The position numbers and the translations under genes were made by a program. The notes below the pieces were generated by a model. The model made no database searches and had not been told where the DNA came from. It was given only the letters and a program-made list of their open reading frames with translations. A stretch of 64,000 nucleotides of DNA from Rahnella sp. AA (GTDB lineage: Bacteria; Pseudomonadota; Gammaproteobacteria; Enterobacterales; Enterobacteriaceae). The stretch covers positions 124,001 to 188,000 of the forward strand of contig NZ_PITQ01000004.1 of assembly GCF_002834385.1 (NCBI RefSeq), read 5' to 3'. This document shows positions 1-64,000 of this stretch, piece after piece. Positions within the stretch are counted from its first letter, which is position 1. Every line of letters begins with the position of its first letter.

Positions 1-88
1 GTACGGCCAGCGCACCGAAGGCACAGCAGAGCAGACCCAGTGGCGCGAACAACTGGCACAACTGAGCCAGGAAGGCGTCGCCGCATGA
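1..88 (+). CDS. hemS: HemS/HmuS heme-degrading protein, C-terminal end only
   Basis: The second reading frame is open from the window edge and ends in TGA at 86-88, coding for a tail that includes [16 protein letters not shown]. This matches the C-terminal helix of HemS/HmuS-type cytoplasmic heme-handling proteins, which take heme from the HmuTUV importer. Only about 28 codons are present. Its stop overlaps the hmuT start (ATGA), as expected for the second-last to last part of an hmuRSTUV operon. The family assignment leans on the downstream genes, because so little of the protein is visible. Confidence 0.7.
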
Positions 89-915
89 AAACGTCTCTGA
101 AAGCGCTGATTGCCGCCGCGGCAATCTTGTCTGCCCCTATGCTCCACGCCGCAGAAAAGCTGGTCAGCATTGGTGGCGATGTGACCGAAATTGTCTATGC
201 CCTCGGCGCAGGCGATGAAATGGTGGCACGCGACAGCACCAGCCTGCATCCGCAGGCGGTTCTGAAACTGCCCGATGTCGGTTATATGCGCCAGCTCAAT
301 ACTGAAGGGATCCTGTCTATGCACCCTTCCATGGTGCTGAGCAGCGAGCTGGCAGAACCTTCACTGGTTTTACAGCAGCTGGCACAAAATGGTGTGAAAG
401 TCATCCGCGTGCCGGGAACGGCTTCTGTCGATACCGTACCTAAAAAGATCGAAGTGATTGCTGGCGCGCTCAATCGTCAGGCGGAAGGGGCAAAACTGAT
501 CGCCACTTACCGTGCTCAGCTTGAGGCCATTCATCACGATGCTTTACCGGTAAAAATCCTGTTTGTGATGAGCCACGGCGGAATGACGTCCATGGCGGCA
601 GGTCAGAATACGGCGGCTGACGCGATGATCACGTCCGTAGGGGCGAAAAATGCCATGCAGGGCTTCAGCCGTTATCGCCCTCTTTCGCAGGAAGGTGTAA
701 TCGCCAGCGCTCCGGACATTTTATTGCTGACCTCTGACGGCGTAAAAACGCTGGGCGGTATGGATCAGGTCTGGAAATTACCGGGGGTCGCCATGACGCC
801 GGCAGGTAAAAACAAGCGCGTTTTAGTGCTTGATGATATGTCCCTGCTGGGCTTTGGCCTGCAAACGCCGGTCGTAATGGCACAACTGCGTCAGGCGGCG
901 GAACAAGCGAAATGA
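85..915 (+). CDS. hmuT: Periplasmic heme-binding protein HmuT
   Basis: A 276-residue substrate-binding protein that would carry heme through the periplasm to the HmuUV permease. The first ~24 residues form a signal peptide (Lys near the start, Ala-rich core, cleavage after LHA). The rest fits the TroA/BtuF-like fold used for heme and siderophores ([14 protein letters not shown], then RDSTSLHP). An upstream in-frame ATG at 40 would bury the signal peptide behind an Arg-rich stretch, so the ATG at 85, coupled to the hemS stop by ATGA, is preferred. It overlaps hmuU by four bases, so the genes are co-translated. Transcription is presumably Fur-controlled from a promoter left of the window; that is inference. 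Confidence 0.93.
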
Positions 916-1940
916 GCAGCATGAGCTCCCCAATGCCGTCGCGACGCCGTTCTCCTGTCTGGGCGCTGATCGGCCTCGGTGGTGCTCTGTTGGTACTGGC
1001 TATTCTGGCAGCCAATACCGGCGCGATGGCGTTGTCACTGCATACCTTGTTAACGCGGCCTTTTGACGACGGATTATGGCAAATCTGGCTGACCGTTCGT
1101 CTGCCCCGCGTGCTGCTGGCCGTAGTGGTCGGTTGCGCGCTGGCCTGTTCCGGAGCCGTTATGCAGGGTTTATTCCGTAACCCGCTGGCGGATCCGGGTT
1201 TACTCGGGATCAGTAGCGGCGCGGCGCTGGCTGTGGCGCTGACTATTGTCATGCCGCTTTCGCTGCCGCCAATTCTGGCGCTCTACGGCCACATGATAAG
1301 TGCCTTTGCGGGGAGCCTGGCGATTTCGGCCATTGTCTTCGCGCTGAGCCGTTTCGGGCATGGCGGGTTGTCGCGTTTACTTCTCGCCGGGATTGCCATT
1401 AACGCCCTGTGCGGTGCAGCGGTTGGCGTGCTGACTTACGTCAGCGATGATCAGCAATTGCGACAGTTTTCGTTGTGGAGCATGGGCAGCCTCGGGCAGG
1501 CACAGTGGCCAACGCTGGCAGTTGCCGCGTCGTTAATTCTACCCGCCTGCGTGGCGACATTATTCATGGCGCGCCGCCTGAATATTTTACAGCTCGGTGA
1601 GGAAGATGCGCATTACCTTGGCGTTAACGTCCGCCGCACTCAGCTGCAATTATTGCTTCTGAGTGCATTGCTGGTGGGCGCTGCGGTTGCGGTTTCCGGT
1701 GTCATCGGTTTTATCGGCCTGGTCATTCCTCACCTGCTGCGCATCCGGCTGGGCGCGGATCATCGCTGGTTATTACCGGGTTCAGCCATGGCCGGAGCCT
1801 GCCTGTTATTGCTGGCCGACACGCTGGCAAGAACGCTGGTCGCACCGGCAGAAATGCCGGTGGGTCTGCTAACGAGTCTGCTGGGTGGTCCGTATTTCCT
1901 ATGGTTAATTTTACGTCCCGGGGTACCGCGCAATGTCTGA
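912..1940 (+). CDS. hmuU: Heme ABC transporter permease HmuU
   Basis: A 342-residue polytopic membrane protein of the FecCD family (the BtuC/FhuB type), expected to form the homodimeric channel for heme. It is strongly hydrophobic throughout. It carries family motifs such as [16 protein letters not shown] and [15 protein letters not shown] near residues 60-100, and [16 protein letters not shown] towards the C-terminus, which couples to the ATPase. It starts on ATGA overlapping the hmuT stop and runs 8 bases into hmuV. BtuC at 16655-17662 belongs to the same family but serves vitamin B12; position next to hmuT and hemS decides the substrate here. Confidence 0.93.
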
Positions 1941-2721
1941 TCTCACTTCATTGCTGGTTGCGGAAAATCTGTCATATTCCGCAGGGGGGCGTCGCTTAAT
2001 TGACGACGTGTCACTCAGCCTGAAAAGCGGCGAAATGGTCGCGCTTATCGGGCCAAACGGCGCGGGGAAATCCACGCTGATGCGCATTCTGACAGGTTAT
2101 CTGACGCCGCAGTCCGGGCATTGTACATTGCAGGGAAAACGACTGGCCGACTGGTCATCGAAGGATCTCGCCCGCACGCGCGCGGTGATGCGCCAGAACA
2201 GTACGATGGCGTTCGGATTCAGCGTGCGTGAAGTACTGACGCTCGGGCGCTCGCCTCACGGCCAGCAAAATATGCAACATGCGCTGAACGAAGTGATGCA
2301 GCAAACCGGTTGTATGACGCTGGCAGAACGTGATTATCGCCATTTGTCAGGCGGCGAGCAGCAGCGGGTTCAGCTCGCACGCGTGCTGATCCAGCTCTGG
2401 CAACCGGCACCTGCCCCGCGCTGGCTGTTTCTGGATGAACCAACGTCGGCGCTCGATTTATACCATCAGCAACATGCATTGCGCCTGTTGCGCGAGCTGA
2501 CCCTGAAAACGCCACTGTCGGTTTGCTGCGTGCTGCACGATCTCAATCTGGCGGCGCTGTATGCAGACAGAATTATTTTGCTGCACAGCGGCAAGGTGGT
2601 CGCCAGCGGAACACCGGCTGAAGTGCTGAGTGAAGAAACGCTTAGCCGGTGGTATCAGGCCGATCTGAACGTCTGCCCGCATCCGGAAACTGCTTTACCG
2701 CAAGTTTTCCTGCGCCAGTAA
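1933..2721 (+). CDS. hmuV: Heme ABC transporter ATP-binding protein HmuV
   Basis: The 262-residue ATPase of the HmuTUV importer. The Walker A motif GPNGAGKST is at residues 40-48, the ABC signature [12 protein letters not shown] starts near 138, and Walker B with the catalytic Glu ([12 protein letters not shown]) is near 163-175. The start overlaps the end of hmuU, so production is coupled. It is the last gene of the operon: a strong terminator follows 16 bases after the stop. Length and motifs are normal for HmuV/HemV. Confidence 0.94.
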
Positions 2722-2736
2722 ACCCGGCCTCAATGC

Positions 2737-2775
2737 AAAAATGCCACAACACCGTTTAGGTTTTGTGGCATTTTT
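2737..2775. terminator. Bidirectional terminator between hmuV and selO
   Basis: A 13-bp perfect inverted repeat (AAAAATGCCACAA at 2737-2749 and its complement at 2763-2775) with a 13-base loop. It ends in a T run on the plus strand and is preceded by A residues that become T on the minus strand. It sits between the convergent genes hmuV and selO and can stop both. Confidence 0.88.
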
Positions 2776-2786
2776 TTAACTGCGCG

Positions 2787-4241
2787 TTAGCTGGAGCAGG
2801 AAATTTCCAAATGTTTTCCCCAGTCCGGCGGTAATGCCGCCATCGCATCGTGTTGCGGAGCATCGCTGTAGGGGTCGCGAAGCGCCTGATGCAGCTGAGT
2901 CAGCACACTGATATCGTCCTTTTCAGCCTTTTCAATCGCCTGCTGCGCCAGATAATTTCGCAAAATAATCCGTGGATTGCTCTGTTTCATCGCCTGCTGG
3001 CGGGCCGCATCGTCGATATTTTCCGTCTGCAAACGCTGACGATAGGAATGGTACCAGCTATCAAACGCTGTACGGTCGATAAACTCATCGCGCAGCGGTG
3101 ATTCTGCCTGTTGCTGTTCAACATGGCTGAGCAACCGGAAAGTCTGCGTGAAATCCCGGCCCTCTTTCGCCATCAGGCTGAGCAATCCGGTCAGCAAATC
3201 GTTATCCCGTTTATCTTCCGTGAAGAAACCCAGCTTACCGCGCATCAGCGTTCCGTAGGCTTTCATCAGCGCCGGTTCGTAACAACCAAGCGCCGCCTGC
3301 AATTGTTCGGTGCTCATCAGGCCGGAGAGCGTTTGCGCCAGCCGGTGAAGATTCCAATACGCCACTGCAGGCTGATTATCATAGCTATAGCGCCCCTGAT
3401 AATCAGAGTGATTACAGATGTAGCCTGGCTGATAGTCGTCCAGAAAACCGTAGGGACCGAAATCAATGGTCAGGCCGAGAATCGACATGTTATCCGTGTT
3501 CATTACGCCGTGCGCAAACCCGATACTTTGCCACCGGGCAATAAGCGCCGCAGTTCGTTCAACCACGGAGGAAAACCATTGCTGATAACGCCGTGCTTCG
3601 TCAGGTTCACTTTCCAGCAATTGCGGCCAGTGATGGGCGATCACGTAATCCGCCAGCTGTTTTACCTGTTCAGGCTGCTTGCGGTAATAGAAATGTTCAA
3701 AGTGACCAAAACGGATGTGACTTTCAGCCACCCGCATCAGCATCGCGCCGCGTTCAGGCTGTTCACGAAAGACAGGTTCATCGCTGGTCACAATCGACAG
3801 CGCACGGGTTGTCGGCACCGATAAATGATGAAGCGCTTCGGAGGCCAGAAACTCACGGACAACTGAGCGCAGCACCGCCCGGCCATCGCCCATGCGTGAA
3901 TAAGGCGTCAGGCCAGCCCCTTTCAGATGCCAGTCAAAGCGTTTTCCACAAGGCAAAACCTGTTCGCCGAGCAAAATCCCACGGCCGTCACCCAGTTGTC
4001 CGGCCCATTGTCCAAACTGATGACCGCTATAAACTTGAGCTAACGGCAACATTCCGGGGAAAAACTTTTCACCACACCAGTATTCCCGATGCCCGGCATC
4101 GAAGAGGGATTCATCCAACCCAAGCTCTTTTGCCAGCGGTTCGCTGTGATAAAGCAACCGCGAACCTTTTAACGGAGTCGGTTGTAATGCAGTAAAAAAT
4201 CCGGGTAGCTGGTCAGCGTAATGGTGTTCAAATTTCGGCAT
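2787..4241 (-). CDS. selO: SelO/YdiU protein adenylyltransferase (pseudokinase AMPylator)
   Basis: A 484-residue member of the SelO family. These proteins use a kinase-like fold with ATP bound in reverse to transfer AMP to protein hydroxyl groups, and in bacteria are linked to redox control. Visible family motifs are [18 protein letters not shown] near residues 70-90, [20 protein letters not shown] near 104-125 and [20 protein letters not shown] in the middle, the metal-binding/catalytic region. The C-terminus ends in SCSS with Cys where many eukaryotic SelO proteins have selenocysteine. It is single-cistron, convergent with hmuV, and adjacent to ydiV as in E. coli. Confidence 0.95.
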
Positions 4242-4322
4242 AAATCCCCCTTTGCCTCAGTGTAGAACTGAGGCACCGAGATTAACACGGAGAGAATGCA
4301 GGGAGATTGCCGCCCCGGGTGC

Positions 4323-4357
4323 AAAAAAATCCCGGCGCAACACGCGCTGGCCGGGAT
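4323..4357 (-). terminator. Terminator of the ydiV-type gene
   Basis: On the minus strand, an 8-bp GC-rich stem (ATCCCGGC and GCCGGGAT, plus-strand 4329-4336 and 4350-4357) is followed by seven T (plus-strand A run 4323-4329). It lies 26 bases after the ydiV-type stop codon. Confidence 0.85.
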
Positions 4358-4382
4358 CTTCACAGGTTAACAAACAGAGCAC

Positions 4383-5111
4383 TTAGTGAAACTGAACCGG
4401 CCGCTTGAGCAGACAATCCAATTGCGCGGGATCCACTCCCGGCCACAGCAGGCCTTTTACGCCCTGCACATCCGCCAGACGCAATGCATCAAAGTAATCC
4501 TGACTATCCAACCCATCTACCACTATATTTCGGCAAAAACGGTTAACATTTCTAATTAATGATGGCATCACAATCGTAAAGTGCTCACCATCATAAAGCT
4601 GCCAGAAGAGATTTTTGTCCAGTTTCACCCACTGGAACAGATGATCAAAAATGGGTGCCATCGTGATATTCCCTGAGCCAAAATTCTCAAGCCATAAGGA
4701 AAAATGTTGTTTCAGTGCAACAAGTTGCTCATTGTTCCTCCCTTCAGAAAGACGCGGGAAAGATTCACTCAGATTGAGATGAATAAATGCATGAGCCTTG
4801 AACGCATTGCGGAGATTCTCATCCTCCAGCAATAAAGCCACCTGTTTTTCCTCAACGCCGATATTGAGTGTGACCTGGTTATCACTGAACCATTGAGCAT
4901 GTTCACTCGCCCAAATTTGTTGTTCATTAAGAAAATACTGCAGTTGCTGTTCAGTTAGCAGATTCAGAACCAGCTCTGTTGGCATAACTAACTTACTGTC
5001 TGCACTTGAAAAACGGCAAACTAATTCTACGGCGAGTAATTTCCCTTCAATGGTGTAGACCGGCTGGCACAGGTAGCTGCTGTTAAAGGCCGTATCGAAT
5101 TGTATTTTCAT
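4383..5111 (-). CDS. ydiV: YdiV-like degenerate EAL-domain protein (probable anti-FlhDC factor)
   Basis: A 242-residue single-domain protein of EAL fold. The signature is lost (VEL in place of EAL near residue 28), so cyclic-di-GMP hydrolysis is not expected. Similarity to E. coli/Salmonella YdiV (RflP) is visible in MPTELV, LNLSESFPRLSEGRNNEQL, LENFGSG and the GLLWPGVDPAQL C-terminus. YdiV binds FlhD and blocks or releases FlhD4C2, lowering flagellar gene expression; the same role is inferred here. The start at 5111 (MKIQFD) matches the family start and has a weak GGAC upstream; in-frame ATGs at 5126 and beyond add residues without counterpart. Position next to selO also matches E. coli. Confidence 0.85.
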   Translation of the reverse strand: MKIQFDTAFNSSYLCQPVYTIEGKLLAVELVCRFSSADSKLVMPTELVLNLLTEQQLQYFLNEQQIWASEHAQWFSDNQVTLNIGVEEKQVALLLEDENLRNAFKAHAFIHLNLSESFPRLSEGRNNEQLVALKQHFSLWLENFGSGNITMAPIFDHLFQWVKLDKNLFWQLYDGEHFTIVMPSLIRNVNRFCRNIVVDGLDSQDYFDALRLADVQGVKGLLWPGVDPAQLDCLLKRPVQFH

Positions 5112-5765
5112 TTTTGTCCAAAACATCCACGGCACTGCTAATTGATTAATAACTTTTTTGACTCTCAATCAGATCATAAAGATACCGGAGCACCGAGATG
5201 GAACCGAAACATTAGAATAATTGATATCAAAAAAGAGCTTATCCGGTTGTAAGTGTGCTGCAGTGATTACGCGAACGGCTGCGAAATCAAGTGTTTTGAA
5301 AGCTACTCTCCCCTTCACACCTTCTTTTTGAGGTGTATGTCAGTCTGTGAAGGGATTTCAGACTAATCTTATCGTCAGCGATGTAAACGCGCAACTTCGC
5401 CTGTGAGCGCTATCATCCCTGTTTTAACAAAAACACCCCTGCAAATTTGTGCTAATGCACAAAGAACATGTTACTAAATATTTTAATCAATGGTTATAGT
5501 GTCTTATGAAATATTCTGCAATATGTGACACCGGGAGCGGTGATTATTTATACACACTGCTCATTTTCCTAAAGTGATAATAAAACAGTGATTGGTGCGA
5601 AGATGTTGACCACATCATGGTTGTAAGAAGGTTTTATCTGAGGATACAGCCGAATATCGGGCCGGGAATGGCCGATGAAAAGAAATCAGCAACACGCGCC
5701 TGAGCGGTGGTTAACGCGATATCCGAAGGCCATGAAAAAAATGATAGCCTCCGGATTTTTCAAAT
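5112..5765. other. 654-bp intergenic region with secondary structure and a plus-strand terminator-like hairpin
   Basis: No convincing gene is seen between the ydiV-type gene and lplA. It contains a nested structure at 5311-5364: CCCTTCACA (5311-5319) pairs with TGTGAAGGG (5346-5354), ACACC pairs with GGTGT inside it, and AGTCTG pairs with CAGACT (5342-5364). The last pairing excludes the first. A second hairpin at 5721-5756 (ATCCGAAGGC with GCCTCCGGAT, one mismatch) is followed by T on the plus strand. The region presumably holds the ydiV promoter and may hold an unannotated plus-strand transcript. Confidence 0.5.
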
Positions 5766-6782
5766 TTATTGAACACAGCGCACAAGCCAGGCCTGCAGCT
5801 CTGTAAGCTCCGCCTGCATTGCCGGGTATAACGACATAATCTGCCCGCAGGCCAGAGAAACGTCCGTCGTATGGTAGCGGACCCCGGCTAGCTTGTCCGC
5901 TAACGCCAACAGGGGAGCGGGATTGAGGCTGTCCGTAAAAATTTGGGCACGGCTGATGTTGCCCTTCTCGATATCAAAGTGGATATCAACGCCGCCCCAG
6001 GTGAAGCGTTCATTTAGCAGATGACTGAAAGCAGGTGCCTTACCGAAATTCCATTCCCAGCTGCTTTGCTTAGCAAATCGTTCAGGGAAACCGGGCAGAT
6101 CAGGGAAAACGTCTGGCGAGATAATTTCGGGTTCGACACTCGCACCATACCACTCAAAGAAAGCCGCAGTGACCGCTTCGCAAATTTGTTCGTGGTGAAT
6201 TTCCGGCACAAATTCACTGAGATTAGCCACCCTGGAGCGAACCGAAGTGATCCCCTTCGCCTGCAATTTTTTTACATCCGGGTTGAGATAATTAGCCAGA
6301 CGGCTGAGATCGGCATTCAGCAATAAGGTGCCATGATGAAAACCACGGTCCGCCGTTTCACGGTAGGCCGAGCCGGAAACCTTCCGTTCACCTTCTCCCG
6401 TCTGCACGACCAAATCGTTGCGTCCCGAGGCACTGGCATCGATACCCAGTTTTTTTAATGCATTCAGGATGATATTGGTAGAAATGCTTTTGTCATATTC
6501 TGGTTTGCCAGCCATGAAAGTAAAGCATGTGTTCCCCAAATCGTGGAATACCGCTCCGCCGCCACTGCTGCGGCGGGCCAACCGGATACCATCTTCTTCC
6601 ATCCGGCGGGTATTACACTCTTTCCACGGGTTTTGTGCCTGGCCGATAACCACGGTTTCAGCATTACGCCAGAGGAATAAAACCCGCTGATGCGTTGTCA
6701 TTTCGCGGAAGATGCACTCTTCTACGGCCAGATTGAACCAGGGATCATAAGAATCGGAAAGCAATAATCTGAGTGGTTTCAT
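5766..6782 (-). CDS. lplA: Lipoate-protein ligase A
   Basis: A 338-residue enzyme, the same length as E. coli LplA. It activates free lipoate with ATP and attaches it to lysines of the E2 and H subunits of 2-oxoacid dehydrogenases and the glycine cleavage system. The lipoate-binding motif [12 protein letters not shown] is at residues 70-81, followed by GRNDLVV and GSAYRE, and the small C-terminal domain is present. The start at 6782 ([18 protein letters not shown]) matches the family; an upstream ATG at 6827 adds 15 unrelated residues. In E. coli this gene lies elsewhere; here it interrupts the ydiV-nlpC pair. Confidence 0.95.
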
Positions 6783-6880
6783 CACATATATACATCCTGA
6801 ATGAGTCTGCCCAGATAATAACAGCAAAAGACACAGATGAAATACGGAGTGAAATCAGGGGAATGTTATTAACTGATACA

Positions 6881-7360
6881 TCAGATACGACGCGCCTGCC
6901 AATACACTTTGCGCCAGTAGACATTATCGAGTGAAGAACGTGTTACACCCTGGCTGGTCGAGGCATGGATGAACTGATCAGCAGTATCGTAGATGCCCAC
7001 ATGTAACCCGTTTTCCCCGCTCCCGGTTTTAAAGAAAACCAGATCCCCGGGGAGTAATTCATCACGGGAGACTTTAGTGCCCACTTTGGTTTGGTCCACG
7101 GTAGTTCGCGGCAAAACCACGCCAAAACGATCGCGATAAGTGCGGAAAACAAAACCGGAACAATCAACACCACTCGGCTGTAATCCGCCATAACGGTAAG
7201 GCGCGCCATGCCACTGGCTGAGTTGATCATTAAGTTCAGCGACAACCGTAATGGAGTCGGCAAATCGCCCGCTCGGGGGCGGAGCGTGGCTGCTACAACC
7301 GTTAAGAATTAACGCAGCGACAGCCAGCAGGGAATACATGGATACGGACGACCAGCGCAT
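6881..7360 (-). CDS. nlpC: NlpC lipoprotein, NlpC/P60-family peptidase
   Basis: A 159-residue lipoprotein with signal peptide and lipobox LNGC (Cys22), so the mature protein is membrane-anchored. The NlpC/P60 domain follows: catalytic Cys67 in GVDCSGFVF, His120 in LHVGIYD and His132 as third polar residue. Such enzymes cut within peptidoglycan stem peptides; the precise substrate of NlpC is not certain. The start at 7360 is chosen for the AAGGAA upstream; an ATG at 7387 gives a longer, non-lipoprotein-like N-terminus. In E. coli nlpC abuts btuD; here the arn operon lies between them. Confidence 0.93.
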   Translation of the reverse strand: MRWSSVSMYSLLAVAALILNGCSSHAPPPSGRFADSITVVAELNDQLSQWHGAPYRYGGLQPSGVDCSGFVFRTYRDRFGVVLPRTTVDQTKVGTKVSRDELLPGDLVFFKTGSGENGLHVGIYDTADQFIHASTSQGVTRSSLDNVYWRKVYWQARRI

Positions 7361-7482
7361 AGTGCATTCCTTCTTGAATAGCGTCACGGCAGAACCGGAA
7401 CGCTGTGATTGCGCTGGCCGGATAAGTCGCCGTTATCTAAGAACTAATAGAATTTAGCGCTATTTTATCCGTCATCCAATAT

Positions 7483-7518
7483 TTAATGATAATTTTTATC
7501 GTCTCAAATTATCATTAA
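7483..7518. repeat. 13-bp perfect inverted repeat, Fur-box-like, between arnF and nlpC
   Basis: TTAATGATAATTT (7483-7495) and its exact complement AAATTATCATTAA (7506-7518) flank a 10-base spacer and overlap the arnF stop codon. The 19 bases at 7482-7500 match the classical Fur consensus GATAATGATAATCATTATC at 15 positions. It lies about 120 bases upstream of nlpC. It could be a Fur operator or an AT-rich RNA hairpin; there is no T run after it. Confidence 0.5.
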
Positions 7519-7904
7519 TGGCTTTTTTGGGCTGGTTTGCTGTGTATAACCCATACGCCTGACAGGATCAGCAGGCCACCAAGGGTTTTGCTTAAACTGA
7601 TGCTTTCATTGAACCAGGGCAACGTGACTGCGGCAATATACACAAGCGCATAGCTCAGGCTCAGCAGTGTATAAGCACGATTCAACGGCAGATAGCGTAG
7701 TGCAAAAAACCAGCATCCCATTGAAAATGCATAACCACACAACCCCATAAAAACAGCCACCAAAGCATTCAAATGGCTAATAATAAAGGGAACATCGATT
7801 ACAGACAGTGAAAACGACGGGATCTGCACCATGCCCCACTTCATCAATAACTGTGCTGCAGTCACCAGCAACACGCTGCCAGCCCCCCACAGATAACCTT
7901 TCAT
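7515..7904 (-). CDS. arnF: ArnF, subunit of undecaprenyl-phosphate-L-Ara4N flippase
   Basis: A 129-residue EmrE-like membrane protein with four predicted membrane helices. With ArnE it moves undecaprenyl-phosphate-alpha-L-Ara4N from the inner to the outer face of the cytoplasmic membrane. MKWGM near residue 20 and [21 protein letters not shown] in the second half are typical. The start at 7904 overlaps the arnE stop by four bases (ATGA); a start at 7958 would prefix a non-hydrophobic stretch inside arnE. It is the last gene of arnBCADTEF. Confidence 0.92.
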
Positions 7905-8233
7905 AGGCTGATACTCATTAGCGCAATCCCGCACATGATCAGCGCAACGCCGAACCAATGGCGTCTGTCGACAACTTCATGAAAAAACCAGCGGGCACAC
8001 AGTGTAATCAACACAAAATTAAGGCTCAGCATCGGGTAGGCAAGGCTTAGCGGCAGCAGCTGTAATACCCTCAGCCACAGCAACATAGCGATACCCAACA
8101 GCAATACAGCCAACCCCAGCCAACGCAATACGCGTGCCATTCCATCGGCAGCAACCTGCGCAGCCTGCTTCTGACAAAGCTGGCCGGCACAGGTAATCAC
8201 ACTGACCACAAGAACCAGAATAAATCCATTCAT
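7901..8233 (-). CDS. arnE: ArnE, subunit of undecaprenyl-phosphate-L-Ara4N flippase
   Basis: A 110-residue small-multidrug-resistance-like membrane protein, partner of ArnF, with four hydrophobic segments. The first contains [11 protein letters not shown] and the third [18 protein letters not shown]. It overlaps arnT upstream and arnF downstream by four bases each, so the tail of the operon is tightly coupled. Confidence 0.92.
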
Positions 8234-9900
8234 GGGAGTTTTTTGTAGAACAGCAGCGCCTGGCGATCGATTTGCACCGTCTGATCTGCCGTAGGGAGGT
8301 TCGACTTCACGCCTGTGTTACGGTCAAGCCTGAGGATCACTGAGACATTGCCTTCCTCACGAGCCTTTTGCAGCCAGGCAGGGAAACTGGCCGAGTCAAC
8401 AAAGCTATCTTTTGCATCAGGATAACTCAGCCCGTATTGCAGTTCGCCCTTTTCATCAAACATCAGAATATCGCTACGTTTCAATGTCCATGCGACTGCG
8501 GTGGCAACCCCAACGTTATCCGTCAGGACATACCGGCTATCCTGTAACAGCGCAAGATTCTTGGTCAAAAATGCCTGTGGCTGTTTGGAATCCATCACTT
8601 TCTGCGGAATAGCCTGCCCAACCAGTAACGCCAGCACCAGTGGGCAAATTGCCGCCCAATACCACCGCTTTTTCAGATCCGTCAGGGACATTACACCAGC
8701 CAACGCCCAGACGGCGAAGCACAAGATCCCGATCATCGCACGCTGTGATTCGGCAGGCGTATAGGTGGCTTTGATATGAAACGGCAGGAGCCCTGAAATA
8801 ACCAGAACTGCCACAGCCATCAACACACCAAAAACAGTGTTGATGATGCCATTGGCTTTCAGTGCCCGTAATTTCTCTGACTGCCTGATTTGAGCCAGAT
8901 GATCAGCCATCAGCAGTGCAAGAGGCGCAAAACACGGCAAGATATAGGTCGGCAATTTACCTTTTGCAATGCTGAAAAAAATCAGCGGCATAATTGCCCA
9001 ACTGAGCAGGAAGAAAAGCTCCGGTCGCACAACGCGTTTGGTCCAGCCATCGCGCAATGCGCCAGGCAGCAAGCCTAACCATGGTAAAGCGCCCAGGCAC
9101 AATACTGGCAGGTAATACCAGAATGGCGCTTTATGTTGTGCGTTAGACTCTGCAAAACGCTGAATATGTTCAACCCAGAAGAAGTAATTCCAGAAGTCCG
9201 GTTCACGGTGAGCAATGGCCAGCACCCATGGCAAGCTCAAGATGACGGCACTGAGCACGGCCAGCGGCCCCCAGCCTAACAGGGTTTTGAAACGCTTCTC
9301 ACGCCAGATGATCGGCAAAACGGCAATAACGGGTAAAGCCAGCGCCAGAAAACCTTTGGTCATGAACCCCATACCACAGGCAAGCCCCAGCGCTATCCAG
9401 CTCAGTGCTTTTTGCGGCGTCCGCGACACCCGCAAGCAGAAATAGCTGGCAACCATTGCAGCCGTCATCCACAGAGTGATCATCGGATCCAATACACTGT
9501 AAGTGCCGATACTGAAGACCAGCGTAGTGGAAAGATAGATTAATGTGGCCGTATATGCGGTCTGACGATTTCGCCACATCAGATTCGCAAGCCAGAACAC
9601 CAAAATGGCGCTAAGCATTGTGCTAAATACCGAGCCAAAGCGCACAGCAAAATTGCTGTCACCAAAAATCATCTGGCTGATATTGTTGAACCAGTAACCT
9701 GCAACCGGCTTTTCGAAATAGCGTAATCCCAAAAGATGCGGAACCACCCAGTCGCCACGCTGTAACATTTCGCGGCTGACCTCAGCATAACGGGTTTCAT
9801 CGGGTTGCCATAACAGGCGGGTATTAAGGGGGACAAGATAAACCAGTGCGAAGAACACCAAAATAATGGTGCTCCACATGCCTTTAATTGTTTTCGACAT
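8230..9900 (-). CDS. arnT: ArnT, lipid A L-Ara4N transferase
   Basis: A 556-residue GT-C type (GT83) glycosyltransferase in the inner membrane. It moves L-Ara4N from undecaprenyl phosphate to lipid A phosphates on the periplasmic side, lowering negative charge and giving cationic peptide and polymyxin resistance. The first periplasmic loop carries the family motif [18 protein letters not shown] (residues ~29-47) with the catalytic acidic residues. About a dozen membrane helices and a soluble C-terminal part follow. The start at 9900 (MSKTIKG) overlaps the arnD stop by ATGA; an upstream alternative start at 9933 would lie inside arnD. Confidence 0.95.
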
Positions 9901-10799
9901 CAGGAAAAACCTTCTTGCTGACAGCCTAACCAACCTTCCCGGCCAGGGAAACTGGCGCGAACCACTTTGCCTCTTGGCAATGCACTGAGATCCTGTGGCA
10001 ACAGTTCACCCAGGGCACAAAACTGAATCCCCTGTGCCGCAGCACGGGTTAATAATTCGTCGAACTGTTTTGCCAGTGACATACCTTCAACTTCAGCGTG
10101 AATGGTATAAACCGGCACACCATTATCTTTCTCGATTGCATCAAGAATGAAATCATTGAAGTTATCTGCGGTGATTTCCCCCCCTGCGACTTCGTCGTAA
10201 GTGGGTAACGTCACGGGGATCTGAACGGTTCCAAGGGATCCATTTCCCAAAACCGGCAGGAAAGGCCGTGTTCCCCGGCAATCACTATTGTAATAGAAGT
10301 GGAAACGCTCTTTAACTTCCACTACGCGTTCATCAGCACGCCAGCCTGCCACCGCCGAACATTCAACGTCATGACCCAGGCTTTTTTCCAATGCATCCAG
10401 CCCTAGTTGAATTTGTTCTTCCAGCTGTTTCTCGGACCACTTACCAACTTTTGCTTGCCAGCCCTGATGATCCCAGGCATGCAAACCGACTTCGTGACCG
10501 CGTTTTGCCGTTTCTTTCATCAGATAGCCAAGATCACGTGCAATCGGCTTACCCGGCCAGGCGGTGCCAGCCAGTAAGATGTCCCAACCGTAAAGAGATG
10601 CGGCATTAGAACGCAGCATTTTCCACAGAAAGCGCGGTTTCAGCAGGCGCCACAAGTGGCGCCCCATGTTATCCGGGCCAACACTGAAGAAGAAACTGGC
10701 GGTAATTTTATGATTTGCAAGCGTTTGCAGAAGCTGAGGGACACCCTCGCGGGTGCCACTCCAGGTATCTACATCAATGCGCAGACCCACTTTCTTCAT
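9900..10799 (-). CDS. arnD: ArnD, undecaprenyl-phosphate-L-Ara4FN deformylase
   Basis: A 299-residue NodB-fold deacetylase. It removes the formyl group from undecaprenyl-phosphate-L-Ara4FN, the step that commits the sugar to flipping. The N-terminal GLRIDVDT holds the metal-binding Asp residues and [13 protein letters not shown] holds the metal His ligands. ATG at 10799 has AAGGG eight bases upstream and is preferred over GTG at 10808, which lies too close to that site. It begins 13 bases after arnA ends. Confidence 0.94.
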
Positions 10800-10812
10800 G
10801 ACTGGCACCCTT

Positions 10813-12795
10813 TCAGGCTTTGTCAGCGTCAGGATTTACTGAGCGCAGGAAGAAATCCAGCGTATCAGCTACGGTTTTATCCATGCCAATTTCCGGTTTC
10901 CAGTCCAGCAGGCGGCGGGCATTTTTGATGCTCGGTGTGCGGTGCTCTACATCCTGGTAACCTTTACCATAGTAAGTGCTGCTTTCAACCAGGTTAAAGC
11001 CGGCAAACGGAGGGAACTGGGCGCGCAGCGGATGAGCTTCAAAGCTGCTCAACAACATCTCTGCCAGTTCACGAATGCTTGCTTCGTTGGTCGGGTTCCC
11101 GATGTTGATGATCTGACCATCACACAGGTTGTCACGGTTTTCGATAATGCGGAACAGCGCTTCGATACCATCGTTGATATCGGTGAAGCAACGTTTCTGC
11201 TCGCCGCCGTCAACCAGTTTGATTGGAGAACCTTCAACCAGGTTGAGGATCAGCTGAGTGATGGCGCGTGAACTGCCGATACGTGCTGCATCCAGATTAT
11301 CCAGACGTGGACCCATCCAGTTAAACGGACGGAACAAGGTGAATTTCAACCCTTCTTTCGCACCGTAAGCCCAGATTACGCGGTCCAGCAGTTGCTTGGA
11401 AACGGAGTAAATCCAGCGCTGTTTGTTGATCGGGCCAACGATAAGACGAGAATGATCTTCATCGAACTCTTTGTCATCACACATACCGTAAACTTCTGAT
11501 GTTGACGGGAAGATGATGCGCTTTTTGTATTTCACACAGTCGCGAACGATTTTCAGGTTTTCTTCGAAATCCAGCTCGAATACACGCAACGGATTGCGGG
11601 TATATTCAATCGGCGTTGCGATAGCCACCAGCGGCAGTACGACATCACATTTCTTAATGTGATATTCGATCCACTCGGAATGGATACTGATATCGCCTTC
11701 AACAAAGTGGAAATGCGGGTTATCCATAAAACGGCTGACGGCATCGGAGCTGATATCCAGACCGTAAATTTCATAACGGTCTTCGCGCAGCAGGCGTTCA
11801 CTAAGATGGTTACCGATAAAGCCGTTCACACCCAGAATCAGAACGCGGGTGCGGCGTTTCATTACGGCTGTCGGCAGCGTGGCAACACGCATATCCGGCA
11901 TAATGCCCAGTTCCAGCGCCAGGCGGGAACCCTGCACATACAGGCCATTTTCGCTCTGCCCTGCCAGCACTTCCAGCGCACCTTCGCCACAGGCAATGGT
12001 CAGCGGATCGGCAGAAAGCACGGTGCCTGGCTGTTTGTCATGCTGAGTCGCCAGCGGACGCGCACGCCAGATAGTCAGTTTACGCTGCCCCAGGTAAGAG
12101 AACGCCCCCGGATAAGGTTCAGTCACGGCGCGGATGAGGTTATTAATTTCTGTCGCGGATTTGTGCCAGTGAATTTCACCGTCAGCTGCGGTGCGGCGGC
12201 CAAAATAGCTCGCCTGCGCTTCGTCTTGTGGGGTCAGGCTGATTTTACCTGCTTTCATTTCAGGCAGCAGTTTGGTCAGCAACTCTTTTGCGGCTTCACG
12301 CACTTTGGCGTGCAATTTCAGCGCTGTATCATCAGCGGCAATCGCGACTTTTTGCTGACCAACGATATCGCCTGCATCAGGACGTTTCACCATTTTGTGC
12401 AGGGTAACGCCTGTTTCAGTTTCGCCGTTCAGCAGCGCCCAGTTAACCGGTGCACGGCCACGATAACGTGGCAACAAAGAACCATGCAGATTGAAACCAC
12501 CCTGCGGAGCCAGAGATAAGAGCTCTTCGCTCAGCATATTGCGGTAGTAGAAAGAAAAAATGACATCTGGCTGCAAAGCACGGATGCGGTCAATCCAAAG
12601 CGGATGGTTAACGTCTTCCGGAGCATAAACCGGCAGATTTAATTCAGCACCCTGGCGGGCGACGGAAGAAAAGAACTGGTTTTCATTTGGGGCATCAGTG
12701 TGGGTAAAGACTGCCTGCACATCATAGCCTGCATCAACCAGAGCCTGTAAACCAACGCAACCAATATCATGGTAGGCAAATACAATCGCTTTCAT
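10813..12795 (-). CDS. arnA: ArnA, bifunctional UDP-L-Ara4N formyltransferase / UDP-glucuronate decarboxylase
   Basis: A 660-residue two-domain enzyme, the same length as E. coli ArnA. Residues ~1-300 are a 10-formyl-THF-dependent transferase ([18 protein letters not shown]) that formylates UDP-L-Ara4N. Residues ~315-660 are an SDR-type decarboxylase ([17 protein letters not shown] for NAD+, then STSEVYG and the Tyr-x3-Lys region YSVSKQLLD) that converts UDP-glucuronate to UDP-Ara4-ketose, the substrate of ArnB. ATG at 12795 overlaps the arnC stop as TGATG. Confidence 0.96.
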
Positions 12796-13775
12796 CACTC
12801 TTCTTCCTGACTGTTTTCTTCGGAACGAACGCCGACGACTTTTTGAACGAAATAACGGGGACGCGCGCGAACATCGTTGTAGATACGCCCGATGTATTCA
12901 CCAAGCAATCCCATACCGACAAACTGCGCACCGATAAACATAAATAACAATGCAAATAGCGTGAACACGCCTTCCGCAGCCCATGCGGGGCCGTTGATAA
13001 GGCGCATTAAAATCAGGAATACAGCCAAAACGAAACCAAAGATGGCGATTGCGCTGCCCACGACACTGAGCATTCTCAGCGGAGTCGTTGTCAGGCAAGT
13101 GATCAAGTCATACATCAGATTGATCAGTTTCATCAGGCTATATTTGGAATCACCAAATTCGCGCTCGGAGTGTTGAACCGGAATTTCTACCGTTTTGCGC
13201 GCAAAGGTGTTTGCCAGAATCGGAATGAACGTGCTGCGCTCATGGCAATGAAGCATGGCTTCAATAATATGGCGGCGATAAGCACGCAGCATACAACCAT
13301 AGTCACCCATGGATTTACCAGTAGCGCGCTGGATCATCATGTTGATCATTTTGGATGCGGTTTTACGGAACCAGGAATCACGACGGTTAGCACGTACAGT
13401 ACCCACCACGTCATAACCCTCATCAGCTTTCGCAACCAGACGCGGGATCTCTTCTGGCGGGTTTTGCAGGTCAGCATCCAGCGTGATGACCAGATCACCC
13501 GTGACATGACTGAAACCGGCCATGATAGCGGAATGCTGCCCGTAGTTTCGGTTAAGCAATACAGCGATAATATGGCTATCCGGTTGTTCGGCGGCGGCGG
13601 TAAGCATATCGCCGGAACTATCGGCGCTGCCGTCATCGACCAGGATGATTTCATATTGCTGTGTCAGTTGTTGACAGGCTGCCTGCGTGCGGGATAACAA
13701 CGCCGGCAGGCTTTCTTCTTCGTTGTAGACCGGGATAACCACCGAGACTTTACGAATAGGTTCGTATTGCGCCAC
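12795..13775 (-). CDS. arnC: ArnC, undecaprenyl-phosphate L-Ara4FN transferase
   Basis: A 326-residue GT2-family glycosyltransferase. It transfers L-Ara4FN from UDP to undecaprenyl phosphate at the inner membrane. The N-terminal catalytic part has [26 protein letters not shown] and [11 protein letters not shown]. Two C-terminal membrane helices ([20 protein letters not shown] and the [17 protein letters not shown] region) follow, then [20 protein letters not shown]. The start codon is GTG and shares one base with the arnB stop (TAGTG). Confidence 0.95.
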
Positions 13776-14917
13776 TACTGCGCCTCCAGAAGGGAAAAAA
13801 GAGCCGTAACGACACGATCTACATCACTATCTTGCATATCAGGGAACAGAGGTAAACTGCACAACCGTGCAGAGTTCCATTCACTGTTTGGCAAGCTCAG
13901 ATGCGGATAGCGCTCGCGGTAATATTTTTGTGTGTGAGCCGCACGGAAATGCAAACCCGTTCCGATACCCTGCTCTTTCAGACGTTCCATCAGAACATCG
14001 CGACTGATCCCACAGCGTTCTTCATCAACACGGATCATGAACAAATGCCAGGCGTGGAGATGCGGATAATCAGGCACATTCATTGGCAGGAACGGTGAAC
14101 CCTGTAATTTATCCAGGTAACGCTGCGCCAGTTCTGCACGTCGTGCATTCATCTGTGCAAGCCGCTTCAGTTGAACAACCGCGATAGAAGCGTGAATATC
14201 AGATAAATTGTATTTAAAACCTGGCTCGACAACTTCTGCCTGTGGCTTACGCCCGAGCACCTGACGATCGAACGCATCAACGGCCAAACCGTGGAATTTC
14301 AACGCGCGAATTTTATCAGCCAGAACATCGTCATCCGTGGCAACAAGGCCGCCTTCAGCGCAAGTCATATTTTTGATCGCATGGAAAGAGAATATTGCCG
14401 TTCCCTGCGAACCAATCCAGCGGTCACGATATTTTGTTCCTGCCGCATGCGCAGCATCTTCGACCACCGGAATGCCGTGCTCATTGGCTACCGCATAAAC
14501 AGGATCGAGATCCAGCGGCGCACCGGCGTAGTGAACAGGAATGATTGCTTTCGTTTTCGGGGTAATAGCCGCAGCAACGGCCTCTGCGCTGACCATGAGT
14601 GTGTCGGGGTCAACGTCAATCATGACAGGTTCTGCACCCAGCAAAACGATCATATTGATAGTCGACACCCAGGTTTGGGAAGGTGTAATCACTTCATCAC
14701 CAGGCCCTATGCCCAGCGCCATCAACGTGACATGCATGCCACCGGTCGCAGAGCTCACTGCAATCGCATGTTTACAACCAAAAGCGGCAGAAAAATCCTG
14801 CTCGAGCTGATATGTCTGTGGCCCGGTGGTGATCCAGCCAGAGCGCAAAACCTGCCCTACAGCCGCTATCTCTTCCTCGCCCATAGAAGGACGGGAGAAA
14901 GGCAAAAAGTTTTCCAT
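13775..14917 (-). CDS. arnB: ArnB, UDP-Ara4-ketose aminotransferase
   Basis: A 380-residue PLP-dependent aminotransferase of the DegT/DnrJ/EryC1 family. It converts UDP-4-ketopentose to UDP-L-Ara4N with glutamate. The lysine for the Schiff base is probably K182 in [26 protein letters not shown] (PLP phosphate/pyridine contacts) and the N-terminal [10 protein letters not shown] are typical. It is the first gene of arnBCADTEF; AGGA lies seven bases upstream of the ATG. The control region is at 14988-15039. Confidence 0.95.
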
Positions 14918-15014
14918 TACACTATCCTGCTGGTAATAAACTGGTACCGACTGTAGACCGCATTTATTTAACAGTAAGTAAACGCTGCCATAAATTTATG
15001 GATCTTATCATGTC

Positions 15015-15031
15015 GGTTTAATCTTAATTTA
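15015..15031 (+). promoter_or_regulatory. PhoP-box-like repeat overlapping the PmrA box
   Basis: GGTTTA (15015-15020), five bases, then AATTTA (15026-15031). The first half fits the PhoP half-site (T/G)GTTTA and the second deviates in two positions. It is on the strand opposite to arnB and overlaps the PmrA-type box. PhoP controls arn directly in Yersinia; here the match is only suggestive. Confidence 0.35.
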
Positions 15032-15039
15032 TCCTTAAG
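15023..15039. promoter_or_regulatory. Probable PmrA (BasR) box upstream of arnB
   Basis: CTTAAT (15023-15028) and CTTAAG (15034-15039) form a direct repeat with a 5-base gap, matching the PmrA half-site pattern YTTAAK-N5-YTTAAK. On the arnB coding strand it reads CTTAAG-N5-ATTAAG, and a possible -10 begins 22 bases further on. arn operons are classical PmrA/PmrB targets, so this site probably drives induction by mild acid, iron or low magnesium signals. Confidence 0.72.
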
Positions 15040-15264
15040 GTTTTTCCAGTTTTATGAAGTTAAACAGAAAGTAAATAGTCTCAAAATAAATAGAATCTCA
15101 AACAAAACCTTTAAAAAACAAAAAATTAAATTATATAAATTTTCATGGAAAAATGAACTTTATTAAAAAACGCAATAACTGCTTTTTTTATGACCAATTA
15201 AGCGCCCAACTAAAGTTGAAAGCCCAATAATTATATAATTAAGCCGCTATACATTGACCCGGGC

Positions 15265-16020
15265 TTAATGCGAAACGGTCATTATCCACTTTCGCCCCGC
15301 CATAGCATGTATCTGGAATGGCACGTTGTACGCAGCAGTCAGCTTTTCAGCCACCATCACATCAGAACATTCTCCCGTCGCAATGACACATCCTGCGGAC
15401 ATCAGCCAAACCTGGTGAGCATAATGCAGTGTGTGATTAAGATCGTGATCGCTTATCACAACCGAGCGCCCTGCCGCGCAAAATTCGCTAATCAGCTGAT
15501 CCACTGCCTGCTGTTGGGCGACATCCAGACTGTTCATCGGTTCATCAAGGAACAAGAGCTGGCTGTCCGGATTCACATCAGGCCAGACTTGCACAAACAC
15601 GGCGGCCAGTCGTACCCGTTGCCATTCCCCTCCTGACAAATGCGTCACCGGGCGGGCGAGTTTGTCGCTCAGGTGTAATACCTCGCATAAAGAGGCAATA
15701 ACGTTTGCCAAAACAGCAGGTTCTGCGTTTCGCGGTTGATGCAGGGACAAATATTGAAATACCGGCATCAGTGATGCCGGTGTCAGTTGCTGACATAACC
15801 ACCCACGAAGGCGCGCCAGCCGGGGACCGGGGATCTCATCCAGCTTTTGCCCCGCTAACAGCACGTCTCCCACACCGCGGGACATACCAGCCAGACGCGT
15901 CAGCAATGTGCTTTTTCCTGCACCGTTTGGCCCGATAAGATGTATCCGGCTGCCTGGCGCAATCCGTGTACTGAAAGCGTGAAGACGTTCCGTCACAGCA
16001 ATGTTGCGACATTCAAGCAT
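15265..16020 (-). CDS. btuD: Vitamin B12 import ATP-binding protein BtuD
   Basis: A 251-residue ABC ATPase that powers cobalamin uptake with BtuC (same operon) and BtuF (not in this window). Walker [10 protein letters not shown] is near residue 30, followed by LSGGEWQRVRLAAVF and LLFLDEPMNSLDVAQQQ, the latter almost identical to E. coli BtuD. ATG at 16020 has AGGTG nine bases upstream; a GTG at 16032 overlaps that Shine-Dalgarno site and is less likely. btuE lies 19 bases upstream. Confidence 0.92.
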   Translation of the reverse strand: MLECRNIAVTERLHAFSTRIAPGSRIHLIGPNGAGKSTLLTRLAGMSRGVGDVLLAGQKLDEIPGPRLARLRGWLCQQLTPASLMPVFQYLSLHQPRNAEPAVLANVIASLCEVLHLSDKLARPVTHLSGGEWQRVRLAAVFVQVWPDVNPDSQLLFLDEPMNSLDVAQQQAVDQLISEFCAAGRSVVISDHDLNHTLHYAHQVWLMSAGCVIATGECSDVMVAEKLTAAYNVPFQIHAMAGRKWIMTVSH

Positions 16021-16039
16021 TAACGTTTTCACCTACAGA

Positions 16040-16591
16040 CTATTTCGCCAGCTCAGCTTTAACCGCTTCCACAAGGATGGGATCTTCCGGTGTCATATCC
16101 GGAGCAAAACGCTGGATAACGACACCATCACGGCCAATAAGGAATTTTTCAAAGTTCCACAGGATATTTTCTGGTTTCAGCGGCTGGCGGCCTTTACTGG
16201 CAAGACGCTCATAGAAAGCACTATCTTGCGGTTTTACTGCTTCAGGGCGCGCCGCAATCAGGGCGGAATAGAGCGGGTGGCGGTTTTGCCCGTTAACATC
16301 GATTTTGCTGAACATCGGGAATTTCACGCCAAAATTGGTGGTGCAAAAGGTTTTGATCTCATCTTCGGTACCCGGTTCCTGCGCACCAAATTCATTACAG
16401 GGAAAACCCAGCACCTCAAAGCCTTGTTCATGCCAGGCCTGATAGATTTTTTCCAGGCCCTCATACTGCTTAGTCAGACCACACTGCGAGGCCACGTTCA
16501 CCACTAACAACACAGAACCTTTATATTCGCCAAGCGTCGTCGTTTCGCCATCAATGGTTTTCAGGGAAATATCAAAAATATTGTTACTCAT
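16040..16591 (-). CDS. btuE: Glutathione/thioredoxin peroxidase BtuE
   Basis: A 183-residue member of the glutathione peroxidase family. Cys37 in VNVASQCGLT is the peroxidatic residue in place of selenocysteine, with FPCNEFGAQEPG and WNFEKFLI supplying the Gln and Trp of the catalytic set. E. coli BtuE reduces hydroperoxides and is dispensable for B12 transport, so its place between btuC and btuD reflects operon history rather than an import role. It starts 63 bases after btuC ends. Confidence 0.94.
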   Translation of the reverse strand: MSNNIFDISLKTIDGETTTLGEYKGSVLLVVNVASQCGLTKQYEGLEKIYQAWHEQGFEVLGFPCNEFGAQEPGTEDEIKTFCTTNFGVKFPMFSKIDVNGQNRHPLYSALIAARPEAVKPQDSAFYERLASKGRQPLKPENILWNFEKFLIGRDGVVIQRFAPDMTPEDPILVEAVKAELAK

Positions 16592-16654
16592 CGTTTTTAT
16601 CCTGATAGTTGTGGGTTAGGTAATGAGAGAGCATAGTCGCCCCTTCGTAAATAA

Positions 16655-17662
16655 TCAGCGGATTTGTCCGATCCTGACTAATAACCAGATGAAAACCGGC
16701 GCGCCCAGCGTGGCTGTCACGACCCCGATGGGCAACTCCGCAGCGTACAGGCCAATGCGCGCCAATACATCAGCCAGAAGTAAAACGGATGCACCGCAAA
16801 GCGCGCAGGCAGGCAGTAAATATCGCTGATCGGTAATGCCTGCAAGCCGCAAAATATGCGGGATAACCAGCCCGATAAAACCTATCACACCCGACAATGC
16901 AACACTCAGCCCAACCATCCATCCGACGGCGAGGACCAAAATATAACGCCAACGGGTAAGCGATATGCCCAATTGCTGCGCCTGCTGGATCCCGAGCGAA
17001 AGCAGATTCAGCGTTTTCCCCTGAAGGAGCAGCCACAACAAAACCGGCAGCAGCATCAGACAAAGCCATATTTGGCTCCAGTCTGCACCACCAAATCCCC
17101 CCATCATCCAGTACATCAGTTGCCGCAAATCGAGATTACTGCTGAAGTAAATTGCCCAGGTCATTAACGCGCTGCAAGCAATACCAATCGCCACGCCGAC
17201 CAGAAGCATCCGGGCATTGGTCAGAAGGCGTTTACGAGAGAGATATAACAGGAAAAATGTGACGATTAATGCGCCGGCAACGGCGGAGAGGCTCATAGCC
17301 CATACAGGTAAAAAACCGTGGCTGCCCATCACACAAAATACCAGCGCAACCCCTGCGCCATTTGCTACACCGAGTAAACCAGGTTCAGCCAGCGGGTTTT
17401 CAAAAAGCGACTGCATAACGGCTCCGGCGACAGCGAGACTTGCACCAACAAGAATCACTGCAACAGCACGAGGCAGGCGTAGCTGCCAGACAAAAAGGCG
17501 TGCCTCGCTGCTAAGCCATTGGGCCGGCCACAGCCAGTTTTCACCCGCACTCAGGCTAAATACACATATGAGCAACAACAGCAGACTTAGCCCAAACAGC
17601 CAGCGGCGACCGTGACATTTCTGTCGTTTTTCAAGAGCAAAATAAGTCTGCGGGATAGGCAT
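16655..17662 (-). CDS. btuC: Vitamin B12 import permease BtuC
   Basis: A 335-residue FecCD-family permease with about ten membrane helices, forming the cobalamin channel as a dimer with Btu[21 protein letters not shown] (near 60-80) and [17 protein letters not shown] follow the family pattern. [20 protein letters not shown] near residue 245 is the segment that contacts the ATPase. First gene of btuCED; gene order on the minus strand is btuC-btuE-btuD as in E. coli. No B12 riboswitch is visible upstream. Confidence 0.94.
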
Positions 17663-17756
17663 TAATAGTAGGTTCCTGAACTGTCTGGAATTTTCTATCC
17701 TACCGATATTAAACAGTTAGCTCTACCAGTGAGCACGGGAATGGTGAAATTAGGAC

Positions 17757-17784
17757 GAAAAAAAGCCGGTGACTGAGCACCGGC
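17757..17784 (-). terminator. Terminator of the DUF2502 gene
   Basis: Minus-strand 7-bp GC stem (GCCGGTG and CACCGGC, plus-strand 17765-17771 and 17778-17784) followed by seven T. It separates the DUF2502 gene from btuC. Confidence 0.85.
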
Positions 17785-17815
17785 CTGAGGCAAGATTTGG
17801 CTTGCGGGGGTTGAA

Positions 17816-18247
17816 CTAGTGTCCCTGATGACCATCAGGTGGGATAGGCTGGCCATTCCCCTGGTGATTGTCATGCCCGCCCTGAGGGCCATTGCCTCCT
17901 CCCTGATGACCATTATTGTCATGACGGTCACCGCCGTTGGAATGCCCCTGATTGTGCGGCTGAGGCCTTGACGGTGGGTTTGAATGCCCGCGCTGTGGCG
18001 GCCTGGATTCCCAACGGTCACCATGCCAGTACATTCCATGTTCATTACGATCGCCGTAATGATGCCCCTGATGTTCATGCCACCATTGTGGTGGGCGCCA
18101 GTCATAGCCATCCCAGTAGTAACCACGCTGGTCCTGATCTCCGAGATGGAGCGATACACCAGGAACGTTGACGTCAATAGAAACATTTGCCTGCGCAATC
18201 ACAGGCAAGGCCAGTGCACAACACAGCAATAAGAGAGTTTTTTTCAC
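17816..18247 (-). CDS. Exported DUF2502-type protein with His/Gly/Asn-rich tail
   Basis: A 143-residue protein. Residues 1-20 are a signal peptide (cleavage after AQA), so it should be periplasmic. Residues ~25-75 (LGDQDQRGYYWDGYDWR, then GDRNEHGMYWHGDRW) resemble E. coli YpeC and the DUF2502 family, which has no established function. From ~80 to the end the chain is low-complexity, rich in His, Gly, Asn, Gln and Pro, and looks unstructured and able to bind metal ions; that is inference. It is divergent from the small lipoprotein gene at 18519 and has its own terminator. Confidence 0.8.
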   Translation of the reverse strand: MKKTLLLLCCALALPVIAQANVSIDVNVPGVSLHLGDQDQRGYYWDGYDWRPPQWWHEHQGHHYGDRNEHGMYWHGDRWESRPPQRGHSNPPSRPQPHNQGHSNGGDRHDNNGHQGGGNGPQGGHDNHQGNGQPIPPDGHQGH

Positions 18248-18518
18248 GATAGGTCACGCCTTGTTTATTTTTTATGACGTGTTTTTTATATCAACAGGGA
18301 ATAGAAGTTAACATGAGAAATAAGCGCATTTTCGGATAACTTGCCGAGCCCTTACAATAAAAATACAAATATATCCTGATTGAAATAACTCAACAGAATG
18401 AAGATTATTATCTATTCAATTCTTATTACGACTCTAACAAATCTTAACGTAAGTCTGACAACAACGCTGTTGCGATCTCTTTATACTCGCCTTGTTTATT
18501 CAAACAAAGGAAGTCCTT

Positions 18519-18674
18519 ATGCGTCGTATTTTAGCTTTATTTAGTGTAGCTCTGGTCGTCGTCAGCCTCAGCGGCTGTTTATTCCCGCCATTTTGGGGCC
18601 CTGGTGGTGGCGGTCACGGTGGTGGTCATGGCGGCGGTGGTCCGGGTGGGCCACGTATGTTTTACGACCACTAA
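18519..18674 (+). CDS. Small Gly/His-rich lipoprotein (51 residues)
   Basis: A 51-residue protein with lipobox LSGC (Cys20) after a typical signal peptide, so it should be anchored to a membrane. The mature ~32 residues are Phe/Pro, then a Gly/His tract, ending PRMFYDH. ATG at 18519 has AAAGGAAG eight bases upstream; an earlier ATG at 18492 has none and breaks the signal peptide pattern. I do not recognise a named homologue. The Gly/His tail recalls that of the divergent DUF2502 protein, which hints at a shared metal-related or surface role without proving it. Confidence 0.75.
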   Translation: MRRILALFSVALVVVSLSGCLFPPFWGPGGGGHGGGHGGGGPGGPRMFYDH

Positions 18675-18727
18675 TATAACTTTCTAATCTAACTCTATTA
18701 TTTTCAGGTCACTCGTCGGGAGAATAA

Positions 18728-18772
18728 ATGCGTGCGCATTTTAACCTGAATATATTGAATTATTTTACTTAG
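18728..18772 (+). CDS. Possible 14-residue mini-gene before the 18772 terminator
   Basis: ATG at 18728 has GGGAG five bases upstream and opens a 14-codon frame (MRAHFNLNILNYFT) ending in TAG whose last base touches the following terminator stem. AAATGC (18726-18731) can pair with GCATTT (18736-18741), which would hide the start. It could be a leader-type peptide or chance. I do not recognise it. Confidence 0.3.
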   Translation: MRAHFNLNILNYFT

Positions 18773-18790
18773 GGGCTTCGGCCCCTTTTT
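18772..18790 (+). terminator. Rho-independent terminator after the small lipoprotein gene
   Basis: GGGGC, a TTCG tetraloop and GCCCC (18772-18785), followed by five T. It lies about 100 bases after the lipoprotein stop codon, leaving a long 3' untranslated stretch. Confidence 0.88.
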
Positions 18791-18972
18791 AATTATCACG
18801 CCGGCACATCAGATAATAATTGCATTTCTCACTCTGGCCTTGAAATTTAATCTATCAGACTAATCCTGAAGCGCCCACCTCTTTAACACTATCTTTTCAC
18901 TTTCTGTGCTAATAACTTAAAAGTGTTAAATCCCCTCTCATATTTACGTGAAGGTGCTCACAAAAAGAAGGG

Positions 18973-19001
18973 AAAAAAAAGGCCGCTTTCGCGGCCTTTT
19001 T
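18973..19001. terminator. Terminator of the pheST-ihfA operon
   Basis: GGCCGC-TTTC-GCGGCC (18981-18996) with eight A before it and five T after it. On the minus strand it ends the ihfA transcript 17 bases after the stop codon; on the plus strand it could also stop readthrough. Confidence 0.88.
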
Positions 19002-19012
19002 GATGATTTCAC

Positions 19013-19309
19013 TTATTCTTTCGGAGTGGCATTCTCTACACGACTTTTCAATTTCTGTCCCGGACGGAAAGTCACCACACGACGCGCCGTGATCGGAATA
19101 TCTTCGCCGGTTTTCGGGTTACGTCCCGGACGTTGGTTTTTGTCACGCAGATCAAAATTGCCAAAGCCAGACAGTTTTACTTGTTCGCCATTTTCCAAAG
19201 CACGACGGACTTCTTCGAAAAATATTTCAACAAGGTCTTTGGCATCCCGTTTGCTCAGCCCGAGCTTCTCAAACAGGTGTTCTGACATTTCAGCTTTAGT
19301 AAGCGCCAT
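19013..19309 (-). CDS. ihfA: Integration host factor subunit alpha
   Basis: A 98-residue HU/IHF-family protein that pairs with IhfB and bends DNA sharply at specific sites. It starts [19 protein letters not shown]; the beta-ribbon arm region [20 protein letters not shown] carries the Pro that intercalates between bases. It begins four bases after the pheT stop codon, so it is co-transcribed with the synthetase genes as in E. coli. Confidence 0.97.
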
Positions 19310-19313
19310 AGGT

Positions 19314-21701
19314 TCAATCCCTCAAGGATGCTTGGAATCGCTGTTTTAGAGCCTCTACGCATTTTGCAACGGTAGCGGTGATCTCCTCTTCTTCCAGTGT
19401 ACGGGCGGTATCCTGCAACACCAGACTGATAGCCAGGCTCTTACAACCCTCAGCTACGCCCTTGCCACGGTACACATCAAACAAGTTTACGCCAACTACC
19501 TGATTTGCGCCAACTTTCTTGCACTCTGCCAAAATATCGTCTGCGGGCACGTTTTCAGCCACAACAACAGCGATGTCACGACGGTTTGCCGGGAAGCGAG
19601 AAATCTCTTTCGCATCAGGCAGTACGCGGTCTGCGACCTTATTCCACAGCAGTTCGAAGACGACGGTACGACCATTGAGATCGAGTTTACGTTCCAGTTC
19701 CGGGTGTACTACACCAATGAAACCAATACGTTCGCCGTGTAAATAAATCGCTGCGCTCTGCCCAGGGTGCAGTGCAGGATTTGATTCAACCTTGAACTGT
19801 ACGTCGTTCATTTTGCCGGTAAGCTCAAGAATAGCCTCAAGATCACCTTTCAAATCGTAGTAGTCAACTGCCTGACGCGCCAGATCCCAATGCTCTTCAT
19901 TTTTCGTGCCGGAGATCACGCCAGACAGCATGACGTCCTGACGAACACCCAAATCAGCTTGAGTATCAGGCACAAAGCGCAGGCCACTTTCGAATAAACG
20001 TACGCGACTTTGCTGACGATTTTGGTTATTGACGACAGCAGTCAGCAAACCAGACCACAGAGAAAGACGCATTGCCGACATTTCAACAGAAATCGGGCTT
20101 GGCAAAATCAGCGCTTCTTCGCCCGGATGCAGTAATGTCTGCACTTTAGGATCAACGAAACTGTAGGTAATCGCTTCCTGGAAACCACGGTCAACCAGAA
20201 GATTTTTCACACGTTTCAGCGACAAATTGGCTTCACGGTGTTTGGTCATCACCAGGCTGGCTTTCACCGGTACATCCGGAATATTGTTGTAACCGTAGAC
20301 ACGGGCAACTTCTTCCACCAGGTCTTCTTCAATTTGCATATCGAAGCGCCAGCTCGGTGCGACAGCCACCCAGTGATCACCTTTATGCTGAACCTGGCAA
20401 CCCAGACGGGTCAGAATGTCCGTTACCTGCGCATCTTCAACGTGATGGCCAATCAGGCGATCCAGTTTTTCACGGCGCAGGGTAATGGTTGCTGCTTTAG
20501 GCAAATCAGCTTCTGACGTTACGTCAACAACCGGTCCTGCTTCGCCACCACAAATGCTCAGCAGCAACGCGGTTGCGCGTTCGATAGCTTTGAATTGCAG
20601 TTGCGGGTCTACGCCACGCTCATAACGGTGTGAGGCGTCAGTGTGCAAGCCCTGGCGGCGTGCACGACCAGTGATCGACAACGGCGCAAAGAATGCGGAT
20701 TCCAGCAGCACGTCCTGAGTTTCATTGTTAACACCAGAATGCTCACCGCCGAAAATACCGGCCATCGCCAGTGCTTTCTCATGATCGGCGATCACCAGCG
20801 TGTCTTCGTTCAGTTTAGCTTTCGTGCCATCAAGCAAAGTCAGCGCTTCGTCTTTTTTCGCCATACGCACAACGATACCGCCATTGATGCGGCTCAGGTC
20901 GAAGGCGTGCATGGGCTGACCGAGTTCAAGCAATACGTAGTTAGTGATATCAACGACGGCATCAATTGAACGCGTACCGCAGCGGCGCAGTTTTTCACGC
21001 ATCCACAACGGCGTTGGTGCCTTCACGTTGATACCTTTGACTACGCGGCCCAGATAACGCGGACAAGCCTGCGGTGCCTGAACATCGATAGAAATAGCGG
21101 CATCGATAGTAGCTTTAACCGGATTCATTTCCGGCTCAACCAGCGGAAGCTGGTTAATCACCGCAACGTCACGCGCCACGCCCAGAATCCCCAGACAATC
21201 CGCACGGTTTGGCGTCACGCTGATTTCAATAGTCGTGTCATCCAGTTTCAGGAATTCACGAATATCGGTACCAACAGGCGCGTCCAGCGGCAACTCGATG
21301 ATGCCATCGTGATCGTCTGAGATCGCCAGCTCAGAGAAAGAGCACAGCATCCCTTCAGAGGGTTCGCCACGCAGTTTGGCTGCCTTGATTTTGAAATCAC
21401 CCGGCAATACCGCGCCCACGGTGGCAACGGCAACTTTAAGGCCCTGACGGCAGTTTGGTGCGCCACAAACGATGTCCAGCAGGCGATCTCCGCCGACGTT
21501 TACTTTCGTTACACGCAGTTTGTCAGCATTCGGGTGCTGACCACATTCGACCACTTCACCCACCACGACACCGTTAAATGCGCCTGCGACGGGCTCAACG
21601 CCATCAACTTCCAGGCCGGCCATGGTGATTTGGTCAGATAATGCTTCGCTGCTGATGGCTGGGTTTACCCACTCACGCAACCAGAGTTCACTGAATTTCA
21701 T
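19314..21701 (-). CDS. pheT: Phenylalanyl-tRNA synthetase beta subunit
   Basis: A 795-residue beta chain of the alpha2-beta2 PheRS. The N-terminal tRNA-binding OB fold ([19 protein letters not shown], residues ~45-65), the B3/B4 editing region in the middle, B5, and the C-terminal ferredoxin-fold anticodon-binding domain ([12 protein letters not shown]) are all recognisable. It lies 14 bases after pheS; the length is standard for enterobacteria. Confidence 0.97.
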
Positions 21702-21715
21702 GTGATATTCCCGCC

Positions 21716-22831
<1,116 letters not shown>

Positions 22832-22873
22832 CTACTTTTCGTTTCTTCTCTTACGCGCGAAAGCCTTCCTGAG

Positions 22874-22918
22874 TCAGGCGCTAAAGTAAAAAAAGAAACG
22901 GAAAATAGCAGCATTCAT
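22874..22918 (-). CDS. pheM: PheM, pheST operon leader peptide
   Basis: A 14-residue peptide, MNAAIFRFFFYFSA, with five Phe codons. It differs from E. coli PheM only at the last residue as I recall that sequence. Its translation senses charged tRNA-Phe: ribosomes stalled at the Phe cluster prevent the attenuator at 22802-22826 from forming and raise pheST expression. AAGGTAA lies upstream of the ATG. Confidence 0.93.
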   Translation of the reverse strand: MNAAIFRFFFYFSA

Positions 22919-22947
22919 GCTTGCGTTACCTTAATGATTATCTGTCT

Positions 22948-22975
22948 TGTACAGGGATGTAAACGTAACTGTCAG
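22948..22975 (-). promoter_or_regulatory. Possible pheM promoter
   Basis: On the minus strand CTGACA (plus-strand 22970-22975) and TGTACA (22948-22953) are 16 bases apart and lie 30-57 bases upstream of the pheM start. The -10 is a modest match. E. coli has its pheM promoter in the same rplT-pheM gap. Confidence 0.4.
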
Positions 22976-23012
22976 TATTAAACAACGAATCAGTATGTTT
23001 TTAAACAGAAAA

Positions 23013-23040
23013 TATAAAAGAGGGAGCAAGCTCCCTCTTT
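23013..23040 (-). terminator. Terminator after rplT
   Basis: On the minus strand AAAGAGGGAG and CTCCCTCTTT form a 10-bp stem with a four-base loop, followed by a T-rich tract. It lies eight bases after the rplT stop codon and separates the ribosomal transcript from pheMST. Confidence 0.83.
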
Positions 23041-23048
23041 CACCTGAC

Positions 23049-23420
<372 letters not shown>

Positions 23421-23447
23421 TTATATTCTAGATTAAAAAAAGTGTAT

Positions 23448-23645
23448 TTATGCGTACGGCAGACATGCAGAGACCAGACCCAAATCGTTCTTGGATACCA
23501 GGCCTTTTGGACGCAAGTGACGTTTACGCTTAGTAGCTTTTTTGGTCAGAATATGACGCAGGTTTGCGTGCTTACGCTTAAAACCACCGTTGGCGGTTTT
23601 TTTGAAGCGTTTAGCGGCGCCGCGTACTGTTTTGATCTTTGGCAT
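23448..23645 (-). CDS. rpmI: 50S ribosomal protein L35
   Basis: A 65-residue basic protein starting [20 protein letters not shown] and ending [11 protein letters not shown], the normal length of bacterial L35. ATG at 23645 is the family start; an ATG four codons earlier is not used in homologues. The 95 bases between infC and rpmI are where L20 binds in E. coli to repress rpmI and rplT; I did not fold the pseudoknot here. Confidence 0.97.
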
Positions 23646-23740
23646 TTTAAATTCCACTTCGCATTGTTATTAACATGAATCAGAAAGGCGAATCCAGCAT
23701 GCGCAGTGCGAACACCGCGCAGCAGGATTACTTGGAAGCC

Positions 23741-24295
<555 letters not shown>

Positions 24296-26224
24296 TTATT
24301 CCTCCAGTTGATGAAGACTTCTGCTGCGGATTTCCGCCAGCAGTTTGTCAACGACTTCGCTAACATCCATGCTTCCTAAGTCTTTGCCGCGGCGAGTACG
24401 AACAGCAACTTTGCCTGATTCGACCTCTTTATCGCCACAAACTAACATGTAAGGAACACGGCGCAGCGTGTGTTCGCGGATTTTAAAGCCAATCTTCTCA
24501 TTTCTCAAGTCGGCTTTAACGCGAATGCCTGCATCTTGCAGTTTTTTAGTTAATTCTTCGACATACGGCGCTTGTGAATCAGTAATGTTCATGATCACAA
24601 CTTGCACCGGCGCCATCCAGGTCGGGAAGAACCCGGCGTATTCTTCGGTCAGAATACCGATGAAGCGCTCCATGGAACCCAGGATAGCACGGTGAATCAT
24701 TACCGGGACCTGACGGTCGTTGCTTTCGCCAATATAAGAGGCGTTCAAGCGACCAGGTAATGAAAAGTCGAGCTGCACGGTACCACACTGCCACGCACGA
24801 TCCAAACAATCATGCAAGGTAAATTCAATTTTCGGACCGTAGAACGCACCTTCACCCGGCTGATATTCGAATTCAATCTTGTTTTCGGTCAGTGCTGCGG
24901 CCAGGTCATCTTCTGCCTTAGTCCACATTTCGTCAGTACCAATGCGCTTTTCAGGACGGGTGGACAGTTTCACCACAATCTTTTCGAAGCCAAAAGTGCT
25001 GTACATGTCATAGACCATGCGGATACAGCTGTTCACTTCGTCGCGAACCTGCTCTTCAGTACAGAAGATGTGGGCGTCGTCCTGAGTGAAACCACGAACA
25101 CGCATCAGGCCGTGCAATGCACCAGACGGCTCGTTACGGTGGCAGCTGCCGAACTCGGCCATACGCAATGGCAAATCACGGTAGGATTTCAGACCCTGAT
25201 TGAAGATCTGAACATGCCCCGGGCAGTTCATCGGTTTGATGCAATATTCACGGTTTTCAGAAGAAGTGGTGAACATCGCTTCTTTATAATTTTCCCAGTG
25301 ACCGGTTTTTTCCCACAGTACGCGGTCCATCATGAACGGACCTTTCACTTCCTGATAGTCATAAGACTTCAGTTTCATGCGTACGAAGGCTTCCAGCTCA
25401 CGGAAAATAGTCCAGCCGTCGTTGTGCCAGAACACCATGCCTGGCGCTTCTTCCTGCATGTGATACAGGTCGAGTTGCTTACCGATTTTACGGTGATCGC
25501 GCTTACCGGCTTCTTCCAGACGCTGAATGTAAGCATTCAGTTGCTTTTTGTCTGCCCATGCGGTGCCGTAGATACGTTGCAGCATTTTGTTATCGCTGTT
25601 GCCACGCCAGTATGCACCGGAAGTTTTCTGCAGTTTGAAATGATGGCAGAAACGCATATTTGGTACGTGCGGACCCCGGCACATATCCACGTATTCTTCA
25701 TGATGATACAGGCCCGGACGATCGTCATGGCTGATGTTTTCGTCCAGAATCGCGACTTTGTATTCTTCACCACGGCTTGCAAAGGTATCGCGCGCTTCCT
25801 GCCAGCTGACTTTCTTTTTAATAACGTCGTAATTCTTTTCAGCCAGTTCGTGCATGCGCTTTTCAAGCAGTTCGATGTCTTCCTGAGTGAGCGTGCGATC
25901 TAAATCGACGTCATAGTAGAAGCCATTATCGATAACCGGACCGATAGCCATTTTGGTATCTGGCCACAATTGCTTGATGGCATGACCCAAAAGGTGCGCA
26001 CAGGAGTGGCGCAAAATTTCAAGACCGGCTTCGTCTTTAGCGGTGATGATCGCCAGTTGTGCGTCGGTTTCAATCAGATCGGTTGCATCAACCAGTTCGC
26101 CGTTAACGCGACCAGCGATACAGGCTTTCGCCAGACCCGGACCAATATCAAGAGCAACATCAAGAGGAGAAACGGGGCGATCAAAAACGCGCTGGCTTCC
26201 GTCAGGAAGAGTAATGACAGGCAT
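24296..26224 (-). CDS. thrS: Threonyl-tRNA synthetase
   Basis: A 642-residue class II synthetase, full length. Domains in order: TGS (residues 1-61), editing domain ([16 protein letters not shown] near 75), catalytic core with motif 2 region [20 protein letters not shown] and Zn-binding MNCPGH, then the anticodon-binding domain ([20 protein letters not shown]). The leader carries the tRNA-Thr-mimicking operator at 26247-26267, so the enzyme can repress its own translation. AAGGA lies upstream of the ATG. Confidence 0.97.
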
Positions 26225-26246
26225 GTTAATTCCTTAATCTACAGTG

Positions 26247-26267
26247 GTGCCCCACACGACAGAGCAC
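26247..26267 (-). promoter_or_regulatory. thrS translational operator (tRNA-Thr anticodon-arm mimic)
   Basis: In the thrS leader, a 7-bp stem (GTGCTCT with GGGGCAC, including two G-U pairs) closes a 7-base loop GUCGUGU. In that loop U33 is followed by CGU at anticodon positions 34-36, exactly the layout of the tRNA-Thr(CGU) anticodon arm. It lies about 25 bases upstream of the start codon. In E. coli ThrRS binds such a domain and blocks ribosome loading. Confidence 0.8.
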
Positions 26268-26514
26268 ATCTAGAAAAATATTTGAGTTTAATTTCATGTA
26301 GTTATTCACGCTATTCGGCTTTACTTTGCCAAATATAGGCACCCTGGAATACATCACGTAATTGTATCGGGATGCGACGTGAAAACAGACAGCGAGTTTA
26401 CCACCTGTAAAGTGCGAATTTCCAGCAACCTGTGTTGCTTAAGATGGATATTTTTCGTGTAATCCCCTCCGTACAAGCTAAGGTAAACACAAACGCTTTT
26501 CAAAAGGGAAATTT

Positions 26515-27198
26515 ATGTCAGAAGTCAGCCTGTTATTTCAGGCCATTGGATTGGGTTTAGTGGTGATTCTTCCGCTGGCGAATCCTTTAACCACCGTTGC
26601 TCTCTTACTTGGGCTATCCGGAAACATGACAGCGCAGGAGCGAAATCAGCAGTCGCTGATGGCCTCGGTGTACGTCTTCATCATCATGATGGTCGCCTAC
26701 TACGCCGGACAACTGGTGATGAATACCTTCGGGATTTCAATTCCTGGCTTGCGTATTGCGGGTGGCCTGATTGTCACATTTATCGGTTTCCGAATGCTTT
26801 TCCCTCAGCCACACGTTGAAGAAAAAGTGCTGATGGAAAACAAAACCGAGGAGATGAAACGGCAGGATTCACCGAATATCGCGTTTGTGCCGCTGGCGAT
26901 GCCAAGCACCGCGGGCCCGGGTACTATTGCGATGATTATCAGCAGCGCATCAACTATCAGAGAAGGTTCAGATTTTCCTCACTGGGTAATTTTAGTCGCG
27001 CCGGTGCTGATTTTCTTTCTGGTCAGCCTGATTTTATGGCTCACATTGCGCAGTGCGGGCGGAATTATGCGTCTGGTTGGGAAAAGCGGAATTGAAGCGA
27101 TTTCGAGGCTGATGGGGTTCTTGCTGGTCTGTATGGGCGTGCAGTTTGTGATTAACGGTGTGACTGAAATTATTGCTCATTTCCCGCCAGCGGCCTGA
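26515..27198 (+). CDS. marC: MarC-family (UPF0056) inner-membrane protein
   Basis: A 227-residue protein with six likely membrane helices. It starts [30 protein letters not shown] and contains [16 protein letters not shown] and [18 protein letters not shown], hallmarks of MarC/UPF0056. The family's transport role is unsettled; E. coli MarC does not cause multiple antibiotic resistance. It is divergent from thrS. An 11-bp inverted repeat (27180-27190 with 27206-27216) covers its 3' end and may protect or end the transcript, though no T run follows. Confidence 0.9.
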
Positions 27199-27222
27199 TC
27201 AGCAACTGGCGGGAAACGGGGC

Positions 27223-27858
27223 TCAACGCATCGCCAGATAGGCGCTGTTCACTTTCCACAGATAACGCGGAGCTTGTGGCGCCGGATGTTTCTGCTGCAC
27301 ATGCTGGTAAAACTCTTGCGGGGACATCTGATTAATTTTCGCAATTGCGTATGTTTTATCTTTCGCGAAAGTTCTCAGTAAGGCCCCTGCCCCGTTAACG
27401 TAGGCCACCGTCGTTGCATAACGACGGGTTTCCGGGTTACTGATCCCTGCCAGTTGCTGTTGCAGAATACTCAGATACGCCGTGCCCAAGTCGATATTCA
27501 TCGCCGGGTCTTTCAGTTCATGAGCGCTGGGTTGCCCATAACGCCCTTTCATCCGGTAGGCATCGCGTCCTGCCGTTGAGGCCTTTAGCTGCATTAACCC
27601 AATCGCATTCGATCTGCTGACAACGGTTGGGTTATATCCAGATTCGACCTGAATGATTGCTTTAACAAGTGTTTCGTCAACGCCGTAAGTATTTGCCGCC
27701 TGGTGAATTACATCACCATAAGGCCCCGGATGCATTAATGAAGTATCACTTTGCGGCGGCGGTGACGGATTCAAAAAATGCGTGGTCTGAACCGGTGTTT
27801 CTTTAGCGCAACCCGCCAACAATAGCGCAGCCATCAAATAAAGAATGTTTGGTTTCAC
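27223..27858 (-). CDS. emtA: Lytic murein endotransglycosylase EmtA (MltE)
   Basis: A 211-residue lipoprotein: signal peptide with lipobox LAGC about 17 residues from a GTG start at 27858. The goose-lysozyme-like SLT domain has the catalytic Glu in IIQVESGYNP, then SNAIGLMQLKASTAGRDAYR and VAYVNGAGALLRTF, matching E. coli EmtA. It cuts glycan strands internally, leaving 1,6-anhydro ends, and is thought to open space for envelope insertion. An in-frame start at 27912 would place 18 hydrophilic residues before the signal peptide, and a later ATG leaves no charged n-region, so GTG is chosen. Confidence 0.88.
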   Translation of the reverse strand: MKPNILYLMAALLLAGCAKETPVQTTHFLNPSPPPQSDTSLMHPGPYGDVIHQAANTYGVDETLVKAIIQVESGYNPTVVSRSNAIGLMQLKASTAGRDAYRMKGRYGQPSAHELKDPAMNIDLGTAYLSILQQQLAGISNPETRRYATTVAYVNGAGALLRTFAKDKTYAIAKINQMSPQEFYQHVQQKHPAPQAPRYLWKVNSAYLAMR

Positions 27859-28180
27859 GTTATCTCTCTCGCGACTGGGACGAGATGTAGCATATACATC
27901 TTCTTCCCACACCTGAATATATTTTTAGTCTATTATTATTATTGTTTTGTTAAACAAGGGGGTTAGAGCTGTGTCGATAAGACAATTCCGGTTATAAAAC
28001 GCCTTTCACGTCACATATTCTGAAAATAACAGATTCATTGATTACACTCTCAGTTCAGCCACGTCGTAATTTGCATAAATTAACATCACCATCTGATTCA
28101 GCCGTGCGCCGGATCGGGTTTTTAAAGCAGAAATCACGCTAACTTAATGAATTATCGGGCCAGTCAGAAGGGGTAATACC
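27859..28180. other. Intergenic region between divergent emtA and yniA
   Basis: 322 bases with no gene seen. It holds the divergent promoters, an AT-rich tract with TATTATTATTATTG near 27934-27947, and AGAAGGGG upstream of yniA. No recognisable operator was found. Confidence 0.5.
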
Positions 28181-29050
28181 ATGTGGCAAGCCGTCAATCG
28201 TTTGTTGAGTGAACACCTGGGCAGTGCTGAAATCCGCGAACGTGTTGAACTGCCGGGGGGCGAAATTCACCCGGCCTGGCGGCTAAGCTACGGCGACAGG
28301 GATGTATTTGTGAAATGTAATGTGCGCGAAATGCTCCCCATTTTCGCAGCTGAAGCCGATCAACTCGCCCTACTTTCCCGCAGTCAGACGGTTCGCGTAC
28401 CTGCGGTTTATGGCGTCGGCAGCGATCGTGATTACAGTTTTCTGCTATTGGAATATATTCCGCAGAAGCCTCTGGATGCCCACAATGCCTATGTTTTAGG
28501 GCAGCAGCTTGCCGCATTGCATCAGTGGAGCGAACAGCTGCAATTCGGCCTTGATTTCGATAATGAGCTGGCGACGTTGCCGCAACCCAACAGCTGGCAG
28601 CGGCGCTGGGCGACATTCTTTGCCGAACAGCGCATCGGCTGGCAGCTGCAGTTGGCAGCGGAAAAAGGAATGACGTTCGGCAATATCGAAGATATTACTG
28701 CGATGGTCTATGCCCGTTTACAGAACCATCAGCCACAGCCTTCTTTATTGCACGGCGATTTATGGCCGCATAACTGTGGCCTTTCAGAACACGGCCCGGT
28801 CATTTTCGATCCCGCCTGTTATTGGGGCGACAGGGAGTGCGATTTAGCCATGTTACCGCTATACCCTAATGTTCCCTCACAATTATATGATGGCTATCAG
28901 AGTAAAACTCCACTTCCCGAGGACTTCATCTCAAGGCAACCCGTGTATCAATTATATTATCTGCTTAACCGCAGTAATTTATTTGGGGGGCAGCATCTGG
29001 TTGTGGCGCAAAGAGCCGTCGAGAGACTGTTACACGAAGATATTACTTAG
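28181..29050 (+). CDS. yniA: Fructosamine/ketosamine-3-kinase family protein YniA
   Basis: A 289-residue kinase of the fructosamine kinase family. It is expected to phosphorylate ketosamine adducts so that glycated amines break down; the bacterial substrate is not settled. The aminoglycoside-phosphotransferase-like core shows VFVKCN (ATP lysine, near residue 46), LLLEYIP hinge, HGDLWPHNCGL (catalytic Asp) and FDPACYWGDRECDLAM (metal-binding Asp). AGAAGGGG precedes the start. It is convergent with yniB. Confidence 0.93.
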   Translation: MWQAVNRLLSEHLGSAEIRERVELPGGEIHPAWRLSYGDRDVFVKCNVREMLPIFAAEADQLALLSRSQTVRVPAVYGVGSDRDYSFLLLEYIPQKPLDAHNAYVLGQQLAALHQWSEQLQFGLDFDNELATLPQPNSWQRRWATFFAEQRIGWQLQLAAEKGMTFGNIEDITAMVYARLQNHQPQPSLLHGDLWPHNCGLSEHGPVIFDPACYWGDRECDLAMLPLYPNVPSQLYDGYQSKTPLPEDFISRQPVYQLYYLLNRSNLFGGQHLVVAQRAVERLLHEDIT

Positions 29051-29072
29051 CAAGATTAATACTTCAAAGGAT

Positions 29073-29103
29073 AAGGCCTGAATAAGTCGTTTATTCAGGC
29101 CTT
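29073..29103. terminator. Stem-loop terminator between yniA and yniB
   Basis: AAGGCCTGAATAA (29073-29085) pairs with TTATTCAGGCCTT (29091-29103): a perfect 13-bp stem with a five-base loop between convergent genes. The T run is short, so termination may be partial. Confidence 0.65.
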
Positions 29104-29150
29104 AGTTATTACGCCACGGGGAATATCTTAAAGATATGCACTGTGTTTCA

Positions 29151-29699
29151 TCACACAATTAAACCTAATAGTTTCAAAATGAAATAGGCAATAACGGCAA
29201 TAATGATAGGTAAAATATACAACGGAAAATACTGCACCAGAATAGTGTGCCGTGGGATCACAACACGCTCTTCAATCTGGGGACGGGTACGCCCTTCAGC
29301 GCCTTTCGCCTGTTCAAGAATCAACTGATCCTGGATGCCTTCACGAATGTGTTTCACCTGACGGGACATTCTTGCACCTGAGGCCTGAAGCGCCAGACCG
29401 ACAAAAATCAGCCAGTAAATAATGAAAAACATGATATTTGCACCGGTGATCCCCTGGCCTAACGCGGGCACGGGTGAGTTGTACCAAAAGATATTAAGAA
29501 ATGAAGTGTTGAATTTCACCATGTCTGCCATTACGTGGACGAAATCCAGCATAACAGCATTGATGCCCTGTTCTGTTTTTGTATGCTCATTGATGAAACT
29601 AATCAATGAAATCAACGTTGAAAGCAGCGCAGGGATAAAAATGATCCATCCTGCAATCCGTTTAATCACGGCCACACGTCCAGCTTGTTGGTACGTCAT
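29151..29699 (-). CDS. yniB: YniB-family inner-membrane protein
   Basis: A 182-residue membrane protein with four likely helices: IIFIPALLSTLISLISFI (near 18-36), a central SFLNIFWYNSP-IMFFIIYWLIFVGLAL pair, and a C-terminal ILPIIIAVIAYFILKLLGL. Between the last two is a charged cytoplasmic stretch. It matches E. coli YniB in sequence style and in position between yniA and hxpB. Function unknown. Confidence 0.88.
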   Translation of the reverse strand: MTYQQAGRVAVIKRIAGWIIFIPALLSTLISLISFINEHTKTEQGINAVMLDFVHVMADMVKFNTSFLNIFWYNSPVPALGQGITGANIMFFIIYWLIFVGLALQASGARMSRQVKHIREGIQDQLILEQAKGAEGRTRPQIEERVVIPRHTILVQYFPLYILPIIIAVIAYFILKLLGLIV

Positions 29700-29870
29700 G
29701 AATTCCCCTTGTTAGGACACCTTAAGCAACTGCCTAAGTTTACCCACAGAAGGTATTCTCCGCCCAATGTTTTAATAAGTTACCCAACACTTTCCCTGAA
29801 ACGGTGATTTCACCCATACGGCGGCCAATGATAGAGTAAATGCCTATTCACTCTAAGGGAGTCCGGTTTC

Positions 29871-30536
29871 ATGGCTTATGTCCGCCCTGTTAATGCTGCA
29901 ATTTTCGATATGGATGGGCTGTTAATTGATTCGGAGCGCCTGTGGCTTCAGGCCGAACTGGACGTTTTCAGTGGTCTTGGCGTCGATATTACCCAACGGC
30001 ATTTGCTGCCGGATACGCTGGGTTTGCGCGTCGATCAGGTCGTCAGAATGTGGTATCGGACACTTCCATGGCAAGGCCCCGATCAGGTTGCAGTCTCCTC
30101 CATGATTATTGCCCGCACCATAGAATTGGTAGAACAAACCCGCCCTCTGTTGCCCGGCGTGAACTATGCTCTTGAGCTATGTCGCGATCAGGGGCTGAAA
30201 ATTGGGCTCGCTTCTGCCTCGCCGTTATTTATGCTCGATACGGTACTGGAAATGTTTAACCTGCAATCCTATTTTCAGGTCCGCGTGTCTGCCGAAAAAC
30301 TGCCTTACAGCAAACCCCATCCGGAGGTCTATTTACAGGCTGCCGGGCAGTTACAGGTCGATCCTCTGAACTGCGTAACCCTGGAAGATTCATTCAACGG
30401 TATGATTGCAACCAAAGCTGCGCGCATGCGTTCAGTGGTTGTTCCTGATCCTGAATACAGTGACGATCCACGTTGGGCACTCGCCGACACAAAACTGTCT
30501 TCACTTGAAAAGCTGCTTCCAGCCCATATCCGCTAA
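29871..30536 (+). CDS. hxpB: HAD-family hexitol/2-deoxyglucose-6-phosphatase HxpB
   Basis: A 221-residue haloacid-dehalogenase phosphatase. Motif I is FDMDGLLIDSE (nucleophile Asp near residue 13), motif II GLASASPLFML, motif III Lys in YSKPHPEVYL, motif IV LEDSFNGMIATKAA. E. coli HxpB (YniC) acts on 2-deoxyglucose-6-P, mannitol-1-P and similar sugar phosphates. AAGGGAG precedes the start; a GC-rich run without T tract follows the stop. Confidence 0.93.
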   Translation: MAYVRPVNAAIFDMDGLLIDSERLWLQAELDVFSGLGVDITQRHLLPDTLGLRVDQVVRMWYRTLPWQGPDQVAVSSMIIARTIELVEQTRPLLPGVNYALELCRDQGLKIGLASASPLFMLDTVLEMFNLQSYFQVRVSAEKLPYSKPHPEVYLQAAGQLQVDPLNCVTLEDSFNGMIATKAARMRSVVVPDPEYSDDPRWALADTKLSSLEKLLPAHIR

Positions 30537-30660
30537 GTTTCACGCGCAGCAGCCCTCCGCAGCTGCGCAGCATCCTCCCTTCCCCAACGTTGCCTATTTC
30601 TCCTGCAGTATTACCACATGCTGCACTTAATTTCATAAAGCTTGAACTACCTCATAAAAT

Positions 30661-30681
30661 AAATAAAACGTTATTTCATTT
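30661..30681. promoter_or_regulatory. KdgR operator upstream of kduI
   Basis: A 21-base element centred on AAAACGTTATTTCATT fits the KdgR pattern AATRAAAYRNYRTTTYATT. It ends four bases before a promoter (TTGAAT at 30685-30690, 17 bases, TATGCT at 30708-30713). The repressor gene kdgR is in this window at 34872-35663. Confidence 0.75.
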
Positions 30682-30684
30682 TTA

Positions 30685-30713
30685 TTGAATTCATATGCCA
30701 TTGAACCTATGCT
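30685..30713 (+). promoter_or_regulatory. Predicted kduI promoter
   Basis: TTGAAT and TATGCT with a 17-base spacer, about 115 bases before the kduI start codon and next to the KdgR box. Confidence 0.6.
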
Positions 30714-30829
30714 GCGTTTAACAAGGACGAGCCGGGAGCTCTCCTGCTTCTGTACGTTGTCACTGCCACGCTACGCTCAGACTTGCCCGGCACGTCCTCC
30801 TTTATTGCAATCCTATGAGGGGCACCGAC

Positions 30830-31666
30830 ATGCAAGTTCGTCAAAGCATTCACAGCGACCACGCCAAAACGCTTGATACCGCAGAATTACGCCGCGAATT
30901 TCTCATTGAGAAAATCTTCGAAAAGAATACCTATACCATGACTTACAGCCACATCGACCGCATCATCGTCGGGGGTGTAATGCCAGCAGAAAAAACAGTC
31001 TCCGTGGGTGATGAAGTCGGTAAGCAGCTTGGCGTGAGTTATTTTCTCGAGCGTCGCGAGCTGGGCGTGATCAATATCGGCGGGCCGGGGCTTATCGTGG
31101 TCGACGGAACAACTTATGAAATTGGTCATGAAGAAGCGTTATACGTTGGCAAAGGCGCGAAACACGTTGAATTCAGCAGCGTTGACGCAGCCAAACCCGC
31201 GAAGTTCTACTACAACAGCGCCCCTGCACACACGGCATTCCCCAACAAGAAAATCACGCTGGCTGAAGCGTCGCCGCAAACCATCGGCGATGCAGCGACC
31301 AGTAACCGTCGTACCATCAATAAATTTATCGTGCCCGACGTTCTGGAAACTTGCCAACTGACGATGGGACTCACAAAGCTGGAAGAAGGCAGTCTTTGGA
31401 ATACGATGCCTTGCCACACACATGAACGCCGGATGGAAGTGTATTTTTACTTCAATATGGAAGAAGAAACGGCCGTATTTCATATGATGGGGCAACCACA
31501 GGAAACGCGTCATTTACTCGTTCATAACGAACAGGCCGTCATTTCGCCAAGCTGGTCAATTCATTCCGGTGTAGGCACGAAAAACTATACCTTCATCTGG
31601 GGAATGGTCGGCGAAAACCAGGTATTTGACGACATGGATCACGTCAAAGTCAGCGAACTGCGCTAA
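30830..31666 (+). CDS. kduI: 5-dehydro-4-deoxy-D-glucuronate isomerase KduI
   Basis: A 278-residue cupin-fold zinc enzyme, equal in length to E. coli KduI. It isomerises 4-deoxy-L-threo-5-hexosulose uronate to 3-deoxy-D-glycero-2,5-hexodiulosonate in pectin and hyaluronate breakdown. The metal site is visible as [15 protein letters not shown] with further ligands downstream ([17 protein letters not shown]). The ATG at 30830 has GAGGGG upstream; an ATG at 30815 overlaps that site. It is followed by kduD after a 78-base gap holding a GCTCTGC/GCAGAGC hairpin (31674-31695). Confidence 0.96.
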
Positions 31667-31744
31667 TTCTCTTGCTCTGCTATCAAACGCAGAGCAAAAA
31701 CATCTTTTTATGGCTAACGTGCCACAGCAAAAGAGACTCTGAAT

Positions 31745-32506
31745 ATGATCCTCAACGCATTTGAATTAAGCCGCAAAGTCGCGATAGTGACCGGCTGTAA
31801 CACCGGACTGGGTCAGGGTATGGCGCTGGGGCTCGCCCAGGCGGGTTGCGATATTGTGGGCATCAATGTCTCTTCACCTGTAGAAACTGCAAGAAAAATC
31901 AACGCCCTTGGTCGCCGGTTTCTCGATCTGCGGGCAGACCTGAGCAGTATTCAAGGTATCCCGGCGTTGATTGAAAAAGCCGTAGATGAATTTGGCCATA
32001 TCGATATTTTGGTAAACAACGCCGGTATTATTCGCCGGGAGGATGCCATTGAATTTAGCGAAAAAAACTGGGACGACGTGATGAACGTTAACAGCAAGAC
32101 ATTATTCTTTATGTCTCAGGCGGTAGCAAAACAGTTCATTAAACAAGGCAACGGCGGCAAGATCATTAACATTGCGTCCATGCTTTCCTATCAGGGTGGG
32201 ATTCGGGTTCCCTCCTATACTGCGTCAAAAAGTGCGGTGATGGGGATGACACGGCTGATGGCCAATGAATGGGCAAAATTCAATATTAACGTCAATGCTA
32301 TTGCCCCCGGGTACATGGCGACCAACAACACAGAACAACTTCGTGCAGACGAAGATCGGAGTAAAGAAATTCTTGACCGGATCCCCGCTGGCCGCTGGGG
32401 TGTACCCGAAGATGTCATGGGGCCAGTGGTATTTTTGGCGTCTAAAGCATCCGATTATGTCAATGGTTACACGATTGCCGTAGATGGCGGTTGGCTTGCC
32501 CGATAG
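31745..32506 (+). CDS. kduD: 2-dehydro-3-deoxy-D-gluconate 5-dehydrogenase KduD
   Basis: A 253-residue classical short-chain dehydrogenase that reduces the KduI product to 2-keto-3-deoxygluconate. The cofactor motif TGCNTGLG is at residues 16-23, NNAG at 91-94, catalytic Ser145, Tyr158 and Lys162 (YTASK). It ends AVDGGWLAR, a common SDR tail. Same transcription unit as kduI and therefore under KdgR control. Confidence 0.96.
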   Translation: MILNAFELSRKVAIVTGCNTGLGQGMALGLAQAGCDIVGINVSSPVETARKINALGRRFLDLRADLSSIQGIPALIEKAVDEFGHIDILVNNAGIIRREDAIEFSEKNWDDVMNVNSKTLFFMSQAVAKQFIKQGNGGKIINIASMLSYQGGIRVPSYTASKSAVMGMTRLMANEWAKFNINVNAIAPGYMATNNTEQLRADEDRSKEILDRIPAGRWGVPEDVMGPVVFLASKASDYVNGYTIAVDGGWLAR

Positions 32507-32526
32507 ACTGTTGATACGTGACACTT

Positions 32527-32560
32527 AAAAGGCGTATTTTTGTACGTCTTTTCCTTTTTT
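32527..32560 (+). terminator. Terminator after kduD
   Basis: AAAAGGCGTA (32527-32536) pairs with TACGTCTTTT (32543-32552) with one G-T pair, followed by CC and six T. Confidence 0.75.
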
Positions 32561-32604
32561 ATCATGCCGTTGACAAATAGTTACAGGGTGTCTCTTCCAA
32601 GATT

Positions 32605-32633
32605 GTGACAGTTTCACTTATACTGGATAAAAT
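32605..32633 (+). promoter_or_regulatory. Predicted ydjM promoter
   Basis: GTGACA (32605-32610), 17 bases, TAAAAT (32628-32633). The -10 lies inside the LexA box, so repressor would occlude polymerase. Confidence 0.6.
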
Positions 32634-32640
32634 AACAGTT
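32621..32640. promoter_or_regulatory. LexA (SOS) box upstream of ydjM
   Basis: TACTGGATAAAATAACAGTT has the CTG-N10-CAG core with AT-rich centre of the enterobacterial LexA site. It lies 19 bases before the ydjM start codon. E. coli ydjM is a known LexA target. Confidence 0.85.
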
Positions 32641-32658
32641 ATTCAGTTCGGAAGCGTC

Positions 32659-33216
32659 ATGACGGCGGAAGGCCATCTCATTTTCTCAATTGCCTGTGCA
32701 GTATTTGCTAAAAAGGCACAGCTCTCCCCTGAACTGGCGCAGGGTGACTGGTGGCATATTATCTCCGGGTCCCTGCTTACCTGCCTGTTACCCGATATTG
32801 ATCATCCAAAGTCAGTTTTGGGTCAGCGCCTCAGGTGGCTTTCTCATCCCATCGCCAGGGCTTTTGGACACCGTGGTTTCACGCACAGTCTGCTGGCTGT
32901 AGCTGGCGGAATTTTCCTGCTACGAACACACTTTCCACACGACTGGGTTATTCCTGCCGATGCCTTCCATGCAATGATCATCGGATATCTGAGCCATATT
33001 CTTGCCGATATGCTGACACCTGCTGGCGTACCTCTGCTATGGCCCTGCAGATGGCGCTTTCGCCTGCCCGTGATAAACAGTCAGAAGGGTAATCAACTGG
33101 AGCGCGTACTCTGCCTGTTCCTGGTCGGAGTGACACTTTTTTGGCCTGACTGGACGCCCATTATTGGTGCAATAAACCCCAGCATTTTTAATCACATTCT
33201 GAAAATGTTTATCTGA
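32659..33216 (+). CDS. ydjM: YdjM-family inner-membrane protein, SOS-regulated
   Basis: A 185-residue member of the DUF457/metal-dependent hydrolase-like membrane family. The N-terminus TAEGHLIFSIACAVFAK and the motifs CLLPDIDHPKS, FGHRGFTHSLL and GYLSHILADMLTPAGVPLLW (conserved His and Asp residues) match E. coli YdjM closely. Membrane helices alternate with these His/Asp loops. The start at 32659 matches the family; an ATG at 32605 would begin within the promoter. Function is unknown beyond DNA-damage induction. Confidence 0.93.
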   Translation: MTAEGHLIFSIACAVFAKKAQLSPELAQGDWWHIISGSLLTCLLPDIDHPKSVLGQRLRWLSHPIARAFGHRGFTHSLLAVAGGIFLLRTHFPHDWVIPADAFHAMIIGYLSHILADMLTPAGVPLLWPCRWRFRLPVINSQKGNQLERVLCLFLVGVTLFWPDWTPIIGAINPSIFNHILKMFI

Positions 33217-33403
33217 AAAGTGCAAAATATGGTTAATTTGGCTATTAACCATACCAATCTGAATTAAAAGTTATAACACATTCTTTTTGGATATAAAGTC
33301 TGGACTGCCAGGCTGATATTCTTCCCTCCAATGCTTTGGGATGGTGCAATCCCCTCCGGGAACACCCATTTGAATGATCAAAACACTAAGTTTGGAGTCT
33401 GGT

Positions 33404-34795
33404 ATGAATTTTCCGCTCGTTATTAACGTAGTGGTTTTTGTTGTCCTTCTTTTGCTTCTGGCGCAAACCCGTCACAAGCAATGGAGTCTTGCAAAAAAAG
33501 TATTACTTGGCCTTGCCATCGGCGTCGTATTCGGCCTGGCGCTGCAGTTTATTTACGGTTCGGATGATCCGGTACTGAAAACCTCAATTACCTGGTTCAA
33601 CATTGTCGGTAACGGCTACGTCCAGTTGCTGCAAATGATCGTTATGCCACTGGTCTTCGTCTCAATTTTAAGTGCTGTCGCGAAATTACATAACGCGTCG
33701 TCACTGGGCAAAATCAGTTTCCTGACCATTGGTACTCTGCTTTTTACCACGCTTATCGCTTCACTCGTCGGTATTTTTGTCACCGGATTATTCGGTCTGA
33801 CGGCTGATGGCCTGGTGCAAGGCACGCAAGAAACCGCGCGTCTGACCGCCATTCAGTCAAACTATGTCGGTAAAGTCGCTGATCTGAGTGTCCCTCAACT
33901 GATCCTTTCCTTTATTCCTAAGAACCCGTTTGCCGATCTGACCGGTGCAAGCCCGACTTCCATCATCAGCGTGGTCATCTTCGCGGCCTTTGTTGGCGTT
34001 GCGGCACTCCAGCTGGTTAAAGATGATGCAGAGAAAGGCCCGCGCGTATTGGCCTTTATCGATACACTGCAAGCCTGGGTCATGAAGCTGGTTCGCCTGG
34101 TGATGAAACTGACGCCATACGGCGTACTGGCATTGATGACCAAAGTCGTTGCTGGTTCTAACATCCAGGACATCATCAAACTGGGCAGCTTCGTTGTCGC
34201 CTCCTACCTGGGTCTGGCGATTATGTTTGTTATCCATGCTGTATTGCTGTCTTTCACCGGCGTCAATCCGGCGAAATTCTTCCGCAAAGTATGGCCGGTG
34301 CTGACATTTGCGTTCACCAGCCGTTCCAGTGCCGCAACCATACCGCTGAGCGTTGAAGCACAAACGCGTCGCCTGGGCATCCCTGAATCGATTGCCAGCT
34401 TTGCTGCCTCCTTTGGCGCAACTATCGGCCAGAACGGCTGTGCAGGTTTATATCCAACCATGCTGGCCGTTATGGTTGCACCAACCGTAGGCATCAACCC
34501 GTTTGATCCGGTCTGGATTGCAACCCTGGTGGGTATCGTGACGCTGAGCTCTGCCGGTGTAGCAGGGGTCGGCGGTGGCGCAACGTTTGCTGCACTGATC
34601 GTACTGCCCGCAATGGGTCTTCCGGTCACGCTGGTCGCGCTGTTGATTTCCGTCGAGCCCCTGATCGATATGGGCCGTACTGCCCTGAATGTCAGTGGTT
34701 CAATGACGGCGGGAACAATCACCAGCCAACTACTGAAGCAGACGGACAAAGCCGTGATGGACTCTGAAGAAACTGCCGAACTGGCTCACCGCTGA
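33404..34795 (+). CDS. tcyP: L-cystine symporter TcyP (YdjN)
   Basis: A 463-residue sodium/dicarboxylate symporter-family (DAACS) protein, equal in length to E. coli TcyP, importing cystine. It is polytopic with re-entrant loops: [47 protein letters not shown] and [20 protein letters not shown] are typical. ATG at 33404 has GGAG upstream; an ATG at 33374 lacks one and adds ten residues. In E. coli it is under CysB; I could not assign a CysB site here. Confidence 0.94.
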
Positions 34796-34813
34796 TTCCG
34801 GTTAGCTCAAAGC

Positions 34814-34846
34814 AAAAAACCGAAGCCAGATAGCTTCGGTTTTTTT
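34814..34846. terminator. Bidirectional terminator between tcyP and kdgR
   Basis: CCGAAGC (34820-34826) and GCTTCGG (34833-34839), flanked by six A on the left and seven T on the right. It serves both convergent genes. Confidence 0.88.
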
Positions 34847-34871
34847 ATGTCTGCAGTGTTTTTGCAAGGAT

Positions 34872-35663
34872 TCAGAACGGGTAGTCGTGAAAACCAATCT
34901 GCTCAGAGATGTTGCGCGCGGCGGTATGCAGCATTTCGACGTAATGACTTTTGCTTTCTTCGGAGAAACGTATCGTCGGGAAAGAAATACTCAGACCGGC
35001 AATCACCACACCAAAACGGTCAAACACGGGAACGGCTATGCAGCGAAGCCCTTGTTCCTGCTCTTCGTTATCTTCGCCATAACCCTGCTCGCGCACCTGA
35101 TCAAGTGCAGTCTGCAAATCGGCGGCGTTCATAATGGTATTTTCTGTACTGCGGGTAAATTCAATTTCCTGCAATAGCGAACTGACTTCTGCTTTGTCTC
35201 CCCAGGCCAACAACACTTTACCAATGGCGGTTGTATGCAAAGGATTACGGCGTCCAATGCGTGAGTGCATACGCAGGTTGTACATGGAATCAATTTTGTG
35301 GATGTAGACAATGCCATCCTCATCCAGAGCGCCAAGGTGGATCGTCTCGCGCGTCAGGCGGGACAATTCACGCATCTGAATATCTGCGCTGCGGATAAGA
35401 TCCACGTTTTGCAGTGCTTTCGCCCCTAATTCAAACAATTTGAGGGTCAGCGAATATTTCTCGGATTCCCCTTCCTGTGCAACATAACCCAGTGACTTCA
35501 TGGTCTGAAGGAAGCGATAGACCGTACTTTTAGACATCATCACGCGCTGAGAAAGTTCAGTAATACCAATCTCACGCTCTTCGCCCAATGCCTGCAAAAT
35601 GCCAAAGACCTTCAGGACAGAGGAAACGGAATCGGGTTGCTTATCAAGATCTGCGATAGCCAT
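34872..35663 (-). CDS. kdgR: Transcriptional repressor KdgR
   Basis: A 263-residue IclR-family regulator, same length and nearly the same sequence as E. coli KdgR as I recall it. The N-terminal winged helix (VLKVFGILQALGEEREIGI, ELSQRVMMSKSTVYRFLQTM) is followed by the effector domain (GEDNEEQEQGLRCIAVPVFD), which binds 2-keto-3-deoxygluconate. It represses pectin/uronate genes; the kduID operator at 30661-30681 is a target in this window. The start at 35663 (MAIADLDKQPDSVSSV) matches the family rather than the longer frame to 35750. Confidence 0.95.
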   Translation of the reverse strand: MAIADLDKQPDSVSSVLKVFGILQALGEEREIGITELSQRVMMSKSTVYRFLQTMKSLGYVAQEGESEKYSLTLKLFELGAKALQNVDLIRSADIQMRELSRLTRETIHLGALDEDGIVYIHKIDSMYNLRMHSRIGRRNPLHTTAIGKVLLAWGDKAEVSSLLQEIEFTRSTENTIMNAADLQTALDQVREQGYGEDNEEQEQGLRCIAVPVFDRFGVVIAGLSISFPTIRFSEESKSHYVEMLHTAARNISEQIGFHDYPF

Positions 35664-35902
35664 AGGGTGAGTTACCTGCTCGCGTTGTTTTCGTTTCAAA
35701 AAAAATAGAACGTAGTTTTTATTATAGTGGAAAGCATCTCTGTGAAGCAATCAACCCAATGATTGATAATGTAAGAACTGTTAAGCCAGTTTCATTCCCA
35801 GCATATTGATAAAAAATTCATTACATCGTGTGACAATTGTCACTTTAAGTTGATTAGCGTAGTAATATTCCCCTCTCTGATGACTACGCACTGACAGAAC
35901 TC

Positions 35903-37300
35903 ATGACTCCAACACCTGCGGACGGGCTTCCTGTTCCACAACGATACGGCGCGATCCTGGCGATCGCACTGGGAATTACCGTCTCTGTACTCGATGGCGC
36001 TATCGCTTACGTAGCACTCCCCACCATAGCCAATGATTTCCATGCCAGTCCTGCAACATCCATTTGGGTCGTGAATGCCTATCAGCTGGCAATCACCATC
36101 TCGTTGCTTTCACTGGCTTCATTGGGCGATATCTTTGGCTACCGCCGGATTTATCAAACCGGCCTGTTGGTCTTTAGCATCACATCCCTATTCTGCGCCC
36201 TCTCAGATTCATTACTGACACTGACTGTTGCACGGGTGCTGCAAGGCTTTGGGGCTGCCGCAATAATGAGTGTCAACACGGCGCTGATACGGATAATCTA
36301 CCCGCAGCGTTTCTTAGGAAGAGGTGTGGGGATTAACGCCCTGATCGTTGCAGTCTCTGCGGCCGCGGGGCCGACGATCGCCGCCGGTATTCTCTCCGTT
36401 GCCTCATGGCAATGGCTATTCGCCATCAATGTACCTATCGGCATTGTCGCTTTGATTCTCGGTCTGAAATTTTTACCCGCCAACTCGACTCGCAGTCAGG
36501 GACAGCGCTTTGATGTCACCAGCAGCGTGATGAATGCTCTGACCTTTGGCCTGCTTATCAGTGCAATAAGTGGTTTTGCACAAGGTCTGAATCACACATT
36601 GATTTTGGGCGAAATCATCGCGCTACTGGTCATCGGCTGGTTTTTTGTCCGCCGTCAACTCTCCCAGCCTTTCCCGCTGTTGCCGATCGATTTATTGCGA
36701 ATCCCCATTTTCAGTATGTCATTGGGCACTTCGCTATGTTCTTTCAGTGCCCAGATGCTCGCATTCGTTTCCCTGCCCTTCTTCCTGCAAAATACATTAG
36801 GCCTGAATTCAGTAGAAACAGGGCTTCTGCTCACACCGTGGCCACTGGCAACGATGGTTATGGCACCGATTGCCGGTCGTCTGGTCGAACGTTTTCACCC
36901 AGGGATGCTGGGCGGAATAGGATTGATTGTCTTTTCATTCGGGCTGTTTTCGCTCTCACTGTTGCCGCCAGAACCTTCGCATCTGAACATTATCTGGCGC
37001 ATGTTGCTGTGCGGTGCAGGTTTTGGTTTATTCCAGTCGCCGAACAATCATACCATCATCAGTTCCGCACCGCGCAACCGCAGCGGTGGTGCCAGCGGAT
37101 TACTGGGAACTGCACGCCTTTTAGGCCAGACGACCGGTGCAGCAATGGTTGCCCTGATGTTTAACCTGTTCCCGTCACACGGGACGCACGCTTCGTTAAT
37201 TCTGGCTGGGACACTCGCCGGTACGGGCGCACTGGTCAGCCTGATGAGAATGACGCAAAAAACCAGCAGCCAGAAAGAAGCTGAGGGTTCTAAACCGTAG
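35903..37300 (+). CDS. yebQ: MFS (DHA2) transporter YebQ
   Basis: A 465-residue major-facilitator protein with 14 predicted helices. Motif A GDIFGYRRIYQ is after helix 2; ARVLQGFGAAAIMSVNTALI, GRGVGINALIVAVSAAAGPTIAA (motif C-like) and CGAGFGLFQSPNNHTIISSAPR follow. It matches E. coli YebQ in sequence and in its place next to kdgR. The substrate is unknown, though drug/proton antiport is usual for the family. Divergent from kdgR. Confidence 0.92.
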   Translation: MTPTPADGLPVPQRYGAILAIALGITVSVLDGAIAYVALPTIANDFHASPATSIWVVNAYQLAITISLLSLASLGDIFGYRRIYQTGLLVFSITSLFCALSDSLLTLTVARVLQGFGAAAIMSVNTALIRIIYPQRFLGRGVGINALIVAVSAAAGPTIAAGILSVASWQWLFAINVPIGIVALILGLKFLPANSTRSQGQRFDVTSSVMNALTFGLLISAISGFAQGLNHTLILGEIIALLVIGWFFVRRQLSQPFPLLPIDLLRIPIFSMSLGTSLCSFSAQMLAFVSLPFFLQNTLGLNSVETGLLLTPWPLATMVMAPIAGRLVERFHPGMLGGIGLIVFSFGLFSLSLLPPEPSHLNIIWRMLLCGAGFGLFQSPNNHTIISSAPRNRSGGASGLLGTARLLGQTTGAAMVALMFNLFPSHGTHASLILAGTLAGTGALVSLMRMTQKTSSQKEAEGSKP

Positions 37301-37312
37301 GTTCCGGAAAGC

Positions 37313-37343
37313 AAAATGCCTGGCATAAGCCAGGCATTTTTTT
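37313..37343. terminator. Bidirectional terminator between yebQ and htpX
   Basis: AAAATGCCTGGC (37313-37324) and GCCAGGCATTTT (37329-37340): a 12-bp stem with an ATAA loop and T runs on both strands, between convergent genes. Confidence 0.9.
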
Positions 37344-37363
37344 ACACATAAACGAGCGGGCAT

Positions 37364-38242
37364 TTATTTGATGTACTGACCGCTACGCAGCGCTTCAATA
37401 CGTTTGTCCAGCGGCGGGTGAGACATAAACAGCTCACTGAAAGACTTCGATTTACCGTTGATACAAAATGCCATCATGCTGCCAGCTTCCTGCGGCTCAT
37501 GGCTGGTTTTCAGACGCTGCAACGCTGCAATCATTTTTTCACGCCCTACCAGTTTCGCCGAACCGGCATCCGCGTAGAACTCACGGTGGCGCGAGAACCA
37601 CATGGTGATAATGCTCGCCAGAATACCAAAGACCAGTTCCAGTACCGTTGCTACCGCAAAGTAGATCATCGGATTGCCGTTGCTTTCTTCTCCGTCACGG
37701 TTTCCGGAAAGGAAACCAGAAGCCACCTGCGCGATGATACGTGAAATGAAGATCACGAAGGTGTTCACGATCCCCTGAATCAGCGTCATGGTCACCATAT
37801 CGCCGTTAGCAATGTGGCTGATTTCGTGGGCGATAACCGCTTCGGCTTCATCCTGATTCATGCTTTGCAGCAAACCCGTGCTCACCGCAACCAGCGAGGC
37901 GTCGCGACGCGCGCCGGTTGCGAAAGCATTAATATCTGGCGCGTGATAAATCGCGACCTGCGGCATGGCAATGCCTGCCTGCTGAGACTGGCGACGAACC
38001 GTTTCCATCAACCAGCGCTCAGTTTCATTTCGTGGTTGCTCAATAACTTCACCACCCACCGAACGCAACGCCATCCACTTCGACATCAGCAACGAGACAA
38101 AAGCACCACCGAAGCCAAACAGCCCGGCCATGATCATCAGCCCCGGCACGCTGCTGGACTGGATGCCCGTCAGGCTTAACACCAGCCCAAAGACCAGCAT
38201 GACCGCCAGGTTAGTCAGCAGGAACAACGCTATACGCATCAT
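37364..38242 (-). CDS. htpX: Membrane zinc metalloprotease HtpX
   Basis: A 292-residue M48 protease that, with FtsH, removes damaged inner-membrane proteins. The zinc motif HEISH is at residues 139-143, with the third ligand in [13 protein letters not shown]. Two N-terminal helices and two further hydrophobic segments surround the active site. It starts MMRIALF as in E. coli, where it belongs to the Cpx regulon; no CpxR site could be assigned here. Confidence 0.96.
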
Positions 38243-38476
38243 AAAATTTTACTTCCTCATTGTTACTTCGTTGTTATTGGTTGAGTCACACCACCGGCAC
38301 ATAGCCTGCCCGGCTGTACTGATCCTATGGGCTTCTTGCCCAGATTCAAGAGTTCCTGCCCGCTAAAGGTCTAAAATCACAATACTTTACATTTTGAAGC
38401 GTTTTATTTCACAACCACCGCTGAAATTTATGGGATTTCTACGCCCCGGCGAGCTTCCCGGCTCGTTTTGGCGCAT

Positions 38477-38501
38477 AAAAAAAGCGCACCGGAGTGCGCT
38501 T
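38477..38501 (-). terminator. Terminator of proQ-prc
   Basis: On the minus strand AAGCGCAC and GTGCGCTT (8-bp stem, TCCG loop) followed by seven T; 26 bases after the prc stop codon. Confidence 0.87.
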
Positions 38502-38526
38502 CTTCATCTGATCACCGGGTGAAGGA

Positions 38527-40599
38527 TTACTTCGCCGCGGCCTGATCGCCCTGAGCTTTTTCCAAACTGCCCAAATCAACGGCAATATGGTCAGCTTCAT
38601 CAAGATACGGATCCGGAGCCACATAGTCTTTCGGCAAATCGTCGAGAGATTTTAGTGGCTTCTTACCTTCACGTTTGAAGCGTTCATTCAGGCGGCTCAG
38701 ACGTAATGCATCATCCTCTTTATCCTCTTTATCACGCTGAGCGTAATTCAGAGAAGCGATGTTGCGTTTGTCTTTCAGCGCCTTATAACGGGCGATATCT
38801 TGCTGGATATACTGGAACTCAGGATCCTGCGCAATACGGGCTTCGTGTTCTTTCAACAATTCAGGCAGGAAGGGCTTCATATCGCCTAATTTGGTGTAAG
38901 TTGCCGCGTTAATGCTATCCCACGGAAGTGCGTTATCTTCGAACTTCTCGCCAGTTTCAATCGACTCAATACCGGTTGGCATCAGAATATCCGGGGTAAC
39001 CCCTTTACGCTGAGTACTGCCGCCATTGATACGATAAAACTTCTGGATAGTGTATTGCACGGAACCCAGAGCTGGCCATTCAGGGCGCAACATCTGGTCA
39101 TAAATACGGTTCAGAGAACGATATTGCTGAACAGTACCTTTACCGAAGGTAGGTTCACCCACAATCAGCGCACGGCCGTAATCCTGCATAGCTGCTGCAA
39201 AGATTTCAGAGGCTGAGGCACTAAAGCGGTCAACCAGAACGACCAGAGGGCCTTTGTAGTAAACGACGCCATCGGTGTCACTGTCCTGACGGATGCGACC
39301 ATTGTTATCACGCACCTGAACCACCGGGCCGCTTGGGATAAACAAACCAGACAGGGAAACCGCCTCAGTCAGTGCACCACCACCGTTAGTCCGGAGATCA
39401 ATCACTAAGCTGTTTACGTTCTGCTTAGCCATTTTCTGCAACTGGACTTTAACGTCATCTGTCAGCCCCACATAAAAACCTGGGATATCCATCACAGCGA
39501 CTTTCTGAGCACCAACATTTTTGATGGTCATTTTAACTGCGCGATCTTCCAGACGGATTTTCTCGCGTGTCAGCGTTATCACATGGTTTTTGGCATTTTT
39601 GCCAGCAGGCAGGATCTGCAGGCGCACTTTACTGCCTTTAGGCCCTTTGATGAGGGCGACAACGTCATCAAGACGCCAGCCAATCACATCAACAATAGGT
39701 GTTTGCTTACCGGCCTGAACCTGGCCCACACCCACAATACGATCGCCGACCGCAATGGCTTTACTTTTGGCCGCCGGGCCGCCAGCTACCATCGAGTTGA
39801 TGACAGTATAATCGTCGTCACCTTGCAATACGGCACCGATACCTTCCAGAGACAGGCTCATTTCGGTATTGAACTGCTCGGTGCTGCGAGGTGAGAGATA
39901 ATTGGTGTGCGGGTCGATTTCATGCGCGAAGGCATTCATCACCAGTTGGAAAACATCTTCGCTGTTGCTTTGAGTCAGGCGTTTCATTGCAAAATGATAA
40001 CGCTTGGACAATACATCACGAATTTCCTGATCGTTCTTGCCCGTCAGCTTGAGGTTCAGCTCGTCATATTTGACTTTTGCATCCCACAATTTATCCAGCT
40101 CAGCACGATCTTTCGGCCACGGAGCTTTACTGCGGTCAAGTTCAATGGTGTCGTTGCCCGTGAAATCCATCGGGCGCTCAAGCACTTTCAGCGCATAGTC
40201 ATAACGTTCAAAGCGGCGTTTTTGAGCCAGATTGAATAAAGCATAAGGCGTGGTTAACTGACCGGTTTTCAGTTCCTCACCCAAGGTTGCACGTTTATCT
40301 GCAAACTGTGCCACATCGGAAGCCATCAGTACGTTATGGCCATAATCGAGCATGTTGAGGTAACGGTCGAAGATTTTCGCTGAGAAATCTGCATTAAGGT
40401 CGAACTGACGATAATGTGAACGGGTAAAGCGCGCCGTGACACGCTCGCTTACCGTTGCATCTTGCGGATCTTGCGTTAAATTAGGGAGTTGAGCGAGAGT
40501 CACCGGTGCACTCTCGTTCGCTGCAAAGCTGGTATTAACCAGCCCTGCCCCTGCCATTAACAGACCCGCGATAACGCTTAATCTGACAAATTTGTTCAT
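38527..40599 (-). CDS. prc: Tail-specific periplasmic protease Prc (Tsp)
   Basis: A 690-residue S41A-family carboxy-terminal processing protease. A signal peptide (MNKFVRLSVIAGLLMAGAG, cleavage near SFA) sends it to the periplasm. A PDZ domain (LEGIGAVLQGDDDYTVINSM onward) recognises nonpolar C-termini, and the catalytic dyad is Ser in DRFSASASEIFAAAMQDY and Lys in FGKGTVQQYRS. In E. coli it trims FtsI and, with NlpI, degrades MepS. The start at 40599 gives a proper signal peptide; 40647 does not. It begins 19 bases after proQ. Confidence 0.96.
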   Translation of the reverse strand: MNKFVRLSVIAGLLMAGAGLVNTSFAANESAPVTLAQLPNLTQDPQDATVSERVTARFTRSHYRQFDLNADFSAKIFDRYLNMLDYGHNVLMASDVAQFADKRATLGEELKTGQLTTPYALFNLAQKRRFERYDYALKVLERPMDFTGNDTIELDRSKAPWPKDRAELDKLWDAKVKYDELNLKLTGKNDQEIRDVLSKRYHFAMKRLTQSNSEDVFQLVMNAFAHEIDPHTNYLSPRSTEQFNTEMSLSLEGIGAVLQGDDDYTVINSMVAGGPAAKSKAIAVGDRIVGVGQVQAGKQTPIVDVIGWRLDDVVALIKGPKGSKVRLQILPAGKNAKNHVITLTREKIRLEDRAVKMTIKNVGAQKVAVMDIPGFYVGLTDDVKVQLQKMAKQNVNSLVIDLRTNGGGALTEAVSLSGLFIPSGPVVQVRDNNGRIRQDSDTDGVVYYKGPLVVLVDRFSASASEIFAAAMQDYGRALIVGEPTFGKGTVQQYRSLNRIYDQMLRPEWPALGSVQYTIQKFYRINGGSTQRKGVTPDILMPTGIESIETGEKFEDNALPWDSINAATYTKLGDMKPFLPELLKEHEARIAQDPEFQYIQQDIARYKALKDKRNIASLNYAQRDKEDKEDDALRLSRLNERFKREGKKPLKSLDDLPKDYVAPDPYLDEADHIAVDLGSLEKAQGDQAAAK

Positions 40600-40618
40600 G
40601 CCTGAGTTGGCCTCCGTA

Positions 40619-41311
40619 TCAGAACTGCAAGTGTTCTGCGCGCACAATCATCGCCAGACCCGAAGAGAGCTGAACGCGTACACCGTCTTTGGCAATTTCC
40701 AATACGGTTGCATCCATCGCACTCTGACCTGCCCTGACTTTGATTTCCTGGCCAATTTGCAGTTTTGAAATGTCTGTTACTGGCACCTGACGCGGTTCAC
40801 GTTTTTCCTCACGCGGTGGGCGAGGTGTACGTGGTTTGCGATTTTCCTGACCAGCCACAGCTGCTGCGGGCGCATTTTCACGACGCGGCGCAGGTTTTTT
40901 AGCGGACGGACGTGGACGACGTGGCTCAGTGGTTTCACCGGCTTCACGACGTTTAGCCTGTTGTTCTGCACGTTGTGCCTGAACGCGGGCTTTCGCTTCT
41001 TCCAACTGTTTACGGGCATGTTCAACGTGCTGCTCTTCGAGAACGCCACATGAGTTACCATCAAGGTCAACGCGTTCAGCGCCAACTTTAACGCCATACA
41101 GATAGCGCCAGCTTGAGGTATACAGACGCAGAGCAGAGCGTAACTGAGTTTTACTCAGATTCTCTTCACCTTGCACGCGCTCGACCAAATCCGCAAAGAT
41201 ACCGATCTTTAATGGGCGTGCTTCGCCTTCGGCGGTAAAACAGAGCGGGAACCGCTCAGCCAAAAAGGCGATGACTTCTTTACTACTGTTCAACTTAGGT
41301 TGATTTTCCAT
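40619..41311 (-). CDS. proQ: RNA chaperone ProQ
   Basis: A 230-residue RNA-binding protein. The N-terminal FinO-like domain (residues ~1-120, with KPLCF-type [19 protein letters not shown] and [15 protein letters not shown]) binds structured 3' ends. A long basic linker rich in Arg, Lys, Pro and Ala follows, then a C-terminal Tudor-like domain ([18 protein letters not shown]). It stabilises many sRNAs and mRNAs and was first seen through ProP osmoregulation. Cotranscribed with prc. Confidence 0.96.
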
Positions 41312-41406
41312 GAAATTTCCTGATTACAACGGGTTTGCCAACCGGCGCAGGCATGAACAGGCGCCATTATAATGACGCCATTATTAAATGCCACGTTATC
41401 CGACGA

Positions 41407-41904
41407 TCAACTTACGATCAGATTGACATATTTTTCAGCATCGCAGTTTTCGAGATGCTTGCAAAGCCCGCTGACTAACTCTGTCAGCCCCTGTTCATCG
41501 GCTTCATCGAAGCGCTGATAAACGGTGCTATCAATGTCTAATACGCCGATAACTGTGCCTTTCACCGTGACGGGAAGGACAATTTCGGCATTGCTTGCAG
41601 CGTCACAAGCGATGTGGCCCGGGAAGGCATGAACATCACCGACACGCTGTACGGCATTTTCCGCAACTGCGGTACCGCAAACGCCTTTTCCTACAGGAAT
41701 ACGCACGCAGGCAATTTTACCCTGGAATGGCCCCAGCACCAGCGATGTGCCATCCATCAGATAAAAACCTACCCAGTTGACGCCATCGAGGCGTTCAAAA
41801 AGTAAGGCACTGGCGTTCGACAGAGTTGCAATAAAATTGTGCTCTCCGGCGATCAACGCGCTCAAATCACGTTTTAATTCCGTGTAGAATGCTTCTTTAT
41901 TCAT
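41407..41904 (-). CDS. msrC: Free methionine-(R)-sulfoxide reductase MsrC
   Basis: A 165-residue GAF-domain enzyme that reduces free L-methionine-(R)-S-oxide. Three cysteines of the catalytic set are present in IACVRIPVG, GVCGTAV and HIACDAAS. VNWVGFYLMDG and VLDIDSTVYQRF are typical of the family. It lies upstream of proQ on the same strand with a 95-base gap that contains a CGCCATTAT direct repeat. Confidence 0.94.
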   Translation of the reverse strand: MNKEAFYTELKRDLSALIAGEHNFIATLSNASALLFERLDGVNWVGFYLMDGTSLVLGPFQGKIACVRIPVGKGVCGTAVAENAVQRVGDVHAFPGHIACDAASNAEIVLPVTVKGTVIGVLDIDSTVYQRFDEADEQGLTELVSGLCKHLENCDAEKYVNLIVS

Positions 41905-42160
41905 GTAGTAACCAATAATAACCTAAGGGCACTGAGCCATTCTGTTGTGCTTAACCTCTATAAAATAAGCATTAAATGCCCATATGAACAAGGTTAATCC
42001 TGTGTGACATCAAAAAGACTCACCTACAATAACTGTTTGCCGACTGCATAATACGTTATTTTGTCAAAAAAACCTGGCTGATCTTGGCCTCATGGCTTCG
42101 CCTGCCCCCTTACGGGGAAGTGTAATTGTAACAACAGATATTCTTTACTATCCAGGCACT

Positions 42161-43408
42161 ATGAAAATACACACAATTTCAGCTCAGATACCACAGACTC
42201 GCTACCAAAGATGCAGCGAATGCGACACCCTGTTCACACTTCCAGCGCTGCAGCGTACACAGACCGCACACTGCCCACGTTGTAACGCTAAAGTGGAAAA
42301 AGGCCGGGTTTGTTCCTTACCACGGCTGATCACCATTGCCATCAGCATATTGCTGTTGATGCCTTTCGCCTATACAGAGCCACTGATCAGTATTCGCCTT
42401 CTCGGCACGCGTATTGACGCCAGTCTGCTGGAAGGAATCTGGCAAATGTCGCGTCAGGGCGATCCGGTCACCGCCAGCATGGTGGCGTTTTGTACCATCG
42501 GAGCTCCGCTGACGCTGGCTATTTCCATTCTTTACCTGCATTTTGGCAGCAAACTTGGCATGAACCTCAAACCCGTCTTGCTGATGCTCGACCGCCTGAA
42601 AGACTGGGTAATGCTCGATATCTATCTGATTGGTATGGCCGTTGCCAGTATTAAAGTCAAAGAATATGCCGATATCAATGTCGGCATTGCGCTGGCAGCC
42701 TATCTGATGATGACGCTCATGGTCACACTGACGATGATTAACCTGAATATCGAACAGCTATGGGAAGAGTTTTATCCGCAGCGCCCGCCGAAAGGTGTTC
42801 CCTCTTCCTTGCGTTTGTGTCTGGCATGTAAATTCACCGGGCAACCGGATGATCGGGGACGCTGCCCCCGCTGCCATGTTCCCATGCGTTTGCGCTATAA
42901 ACACAGCCTGCAAAAAACCTGGGCGGCTCTGATCGCGGCAATCGTATTTTTAATCCCGGCTAACCTGCTGCCTATTTCAATCATTTACGCTAACGGGCAA
43001 CAACTGAAGGACACGATTTTTTCCGGCGTTGTGTCACTCGCCACATCAGGAAATATGCCAATTGCCGCGATTGTATTCATTGCCAGCGTACTGGTGCCTT
43101 TCACGAAAATTATCGTCATGCTGACGTTGCTGCTCAGCATCCATCTAAGAGCGATTCAGGGAATGAAAACGCGCATCCGTTTACTCCGGCTGATCACCTG
43201 GATAGGACGCTGGTCGATGCTGGATTTGTTTGTTATTTCATTAATGATGTCGCTGGTAAACCGCGACCAGCTTTTGTCTTTTACAATGGGACCGGCCGCC
43301 TTTTATTTTGGCTCTGCCGTAATTCTGACCATTCTTGCCGTTGAATGGCTTGATAGCCGCTTGATTTGGGATGCACATGCAACAGGAAACGCCGAATACA
43401 CCGACTGA
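42161..43408 (+). CDS. letA: LetA (YebS) membrane partner of the LetB lipid-transport tunnel
   Basis: A 415-residue inner-membrane protein of the PqiA family. Two zinc-ribbon motifs are visible: CSECD with CPRCN near the N-terminus and CLACK with CPRCH in the middle. Each precedes a bundle of four or so helices ([35 protein letters not shown]). It feeds lipids into the periplasmic tunnel LetB. ATG at 42161 has CCAGG upstream; an ATG at 42092 is possible, as the E. coli protein has a somewhat longer N-terminus. Overlaps letB by 32 bases. Confidence 0.92.
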
Positions 43409-46007
43409 AGCACGGATAAAATACAGGCGCCGGATTTCACCTTTCTGGCTTCTGCCCTTTATCGCTTTACTGATCGCAGGATGGTTGATTTATAGCAACT
43501 ATCAGGAACGCGGGACTACCGTCACTATTGATTTCCAATCAGCGGCAGGCATTGTTGCAGGCCGTACACCGGTGCGCTATCAGGGGGTTGAGGTCGGAAC
43601 AGTAGAATCCATCAGCCTGAGCAAAGATCTGCGCACGATTCAGGTTAAAGTGAGCATCAAAAGTGATCTATCCGATGCGCTACGTGAGGGCACGCAATTT
43701 TGGCTGGTCACGCCGAAAGCCTCTCTTGCCGGCGTTTCAGGCCTGGATGCCCTGGTCGGCGGTAACTATATCGGGATGATGCCCGGCCCCGGCAGTGAAA
43801 AAGATCACTTTGTCGCCCTCGATACTCAGCCCAAATTCCGTCTGAATACGGGTGAACTGATGGTGCATCTGCACGCGAAAGACCTCGGTTCTTTGGGCAC
43901 GGGGTCTCTGGTGTATTACCGTAAGATTCCTATCGGTAAGGTTTATGATTACGACATTGAAAGTGGGAATGAAGGTGTCACGATCGATTTACTGATCGAC
44001 AAACGCTTTGCTTCTCTGGTCAAAGATAATACGCGTTTCTGGAACGTCTCGGGGTTTAAAGGCAATTTCAGTCTTAGCGGTGCAAAAGTTGAAATGGAAA
44101 GCCTGGCTGCACTGGTTAACGGTGCGATCTCAATGGACTCGCCGAATGACGGGCATCAGGCTAAAGCCGACCAGGCCTATATCCTTTACCCTGATCTGGC
44201 TCAAAGCCAGCGCGGTGTAGAAATCGACCTCGACTTGCCAAACGGTAATGGTTTATCAGAAGGCCAAACGCCACTGATGTATCAGGGTCTGCAGGTCGGC
44301 ACGCTGACAAAAATAACCTTACAGCCTGATAACAAAGTCACCGGAAAACTGACCGTCGACCCTTCCGTGCTGGACATGATGCGCACCGGTACGCGTATTG
44401 AAATGAATAGCCCGAAACTCAGCCTGAATAATGCCAATATTAGCCAGTTGCTGACCGGCAATACGCTGGAACTGATCCCCGGCGATGGCGATGCTCAAAA
44501 GCATTTCACCGTTCTCGGCAGCGATCAGCGTTTGCTTCAGGACCCGGGCACCCGCAAAATTCAGCTGGTCGCGCCGCAAAGCTACGGGATTGATGCAGGC
44601 CAGCCAATTAAGTTGTATGGCATTACCGTCGGCCAGATTATTGACCGTACACTGACGGATGAAGGCATCTTATTTAATGTCGCAATTAAGCCGGAATACA
44701 AGAACTTACTGCGCAAAGACAGCAAGTTTGTGGTGAACAGCCGTGTTGATGTGAAGCTGGGTATCGACGGTATGGAAGTGCTCGGTGCCAGCGCGCAGGA
44801 ATGGGTCGATGGCGGCATCCGCGTTATTCCGGGCACAAAAGGCGAAGCACTCCAGAAATATCCGTTGTACAGCAACGCGGAAAAAGCCGCTGAAGGCATT
44901 CAGGGCGACCAGCCGGGCGCTACGCTCACATTGACCGCAAAAAGCTTGCCGGACATCCAGCCTGGTTCTGTCGTACTTTACCGTAAGTTCCAGGTAGGTC
45001 AGATAGTCAACGTCCGTCCTAAAGCAAACGAGTTTGAAGTCGATGTGTACATCCAACCGCAGTACCGGAACCTGCTGACAGAGAAAAGCATTTTCTGGGC
45101 GGAAGGCGGGGCCAAAGTCCAGTTGAACGGCAGCGGCCTGACGGTGCAGGCATCACCGTTGGACCGTGCACTTAAAGGCGCAATCAGCTTCGATAATCTG
45201 GAAGGTGTCACCACCAGCAAAGGGGTGAAACGCATTTTGTATGATTCAGAGACCTCTGCGCGGGCAGTCGGTAGCCAGATCACACTCAACACATATGATG
45301 CCAGTAAGCTCTCTGCGGGAATGCCAATCCGTTATCTCGGTATCACCATCGGGCAGGTGGAATCCCTGAAATTAGACTCTCAGCTTAACCAGGTATCGGC
45401 CAAAGCCGTTCTGTATCCGGAATATGTGGATGATTTTGCCCGACGTGGTACGCGATTCTCCATCGTATCGCCTGAGATTTCTGCAGGTGGTGTAAGTAAT
45501 CTGGACACACTTTTGCAGCCATACATCAATGTCGAAGCCGGCAAAGGCGTTCCGGCACGCAACTTTGATTTGCAAGAGTCAACCATTACAGATTCCCGTT
45601 ATACCGACGGTTTAGGTATTGTGGTCGATGCCGCTGAAGTCGGTTCATTACAAATCGGTACACCGGTGCTGTTCCGGGGTATTGAAGTCGGAACCGTTTC
45701 AGGCTTCTATCTCGGTTCAATGGCCGATCGGGTTAACGTGACGCTGAGGATCAGCAAAAAGTACCAATATCTGGTGCGTGAAAACTCCGTATTCTGGCTG
45801 GCATCAGGCTATGACCTACAATTCGGTCTGACCGGCGGCGTATTTAAAAGCGGCACATTCCAACAGTTTATCCGCGGTGGGATTGCCTTTGCGACGCCGC
45901 CGACCACACCGCTGACACCGAAAGCCGCCAATGGCAACCACTTCCTGCTTAATCCCGAAGCGCCTAAAGACTGGCAAAAATGGGGAACGGCGATCCCAAG
46001 AAATTAA
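43377..46007 (+). CDS. letB: LetB (YebT) seven-MCE-domain periplasmic lipid tunnel
   Basis: An 876-residue protein: one N-terminal helix ([19 protein letters not shown]) followed by seven MCE/MlaD domains, each recognisable by a pattern such as [100 protein letters not shown] and [17 protein letters not shown]. In E. coli it forms a hexameric tube spanning the periplasm for phospholipid transport. ATG at 43377 has GGGA upstream and matches the E. coli N-terminus; an ATG two codons earlier overlaps the ribosome site. Confidence 0.96.
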
Positions 46008-46026
46008 CAGACTCAGCACTTTCAGA

Positions 46027-46048
46027 GGCCACCTTCGGGTGGCCTTTT
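46027..46048 (+). terminator. Terminator after letAB
   Basis: GGCCACC, TTCG, GGTGGCC (46027-46044) followed by four T, 20 bases after the letB stop codon. Confidence 0.85.
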
Positions 46049-46138
46049 CATTGCACTCAGGCAACGCACACGCCTTCATCTGCATGTAAATATGCTAAAC
46101 TCCGCGCAGTAAACACCTTCAGTTCTGGAATCTAACTC

Positions 46139-47608
46139 TTGTCAAATCTCACCTCTGCCAGCGCCTTTGCTGATAAATTACCGGCCGCCTTTCTGAATGC
46201 AACTCGCGAAGTCATGCCCGCAGGCCTGAGCATGGACGATTTTATTGCTGCATGTCAGCGCCCCCTTCGCCCCAGCCTGCGCGTAAATACGCTCAAAATC
46301 AGTGTGGCTGATTTCCTTACGCTCGCGCAGGGCTATCAGTGGGATTTAGAGCCGATCCCATGGTGTGCGGAAGGATTCTGGATCAGGCGACATTCGCTTG
46401 ATGAATCCCGCTTAGGCAATGCCCTGTCTCATCTGGCCGGCCTGTTTTATATTCAGGAAGCCAGCTCAATGCTGCCAGTTACGGCATTATTTGCCGGTGG
46501 CGTACAGCCGGCACTGGTGATGGACGTCGCGGCTGCACCCGGTTCAAAAACGACTCAGATAGCTGCACTGATGGAAAATCGGGGCGGCATCGTTGCCAAC
46601 GAATATTCAGCCAGCCGGGTAAAAGTTTTGCATGCAAATATTAGCCGCTGTGGCGTCAGTAACGCAGCGCTTACCCATTTTGACGGAAGGGTATTCGGCG
46701 CAGCGCTGCCCGAAACCTTTGATGCTGTACTGCTTGATGCTCCGTGTTCGGGTGAAGGTGTAATCCGTAAAGATCCGGATGCGATGAGTAACTGGTCTGA
46801 AGAAAGCGTGGCTGAAATTGCCGCCACCCAGCGGGAACTGATCGAGAGTGCCTTTCATGCGCTTAAACCGGGCGGCGTGCTGGTCTATTCAACCTGTACC
46901 CTCAACGCGCAGGAAAATCAGCAGGTTTGCCAGTGGTTGCTGGACACTTATGCCAGCGCTGTGGAAACAGAATCTCTGGAAGATTTATTCGACGGCGCGC
47001 ATAAAGCGGTAACGCAGGAGGGTTATCTCCACGTATTCCCGCAGGTTTATGACAGCGAAGGGTTCTTTGTTGCCCGTTTTCGCAAAACAGACTCAATCAC
47101 CCGCCTTCCGGTTCCCGGGTATAAAGTCGGCCGGTTTCCGTTTTCGCCGTTTTCACGTCAGGACAGCGCGGAAATCATCAAAGCAGCCAACGGCTCAGGG
47201 CTTTCATGGCCAGAAAAGCAATATACTTTGTGGCAGCGTGATAAAGAGGTCTGGCTGTTTCCTGCAATACTTGAACCTCTGTTTGGCAAAGTGCGTTTTT
47301 CTCGGATTGGCATCCGCCTTGCTGAACGTTTCCCAAAAGGTTTTCGCTGGCAGCATGAAGCCGTGGTGGCATTCAGCGTTACTGACGCCAAAAACAGTTT
47401 TGAACTCGATGATGAGCTGGCGCAAAACTGGTGGCGAGGGGTCGACATTTATCCTGAAACAGCACCGTTAACGGATGAATGCCTGGTGACATGGCTTAAT
47501 CAGCCATTGGGATTAGCAAAACGAATTGGAAGCCGGATTAAAAATAGCCTGCCACGCGAACTCGTGAGAGATGGGGCTGCGCGGCACCTTAAGCTGTCGA
47601 ACGATTAG
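46139..47608 (+). CDS. rsmF: 16S rRNA m5C1407 methyltransferase RsmF
   Basis: A 489-residue SAM-dependent RNA m5C methyltransferase. [18 protein letters not shown] binds [11 protein letters not shown] and VYSTCTLN hold the two catalytic cysteines, and a C-terminal PUA-like part follows. The start appears to be TTG at 46139 with GGA nine bases upstream: the codons from there align with the E. coli N-terminus, while the first ATG comes 25 codons later. The E. coli neighbour order letB-rsmF is kept. Confidence 0.93.
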
Positions 47609-47979
47609 TGAATTTAATCCTTTTTTCAAATTTCTGTGCCAAAAGAACTTACTGATGGCGCAGAATATTCTATCTATTCTTTATCTGTAGAGATAAAAAT
47701 TACGTGTAATCCCTATTCAGGCGAATTCTGTACAACTTAGTCTTTAGGTTAAATCTGGGTGACAAAGTGCATAGAACAATTAACTGAAAAGAATTTTATG
47801 CTGCATATATCGGATAAGAACTTATATTATCAATAAAGGTTTATTGAATTATAAGTAGGAATAATCCTACCCTGACATGTATTATTGCCATCAAGATAAC
47901 GTTGCTAGTGATATATCATTTTCAGATATAAATCTTAATGCCTGATGTTGAGTAAAGACCTGCCAGTCGGAGAAGTATC
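47609..47979. other. AT-rich intergenic region with three perfect small inverted repeats
   Basis: 371 bases without a gene. Three exact inverted repeats are present: TTTATCT/AGATAAA (47680-47686, 47691-47697), TCAATAAA/TTTATTGA (47830-47847, two-base spacer) and GTAGGA/TCCTAC (47855-47870, ATAA spacer). They lie upstream of the PAS-GGDEF gene and may be regulator sites. No terminator with T run follows rsmF. Confidence 0.5.
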
Positions 47980-49701
47980 ATGTCGGATGAAATGAAACTC
48001 GAATCAGCAGATGGACTGCTCTTGCAGCAAATGGCCAGCCTGCGGGATATTATCGATAACAATTCTGACTGGATCTGGGAAGTCGATGCGCAGGGGCGAT
48101 ACGTTTTCTCCTCAAATAAATGCATCGAATTTCTTGGTGTTCCCCCTGAAAAAGTATTAGGCAAAACCCCTTTTGACTTTATGCCTCCTGATGAGGCCCG
48201 GCGCGTAGGCGAGCAATTTGCTGCAATCGTTGAACGGCGTGCCCCTTTTGGCGGTTTACTCAACCGTAATATCCGCCCTGATGGCACTGAAGTTATTCTG
48301 GAAACCAGCGGGGTTCCACTGTTTGACGCCGACGGTAATTTTCGTGGTTATCGTGGTATTGACCGCAATCTGACCAGCCTCGACCAGGCTCCGGGCCAGC
48401 GCCTTTTTCAGCTTGAAAACATTTATTCTAATGCCCCTGTCGGCCTGTGCTTCATTGACTTGCAAATGCGCTATGTCACGGTTAACGATGCAATGGCAAA
48501 TATTATTAGCCTGCAACCTTATGAAGCAATTGGCCGTAAAATCGGGGTTTTCCTGCCGGGCCTTTCCCCGCTGCTTAACAATGCGCTGGAACTCGCTTTG
48601 CGAAATGAAACAACGCCTGACCGCGAATTCTCCCTTCCCGGTAAGAATCAGGTTTTCTTCGTTCGCATCAAAGCAGCCTACGATAGCCAGAGCCAGCTAA
48701 GCGGGCTTTCAGTGGCGATGACGGATATTTCCAGTCTTAAGCGAATGGAAAGAGCTTTGCGTGAAAGCCAGGAACACTACCGCAACATGGTTGAACTGAA
48801 CCCGCAAATCCCCTGGACCGCCGATCCGCGAGGCATGCTTAATGATGTAAGCTCGCGTTTTCAACGTATTACCGGTATGACTCGTCAGGATATCCTGGCT
48901 GACAAGTGGATACAAAGCATGCACGTAGAAGACCGCCGGGCTGCGGTTCAGACGTGGGAGCAATGTCTGAAAACAGGCGCGCCACTGGATATTGAAGTCC
49001 GGTTTTGCCACGTAGACCGGGGATGGAATTGGATGCGTATTCGCGCTGCGGCCAGCTACGCCACTGATGGTTCCATCCAGCGCTGGTATGGTACCGCTGA
49101 AGACGTCCATGAACGCAAGTTGCTGGAGCTAAAACTGGTCAAAGCAAACCGCCGCCTTGAAATTCAGGCCCGGACAGACTCACTGACCAAGCTCCCTAAT
49201 CGCCGTGAGTTCAAAAAAGTTCTCAGCCACGAATATATGCGTGCAAAGCGTAACCGCACCCCGCTGACAGTGGTGATGATCGACATCGATTATTTTAAAC
49301 ATTTTAATGATCACTATGGCCATCTTTCCGGTGATGCCTGCCTGCGACTGGTTGCACGTACATTGCGTAAATCGCTGAAACGCAGCACCGATGTTGTCAC
49401 CCGATTCGGTGGCGAAGAGTTTGCCGCAATTTTGCCAGATACGGACCTGAAAGGTGCATGGATAGTGGCGCAACATATTATGGAGTCCATTGAAGCGCTG
49501 GGGATCAAACACAGTTTCAGCGAATTTAACCGTGTGACCATCAGTCAGGGTATTGCGACATATCTGCCCGATCAGGATCCCGGGATAGAAGATCAGTCAG
49601 ATATTGTCAGCGCGGCTGATGAAGCCCTGTATTTATCAAAAAATAACGGTCGCAACCAAATCAACGCAATGCCCATATCGGTAAGATTTAACCAGCTCTA
49701 A
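47980..49701 (+). CDS. PAS-PAS-PAS-GGDEF diguanylate cyclase
   Basis: A 573-residue cytoplasmic sensor enzyme predicted to make cyclic-di-GMP. Three PAS-type sensor domains cover about residues 20-130 (DNNSDWIWEVDAQGRYVFSS), 140-255 (NAPVGLCFIDLQMRYVTVND) and 265-390 (ending WRIR-type WNWMRIRAAASYA). The GGDEF domain starts near 400 (DSLTKLPNRREF) with active-site GGEEF at 477-481. An RxxD inhibitory site, RSTD at 468-471, lies five residues before it, so product feedback is likely. No membrane helix or EAL domain. GGAG precedes the ATG. It lies between rsmF and yebV, which are adjacent in E. coli. Confidence 0.92.
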   Translation: MSDEMKLESADGLLLQQMASLRDIIDNNSDWIWEVDAQGRYVFSSNKCIEFLGVPPEKVLGKTPFDFMPPDEARRVGEQFAAIVERRAPFGGLLNRNIRPDGTEVILETSGVPLFDADGNFRGYRGIDRNLTSLDQAPGQRLFQLENIYSNAPVGLCFIDLQMRYVTVNDAMANIISLQPYEAIGRKIGVFLPGLSPLLNNALELALRNETTPDREFSLPGKNQVFFVRIKAAYDSQSQLSGLSVAMTDISSLKRMERALRESQEHYRNMVELNPQIPWTADPRGMLNDVSSRFQRITGMTRQDILADKWIQSMHVEDRRAAVQTWEQCLKTGAPLDIEVRFCHVDRGWNWMRIRAAASYATDGSIQRWYGTAEDVHERKLLELKLVKANRRLEIQARTDSLTKLPNRREFKKVLSHEYMRAKRNRTPLTVVMIDIDYFKHFNDHYGHLSGDACLRLVARTLRKSLKRSTDVVTRFGGEEFAAILPDTDLKGAWIVAQHIMESIEALGIKHSFSEFNRVTISQGIATYLPDQDPGIEDQSDIVSAADEALYLSKNNGRNQINAMPISVRFNQL

Positions 49702-49710
49702 GCCTGCTCA

Positions 49711-49742
49711 GGAGCCGTCGCGCCACCCGCTACGCGGCTCCC
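49711..49742 (+). repeat. GC-rich stem-loop after the diguanylate cyclase gene
   Basis: GGAGCC (49711-49716) pairs with GGCTCC, with CGCG pairing inside. It lies ten bases after the stop codon and lacks a T run, so it may stabilise the 3' end rather than terminate. Confidence 0.45.
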
Positions 49743-49907
49743 ACTTTTCATCCCCCCCTTTCATGCTTTGTCATCCTTGCTGTCAGCGCATCCTTAAAAA
49801 TTCAGCTGGCACTTTTTGTGCACTCGACTATTCTCAAATAAGGCAGACCAACTGGTCATACCTGATGTTATTGAAATCACTCGCGTCACTCTGGCAAGGA
49901 GTACCTG

Positions 49908-50150
49908 ATGGGAAAATCGAGTATCAGAATTGGCAGTTACGAAATTGACGATGCGCATCTTTCAACACCTGAGGCAAAAGGCGGTGACAAAGTGCATATC
50001 CCCTGCAAGTCCGACCCTGATTTATGCATGCAACTGGATGCCTGGGATGACCACACCAGCGTCCCGGCAATAGTCGATGGCCGTCATTCTGTGTTGTACA
50101 AGGAAAAGTATGACGAACAGAAAGATGAATGGATCATGCGACTGGAGTAA
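49908..50150 (+). CDS. yebV: YebV family protein
   Basis: An 80-residue soluble protein. SIRIGSYEIDDAHL, IPCKSDPDLCMQLDAWD, HSVLYKEKYD and the terminal WIMRLE match E. coli YebV, a small protein of unknown function placed downstream of rsmF. AAGGAG lies upstream of the start codon. It is convergent with the C39-like gene, separated by an 11-bp stem-loop. Confidence 0.92.
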   Translation: MGKSSIRIGSYEIDDAHLSTPEAKGGDKVHIPCKSDPDLCMQLDAWDDHTSVPAIVDGRHSVLYKEKYDEQKDEWIMRLE

Positions 50151-50154
50151 CACA

Positions 50155-50184
50155 GCATGGCGAACGAGATTATGTTCGCCATGC
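50155..50184. terminator. Stem-loop between yebV and the C39-like gene
   Basis: GCATGGCGAAC (50155-50165) pairs exactly with GTTCGCCATGC (50174-50184) across an eight-base loop, in the 43 bases between convergent stop codons. There is no T run, so it may act as a 3' barrier rather than a classical terminator. Confidence 0.5.
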
Positions 50185-50193
50185 CGCTTGCGG

Positions 50194-50844
50194 TCAGTCG
50201 GCGTTTATAACCAATGAAATACCCCGGCCAGCAAAAAAACGGGCAAATGTCGCCACCGGCAGCGTGACATCTTGTTGGGTGGATACATCGTGGCCTGACG
50301 GGTTGTGGAAGGTTACAAATTGAGAATCCGCCCGGGTGACCAGCACCAGATGCCCACCTTTATGCGGCGGAACAGATTCGGGAAGACGAATAGAGGGATG
50401 AACAGACGCAATGAAAAACCGGTGTTGTTCAAGCTGTCTGGCAATATCCTCAGCAGAAATATCCACCCTAACCTGCGCGCTCAGCCCTAATTCCTCACGA
50501 ACATACTCGACAAAAGGGGCATAAATAAGCCCTTTAATATTTTCCCCCTCACGAATATATGCCCCATACAAGAGACTGCTCCGGGTGAGTTTCAGAATGG
50601 GCACAACCTTGCCTGAAACCGCTGCAAGCACCATTTTCAGACAGCACATGCCGCAAACATGGTTTGCCCATTCAACGAACTCCTGCTGAGTTGAGGCACC
50701 AGATTGTGGCCACAAAACGATATCACTGAGTTCAAGCTCACCGGCAATAATCCCTGCCGCGCACTCAGGGTCTTCCCACTGGCTGAAATAAGGTATTCCG
50801 GAAAAAGTTAGGGACGAACTTTGGCTAACAGACTTCACTGGCAT
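50194..50844 (-). CDS. C39-like cysteine peptidase family protein
   Basis: A 216-residue soluble protein without signal peptide. The pattern CGMCCLKMVLAA (Cys64) corresponds to the catalytic cysteine motif of Peptidase_C39_2-type papain-fold proteins; GGHLVLVTRAD (His165) and FHNPSGHD (Asn181) supply the remaining catalytic positions. Substrate unknown; no bacteriocin exporter or peptide precursor is nearby, so a role in toxin processing is not supported. It is single-standing, convergent with yebV, 94 bases after the ASCH gene on the same strand. Catalytic activity is inferred from motifs only. Confidence 0.75.
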   Translation of the reverse strand: MPVKSVSQSSSLTFSGIPYFSQWEDPECAAGIIAGELELSDIVLWPQSGASTQQEFVEWANHVCGMCCLKMVLAAVSGKVVPILKLTRSSLLYGAYIREGENIKGLIYAPFVEYVREELGLSAQVRVDISAEDIARQLEQHRFFIASVHPSIRLPESVPPHKGGHLVLVTRADSQFVTFHNPSGHDVSTQQDVTLPVATFARFFAGRGISLVINAD

Positions 50845-50938
50845 GACATATTCCTGAACGACAGTTCGACAACATCAGGTTGATCATATGCTAAAAATCC
50901 TAAGGCCTGAGCTTCTCTGTCAGGCCACAGAAAAAAAT

Positions 50939-51331
50939 TTAGAATTTCTCTACCATTCTGAATTTCATAAGCAACAGCGGCATCGTCGGCTCAAACATAT
51001 CGTATTCCTCAAAGAAGCGTTGGTGTTCCTTACGCCAGTAAGCCAACGTCCGGTCACCCTCGCCTTCTTCCCATGCATGCTGTTCAGTAACCTGATCAAA
51101 AGGAACTTGTTTTACGTCGGTCAGTTGTACGGCGCATACCGGGTTATTGCGGCCATCGACCACCACAAAGATCTCTCCAGGCTCCGGTTCGGGGTCATCA
51201 TCAAGGTTTGAACAGGTGGCTGTTTTTGTGCCAGCAATCACGCGCTTAGCCAGTTCGTCTGCTGACGACTCAGTATCACCAAACGACCAGCGTTCTGCGT
51301 CCCTGTATTTAAGTGGGATCTGCGGAATCAT
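50939..51331 (-). CDS. ASCH-domain protein
   Basis: A 130-residue single-domain protein of the ASCH (PUA-like) superfamily. GTKTATCS at 34-41 is the characteristic Lys-containing loop, GEIFVVVDGRNNPVCAVQLT the central strands, and EGEGDRTLAYWRKEHQRFF the C-terminal signature of this subgroup. ASCH proteins bind RNA, and some members cleave RNA or modified nucleosides; this member's activity is unknown. A stem-loop (GGCCTGA/TCAGGCC, 50904-50926) follows the gene on its strand. Confidence 0.82.
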   Translation of the reverse strand: MIPQIPLKYRDAERWSFGDTESSADELAKRVIAGTKTATCSNLDDDPEPEPGEIFVVVDGRNNPVCAVQLTDVKQVPFDQVTEQHAWEEGEGDRTLAYWRKEHQRFFEEYDMFEPTMPLLLMKFRMVEKF

Positions 51332-51385
51332 AATTTATCCTTTTAATAGAGATAGTTCGCTACCATTACAGTTTAACATTAGCAC

Positions 51386-51410
51386 AAAAAAACCCGCCGC
51401 AGCGGGTTTT
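51386..51410 (-). terminator. Terminator of the WG-repeat operon
   Basis: On the minus strand AAAACCCGC and GCGGGTTTT (9-bp stem, four-base loop) followed by further T. It lies 18 bases after the stop codon of the second WG-repeat gene. Confidence 0.85.
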
Positions 51411-51428
51411 GAAAGCTGAGAATCTGCC

Positions 51429-54269
51429 TTATGATTTACAATTATCCGGCATGTTCAGGGGCCACTGCCTCACACTACCTGCACCATACAGGACAGTCGT
51501 GCCACATTCTTTATCAACCCGCGCAAGTGGCTTTCCGGCCCTGTCGATCATCATCGACATCACCGGTGTTGAAACCACTGCGACTCCGCTATCAAATGGC
51601 GAAACGGCGCTGAATACCGGGGAAATGGCAAAATTGCCCTGCACGTCGACAAAACCATAATGGCCATTCGTTTTAGCGAAAGCCAGGCCATCCACAGGCA
51701 AGCCTAAATCCGCATAAGAAATGCTGTCAGCCGGTTTCCCCTGCCCGTTGATCCAGGTTTTTGTACCATCAGTACGCGTCAGAACAGCATGATCGTTGAC
51801 CATACGGCTGGAATGTCCTTGCACAGTCAGAACCAGTTTTCCCGTATTGTCGACATAGCGCGTTGAAGGCTCATTATCCTGCGGATCGTAGGACAATGAC
51901 CATGCGCTGGCTGGTGGCATAACCCATTTTCCATCAGGCATTGCCGCAACACGCACACCTTTATCATCAATCAGCTCATAGCCTGCAGACGTCGACCTCA
52001 AAGCACGCCCCTGCTCAAATGCAGACCCTTGAGTTTCTGCAACTGGCTGAATCTGCCACTCAGCTTGTGCCGATAAGTAGCCTTCTTGCGGTCTACGGGA
52101 TAATTTTACCCAGTCACCAAGCGCAGTGATACGAGTCTGTTGCTCGTGTAACTCAATATTTCCTTTCCCATCCAGAAGCCAGGATTGCCCAGCAGCGGAC
52201 GAGGCCAAAATACGCCCGTCGCTGAATTGCGTCACAGACAAACCTGCGGTTGGTTCGATTCTTGCCTTCGCATCATTACCGACGATTTCAGCCAGAACGC
52301 CAGACTCCGGCTGTTCAGGTAGTGCAGGCTGCGTGAGTAACCACAGAGCGGTATTTATACGCTTAGCCTTAGCATATTTTGCCCCGAGCACTGTTTGCCC
52401 ATTACTGCCGAGCACCCCCCATATACCTTCCGTAGTCTGGAATGCAGCAACCCCATCAGCATAACTGCTGACATCCTGATAAGACGGCGGGATAATCGTT
52501 TTCTGGCTGATAACATCAAAGATACCCCACGGCGCACCTTCGGCTGCTGTTTCCCGGTAACGGAACCAACCATTACCCAAAGATTCAAGTTCGAACACGT
52601 TCGGTAAATCATAATGCTTACCCGCGTGATCAAGCGCGGTTAATTTCCCATCCAGATAATCAAGCGCATAGCCTTGTACAAAAGGTGAGATGTTATCTTC
52701 CGTGAGAGGAATAATAATTTTACCCTGCGCATCTACAACACCGGTTCCATCCGCGGTCTTTACAATAAATTGTTCTATATCGCTGCTGCTGTCTGCAGGT
52801 TCAATATCTTGCCATTTACTGTCCAGTTGAAGTGAACCATCTGGGCGCAGAAAACCAGCTCCGCTTCTGTTGCCCTCAGACCCCGGACGGATCAGGGCCA
52901 GAGGCGATAGTGCAGTAGCAGCTTCGCTGTTCACGTTCAGCGGCTCAATGCGGCCGCCATCCAGGGCACTGATATTCTTCTGGTTGAGTAATGCCTTTCC
53001 TGCGGCATCGACAATATTGATCACAGATCCTTGTTCGTTCCGCAGCCACAAACGATGGTTGATGACTTCAGCGTTGGCAATTTGTGCCAACCAACCCACA
53101 TTTTGCATACCACCGATCATCGCACCAGAAGGTGCCACGATCGCATTGACCTTTTTCTGCTCCCCTTTAGTGGTAACTAAAAAATCACCGGTATTCTGCT
53201 CCCAGGGCTCACTGCCCACAGGCAACATAAGAGGTTGTTTGCGTCCGGGGGCATAAAGGGCCAGCCCATCTTTCATCGCCGGATTCAAAACGTAATCGCC
53301 TGCAACGCGCAAATTGGCGGCATCAGAATCGCTGAACGTGGCGATGACAGCCGCCGCATTATCTAATAGCCTGATTCCATCTGCTGTCTTTGCCAGCCAA
53401 AAAGCCCCCGTTTCTTCACTCACAGCCAAATATTTCTGTTCATCCTGCATCCCGTCAGCACGGATTAATGTTATTCCTTCGGCGCTTTTCGCGAGAGCCA
53501 CAAACGGATTATGAGGATCTAGCGTGATGCTGGCGTATTGAGGCTGAAGTCGCCAGGTGAGATTACCGTCCACAATGCCGTATCCTTTACTGGCATCGAA
53601 AGCGATGAACAAGTCGTTTGCGCCGAATGGCTCAACAATTTCCATTTTATCTGTCGCCACATGACGAACACCATCAGGTGAAAGTAGCACACTGCTAAAC
53701 GACAAACGCAACCGCGCCGGAACGCCGTCACTCAGGGATGCGTCATCGACTAACGCATCAAGAGCTTTACCAACCTGAACACCTTTACGGTCAATAATTT
53801 GTGGTTTCCCACCCGCAACCACAACTGCCAATCCTGATTCGGTAAAAGGCTGTACGCTGTCAAAAGTGGGCTTAATCAGCCAGTTTCCTGCCTGATCAAT
53901 AAACCCCCACTTGCCTTGTTGCATGGCTGCGGCGACACCCGAGTGATAGTCACCGACTAGCTCAAAAGCAGGTTTAATAACGAGCTGCCCCTGATTATCC
54001 AGAAACCCCCAACGTTCACTTGTTGCGTCAGCGGCGGGTAAAAGCACAGCCGCACGACCTTCGTGAACATCGCGGATACATAAATTCTGAACAGCAGGCA
54101 ACGCATCACGCGCTTGCATACCGGCTTGTGAAGCAGGGCTCAGGGATGAACATCCGACAGGTTCAGCGGCCGCTGCAGAAACTGCCAGCGCCAGAAAGGC
54201 CAGTGTGCCACTGGCTGCCAGTGCACAACGCACTGCGTTGCGTAGCCCTGAAGGCTTGCTGACTATCAT
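51429..54269 (-). CDS. Exported WG-repeat protein B (946 residues)
   Basis: A very large secreted protein. Residues ~1-35 are a signal peptide (cleavage after AAA). The mature part holds many degenerate WG repeats of ~40-50 residues with pattern (W/Y)G(F/I)xDxxGxxxIxPxF: RWGFLDNQG, KWGFIDQAG, GYGIVDG, GTGVVDAQG, PWGIFD, IWGVLGSNG, YELIDDKG, HYGFVDVQG. Exactly four cysteines remain after cleavage: C40 and C64 before the repeats, C922 and C944 at the very end. WG repeats are thought to form beta-rich, propeller-like or solenoid ligand-binding structures; function unknown. The ATG at 54269 shares one base with the upstream stop (TGATG) and has a strong GGAGG six bases before it. Confidence 0.85.
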   Translation of the reverse strand: MIVSKPSGLRNAVRCALAASGTLAFLALAVSAAAAEPVGCSSLSPASQAGMQARDALPAVQNLCIRDVHEGRAAVLLPAADATSERWGFLDNQGQLVIKPAFELVGDYHSGVAAAMQQGKWGFIDQAGNWLIKPTFDSVQPFTESGLAVVVAGGKPQIIDRKGVQVGKALDALVDDASLSDGVPARLRLSFSSVLLSPDGVRHVATDKMEIVEPFGANDLFIAFDASKGYGIVDGNLTWRLQPQYASITLDPHNPFVALAKSAEGITLIRADGMQDEQKYLAVSEETGAFWLAKTADGIRLLDNAAAVIATFSDSDAANLRVAGDYVLNPAMKDGLALYAPGRKQPLMLPVGSEPWEQNTGDFLVTTKGEQKKVNAIVAPSGAMIGGMQNVGWLAQIANAEVINHRLWLRNEQGSVINIVDAAGKALLNQKNISALDGGRIEPLNVNSEAATALSPLALIRPGSEGNRSGAGFLRPDGSLQLDSKWQDIEPADSSSDIEQFIVKTADGTGVVDAQGKIIIPLTEDNISPFVQGYALDYLDGKLTALDHAGKHYDLPNVFELESLGNGWFRYRETAAEGAPWGIFDVISQKTIIPPSYQDVSSYADGVAAFQTTEGIWGVLGSNGQTVLGAKYAKAKRINTALWLLTQPALPEQPESGVLAEIVGNDAKARIEPTAGLSVTQFSDGRILASSAAGQSWLLDGKGNIELHEQQTRITALGDWVKLSRRPQEGYLSAQAEWQIQPVAETQGSAFEQGRALRSTSAGYELIDDKGVRVAAMPDGKWVMPPASAWSLSYDPQDNEPSTRYVDNTGKLVLTVQGHSSRMVNDHAVLTRTDGTKTWINGQGKPADSISYADLGLPVDGLAFAKTNGHYGFVDVQGNFAISPVFSAVSPFDSGVAVVSTPVMSMMIDRAGKPLARVDKECGTTVLYGAGSVRQWPLNMPDNCKS

Positions 54270-57028
54270 CAATTACCTCCGGTGCTACATGCAGGTGCGT
54301 TGGCAGGCCAAAGATAAGCGCCTTTGGCATCCACAATGACACGCTGATTACATCGCACCTGAATTCTTGCCTGAACGGTACCGTCAGCATTAAGTAAGCT
54401 CACTGCCCCTTTGCCACCGGCCCAGGCATGTTTTTCGCTAAAATCATCCGCCCAATCGAATTTAGGCAAAATTGCGAAACGCCCGGTGGTATTGATATAA
54501 CCCAGCAGGTTTCCATAAGTGGATTTTTTCATTGCAGTGGCAAGATTATTACTCATTGCTCCGACCTGATCGAAATAAGAACCGATAAGCGTTTTGCCCT
54601 GTTGATCAACGAAGCCATATAAGCCTTTGTTATCACGTATCGGAATGACACCCGAACTGGCTTTATTTGCCAGCAGACTATCAAGCCCCGCGAAACGGTG
54701 GACTTCATTACCGTCGTTGTCGTACAGCACAGTCTCGCCGGTTGCATCATCATTCATTGCCAGCCGGGCCAGAGAATAAAGTGGTTGTGCCTGTTCAAAA
54801 CCATCTAGCGGAACGGCACCCTGTTCATTGATCAGCGTAGTACGTCCATCGCTCACAGCACGACTCAGATTGAGTGGAGCGATAAAATTAAACTCAGCGG
54901 TATAAAGTGGCTGAATTTGCCAATCACCCTGATTATTAATCGCGCCAAAATGAGGTGAGAAACTGAGCATGACCCAATCACCTGATATCGAACTTGAGGA
55001 TGAAGTAATTTCCTTGCTGACAGGGAAACGTCCCGCACTGTCAAGCAACGCCACCCCACCTTCCGAAGGTTGAACCAGCCAATGATTTTTCCCCACGGAC
55101 TGAGGTCTGGATAGCAAATCAGTCGCTAATATTTGGCCACTTTTAGCGCTATAAAGGCTGTAGTGGCTGGCAAGGGCCCCACGTTCACCTGGCTGATCAT
55201 TATCAGAAAGCGAGAATACGCCCTGCCCTAAATACTGGAATTTTCCGCTACGGTCAGGATCAGGTGCTACTGCCCATGTACCATTGACACCGATAACCCC
55301 CCACCCCGCATCAGCTTTCGCTAATGCATATCCATCGTTGAAAGATTCGACTTGAGTAAACTGAGGTACAGCCTTAATACTTTTGCTGGCAATGTCCCAA
55401 AGCCCCCAACGCTGCGCTTCTTTTTCACCGTCGGTGTAATACAGTAATCCCGAAGACAATCGCTGAGCGTTTTGCGCGATATTTGCCGGAACATCCACAA
55501 TATTGCCGTGGCGGTCTATCAAACGTCTTGCCTGAGTATCCCCGGTATCGTCAACAGCCCAGGTATAATCGCCACTAAACGGACTGATTTGGCTGAATAC
55601 CGGCTGAATAATCCATTTCCCCGCCGCATCAACTGCACCCACTTTTTTATTTTCAGTGTGGATGAGAAGAGGTGCCTCGGTTGTATCCTCTTCAACCGAG
55701 GCCCATTGAGGATCCGAAAGCACATTACCTTGAGAAGTCAGAATTGCCGGCGGTTTTGCCGCATCACTGGAAGTCAGCACTGCCCATGGCAGAGTGCTTT
55801 CCGCATCGCCTGCATCTGGCAAGATAGTCACATCATCGGTCATGACCGTCGTATCTAATGGTTTTAGTTGGTAATCTTTCAGAGCTGCGAGTGTGGCATC
55901 GCTAAGTAGCGCAACGCCGTTGTTATCATAAATTTGCACAACCTGTGGAGTCTTGCCCTCTGTCTGCATAATCCAAAGACGGTTGCCCTGACGCAGAACC
56001 TGCGGCTTATTCACTTTCAGGGAAACAATCTGATTGTCTGCCCCGATGAGGAGAATACCCTTACTCCCCGTTGCCAGCGTAGCCTTACCCCAGATAAGGA
56101 TGTTCTCAGACTCATCGGGGGGAATATCTTGTACTTTTTCCAGCTTATTGTTGAGTAACTGTTTGCTGTTGTCACTGCCTGTAACCAGCCAGCTTCCGGA
56201 TGCCAGCGGACGTACAGATTTATACTGTTCCTTATTGAGTGAAACACCCTGGCGATCAACAAATACCCAGACATTTTTTGTTTTCACCGCAACAACATCA
56301 CCACTGAGCTGTGGTTCATCTCGGGTTTTCAAGACCATCGGGTCAATATCCCAGGAACCATTTTCGTCCAGATACCCCCAGTATCCCTCATCAGCAGAAT
56401 CACGTTTCTTGGCTGGAATAAGCCCTGACTGAGGCAAATCAATGGTCATGACATCATCAGGTAAAGAAAGAGAACGGTTGGTAGCAGCATTCCACAGTGC
56501 CGGAGGCACCTGTGTCTGGACACTGGCCAGAGCCTTCCCCCTCACAAAGCCACTGCTATCAAGAGAAACGGCAAAAGGCAGCGTTTTAATCACAGCGCCT
56601 TTGCGATCAATCAGCGCCAGACGATTGTCTGTAACGACTAAAGCAGTGCCTTGGGCATTGAAATCTGTTGCACGGGTGAAGCGAGGTTCAATGACCCAGC
56701 TCCCTTTTTTATCGATATAACCGAACTGGCCGCCTTTTTTAGCGGCAGCCAGATCGTTGGCAAAACCTCGAACCTCACTGAAATCAGGTTTGATCGCCAT
56801 ATGCCCGGATATGTCTACATAACCCCATAAAGGCTCGCGGGAAAGCCCAACCAGGATGGGGGAAAGCCCTTGCTGGAAAGGCAACTGGCAATCTTTCGCC
56901 GTTTTTACATTGCTACATGCCCGTAACAGCGAGTCGTCCGCATGTACCGGCAAACTAAAAATAGCATTCAGAACCAGGGGTAATACACTGAAATTTCTGA
57001 CATATTTAAATTTTTCGGAGCAATTCAT
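54269..57028 (-). CDS. Exported WG-repeat protein A (919 residues)
   Basis: First gene of the WG-repeat pair. Signal peptide 1-30 (cleavage after VHA) and about ten WG units: LWGYVDISG, QFGYIDKKG, YWGYLDENG, VFVDRQG, KVGAVDAAG, RWGLWD, GWGVIGVNG, HFGAINNQG, LYGFVDQQG, LLGYINTTG. Mature cysteines are only C38, C47, C893 and C914, the same placement as in protein B. Parallel segments (GDWVMLS with GDWVKLS, WQIQP in both, and the C-terminal GAYLWPANAPAC with GSVRQWPLNMPDNC) show that the genes arose by tandem duplication. AAGGG lies seven bases upstream of the ATG. Function not recognised. Confidence 0.85.
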   Translation of the reverse strand: MNCSEKFKYVRNFSVLPLVLNAIFSLPVHADDSLLRACSNVKTAKDCQLPFQQGLSPILVGLSREPLWGYVDISGHMAIKPDFSEVRGFANDLAAAKKGGQFGYIDKKGSWVIEPRFTRATDFNAQGTALVVTDNRLALIDRKGAVIKTLPFAVSLDSSGFVRGKALASVQTQVPPALWNAATNRSLSLPDDVMTIDLPQSGLIPAKKRDSADEGYWGYLDENGSWDIDPMVLKTRDEPQLSGDVVAVKTKNVWVFVDRQGVSLNKEQYKSVRPLASGSWLVTGSDNSKQLLNNKLEKVQDIPPDESENILIWGKATLATGSKGILLIGADNQIVSLKVNKPQVLRQGNRLWIMQTEGKTPQVVQIYDNNGVALLSDATLAALKDYQLKPLDTTVMTDDVTILPDAGDAESTLPWAVLTSSDAAKPPAILTSQGNVLSDPQWASVEEDTTEAPLLIHTENKKVGAVDAAGKWIIQPVFSQISPFSGDYTWAVDDTGDTQARRLIDRHGNIVDVPANIAQNAQRLSSGLLYYTDGEKEAQRWGLWDIASKSIKAVPQFTQVESFNDGYALAKADAGWGVIGVNGTWAVAPDPDRSGKFQYLGQGVFSLSDNDQPGERGALASHYSLYSAKSGQILATDLLSRPQSVGKNHWLVQPSEGGVALLDSAGRFPVSKEITSSSSSISGDWVMLSFSPHFGAINNQGDWQIQPLYTAEFNFIAPLNLSRAVSDGRTTLINEQGAVPLDGFEQAQPLYSLARLAMNDDATGETVLYDNDGNEVHRFAGLDSLLANKASSGVIPIRDNKGLYGFVDQQGKTLIGSYFDQVGAMSNNLATAMKKSTYGNLLGYINTTGRFAILPKFDWADDFSEKHAWAGGKGAVSLLNADGTVQARIQVRCNQRVIVDAKGAYLWPANAPACSTGGN

Positions 57029-57542
57029 CCGATGCCCTTATAACTGGATAAAATAAGAAAGTGTAGCGCACGCTTTTTTTCATCACCCGCAAAAGGGCGC
57101 GTGAGACGGTAAAAATCCGATAATAATCAATTTCAAGCAAGCATACATACCATATGCCTATAGGGTGTCAGCTTGCGAAAGAAAAAGCAGCTAATTTATT
57201 ACTCTGTAACGAATGAATACACTTATTAAATGCAGAGAAAGATAATCTCAACATGTTACCATCGGATTTAATTTCCCACCTGCTGTTAACCTCATAACAA
57301 CACTCACGCTTTTCTTCTAAAAATCAGACCATTTTCTTTTACATATGCAAACGTGGTGAATAATTAACCTTCAGAAGATTCTTACAATATTTGATTAAAG
57401 TCATTATTCCCCCAGCTTTACTCTGGTTTTATAGCTTAAAGGACGTTGTGTGACCAAAATCACTCCCGGTCTGGGTGACGTAAAACCTGGCAGTGTTCGG
57501 TTGCCGCGTATTTCAGGTGCTTTATCTTATTTGGGGAAAGTC
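57029..57542. other. Intergenic region upstream of the WG-repeat operon and the DUF1883 gene
   Basis: 514 bases, AT-rich, holding divergent promoters. The frame of the DUF1883 gene is open upstream to an ATG-like GTG at 57450, but the family start is at 57543. No recognised operator, RNA or repeat was found. Confidence 0.5.
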
Positions 57543-57800
57543 ATGCCTATCGTTCGAGCCAGATTGAGTCTGTTTGGTGGCGACACTGTCGTCATCCATT
57601 GTTCAGAAAAATGCCACATTCATCTGATGTGTGAAAATGATGTTGAGCGAAAAGGACGTCACTCAGGTTTTGGCGATATTTTGACGGTCAATGATCAAAA
57701 TACTGCCTATGTCGGGATTCCTTACAAAGGCGTCTGGAATGTGCTTATAGATTCTCAATGCGACTCTTTGGAACATTCAATCAGCTACATGCCAGCCTGA
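57543..57800 (+). CDS. DUF1883-type small protein (85 residues)
   Basis: A short soluble protein. The arrangement MPIVRARLSLFGGDTVVIHC, then SEKCHIHLMCENDVERK, a Gly-containing turn, AYVGIPYKGVWNVLID and a final ISYMP strand fits the DUF1883 family, usually about 85-100 residues and all-beta, function unknown. The start at 57543 has GGGGAAAG directly upstream and agrees with the family length; the reading frame extends to 57450 but those residues have no counterpart. Divergent from the WG-repeat operon. Confidence 0.65.
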   Translation: MPIVRARLSLFGGDTVVIHCSEKCHIHLMCENDVERKGRHSGFGDILTVNDQNTAYVGIPYKGVWNVLIDSQCDSLEHSISYMPA

Positions 57801-58173
57801 TTACCTGCCGTCCCGCAACCGATACCGCCCATATTGCATCTAAGATGATGTCAGGCTGATGAAGAACATCGACCTGGCATTTCATTCCTGGCGTACTCCC
57901 CCGGCTAAATTTCGACATGCTTCAACGTTATAGATTACCCTTCCCTCCGTCTACGCTGAGAATCAAGAATTGCGTAATGTCATGTAAAAAATTTTCTTCG
58001 TTACATCAATTACATAATGTTATTAAATTGAACATTCCATAATTAAAAAAACCTCTTTTCTAACCTGATTAATTGATTGCCAGCCGTAATTTCCCATTGC
58101 ATTCTGTCCAGGGTAATGACGTGGTACCGGTCAACAAACCGGATTTCTTTCAGGCAAAAAATAGATCCTCATA
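57801..58173. other. Intergenic region before the M20 amidohydrolase gene
   Basis: 373 bases with no gene seen. The second half is AT-rich and likely holds the promoter of the amidohydrolase; CCGGT and ACCGG pair across six bases near 58128-58142. Nothing else recognised. Confidence 0.45.
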
Positions 58174-59352
58174 ATGAATAATAAATCACTTTGCACCATC
58201 GCTGACGTAGCTGACCTCGTTCCACAACTACGAGAAGTTCGCCAACACTTGCATCAACATCCTGAACTGTCTAACGAAGAATCAGCAACAGCCGCTTTGG
58301 TTGCTGAAAAATTACAAGCCTTGGGTTATCAGGTTACAACCGGCGTTGGGGGATATGGCGTCGTCGGCTCGATGAAGTTGGGAAAAAGTTCCCGTAGTAT
58401 TGGGATCCGCGCGGATATGGATGCACTGCCAATCACAGAGCAGACAGGTGTCAGTTATACCAGCCAGCACCCGGGGAAAATGCATGCTTGCGGCCATGAT
58501 GGCCACACAGCAATGTTGCTTGGGGCCGCAGAACAGCTTGCTCGTAGTAAAAACTTTTCCGGCACGGTAAATCTGATTTTCCAGCCGGCAGAGGAAATTG
58601 GTTTTAACAGCGGCGCCGAACGCATGCTGGAAGAGCAACTTTTTGAACGTTTCCCCTGTGATGCCGTCTATGGGTTACATAATCATCCAGGCTATCCCGT
58701 TGGTAAAATGATGTTCCGCTCAGGGCCATTTATGGCGGCGTGCGATACAGTGAATATTACTATCCATGGGAAAGGGGGGCATGCCGCACGTCCCCACATG
58801 ACTGTCGATCCTATTCTGGTTGCCAGCAGCTTAGTCGTAGCTTTGCAATCCGTAATTTCGCGGAATATCGACCCTAATGAGACGGCCGTAGTCACTATTG
58901 GGTCTATACATTCAGGACATGCCGCGAATGTTATCCCCGAAACAGCACGCCTTGAGATGAGTGTTCGCTCTTTCGATCAGGAAGTGCGTAAAACCCTCGA
59001 AAAACGCATTCGGATGCTGGTTGAAAATCATGCTGCTGGCTATGGTGCTCGTGCCGAAATTGATTATGTGCCGGGATACCCGGTGTTGGTAAATCATGAC
59101 AAGGAAACAGCATTCGCCCTAGCAGTGGCAAAAGAGCTTCTGGGTGAAGAAAACGTAGTAAATAACCTGCCACCTATTTCGGGCAGTGAAGACTTTGCGT
59201 ATTTCTTACAGCAAAAACCGGGGTGTTTTCTGCGCCTGGGTAATGGCGATAGCGCAGTTCTGCATAATCCGGCTTACAACTTTAACGATGAAAGCTTGGG
59301 GTTTGGCGCAGCATACTGGACACGCCTTGTTGAGCGATATCTGGTTGATTAA
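58174..59352 (+). CDS. M20-family metal-dependent amidohydrolase (hippurate/N-acyl-amino-acid hydrolase type)
   Basis: A 392-residue cytoplasmic enzyme of the M20D/AbgB-HipO group. GIRADMDALPITE (residues ~75-87), the di-metal motif MHACGHDGHTAMLLGAA, QPAEEIGFNSGAERML with the catalytic Glu pair, YGLHNHPGYPVG, and late SGSEDFAYF give a complete active site. The lid domain carries GKGGHAARPHMTVDPI. Expected to hydrolyse N-acyl amino acids or related amides; the exact substrate cannot be read from sequence. It stands alone with no transporter nearby. Confidence 0.9.
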   Translation: MNNKSLCTIADVADLVPQLREVRQHLHQHPELSNEESATAALVAEKLQALGYQVTTGVGGYGVVGSMKLGKSSRSIGIRADMDALPITEQTGVSYTSQHPGKMHACGHDGHTAMLLGAAEQLARSKNFSGTVNLIFQPAEEIGFNSGAERMLEEQLFERFPCDAVYGLHNHPGYPVGKMMFRSGPFMAACDTVNITIHGKGGHAARPHMTVDPILVASSLVVALQSVISRNIDPNETAVVTIGSIHSGHAANVIPETARLEMSVRSFDQEVRKTLEKRIRMLVENHAAGYGARAEIDYVPGYPVLVNHDKETAFALAVAKELLGEENVVNNLPPISGSEDFAYFLQQKPGCFLRLGNGDSAVLHNPAYNFNDESLGFGAAYWTRLVERYLVD

Positions 59353-59611
59353 GGGCTCAGAGCACTGATGGAAATACCCAGGATATACCTGCGTAATGAT
59401 GAAGGGGGTCTACTGAGTTACATCTGAATTGATTAATTGGCAACAGTCAAATTACTCATACCAGAAAATTCGGCATACAAATCTGACCTGAGGAATGCTC
59501 TGAACTTTGCGTGAAAGTAAATAGCGCTCCGGAGAGGTTACAAGTTGCAGGATAACCTTACTCAGGTTTGACATAAATCGACATTGAGTTTGTTACCTTT
59601 ATACCCGAAGA

Positions 59612-59708
59612 CGATAATTCTTCTCCTGTGTAAACCATGACCTGTCCTTCATGGTATGTAAGACCCTCGCATTACCCCTTTCAGCCCGCCCCGAGCGGGC
59701 TTTTTTTT
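59612..59708 (+). ncRNA. Candidate Hfq-type small RNA
   Basis: A roughly 85-97-base plus-strand unit with no reading frame. Possible promoters are TCGACA-16-TATACC (-10 at 59600-59605) or TTGTTA-17-GATAAT (-10 at 59613-59618). An internal hairpin ACCATGA/TCATGGT (59634-59640, 59649-59655) is followed by an unpaired pyrimidine-rich segment. It ends in a strong terminator AGCCCGC/GCGGGCT (59683-59689, 59695-59701) with seven more T. The unpaired part contains AAGACCCTCGC (59660-59670), which also occurs in E. coli RyhB as I remember it. I cannot name it. Confidence 0.55.
59683..59708 (+). terminator. Strong Rho-independent terminator upstream of adhP's 3' end
   Basis: AGCCCGC, CCCGA loop, GCGGGCT and a T8 tract on the plus strand only. 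It lies 330 bases after the M20 stop codon and most likely ends the candidate sRNA; on the minus strand there is no T run, so it does not serve adhP. Confidence 0.88.
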
Positions 59709-59785
59709 ATCTTCTGTTTTTATCCATAATATTATGAATGACGCCGCCACAGATCTACACAGCGTCACCGAATTTCACGGAGATC

Positions 59786-60799
59786 TTACTTGTGGGTAAA
59801 GTCGATTACCATTCTGCCTTTAATTTTACCCTGCTCCATTTCATGGAAAATCGTATTAATATCTGCCAGCGGGCGCTTGGTGACTTTTGGCACCACTTTG
59901 CCCTCTGCGGCGAACTGGAAAGCTTCAGCCAGATCTTCGCGCGTTCCCACCAGGGAACCAACTACCTGGATACCGTCCAATACCAGGCGTGGAATATTCA
60001 GGCTCATAGATTCTGGCGGTAAACCGACAGCAACAATACGTCCCCCTGCACGCATTGCATCGACTGCGGAGTTAAACGCCGATTTCGCCGTCGCCGTCAC
60101 CACTGCGGCATGCGCACCACCGACTTTCTCCTGAATAATTTTTGCTGCATCGTCGCTAAGCATATTGATGGTTAAATCAGCCCCCATTTGCGCGGCAAAT
60201 TCCAGCTGCTGATCGTTCACGTCAATAGCGATGACCTTGGCATTAAATACATTTTTAGCATATTGCAAGGCCAGGTTGCCGAGTCCACCCAGACCATAAA
60301 TCGCGATCCACTTGCCTGGCTGAATACCAGACACTTTTACTGCTTTGTAAGTTGTGACGCCAGCACAGGTCACACTGCTTGCTGCTGCAGATTCCAGTCC
60401 GTCCGGCACTTTCACCGCATAATCTGCTGACACGATGCATTCTTCTGCCATACCACCATCGATGGTATACCCGGCATTGACGACCTGGCGGCATAATGTT
60501 TCGTTGCCCGTTGTACAGTATTCACAGTGTCCGCATCCTTTATAGAACCAGGCCACACTGGCGCGATCTCCGACTTTCAACGAAGTCACTCCGGGACCTA
60601 TTTTCTTAACAATGCCAATACCTTCATGACCGAGGATCACACCCGTTTTGTCACCAAAATCGCCATTTTTAACATGCAAATCTGTATGACAAACACCGCA
60701 ACACTCCATCGTTAAAAGTGCTTCACCATGCTCTAATGCACGCAACGTTTTTTCGACGACACCCACAGAGTGGTCTTTATTAACAACAGCAGCTTTCAT
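59786..60799 (-). CDS. adhP: Zinc-dependent alcohol dehydrogenase AdhP
   Basis: A 337-residue medium-chain dehydrogenase that interconverts ethanol (and other primary alcohols) and aldehyde with NAD. Catalytic zinc ligands are Cys37-His38 (CCGVCHTD) and His58-Glu59 (LGHEG); the structural zinc loop [16 protein letters not shown] is near 89-104; the Rossmann motif is [18 protein letters not shown] at 60799 has GAGGA eight bases upstream and matches E. coli AdhP; a longer frame to 60886 is not supported. Confidence 0.95.
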
Positions 60800-61329
60800 T
60801 TCGTTTTCCTCATTATGTGGCGGAAGCTCAACGGTACAACGGTAGCATAAAAGCTGCAAATGAGAATGAAACTCTTTAACAATCAAATGTAACAGGATGG
60901 TGGAAACTTAAATTTCCGCAGATGTGCAAATATCAAGGTGTGAACGCACGCGTCAATCCAGATCACCTGAATCCTTCGGCTCAACTCAATGGGGGTAGAA
61001 AGCCTAAATAGGGGATATTGAGGGTAAGTGGAAATGTTTTAAATGGTTGATTCAGTAGTAACTTATTGATTTAAAAAACAGGTAAAAAAAAGACCGAATA
61101 CGATTCCTATATTCGGTCTAGGGAAATGGCTCTTGGGAGAGAGCCGTGCGCTAAAAGTTGGCATTAATGCAGGCGGTTAAGCCGTACAACTTAAAGAGTA
61201 GCTGACGTGTGGCTATTTTCCACCCAACCTGAAACATAGTGATAATAACAATGATGTATTATTCTCACCGTGTGACAACATGCACAAAACATGGGTTTAA
61301 CATCAGCTATTTGCCAATGGCACGGCGAT
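60800..61329. other. Intergenic region between adhP and yebY containing the sdsR locus
   Basis: 530 bases. The adhP-proximal part (60800-61080) shows no gene. The rest carries sdsR on the minus strand and, by analogy with E. coli, the antisense RyeA/SraC RNA on the plus strand. Confidence 0.6.
61084..61187 (-). ncRNA. sdsR: SdsR (RyeB) small RNA
   Basis: On the minus strand the segment GCCTGCATTAATGCCAACTT, then TTAGCGCACGGCTCTCTCCC, AAGAGCCATTTCCCT and the terminator GACCGAATA...TATTCGGTC with T8 match E. coli SdsR almost base for base as I recall it. The 5' end (~61187) is placed by aligning the E. coli start. A weak sigma-S-like -10 (CTACTCT) lies at plus-strand 61196-61202. SdsR is a stationary-phase, Hfq-bound RNA that represses ompD, mutS, tolC and others. 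Its position just upstream of yebY is also conserved. Confidence 0.93.
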
Positions 61330-61665
61330 TCAGCAGAGCGACTGAGCTTTGGCAATAAAAGGAGCCAGACTCATTTTCCCCCCTGGGTTTTGCGGGTCAT
61401 CCAACCAGATTTTCTCCAGTGGCACAGCCTGAACCTGATGATTTTTAACCTGCTCTTTCGCCACGTCATTCAGGGGATATTGCGCCAGCGTACTATCGTT
61501 AATCACATAGAGCGCATTACCCGGACGGCATTGCAACATGACTTCTTCACGGGTGAATGCCCAGGCTTTGCCGTATTGCAGGCGACTGATTGTTTCCAGC
61601 TGTGGTGCGGCAAGGCTGCTGGCAGAAAGGGTAAGCAGCACACAGGCAAGCAGTGTTTTCCTCAT
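61330..61665 (-). CDS. yebY: YebY, DUF2511 periplasmic protein
   Basis: A 111-residue exported protein: signal peptide to about residue 19 (cleavage at SLA-AP), then [21 protein letters not shown], with a Cys pair (CRPG and the terminal LC) that may form a disulfide. It matches E. coli YebY (DUF2511), found with the CopD- and CopC-like genes yebZ and yobA and suspected to take part in copper handling. It is 49 bases after yebZ on the same strand. Confidence 0.9.
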
Positions 61666-61714
61666 GATTTTTCCTCGATGATATTAAATTCTTTGTACTT
61701 TTCAGCTGTCGTGC

Positions 61715-62599
61715 TCAGCGCGGGGCAAGAGTGGCGAATAAACTCACCAGTAGCAAAACACCCAACGCCAATCCCCATTCGAACCAGGTCATCATGATAA
61801 AACGGCGTTGGGCCTGGTCGGGATCGCTACCCATCAGCGGTACTAACCGGTAGCGATTGTAAAGTGCAACCGCTAGCATCATTGCAACCATAGCCACTTT
61901 AACTGCCAGCAAACACTGGTAGAGAGATGTCATGTCTGTCGGCCAGCGCTGCAAAATAATGGCTGTATTGAAGATGCCGGTGAGAATAACCAGCGCGACG
62001 GCGACATGCCCCCAGAGCGAAAAACGGATAAGCGTGGCAATCGCATAAGGACGTGTCGCAGGCTGTCGCGTATATAAGATGCAGGTTAGCAGCGGATATA
62101 AGCATCCGAACCAGTAGGCAGCGCTGAGTAAATGCACCACGTGGTTGGTTCGCTGCGCCAGTCCCAGTAGTCCATCATGCATTGCGGCATGGCCAATCAA
62201 TGCCTGGCTCATCAGCAAACCGACCGAGCACAAAAATATCAGCAGATTACGCCCAGGCAGCCAGTCTGACAGCAGAACCAGCAGCATTGCCGCCGCGAGT
62301 AGCAAATGCCATCGCCAGACTTCTCCAAATGCCGTGGTCAATACCAGCAACCACACATTCAGGTTCAGCCCGTCACCCCAGCCGTTTCCCATCAGAGCGG
62401 CCTGAATTGCAAGCATTCCGACCGACGTCACCGCCGCCAGAATGCCAGACCACATCATCAGCGACTGATTTTTACGCAGCAATACGGCAGAAAAGCCCTG
62501 CGGTGCGAGTAAGGAGCAAAAGACGCTCAGCCCAAAAATTTGCATCAGTGAAGCAAAATGCGCGAACCGGCATAGAACAAATAGCGCAGTCAGGCTCAT
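61715..62599 (-). CDS. yebZ: CopD-family inner-membrane protein YebZ
   Basis: A 294-residue protein with about eight membrane helices. LCRFAHFASLMQIFGLSVF (helix 1), HAAMHDGLLGLAQRTNHVVHLLSAAYWFG (His-rich middle) and MMTWFEWGLALGVLLLVSL (helix 8) follow the CopD pattern; the conserved His residues may bind copper. It begins directly at the yobA stop codon, so CopC-like YobA and CopD-like YebZ should be made together and act in copper uptake or balance. Confidence 0.92.
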   Translation of the reverse strand: MSLTALFVLCRFAHFASLMQIFGLSVFCSLLAPQGFSAVLLRKNQSLMMWSGILAAVTSVGMLAIQAALMGNGWGDGLNLNVWLLVLTTAFGEVWRWHLLLAAAMLLVLLSDWLPGRNLLIFLCSVGLLMSQALIGHAAMHDGLLGLAQRTNHVVHLLSAAYWFGCLYPLLTCILYTRQPATRPYAIATLIRFSLWGHVAVALVILTGIFNTAIILQRWPTDMTSLYQCLLAVKVAMVAMMLAVALYNRYRLVPLMGSDPDQAQRRFIMMTWFEWGLALGVLLLVSLFATLAPR

Positions 62600-62983
62600 T
62601 TACTTAACAATAAAACTGTACTGGCCGTGTGTTTTATGACCATCAACAGAGACAACATTCCATGAGACGATATACTTCCCGGCGCTAAGCGCATCAGAAA
62701 GTGGCAATACAACCTGAGTGTTATCATTCGCAGCCAGCGTCATTTTCCCCGTTTTCACCGCTTTTTGGCCGGCATCTGTCAGAGAGATTTTGCTGAAGTT
62801 GGGTTCGATTCCTTCACTGAACCCCAGCGACAGCTCGGTCGGGCTGGCCGACAGGATTGAATCTGCTGCCGGAGTTTCTGTTTTGAGATGAGCGTGCGCT
62901 AAAGCCTGCTGTGAGATAAATCCGCTCAGCAATACGGCTGAGACTGCCAGACCCCGGCAAAGAGAAGTGGTTTTATTGAACAC
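62600..62983 (-). CDS. yobA: CopC-like periplasmic copper-binding protein YobA
   Basis: A 127-residue protein. The signal peptide ends at A29 (SQQALA), so the mature protein starts with His30, the residue needed for a histidine-brace Cu(II) site (HAHLKTETPAADS). The C-terminal VSVDGHKTHGQYSF supplies the further Asp/His ligands. It has the beta-barrel CopC length (~98 mature residues). It is the first gene of yobA-yebZ-yebY. Confidence 0.93.
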   Translation of the reverse strand: MFNKTTSLCRGLAVSAVLLSGFISQQALAHAHLKTETPAADSILSASPTELSLGFSEGIEPNFSKISLTDAGQKAVKTGKMTLAANDNTQVVLPLSDALSAGKYIVSWNVVSVDGHKTHGQYSFIVK

Positions 62984-63067
62984 GATAATTCCTTGGCTTG
63001 CTTAACGATGAATTTTAACGCCGACACTTTAGCGCAAACCGTCGCAAAACGTTTGCCAAAAAGGCAT

Positions 63068-63103
63068 AAAAAAACGCAGAGGCCTGAGCGCTCTGCGTTT
63101 TTT
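63068..63103. terminator. Terminator of ftnA
   Basis: AACGCAGAG (63073-63081) pairs with CTCTGCGTT (63091-63099), flanked by A and T runs on both sides, 24 bases after the ftnA stop codon. Confidence 0.87.
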
Positions 63104-63126
63104 GCGGGCAAGATCAAACAGGGAAA

Positions 63127-63633
63127 TCAGCCTGCGGGAGCCTGTGCCACCATGTTTTTCAGATCCTTGTCGACAAAGAACAAGCCATTACCCGTGTTGC
63201 TAACCAGAGCCAGTTTATCGAGAACAGATTTGAACAGTGTCTCTTCTTCATGCTGTTCAGAAACATACCACTGCAGGAAGTTGAAAGAAGAGTAGTCTTT
63301 CAGAGTCATAGACAAATCAGCCAGTTCGTTGATTTTCCGGGTGATCAGCTGTTCATGTTCGTAAGTCTGCTTGAATAAATCAGTCAAAGACTCAAAAGAG
63401 ACAGGTGGAGCAGCAATTGCCCCCAGCAGTGGCAGAGCACCGGTATCACTGACATATTTGAACAAGCGATGCATGTGGTCCATTTCTTCCATTGAATGCT
63501 GTTTCAAAAACGCAGCAGCACCTTCATAACCTTTATCGCTGCACCATGCACTCATCTGCAAATATAAGTTGGCAGAATAAAACTCGAGGTTCAGCTGTTC
63601 ATTAAGCTGATCAATCATTTCTTTTTTAAGCAT
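63127..63633 (-). CDS. ftnA: Non-heme ferritin FtnA
   Basis: A 168-residue ferritin subunit; 24 such chains form the iron-storage shell. All ferroxidase ligands are in place: Glu17, Glu50, His53, Glu94, Gln127 and Glu130. The four-helix bundle plus short C-terminal helix is complete. AAAGAAATGATT follows the start; a Fur box lies about 165 bases upstream. In E. coli ftnA is switched on by Fe-Fur displacing H-NS, and a similar mode is plausible in this AT-rich upstream region. Confidence 0.95.
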
Positions 63634-64000
63634 GATGCGGCTCCAAAATTAAATTAAGGCAGGTGGACTGGTTTATATACCTGCATTATGCCCGTGCCAG
63701 CACCAAATAAAAACACCCGATTTACATTATTAATCAAAGCAGCAACAATTAAATTTAACCATATGATTTAAATCGAATTTATTTAAAATAAAATATACAA
63801 AAATGATAATCATTAACATTAAAAATGTAATAAAAAAGAATCATTACTATTTGCAGTTTTAATTAACCCCTCTTTGTTGAATATAATTATCACTCCCTGT
63901 TTGGAAATAATTCTTATTTACTTAATACTCTTTTCCATTTAACGATCACGTTGGCGGCAACATAAAAGCCTGAAGACAACATTCCCGCCAGCTATAGCCT
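63634..64000. other. AT-rich region upstream of ftnA to the window edge
   Basis: 367 bases, very AT-rich up to about 63910. It contains the Fur box and probably the ftnA promoter. On the minus strand a 22-codon frame (63914-63982) is open but has no proper ribosome site. No other gene is seen before the window ends. Confidence 0.5.
63799..63817. promoter_or_regulatory. Fur box upstream of ftnA
   Basis: AAAAATGATAATCATTAAC matches the 19-base Fur consensus GATAATGATAATCATTATC at 16 positions, including the whole central ATGATAATCATTA. It is about 165 bases upstream of the ftnA start codon, far for a simple repressor but in keeping with Fur-dependent anti-silencing of ftnA known in E. coli. 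Confidence 0.75.

Follow-up and report, generated by a model that had tools for sequence, protein, structure and literature searches.

Our analysis reports on a pair of adjacent genes, A and B, which encode paralogous WG-repeat proteins with an invariant frame of four cysteines and which probably make up one two-part machine. By comparing the pair from Rahnella sp. AA, found in a 64,000-nucleotide window (the whole stretch of DNA analysed) of a 5.85 Mb genome, with its relatives, we find that the two genes overlap at stop and start, occur together at every locus recovered, and carry two cysteines near each end of the encoded chain. Structure prediction suggests for both proteins a β-propeller fold in which the two ends of the chain probably meet. 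WG-repeat proteins are known; what is new is the paired arrangement and the terminal cysteine frame. We propose that A and B are the halves of one exported binding scaffold whose rings are closed covalently at a seam, a reading which as a whole we put at slightly less than an even chance.

The features of the locus are collected in Table 1. The first-pass annotation of this DNA was right about the coordinates, the minus strand and the protein lengths, and its one-base overlap behind a GGAGG site is confirmed at 54271-54267, with the A stop TGA at 54271-54269 and the B start ATG at 54269-54267. The terminator that it placed at the end of the pair corresponds to a terminator-like stem after B, from a consensus scan that returned 9 sites in the region against 6.3 expected from shuffles; no sigma-70-like site was found by consensus scan upstream of A. 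A non-coding block of about 65 bp, with a 40-bp core present once in the window, lies between A and a divergent DUF1883-like gene; it aligns in the Rahnella, g41 and g131 rows of the locus alignment and not in the g64 or g119 rows (g41, g64, g119 and g131 being the four other enteric genera that carry the pair), and it is a possible control region of either gene.

Table 1. Positions of the gene pair and associated features within the window.
Feature	Position	Strand	Remarks
Gene A; WG repeats behind an apparent signal peptide	54269..57028	-	919 aa; ~22 predicted blades; Cys 38/47/893/914; orthologue in 30/30 loci
Gene B; paralogue of A, WG repeats behind an apparent signal peptide	51429..54269	-	946 aa; ~23 predicted blades; Cys 40/64/922/944; orthologue in 30/30 loci
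Coupling junction: GGAGG, then A stop TGA sharing one base with B start ATG	54267..54280	-
Terminator-like stem, 9 pairs and T run, end of A-B unit	51389..51410	-	consensus scan
Conserved non-coding block, 128-192 bp upstream of A	57156..57220	-	alignment of locus rows
C39-like gene	50194..50844	-	small protein
ASCH gene	50939..51331	-
Small RNAs SraC/RyeA and SdsR/RyeB	61081..61226	+ and -	overlapping antisense

The WG-repeat nature of both proteins, as first annotated, is borne out by Pfam WG_beta_rep (PF14903), which matches A at E 1.1e-43 (147.3 bits) and B at E 3.3e-41 (139.4 bits) against a cut-off of 25.6. Eight separate copies of the ~35-residue repeat exceed the cut-off genome-wide, five in A and three in B, and the remaining blades of the two proteins are degenerate. 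A and B are paralogues, 25% identical over nearly their whole length (E 3e-47). The shared segments GDWV (683 in A, 718 in B) and WQIQP (703 and 738) each occur once per protein and in the same order, as had been noted; the third, a final WP.N.P..C, holds exactly in B only, the corresponding WPANAPAC of A being shorter by one residue ahead of the cysteine. Both proteins begin with a hydrophobic stretch and an A-x-A-like site, read by eye, which suggests export. Profile searches with Pfam and NCBIfam found no enzyme domain in either protein, and no NCBIfam family matches A or B. LptA appeared as a relative when the sequence of B alone was searched against solved structures, at E 0.06-0.1, and was taken as a chance match.

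The comparison rests on 30 distinct loci: 14 from Rahnella, 15 from the four other enteric genera (six g41, one g64, four g119 and four g131, with Ewingella strain E4 counted with g41 on identity alone) and one from a distant gammaproteobacterium of another order, G616. A precedes B with overlapping stop and start at all 30, the overlap being 1 nt in the 14 Rahnella loci and 4 nt in the 16 others, with GTG instead of ATG as the B start codon in G616; a locus with only A or only B was not found among them. The closest relatives of A in the named collection are from Rahnella species, and named carriers include Ewingella americana (60%) and Edaphovirga cremea (51-52%); the G616 proteins are 28.6% (A) and 33.7% (B) identical to ours. 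A search of 39 relatives recovered the pair in every one of the 14 Rahnella genomes, among them that of the window, with one weak match outside the genus. Across 392 genomes of the family, 26 match A, six of these through short WG matches only and 20 with the full pair (6 Rahnella, 5 g41, 1 g64, 4 g119, 4 g131); B is present in each of the 20 genomes with full-length A, which answers the co-occurrence check that the first-pass annotation had proposed.

Wider searches returned little more. Seven of 369 genomes of the class match at E 1e-8, five through short WG matches and just two, the window's own and G616, with the pair; 54 genomes of the order of G616 gave a pair match in G616 only; a thinner draw of 295 genomes from the window's order matched in Rahnella and g41 only, with no g64, g119 or g131 match; and among 299 genomes of the phylum only the window's own matched. 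No megablast match was found in 20,395 E. coli records. A plasmid-borne pair was rejected, since tblastn gave only partial WG matches, all below 80% query coverage, in 15 plasmid records for A and 12 for B; a phage-borne pair was rejected likewise, the two phage records found with B covering 8-9% of it. The pair is rare in the genomes searched, a statement about these collections that does not prove absence elsewhere.

A tree of 24 rows, both genes from 12 of the 30 loci, separates A and B into two clades with 100/100 support. Each clade holds its own G616 member and the genus-level branching is the same inside both, although both G616 branches are long and some rows have an unusual letter make-up, which leaves the exact place of G616 unsure. 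The simplest history suggested by this tree is one duplication, after which A and B may have been kept or passed on as a unit. Within Rahnella the median dN/dS is 0.059 for A and 0.070 for B (n = 13; rough values, with dS near saturation), which points to purifying selection on both genes.

The neighbours of the pair are a gene that we take to be rsmF, a PAS-GGDEF protein (DGC), a gene that is presumably yebV, a small protein with a weak Peptidase_C39_2 match (22.5 bits against a cut-off of 24), an ASCH gene, B, A, the DUF1883-like gene and an M20 peptidase. All of these from the DGC to the M20 peptidase stand together in 14 of 14 Rahnella genomes, and rsmF belongs to the same neighbourhood wherever the fetched stretch extends to it. 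Because the pair occupies the same place in all 14, the locus looks like conserved chromosome and not an island; the description of the surroundings as accessory genes is not upheld. In each of the 29 enteric pair loci the ASCH gene is the next one downstream of B. A functional link between it and the pair was considered and rejected as positional: ASCH relatives of 59-67% identity occur in eight genomes of other genera (G093, G048, G068, G106, G045, G061, G054, G115), none of them in the match lists for the pair, and in G616 no ASCH gene follows B. A second ASCH match, 40% identical, lies elsewhere in the window's genome (G000:C33). The C39-like gene, which stands beside ASCH in Rahnella, g119 and g131, was rejected as a linked gene in the same way, as neither the six g41 loci nor the g64 locus showed it. 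Further along the window are the small RNAs SraC/RyeA and SdsR/RyeB, both above the Rfam gathering score.

A constant feature of the pair is its cysteine frame. Apart from Cys3 of A and Cys15 of B, which lie inside the apparent signal peptides, the cysteines of each protein are those given in Table 1, four per mature chain with two near each end, at the positions first annotated. All four columns are kept in 30/30 A and 30/30 B proteins, and from the first framed cysteine on there are exactly four in 30/30 A and 28/30 B, the B exceptions being G010 with one extra (584) and G616 with two. The latter, at residues 474 and 476 of that protein (locus L126), form an internal C-x-C pair seen in no other of the 30 B proteins. 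These counts are not independent, many rows being close relatives and 14 of the 30 loci coming from one genus, and we place the weight on G616, g64, g119 and g131; judged from the alignments, the conservation is more than chance. The spacing of the N-terminal cysteines is 9 in 30/30 A and 23-25 in B; that of the C-terminal pair is 21 in 29/30 A (25 in G616) and 22 in 30/30 B, and a glycine stands ten residues before the first C-terminal cysteine in 60/60 proteins.

This terminal frame is absent from the seven other WG proteins examined. Three enteric ones of 702-704 aa (in G016, G270 and G207) have cysteines only near the N-terminus, and one of 697 aa in G088 has Cys 102, 107, 210 and 642; a Bacteroidales protein has eight scattered cysteines, a Bernardetia protein Cys 12 and 24, and a Calothrix protein none. 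At this size, 697-704 aa, the single WG proteins of other enteric genera (g4, g62 and g76; loci L052, L090, L091 and L092) lack the frame, and the one in L092 has scattered cysteines.

The best AlphaFold2 models have a mean pLDDT of 82.1 and pTM of 0.66 for A, and 81.9 and 0.63 for B; the other four models of each protein have a mean pLDDT of 71.7-80.6. Blade counts read by eye from DSSP strings are about 22 for A and 23 for B. Among the 50 Foldseek matches listed for each protein (E 7e-15 to 1e-9), many of the top PDB entries are multi-propeller proteins (megalin, DDB1, IFT-A, PorZ), with query TM of only 0.08-0.16; such low values would be expected from agreement in single rings without agreement in how the rings are placed, and the placing of the propellers is unsure. 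A three-ring architecture like that of DDB1, which is among the Foldseek matches of both proteins, is one candidate arrangement. With VIA-align the best match of A has Z 14.0 over 315 aligned residues (4.7 Å, model 37..884), and that of B, eIF2A, has Z 15.6 over 313 (4.3 Å, model 69..926); the single-ring matches of both are 8- and 9-bladed propellers. The β-propeller fold is thus a prediction from AlphaFold2 and VIA-align over ~315 residues, not a solved structure.

In all 50 VIA-align matches listed for A the aligned range starts at 3-155 and ends at 863-919, and in 48 of the 50 listed for B it starts at 37-136 and ends at 875-946, where a range gives the first and last aligned residues only; the two other B matches are to sortilin (521..928 and 530..712). 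About 310 residues are aligned in the best matches and some 540 lie outside. Since the rings of 8-9 blades that match best among solved structures align from chain end to chain end, both ends of each chain probably build one such ring, with the rest inserted. The models of A and B resemble multi-blade β-propellers of the same predicted kind, as comes out of the structure prediction that had been called for. Of the outcomes that the first-pass annotation had named as counting against it, none was seen: cysteines are not scattered, no loss of a single gene turned up among the 30 loci, and the folds look related.

To place the cysteines within a blade we built a WG blade model (consensus WGYIDAQGKWVIQPVFDQVGDFSNGYALAVKDG) from 333 repeat sequences of A and B; its strong matches, 7 in A and 5 in B, are all training units and give no independent support. 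The invariant glycine corresponds to Gly 8 of the model, which puts C893 and C922 at position 18, where strands c and d join. Model positions 19-29 are matched by residues 65-75 of B, so that C64 would also fall at position 18, and by the same spacing C47 of A does so in our own reading. The local alignments behind this register are weak, at most 7.2 bits for the pieces from the window, and the C-terminal piece of the distant A, that of G616, takes a one-residue insertion under the model. The cysteine positions would agree with a disulfide between the first and last blades. Four-bladed propellers are described as often having a disulfide from the N- to the C-terminal blade, and larger ones as using a Velcro strand (PMC8458387). 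If the register is right, the inner cysteines stand where the chain of an unbroken ring would be continuous, and because they share one blade position we predict ring-closing disulfides, C47-C893 in A and C64-C922 in B, in place of local ones. The earlier proposal of disulfide-locked ends on a long β structure stands as to the fixed cysteine frame; the models look like closed β-propellers and not like a single long β structure, and bonds from N- to C-terminus may replace the local locks.

The strongest competitor to this closure, which we consider plausible if somewhat doubtful, is that the cysteines form local staples, C38-C47 and C893-C914 in A and C40-C64 and C922-C944 in B, which tie down end caps while the rings close by strand pairing alone and their ends stay unbonded; this is the first-pass proposal transferred to the propeller fold. 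There are always two cysteines per end; the nine-residue N-terminal spacing of A never varies and falls in a modelled helix-turn-helix; and the C-terminal spacings are almost equally constant. Joining the two ends in a seam-fusion test did not favor the joined seam, which scored a mean of 0.87 bits in A and 3.68 in B against a training median of 48.1. In A, shifts of -3 to +1 are equally good and +7 and +8 are better (1.92 and 2.96) by reaching the next blade; in B the register is barely singled out, at 3.68 against 3.44 bits for shifts of -1 to -3. Shuffles scored as high as the window's A seam in 245 of 500 cases, and the window's B seam beat 500 of 500. Against local staples stand the differing N-terminal spacings of A and B, the common blade position of inner N- and C-terminal cysteines in both proteins, and the models, which place both ends in one ring.

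Our structural predictions, coupled with the gene arrangement, suggest a model in which A and B are halves of one exported, probably periplasmic, binding scaffold. The 22-23 four-stranded WG blades of each chain would form several β-propellers; one ring of 8-9 blades would be closed by the first and last blades, with the ~540 residues in the middle forming the other propeller or propellers, broadly as in DDB1. The inner cysteines would make the Velcro closure of the ring seam covalent, and the outer ones may add a second staple, C38-C914 in A and C40-C944 in B, although C40 lies in a stretch with pLDDT below 50. One coupled message would yield A and B, most likely assembling with each other, and the assembly would act by holding a partner, be it a protein, a glycan or another envelope component. 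The heteromeric pair that the first-pass annotation had suggested is plausible. We propose a holding role because no enzyme domain was found in either protein; holding partners is common among large propellers, and genes that are coupled and never separated frequently act together. No gene for such a partner was found, and a two-part envelope scaffold is our best guess at the role of the pair. A bolder version, which we regard as unlikely, makes the pair an obligate exported heteromer of ~45 blades in which two cross-terminal disulfides zip the ends of each chain into a large ring, a covalent Velcro that the other WG proteins examined lack, and in which the oxidation state of the seam governs how the pair assembles or acts in the envelope.

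That A and B are independent single-protein binders, held together by operon structure and not as partners in a complex, seems to us somewhat unlikely. Their divergence to 25% identity would suit such a division, and coupling by itself only balances amounts; yet they are never apart in 30 loci, one of them in another order, and the duplication would be older than the split of that order, as far as the long G616 branches allow. We think it more improbable still that the proteins are surface-exposed or released, in the manner of adhesins or effectors, and not periplasmic. Their median dN within Rahnella (0.109 for A, 0.132 for B) would speak for exposure when set beside the DGC (0.019) and ASCH (0.018) genes, and A and B also evolve faster than M20 by this measure; however, the nearby C39-like gene (0.146) and rsmF (0.089) are about as fast, dN/dS is low, and no secretion gene is among the identified conserved neighbours. 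Binding of metal or haem by the cysteines in place of disulfides is very improbable: it would account for invariant cysteines near the chain ends, and the haem-d1 propellers NirN, NirS and NirF are among the lower fold matches, but the spacings (9, 23-25 and 21-25) are not those of CxxC or CxxCH, and enteric proteins encounter the Dsb system on export.

Sequence databases contain many WG-repeat proteins, but little has been described of them. The open-licence literature, most subscription papers being outside its scope, gave no function for a WG pair and mentioned bacterial WG or KWG proteins only in passing: PF14903 is one row in a table of contact-based repeat models (PMC8078820), a KWG protein serves as a Pseudomonas marker (PMC5350142), a WG lipoprotein is among RsmA-affected genes (PMC8855297), and 40% of commensal Acidovorax have a WG Pfam (PMC8767351). 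With its linked genes and invariant cysteine frame, the pair offers a clean handle for a first functional study: there are two genes in a non-listed host, the point mutants to make are defined, and the biochemical predictions are clear. Should the seam be correct, the pair would show how very large envelope propellers are closed and stabilised.

A comparison with known systems highlights both the family likeness of A and B and their peculiarity. They score far above the cut-off of the WG_beta_rep family, and differ from the seven other WG proteins in their terminal four-cysteine frame. With DDB1 and other multi-propeller scaffolds they share the predicted arrangement of many blades in one chain forming several propellers, and DDB1 entries make up much of the Foldseek list for B and part of that for A; however, the query TM is only 0.10-0.15, and DDB1 is a eukaryotic, intracellular protein without such terminal cysteines. 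The nine-bladed propellers of eIF2A and eIF3b and the eight-bladed one of DPP4 are among the best single-ring matches to the end-spanning ring, at Z of about 11-16, whereas their identity is 3-10%, their functions are unrelated, and they have no large insertion of further propellers. Disulfide-closed four-bladed propellers, which we take to be those of the hemopexin type, join the N- and C-terminal blades as we predict for A and B; unlike these, A and B are predicted to have rings of 8-9 blades, two cysteine pairs and inserted propellers, and their closing bond is itself a prediction.
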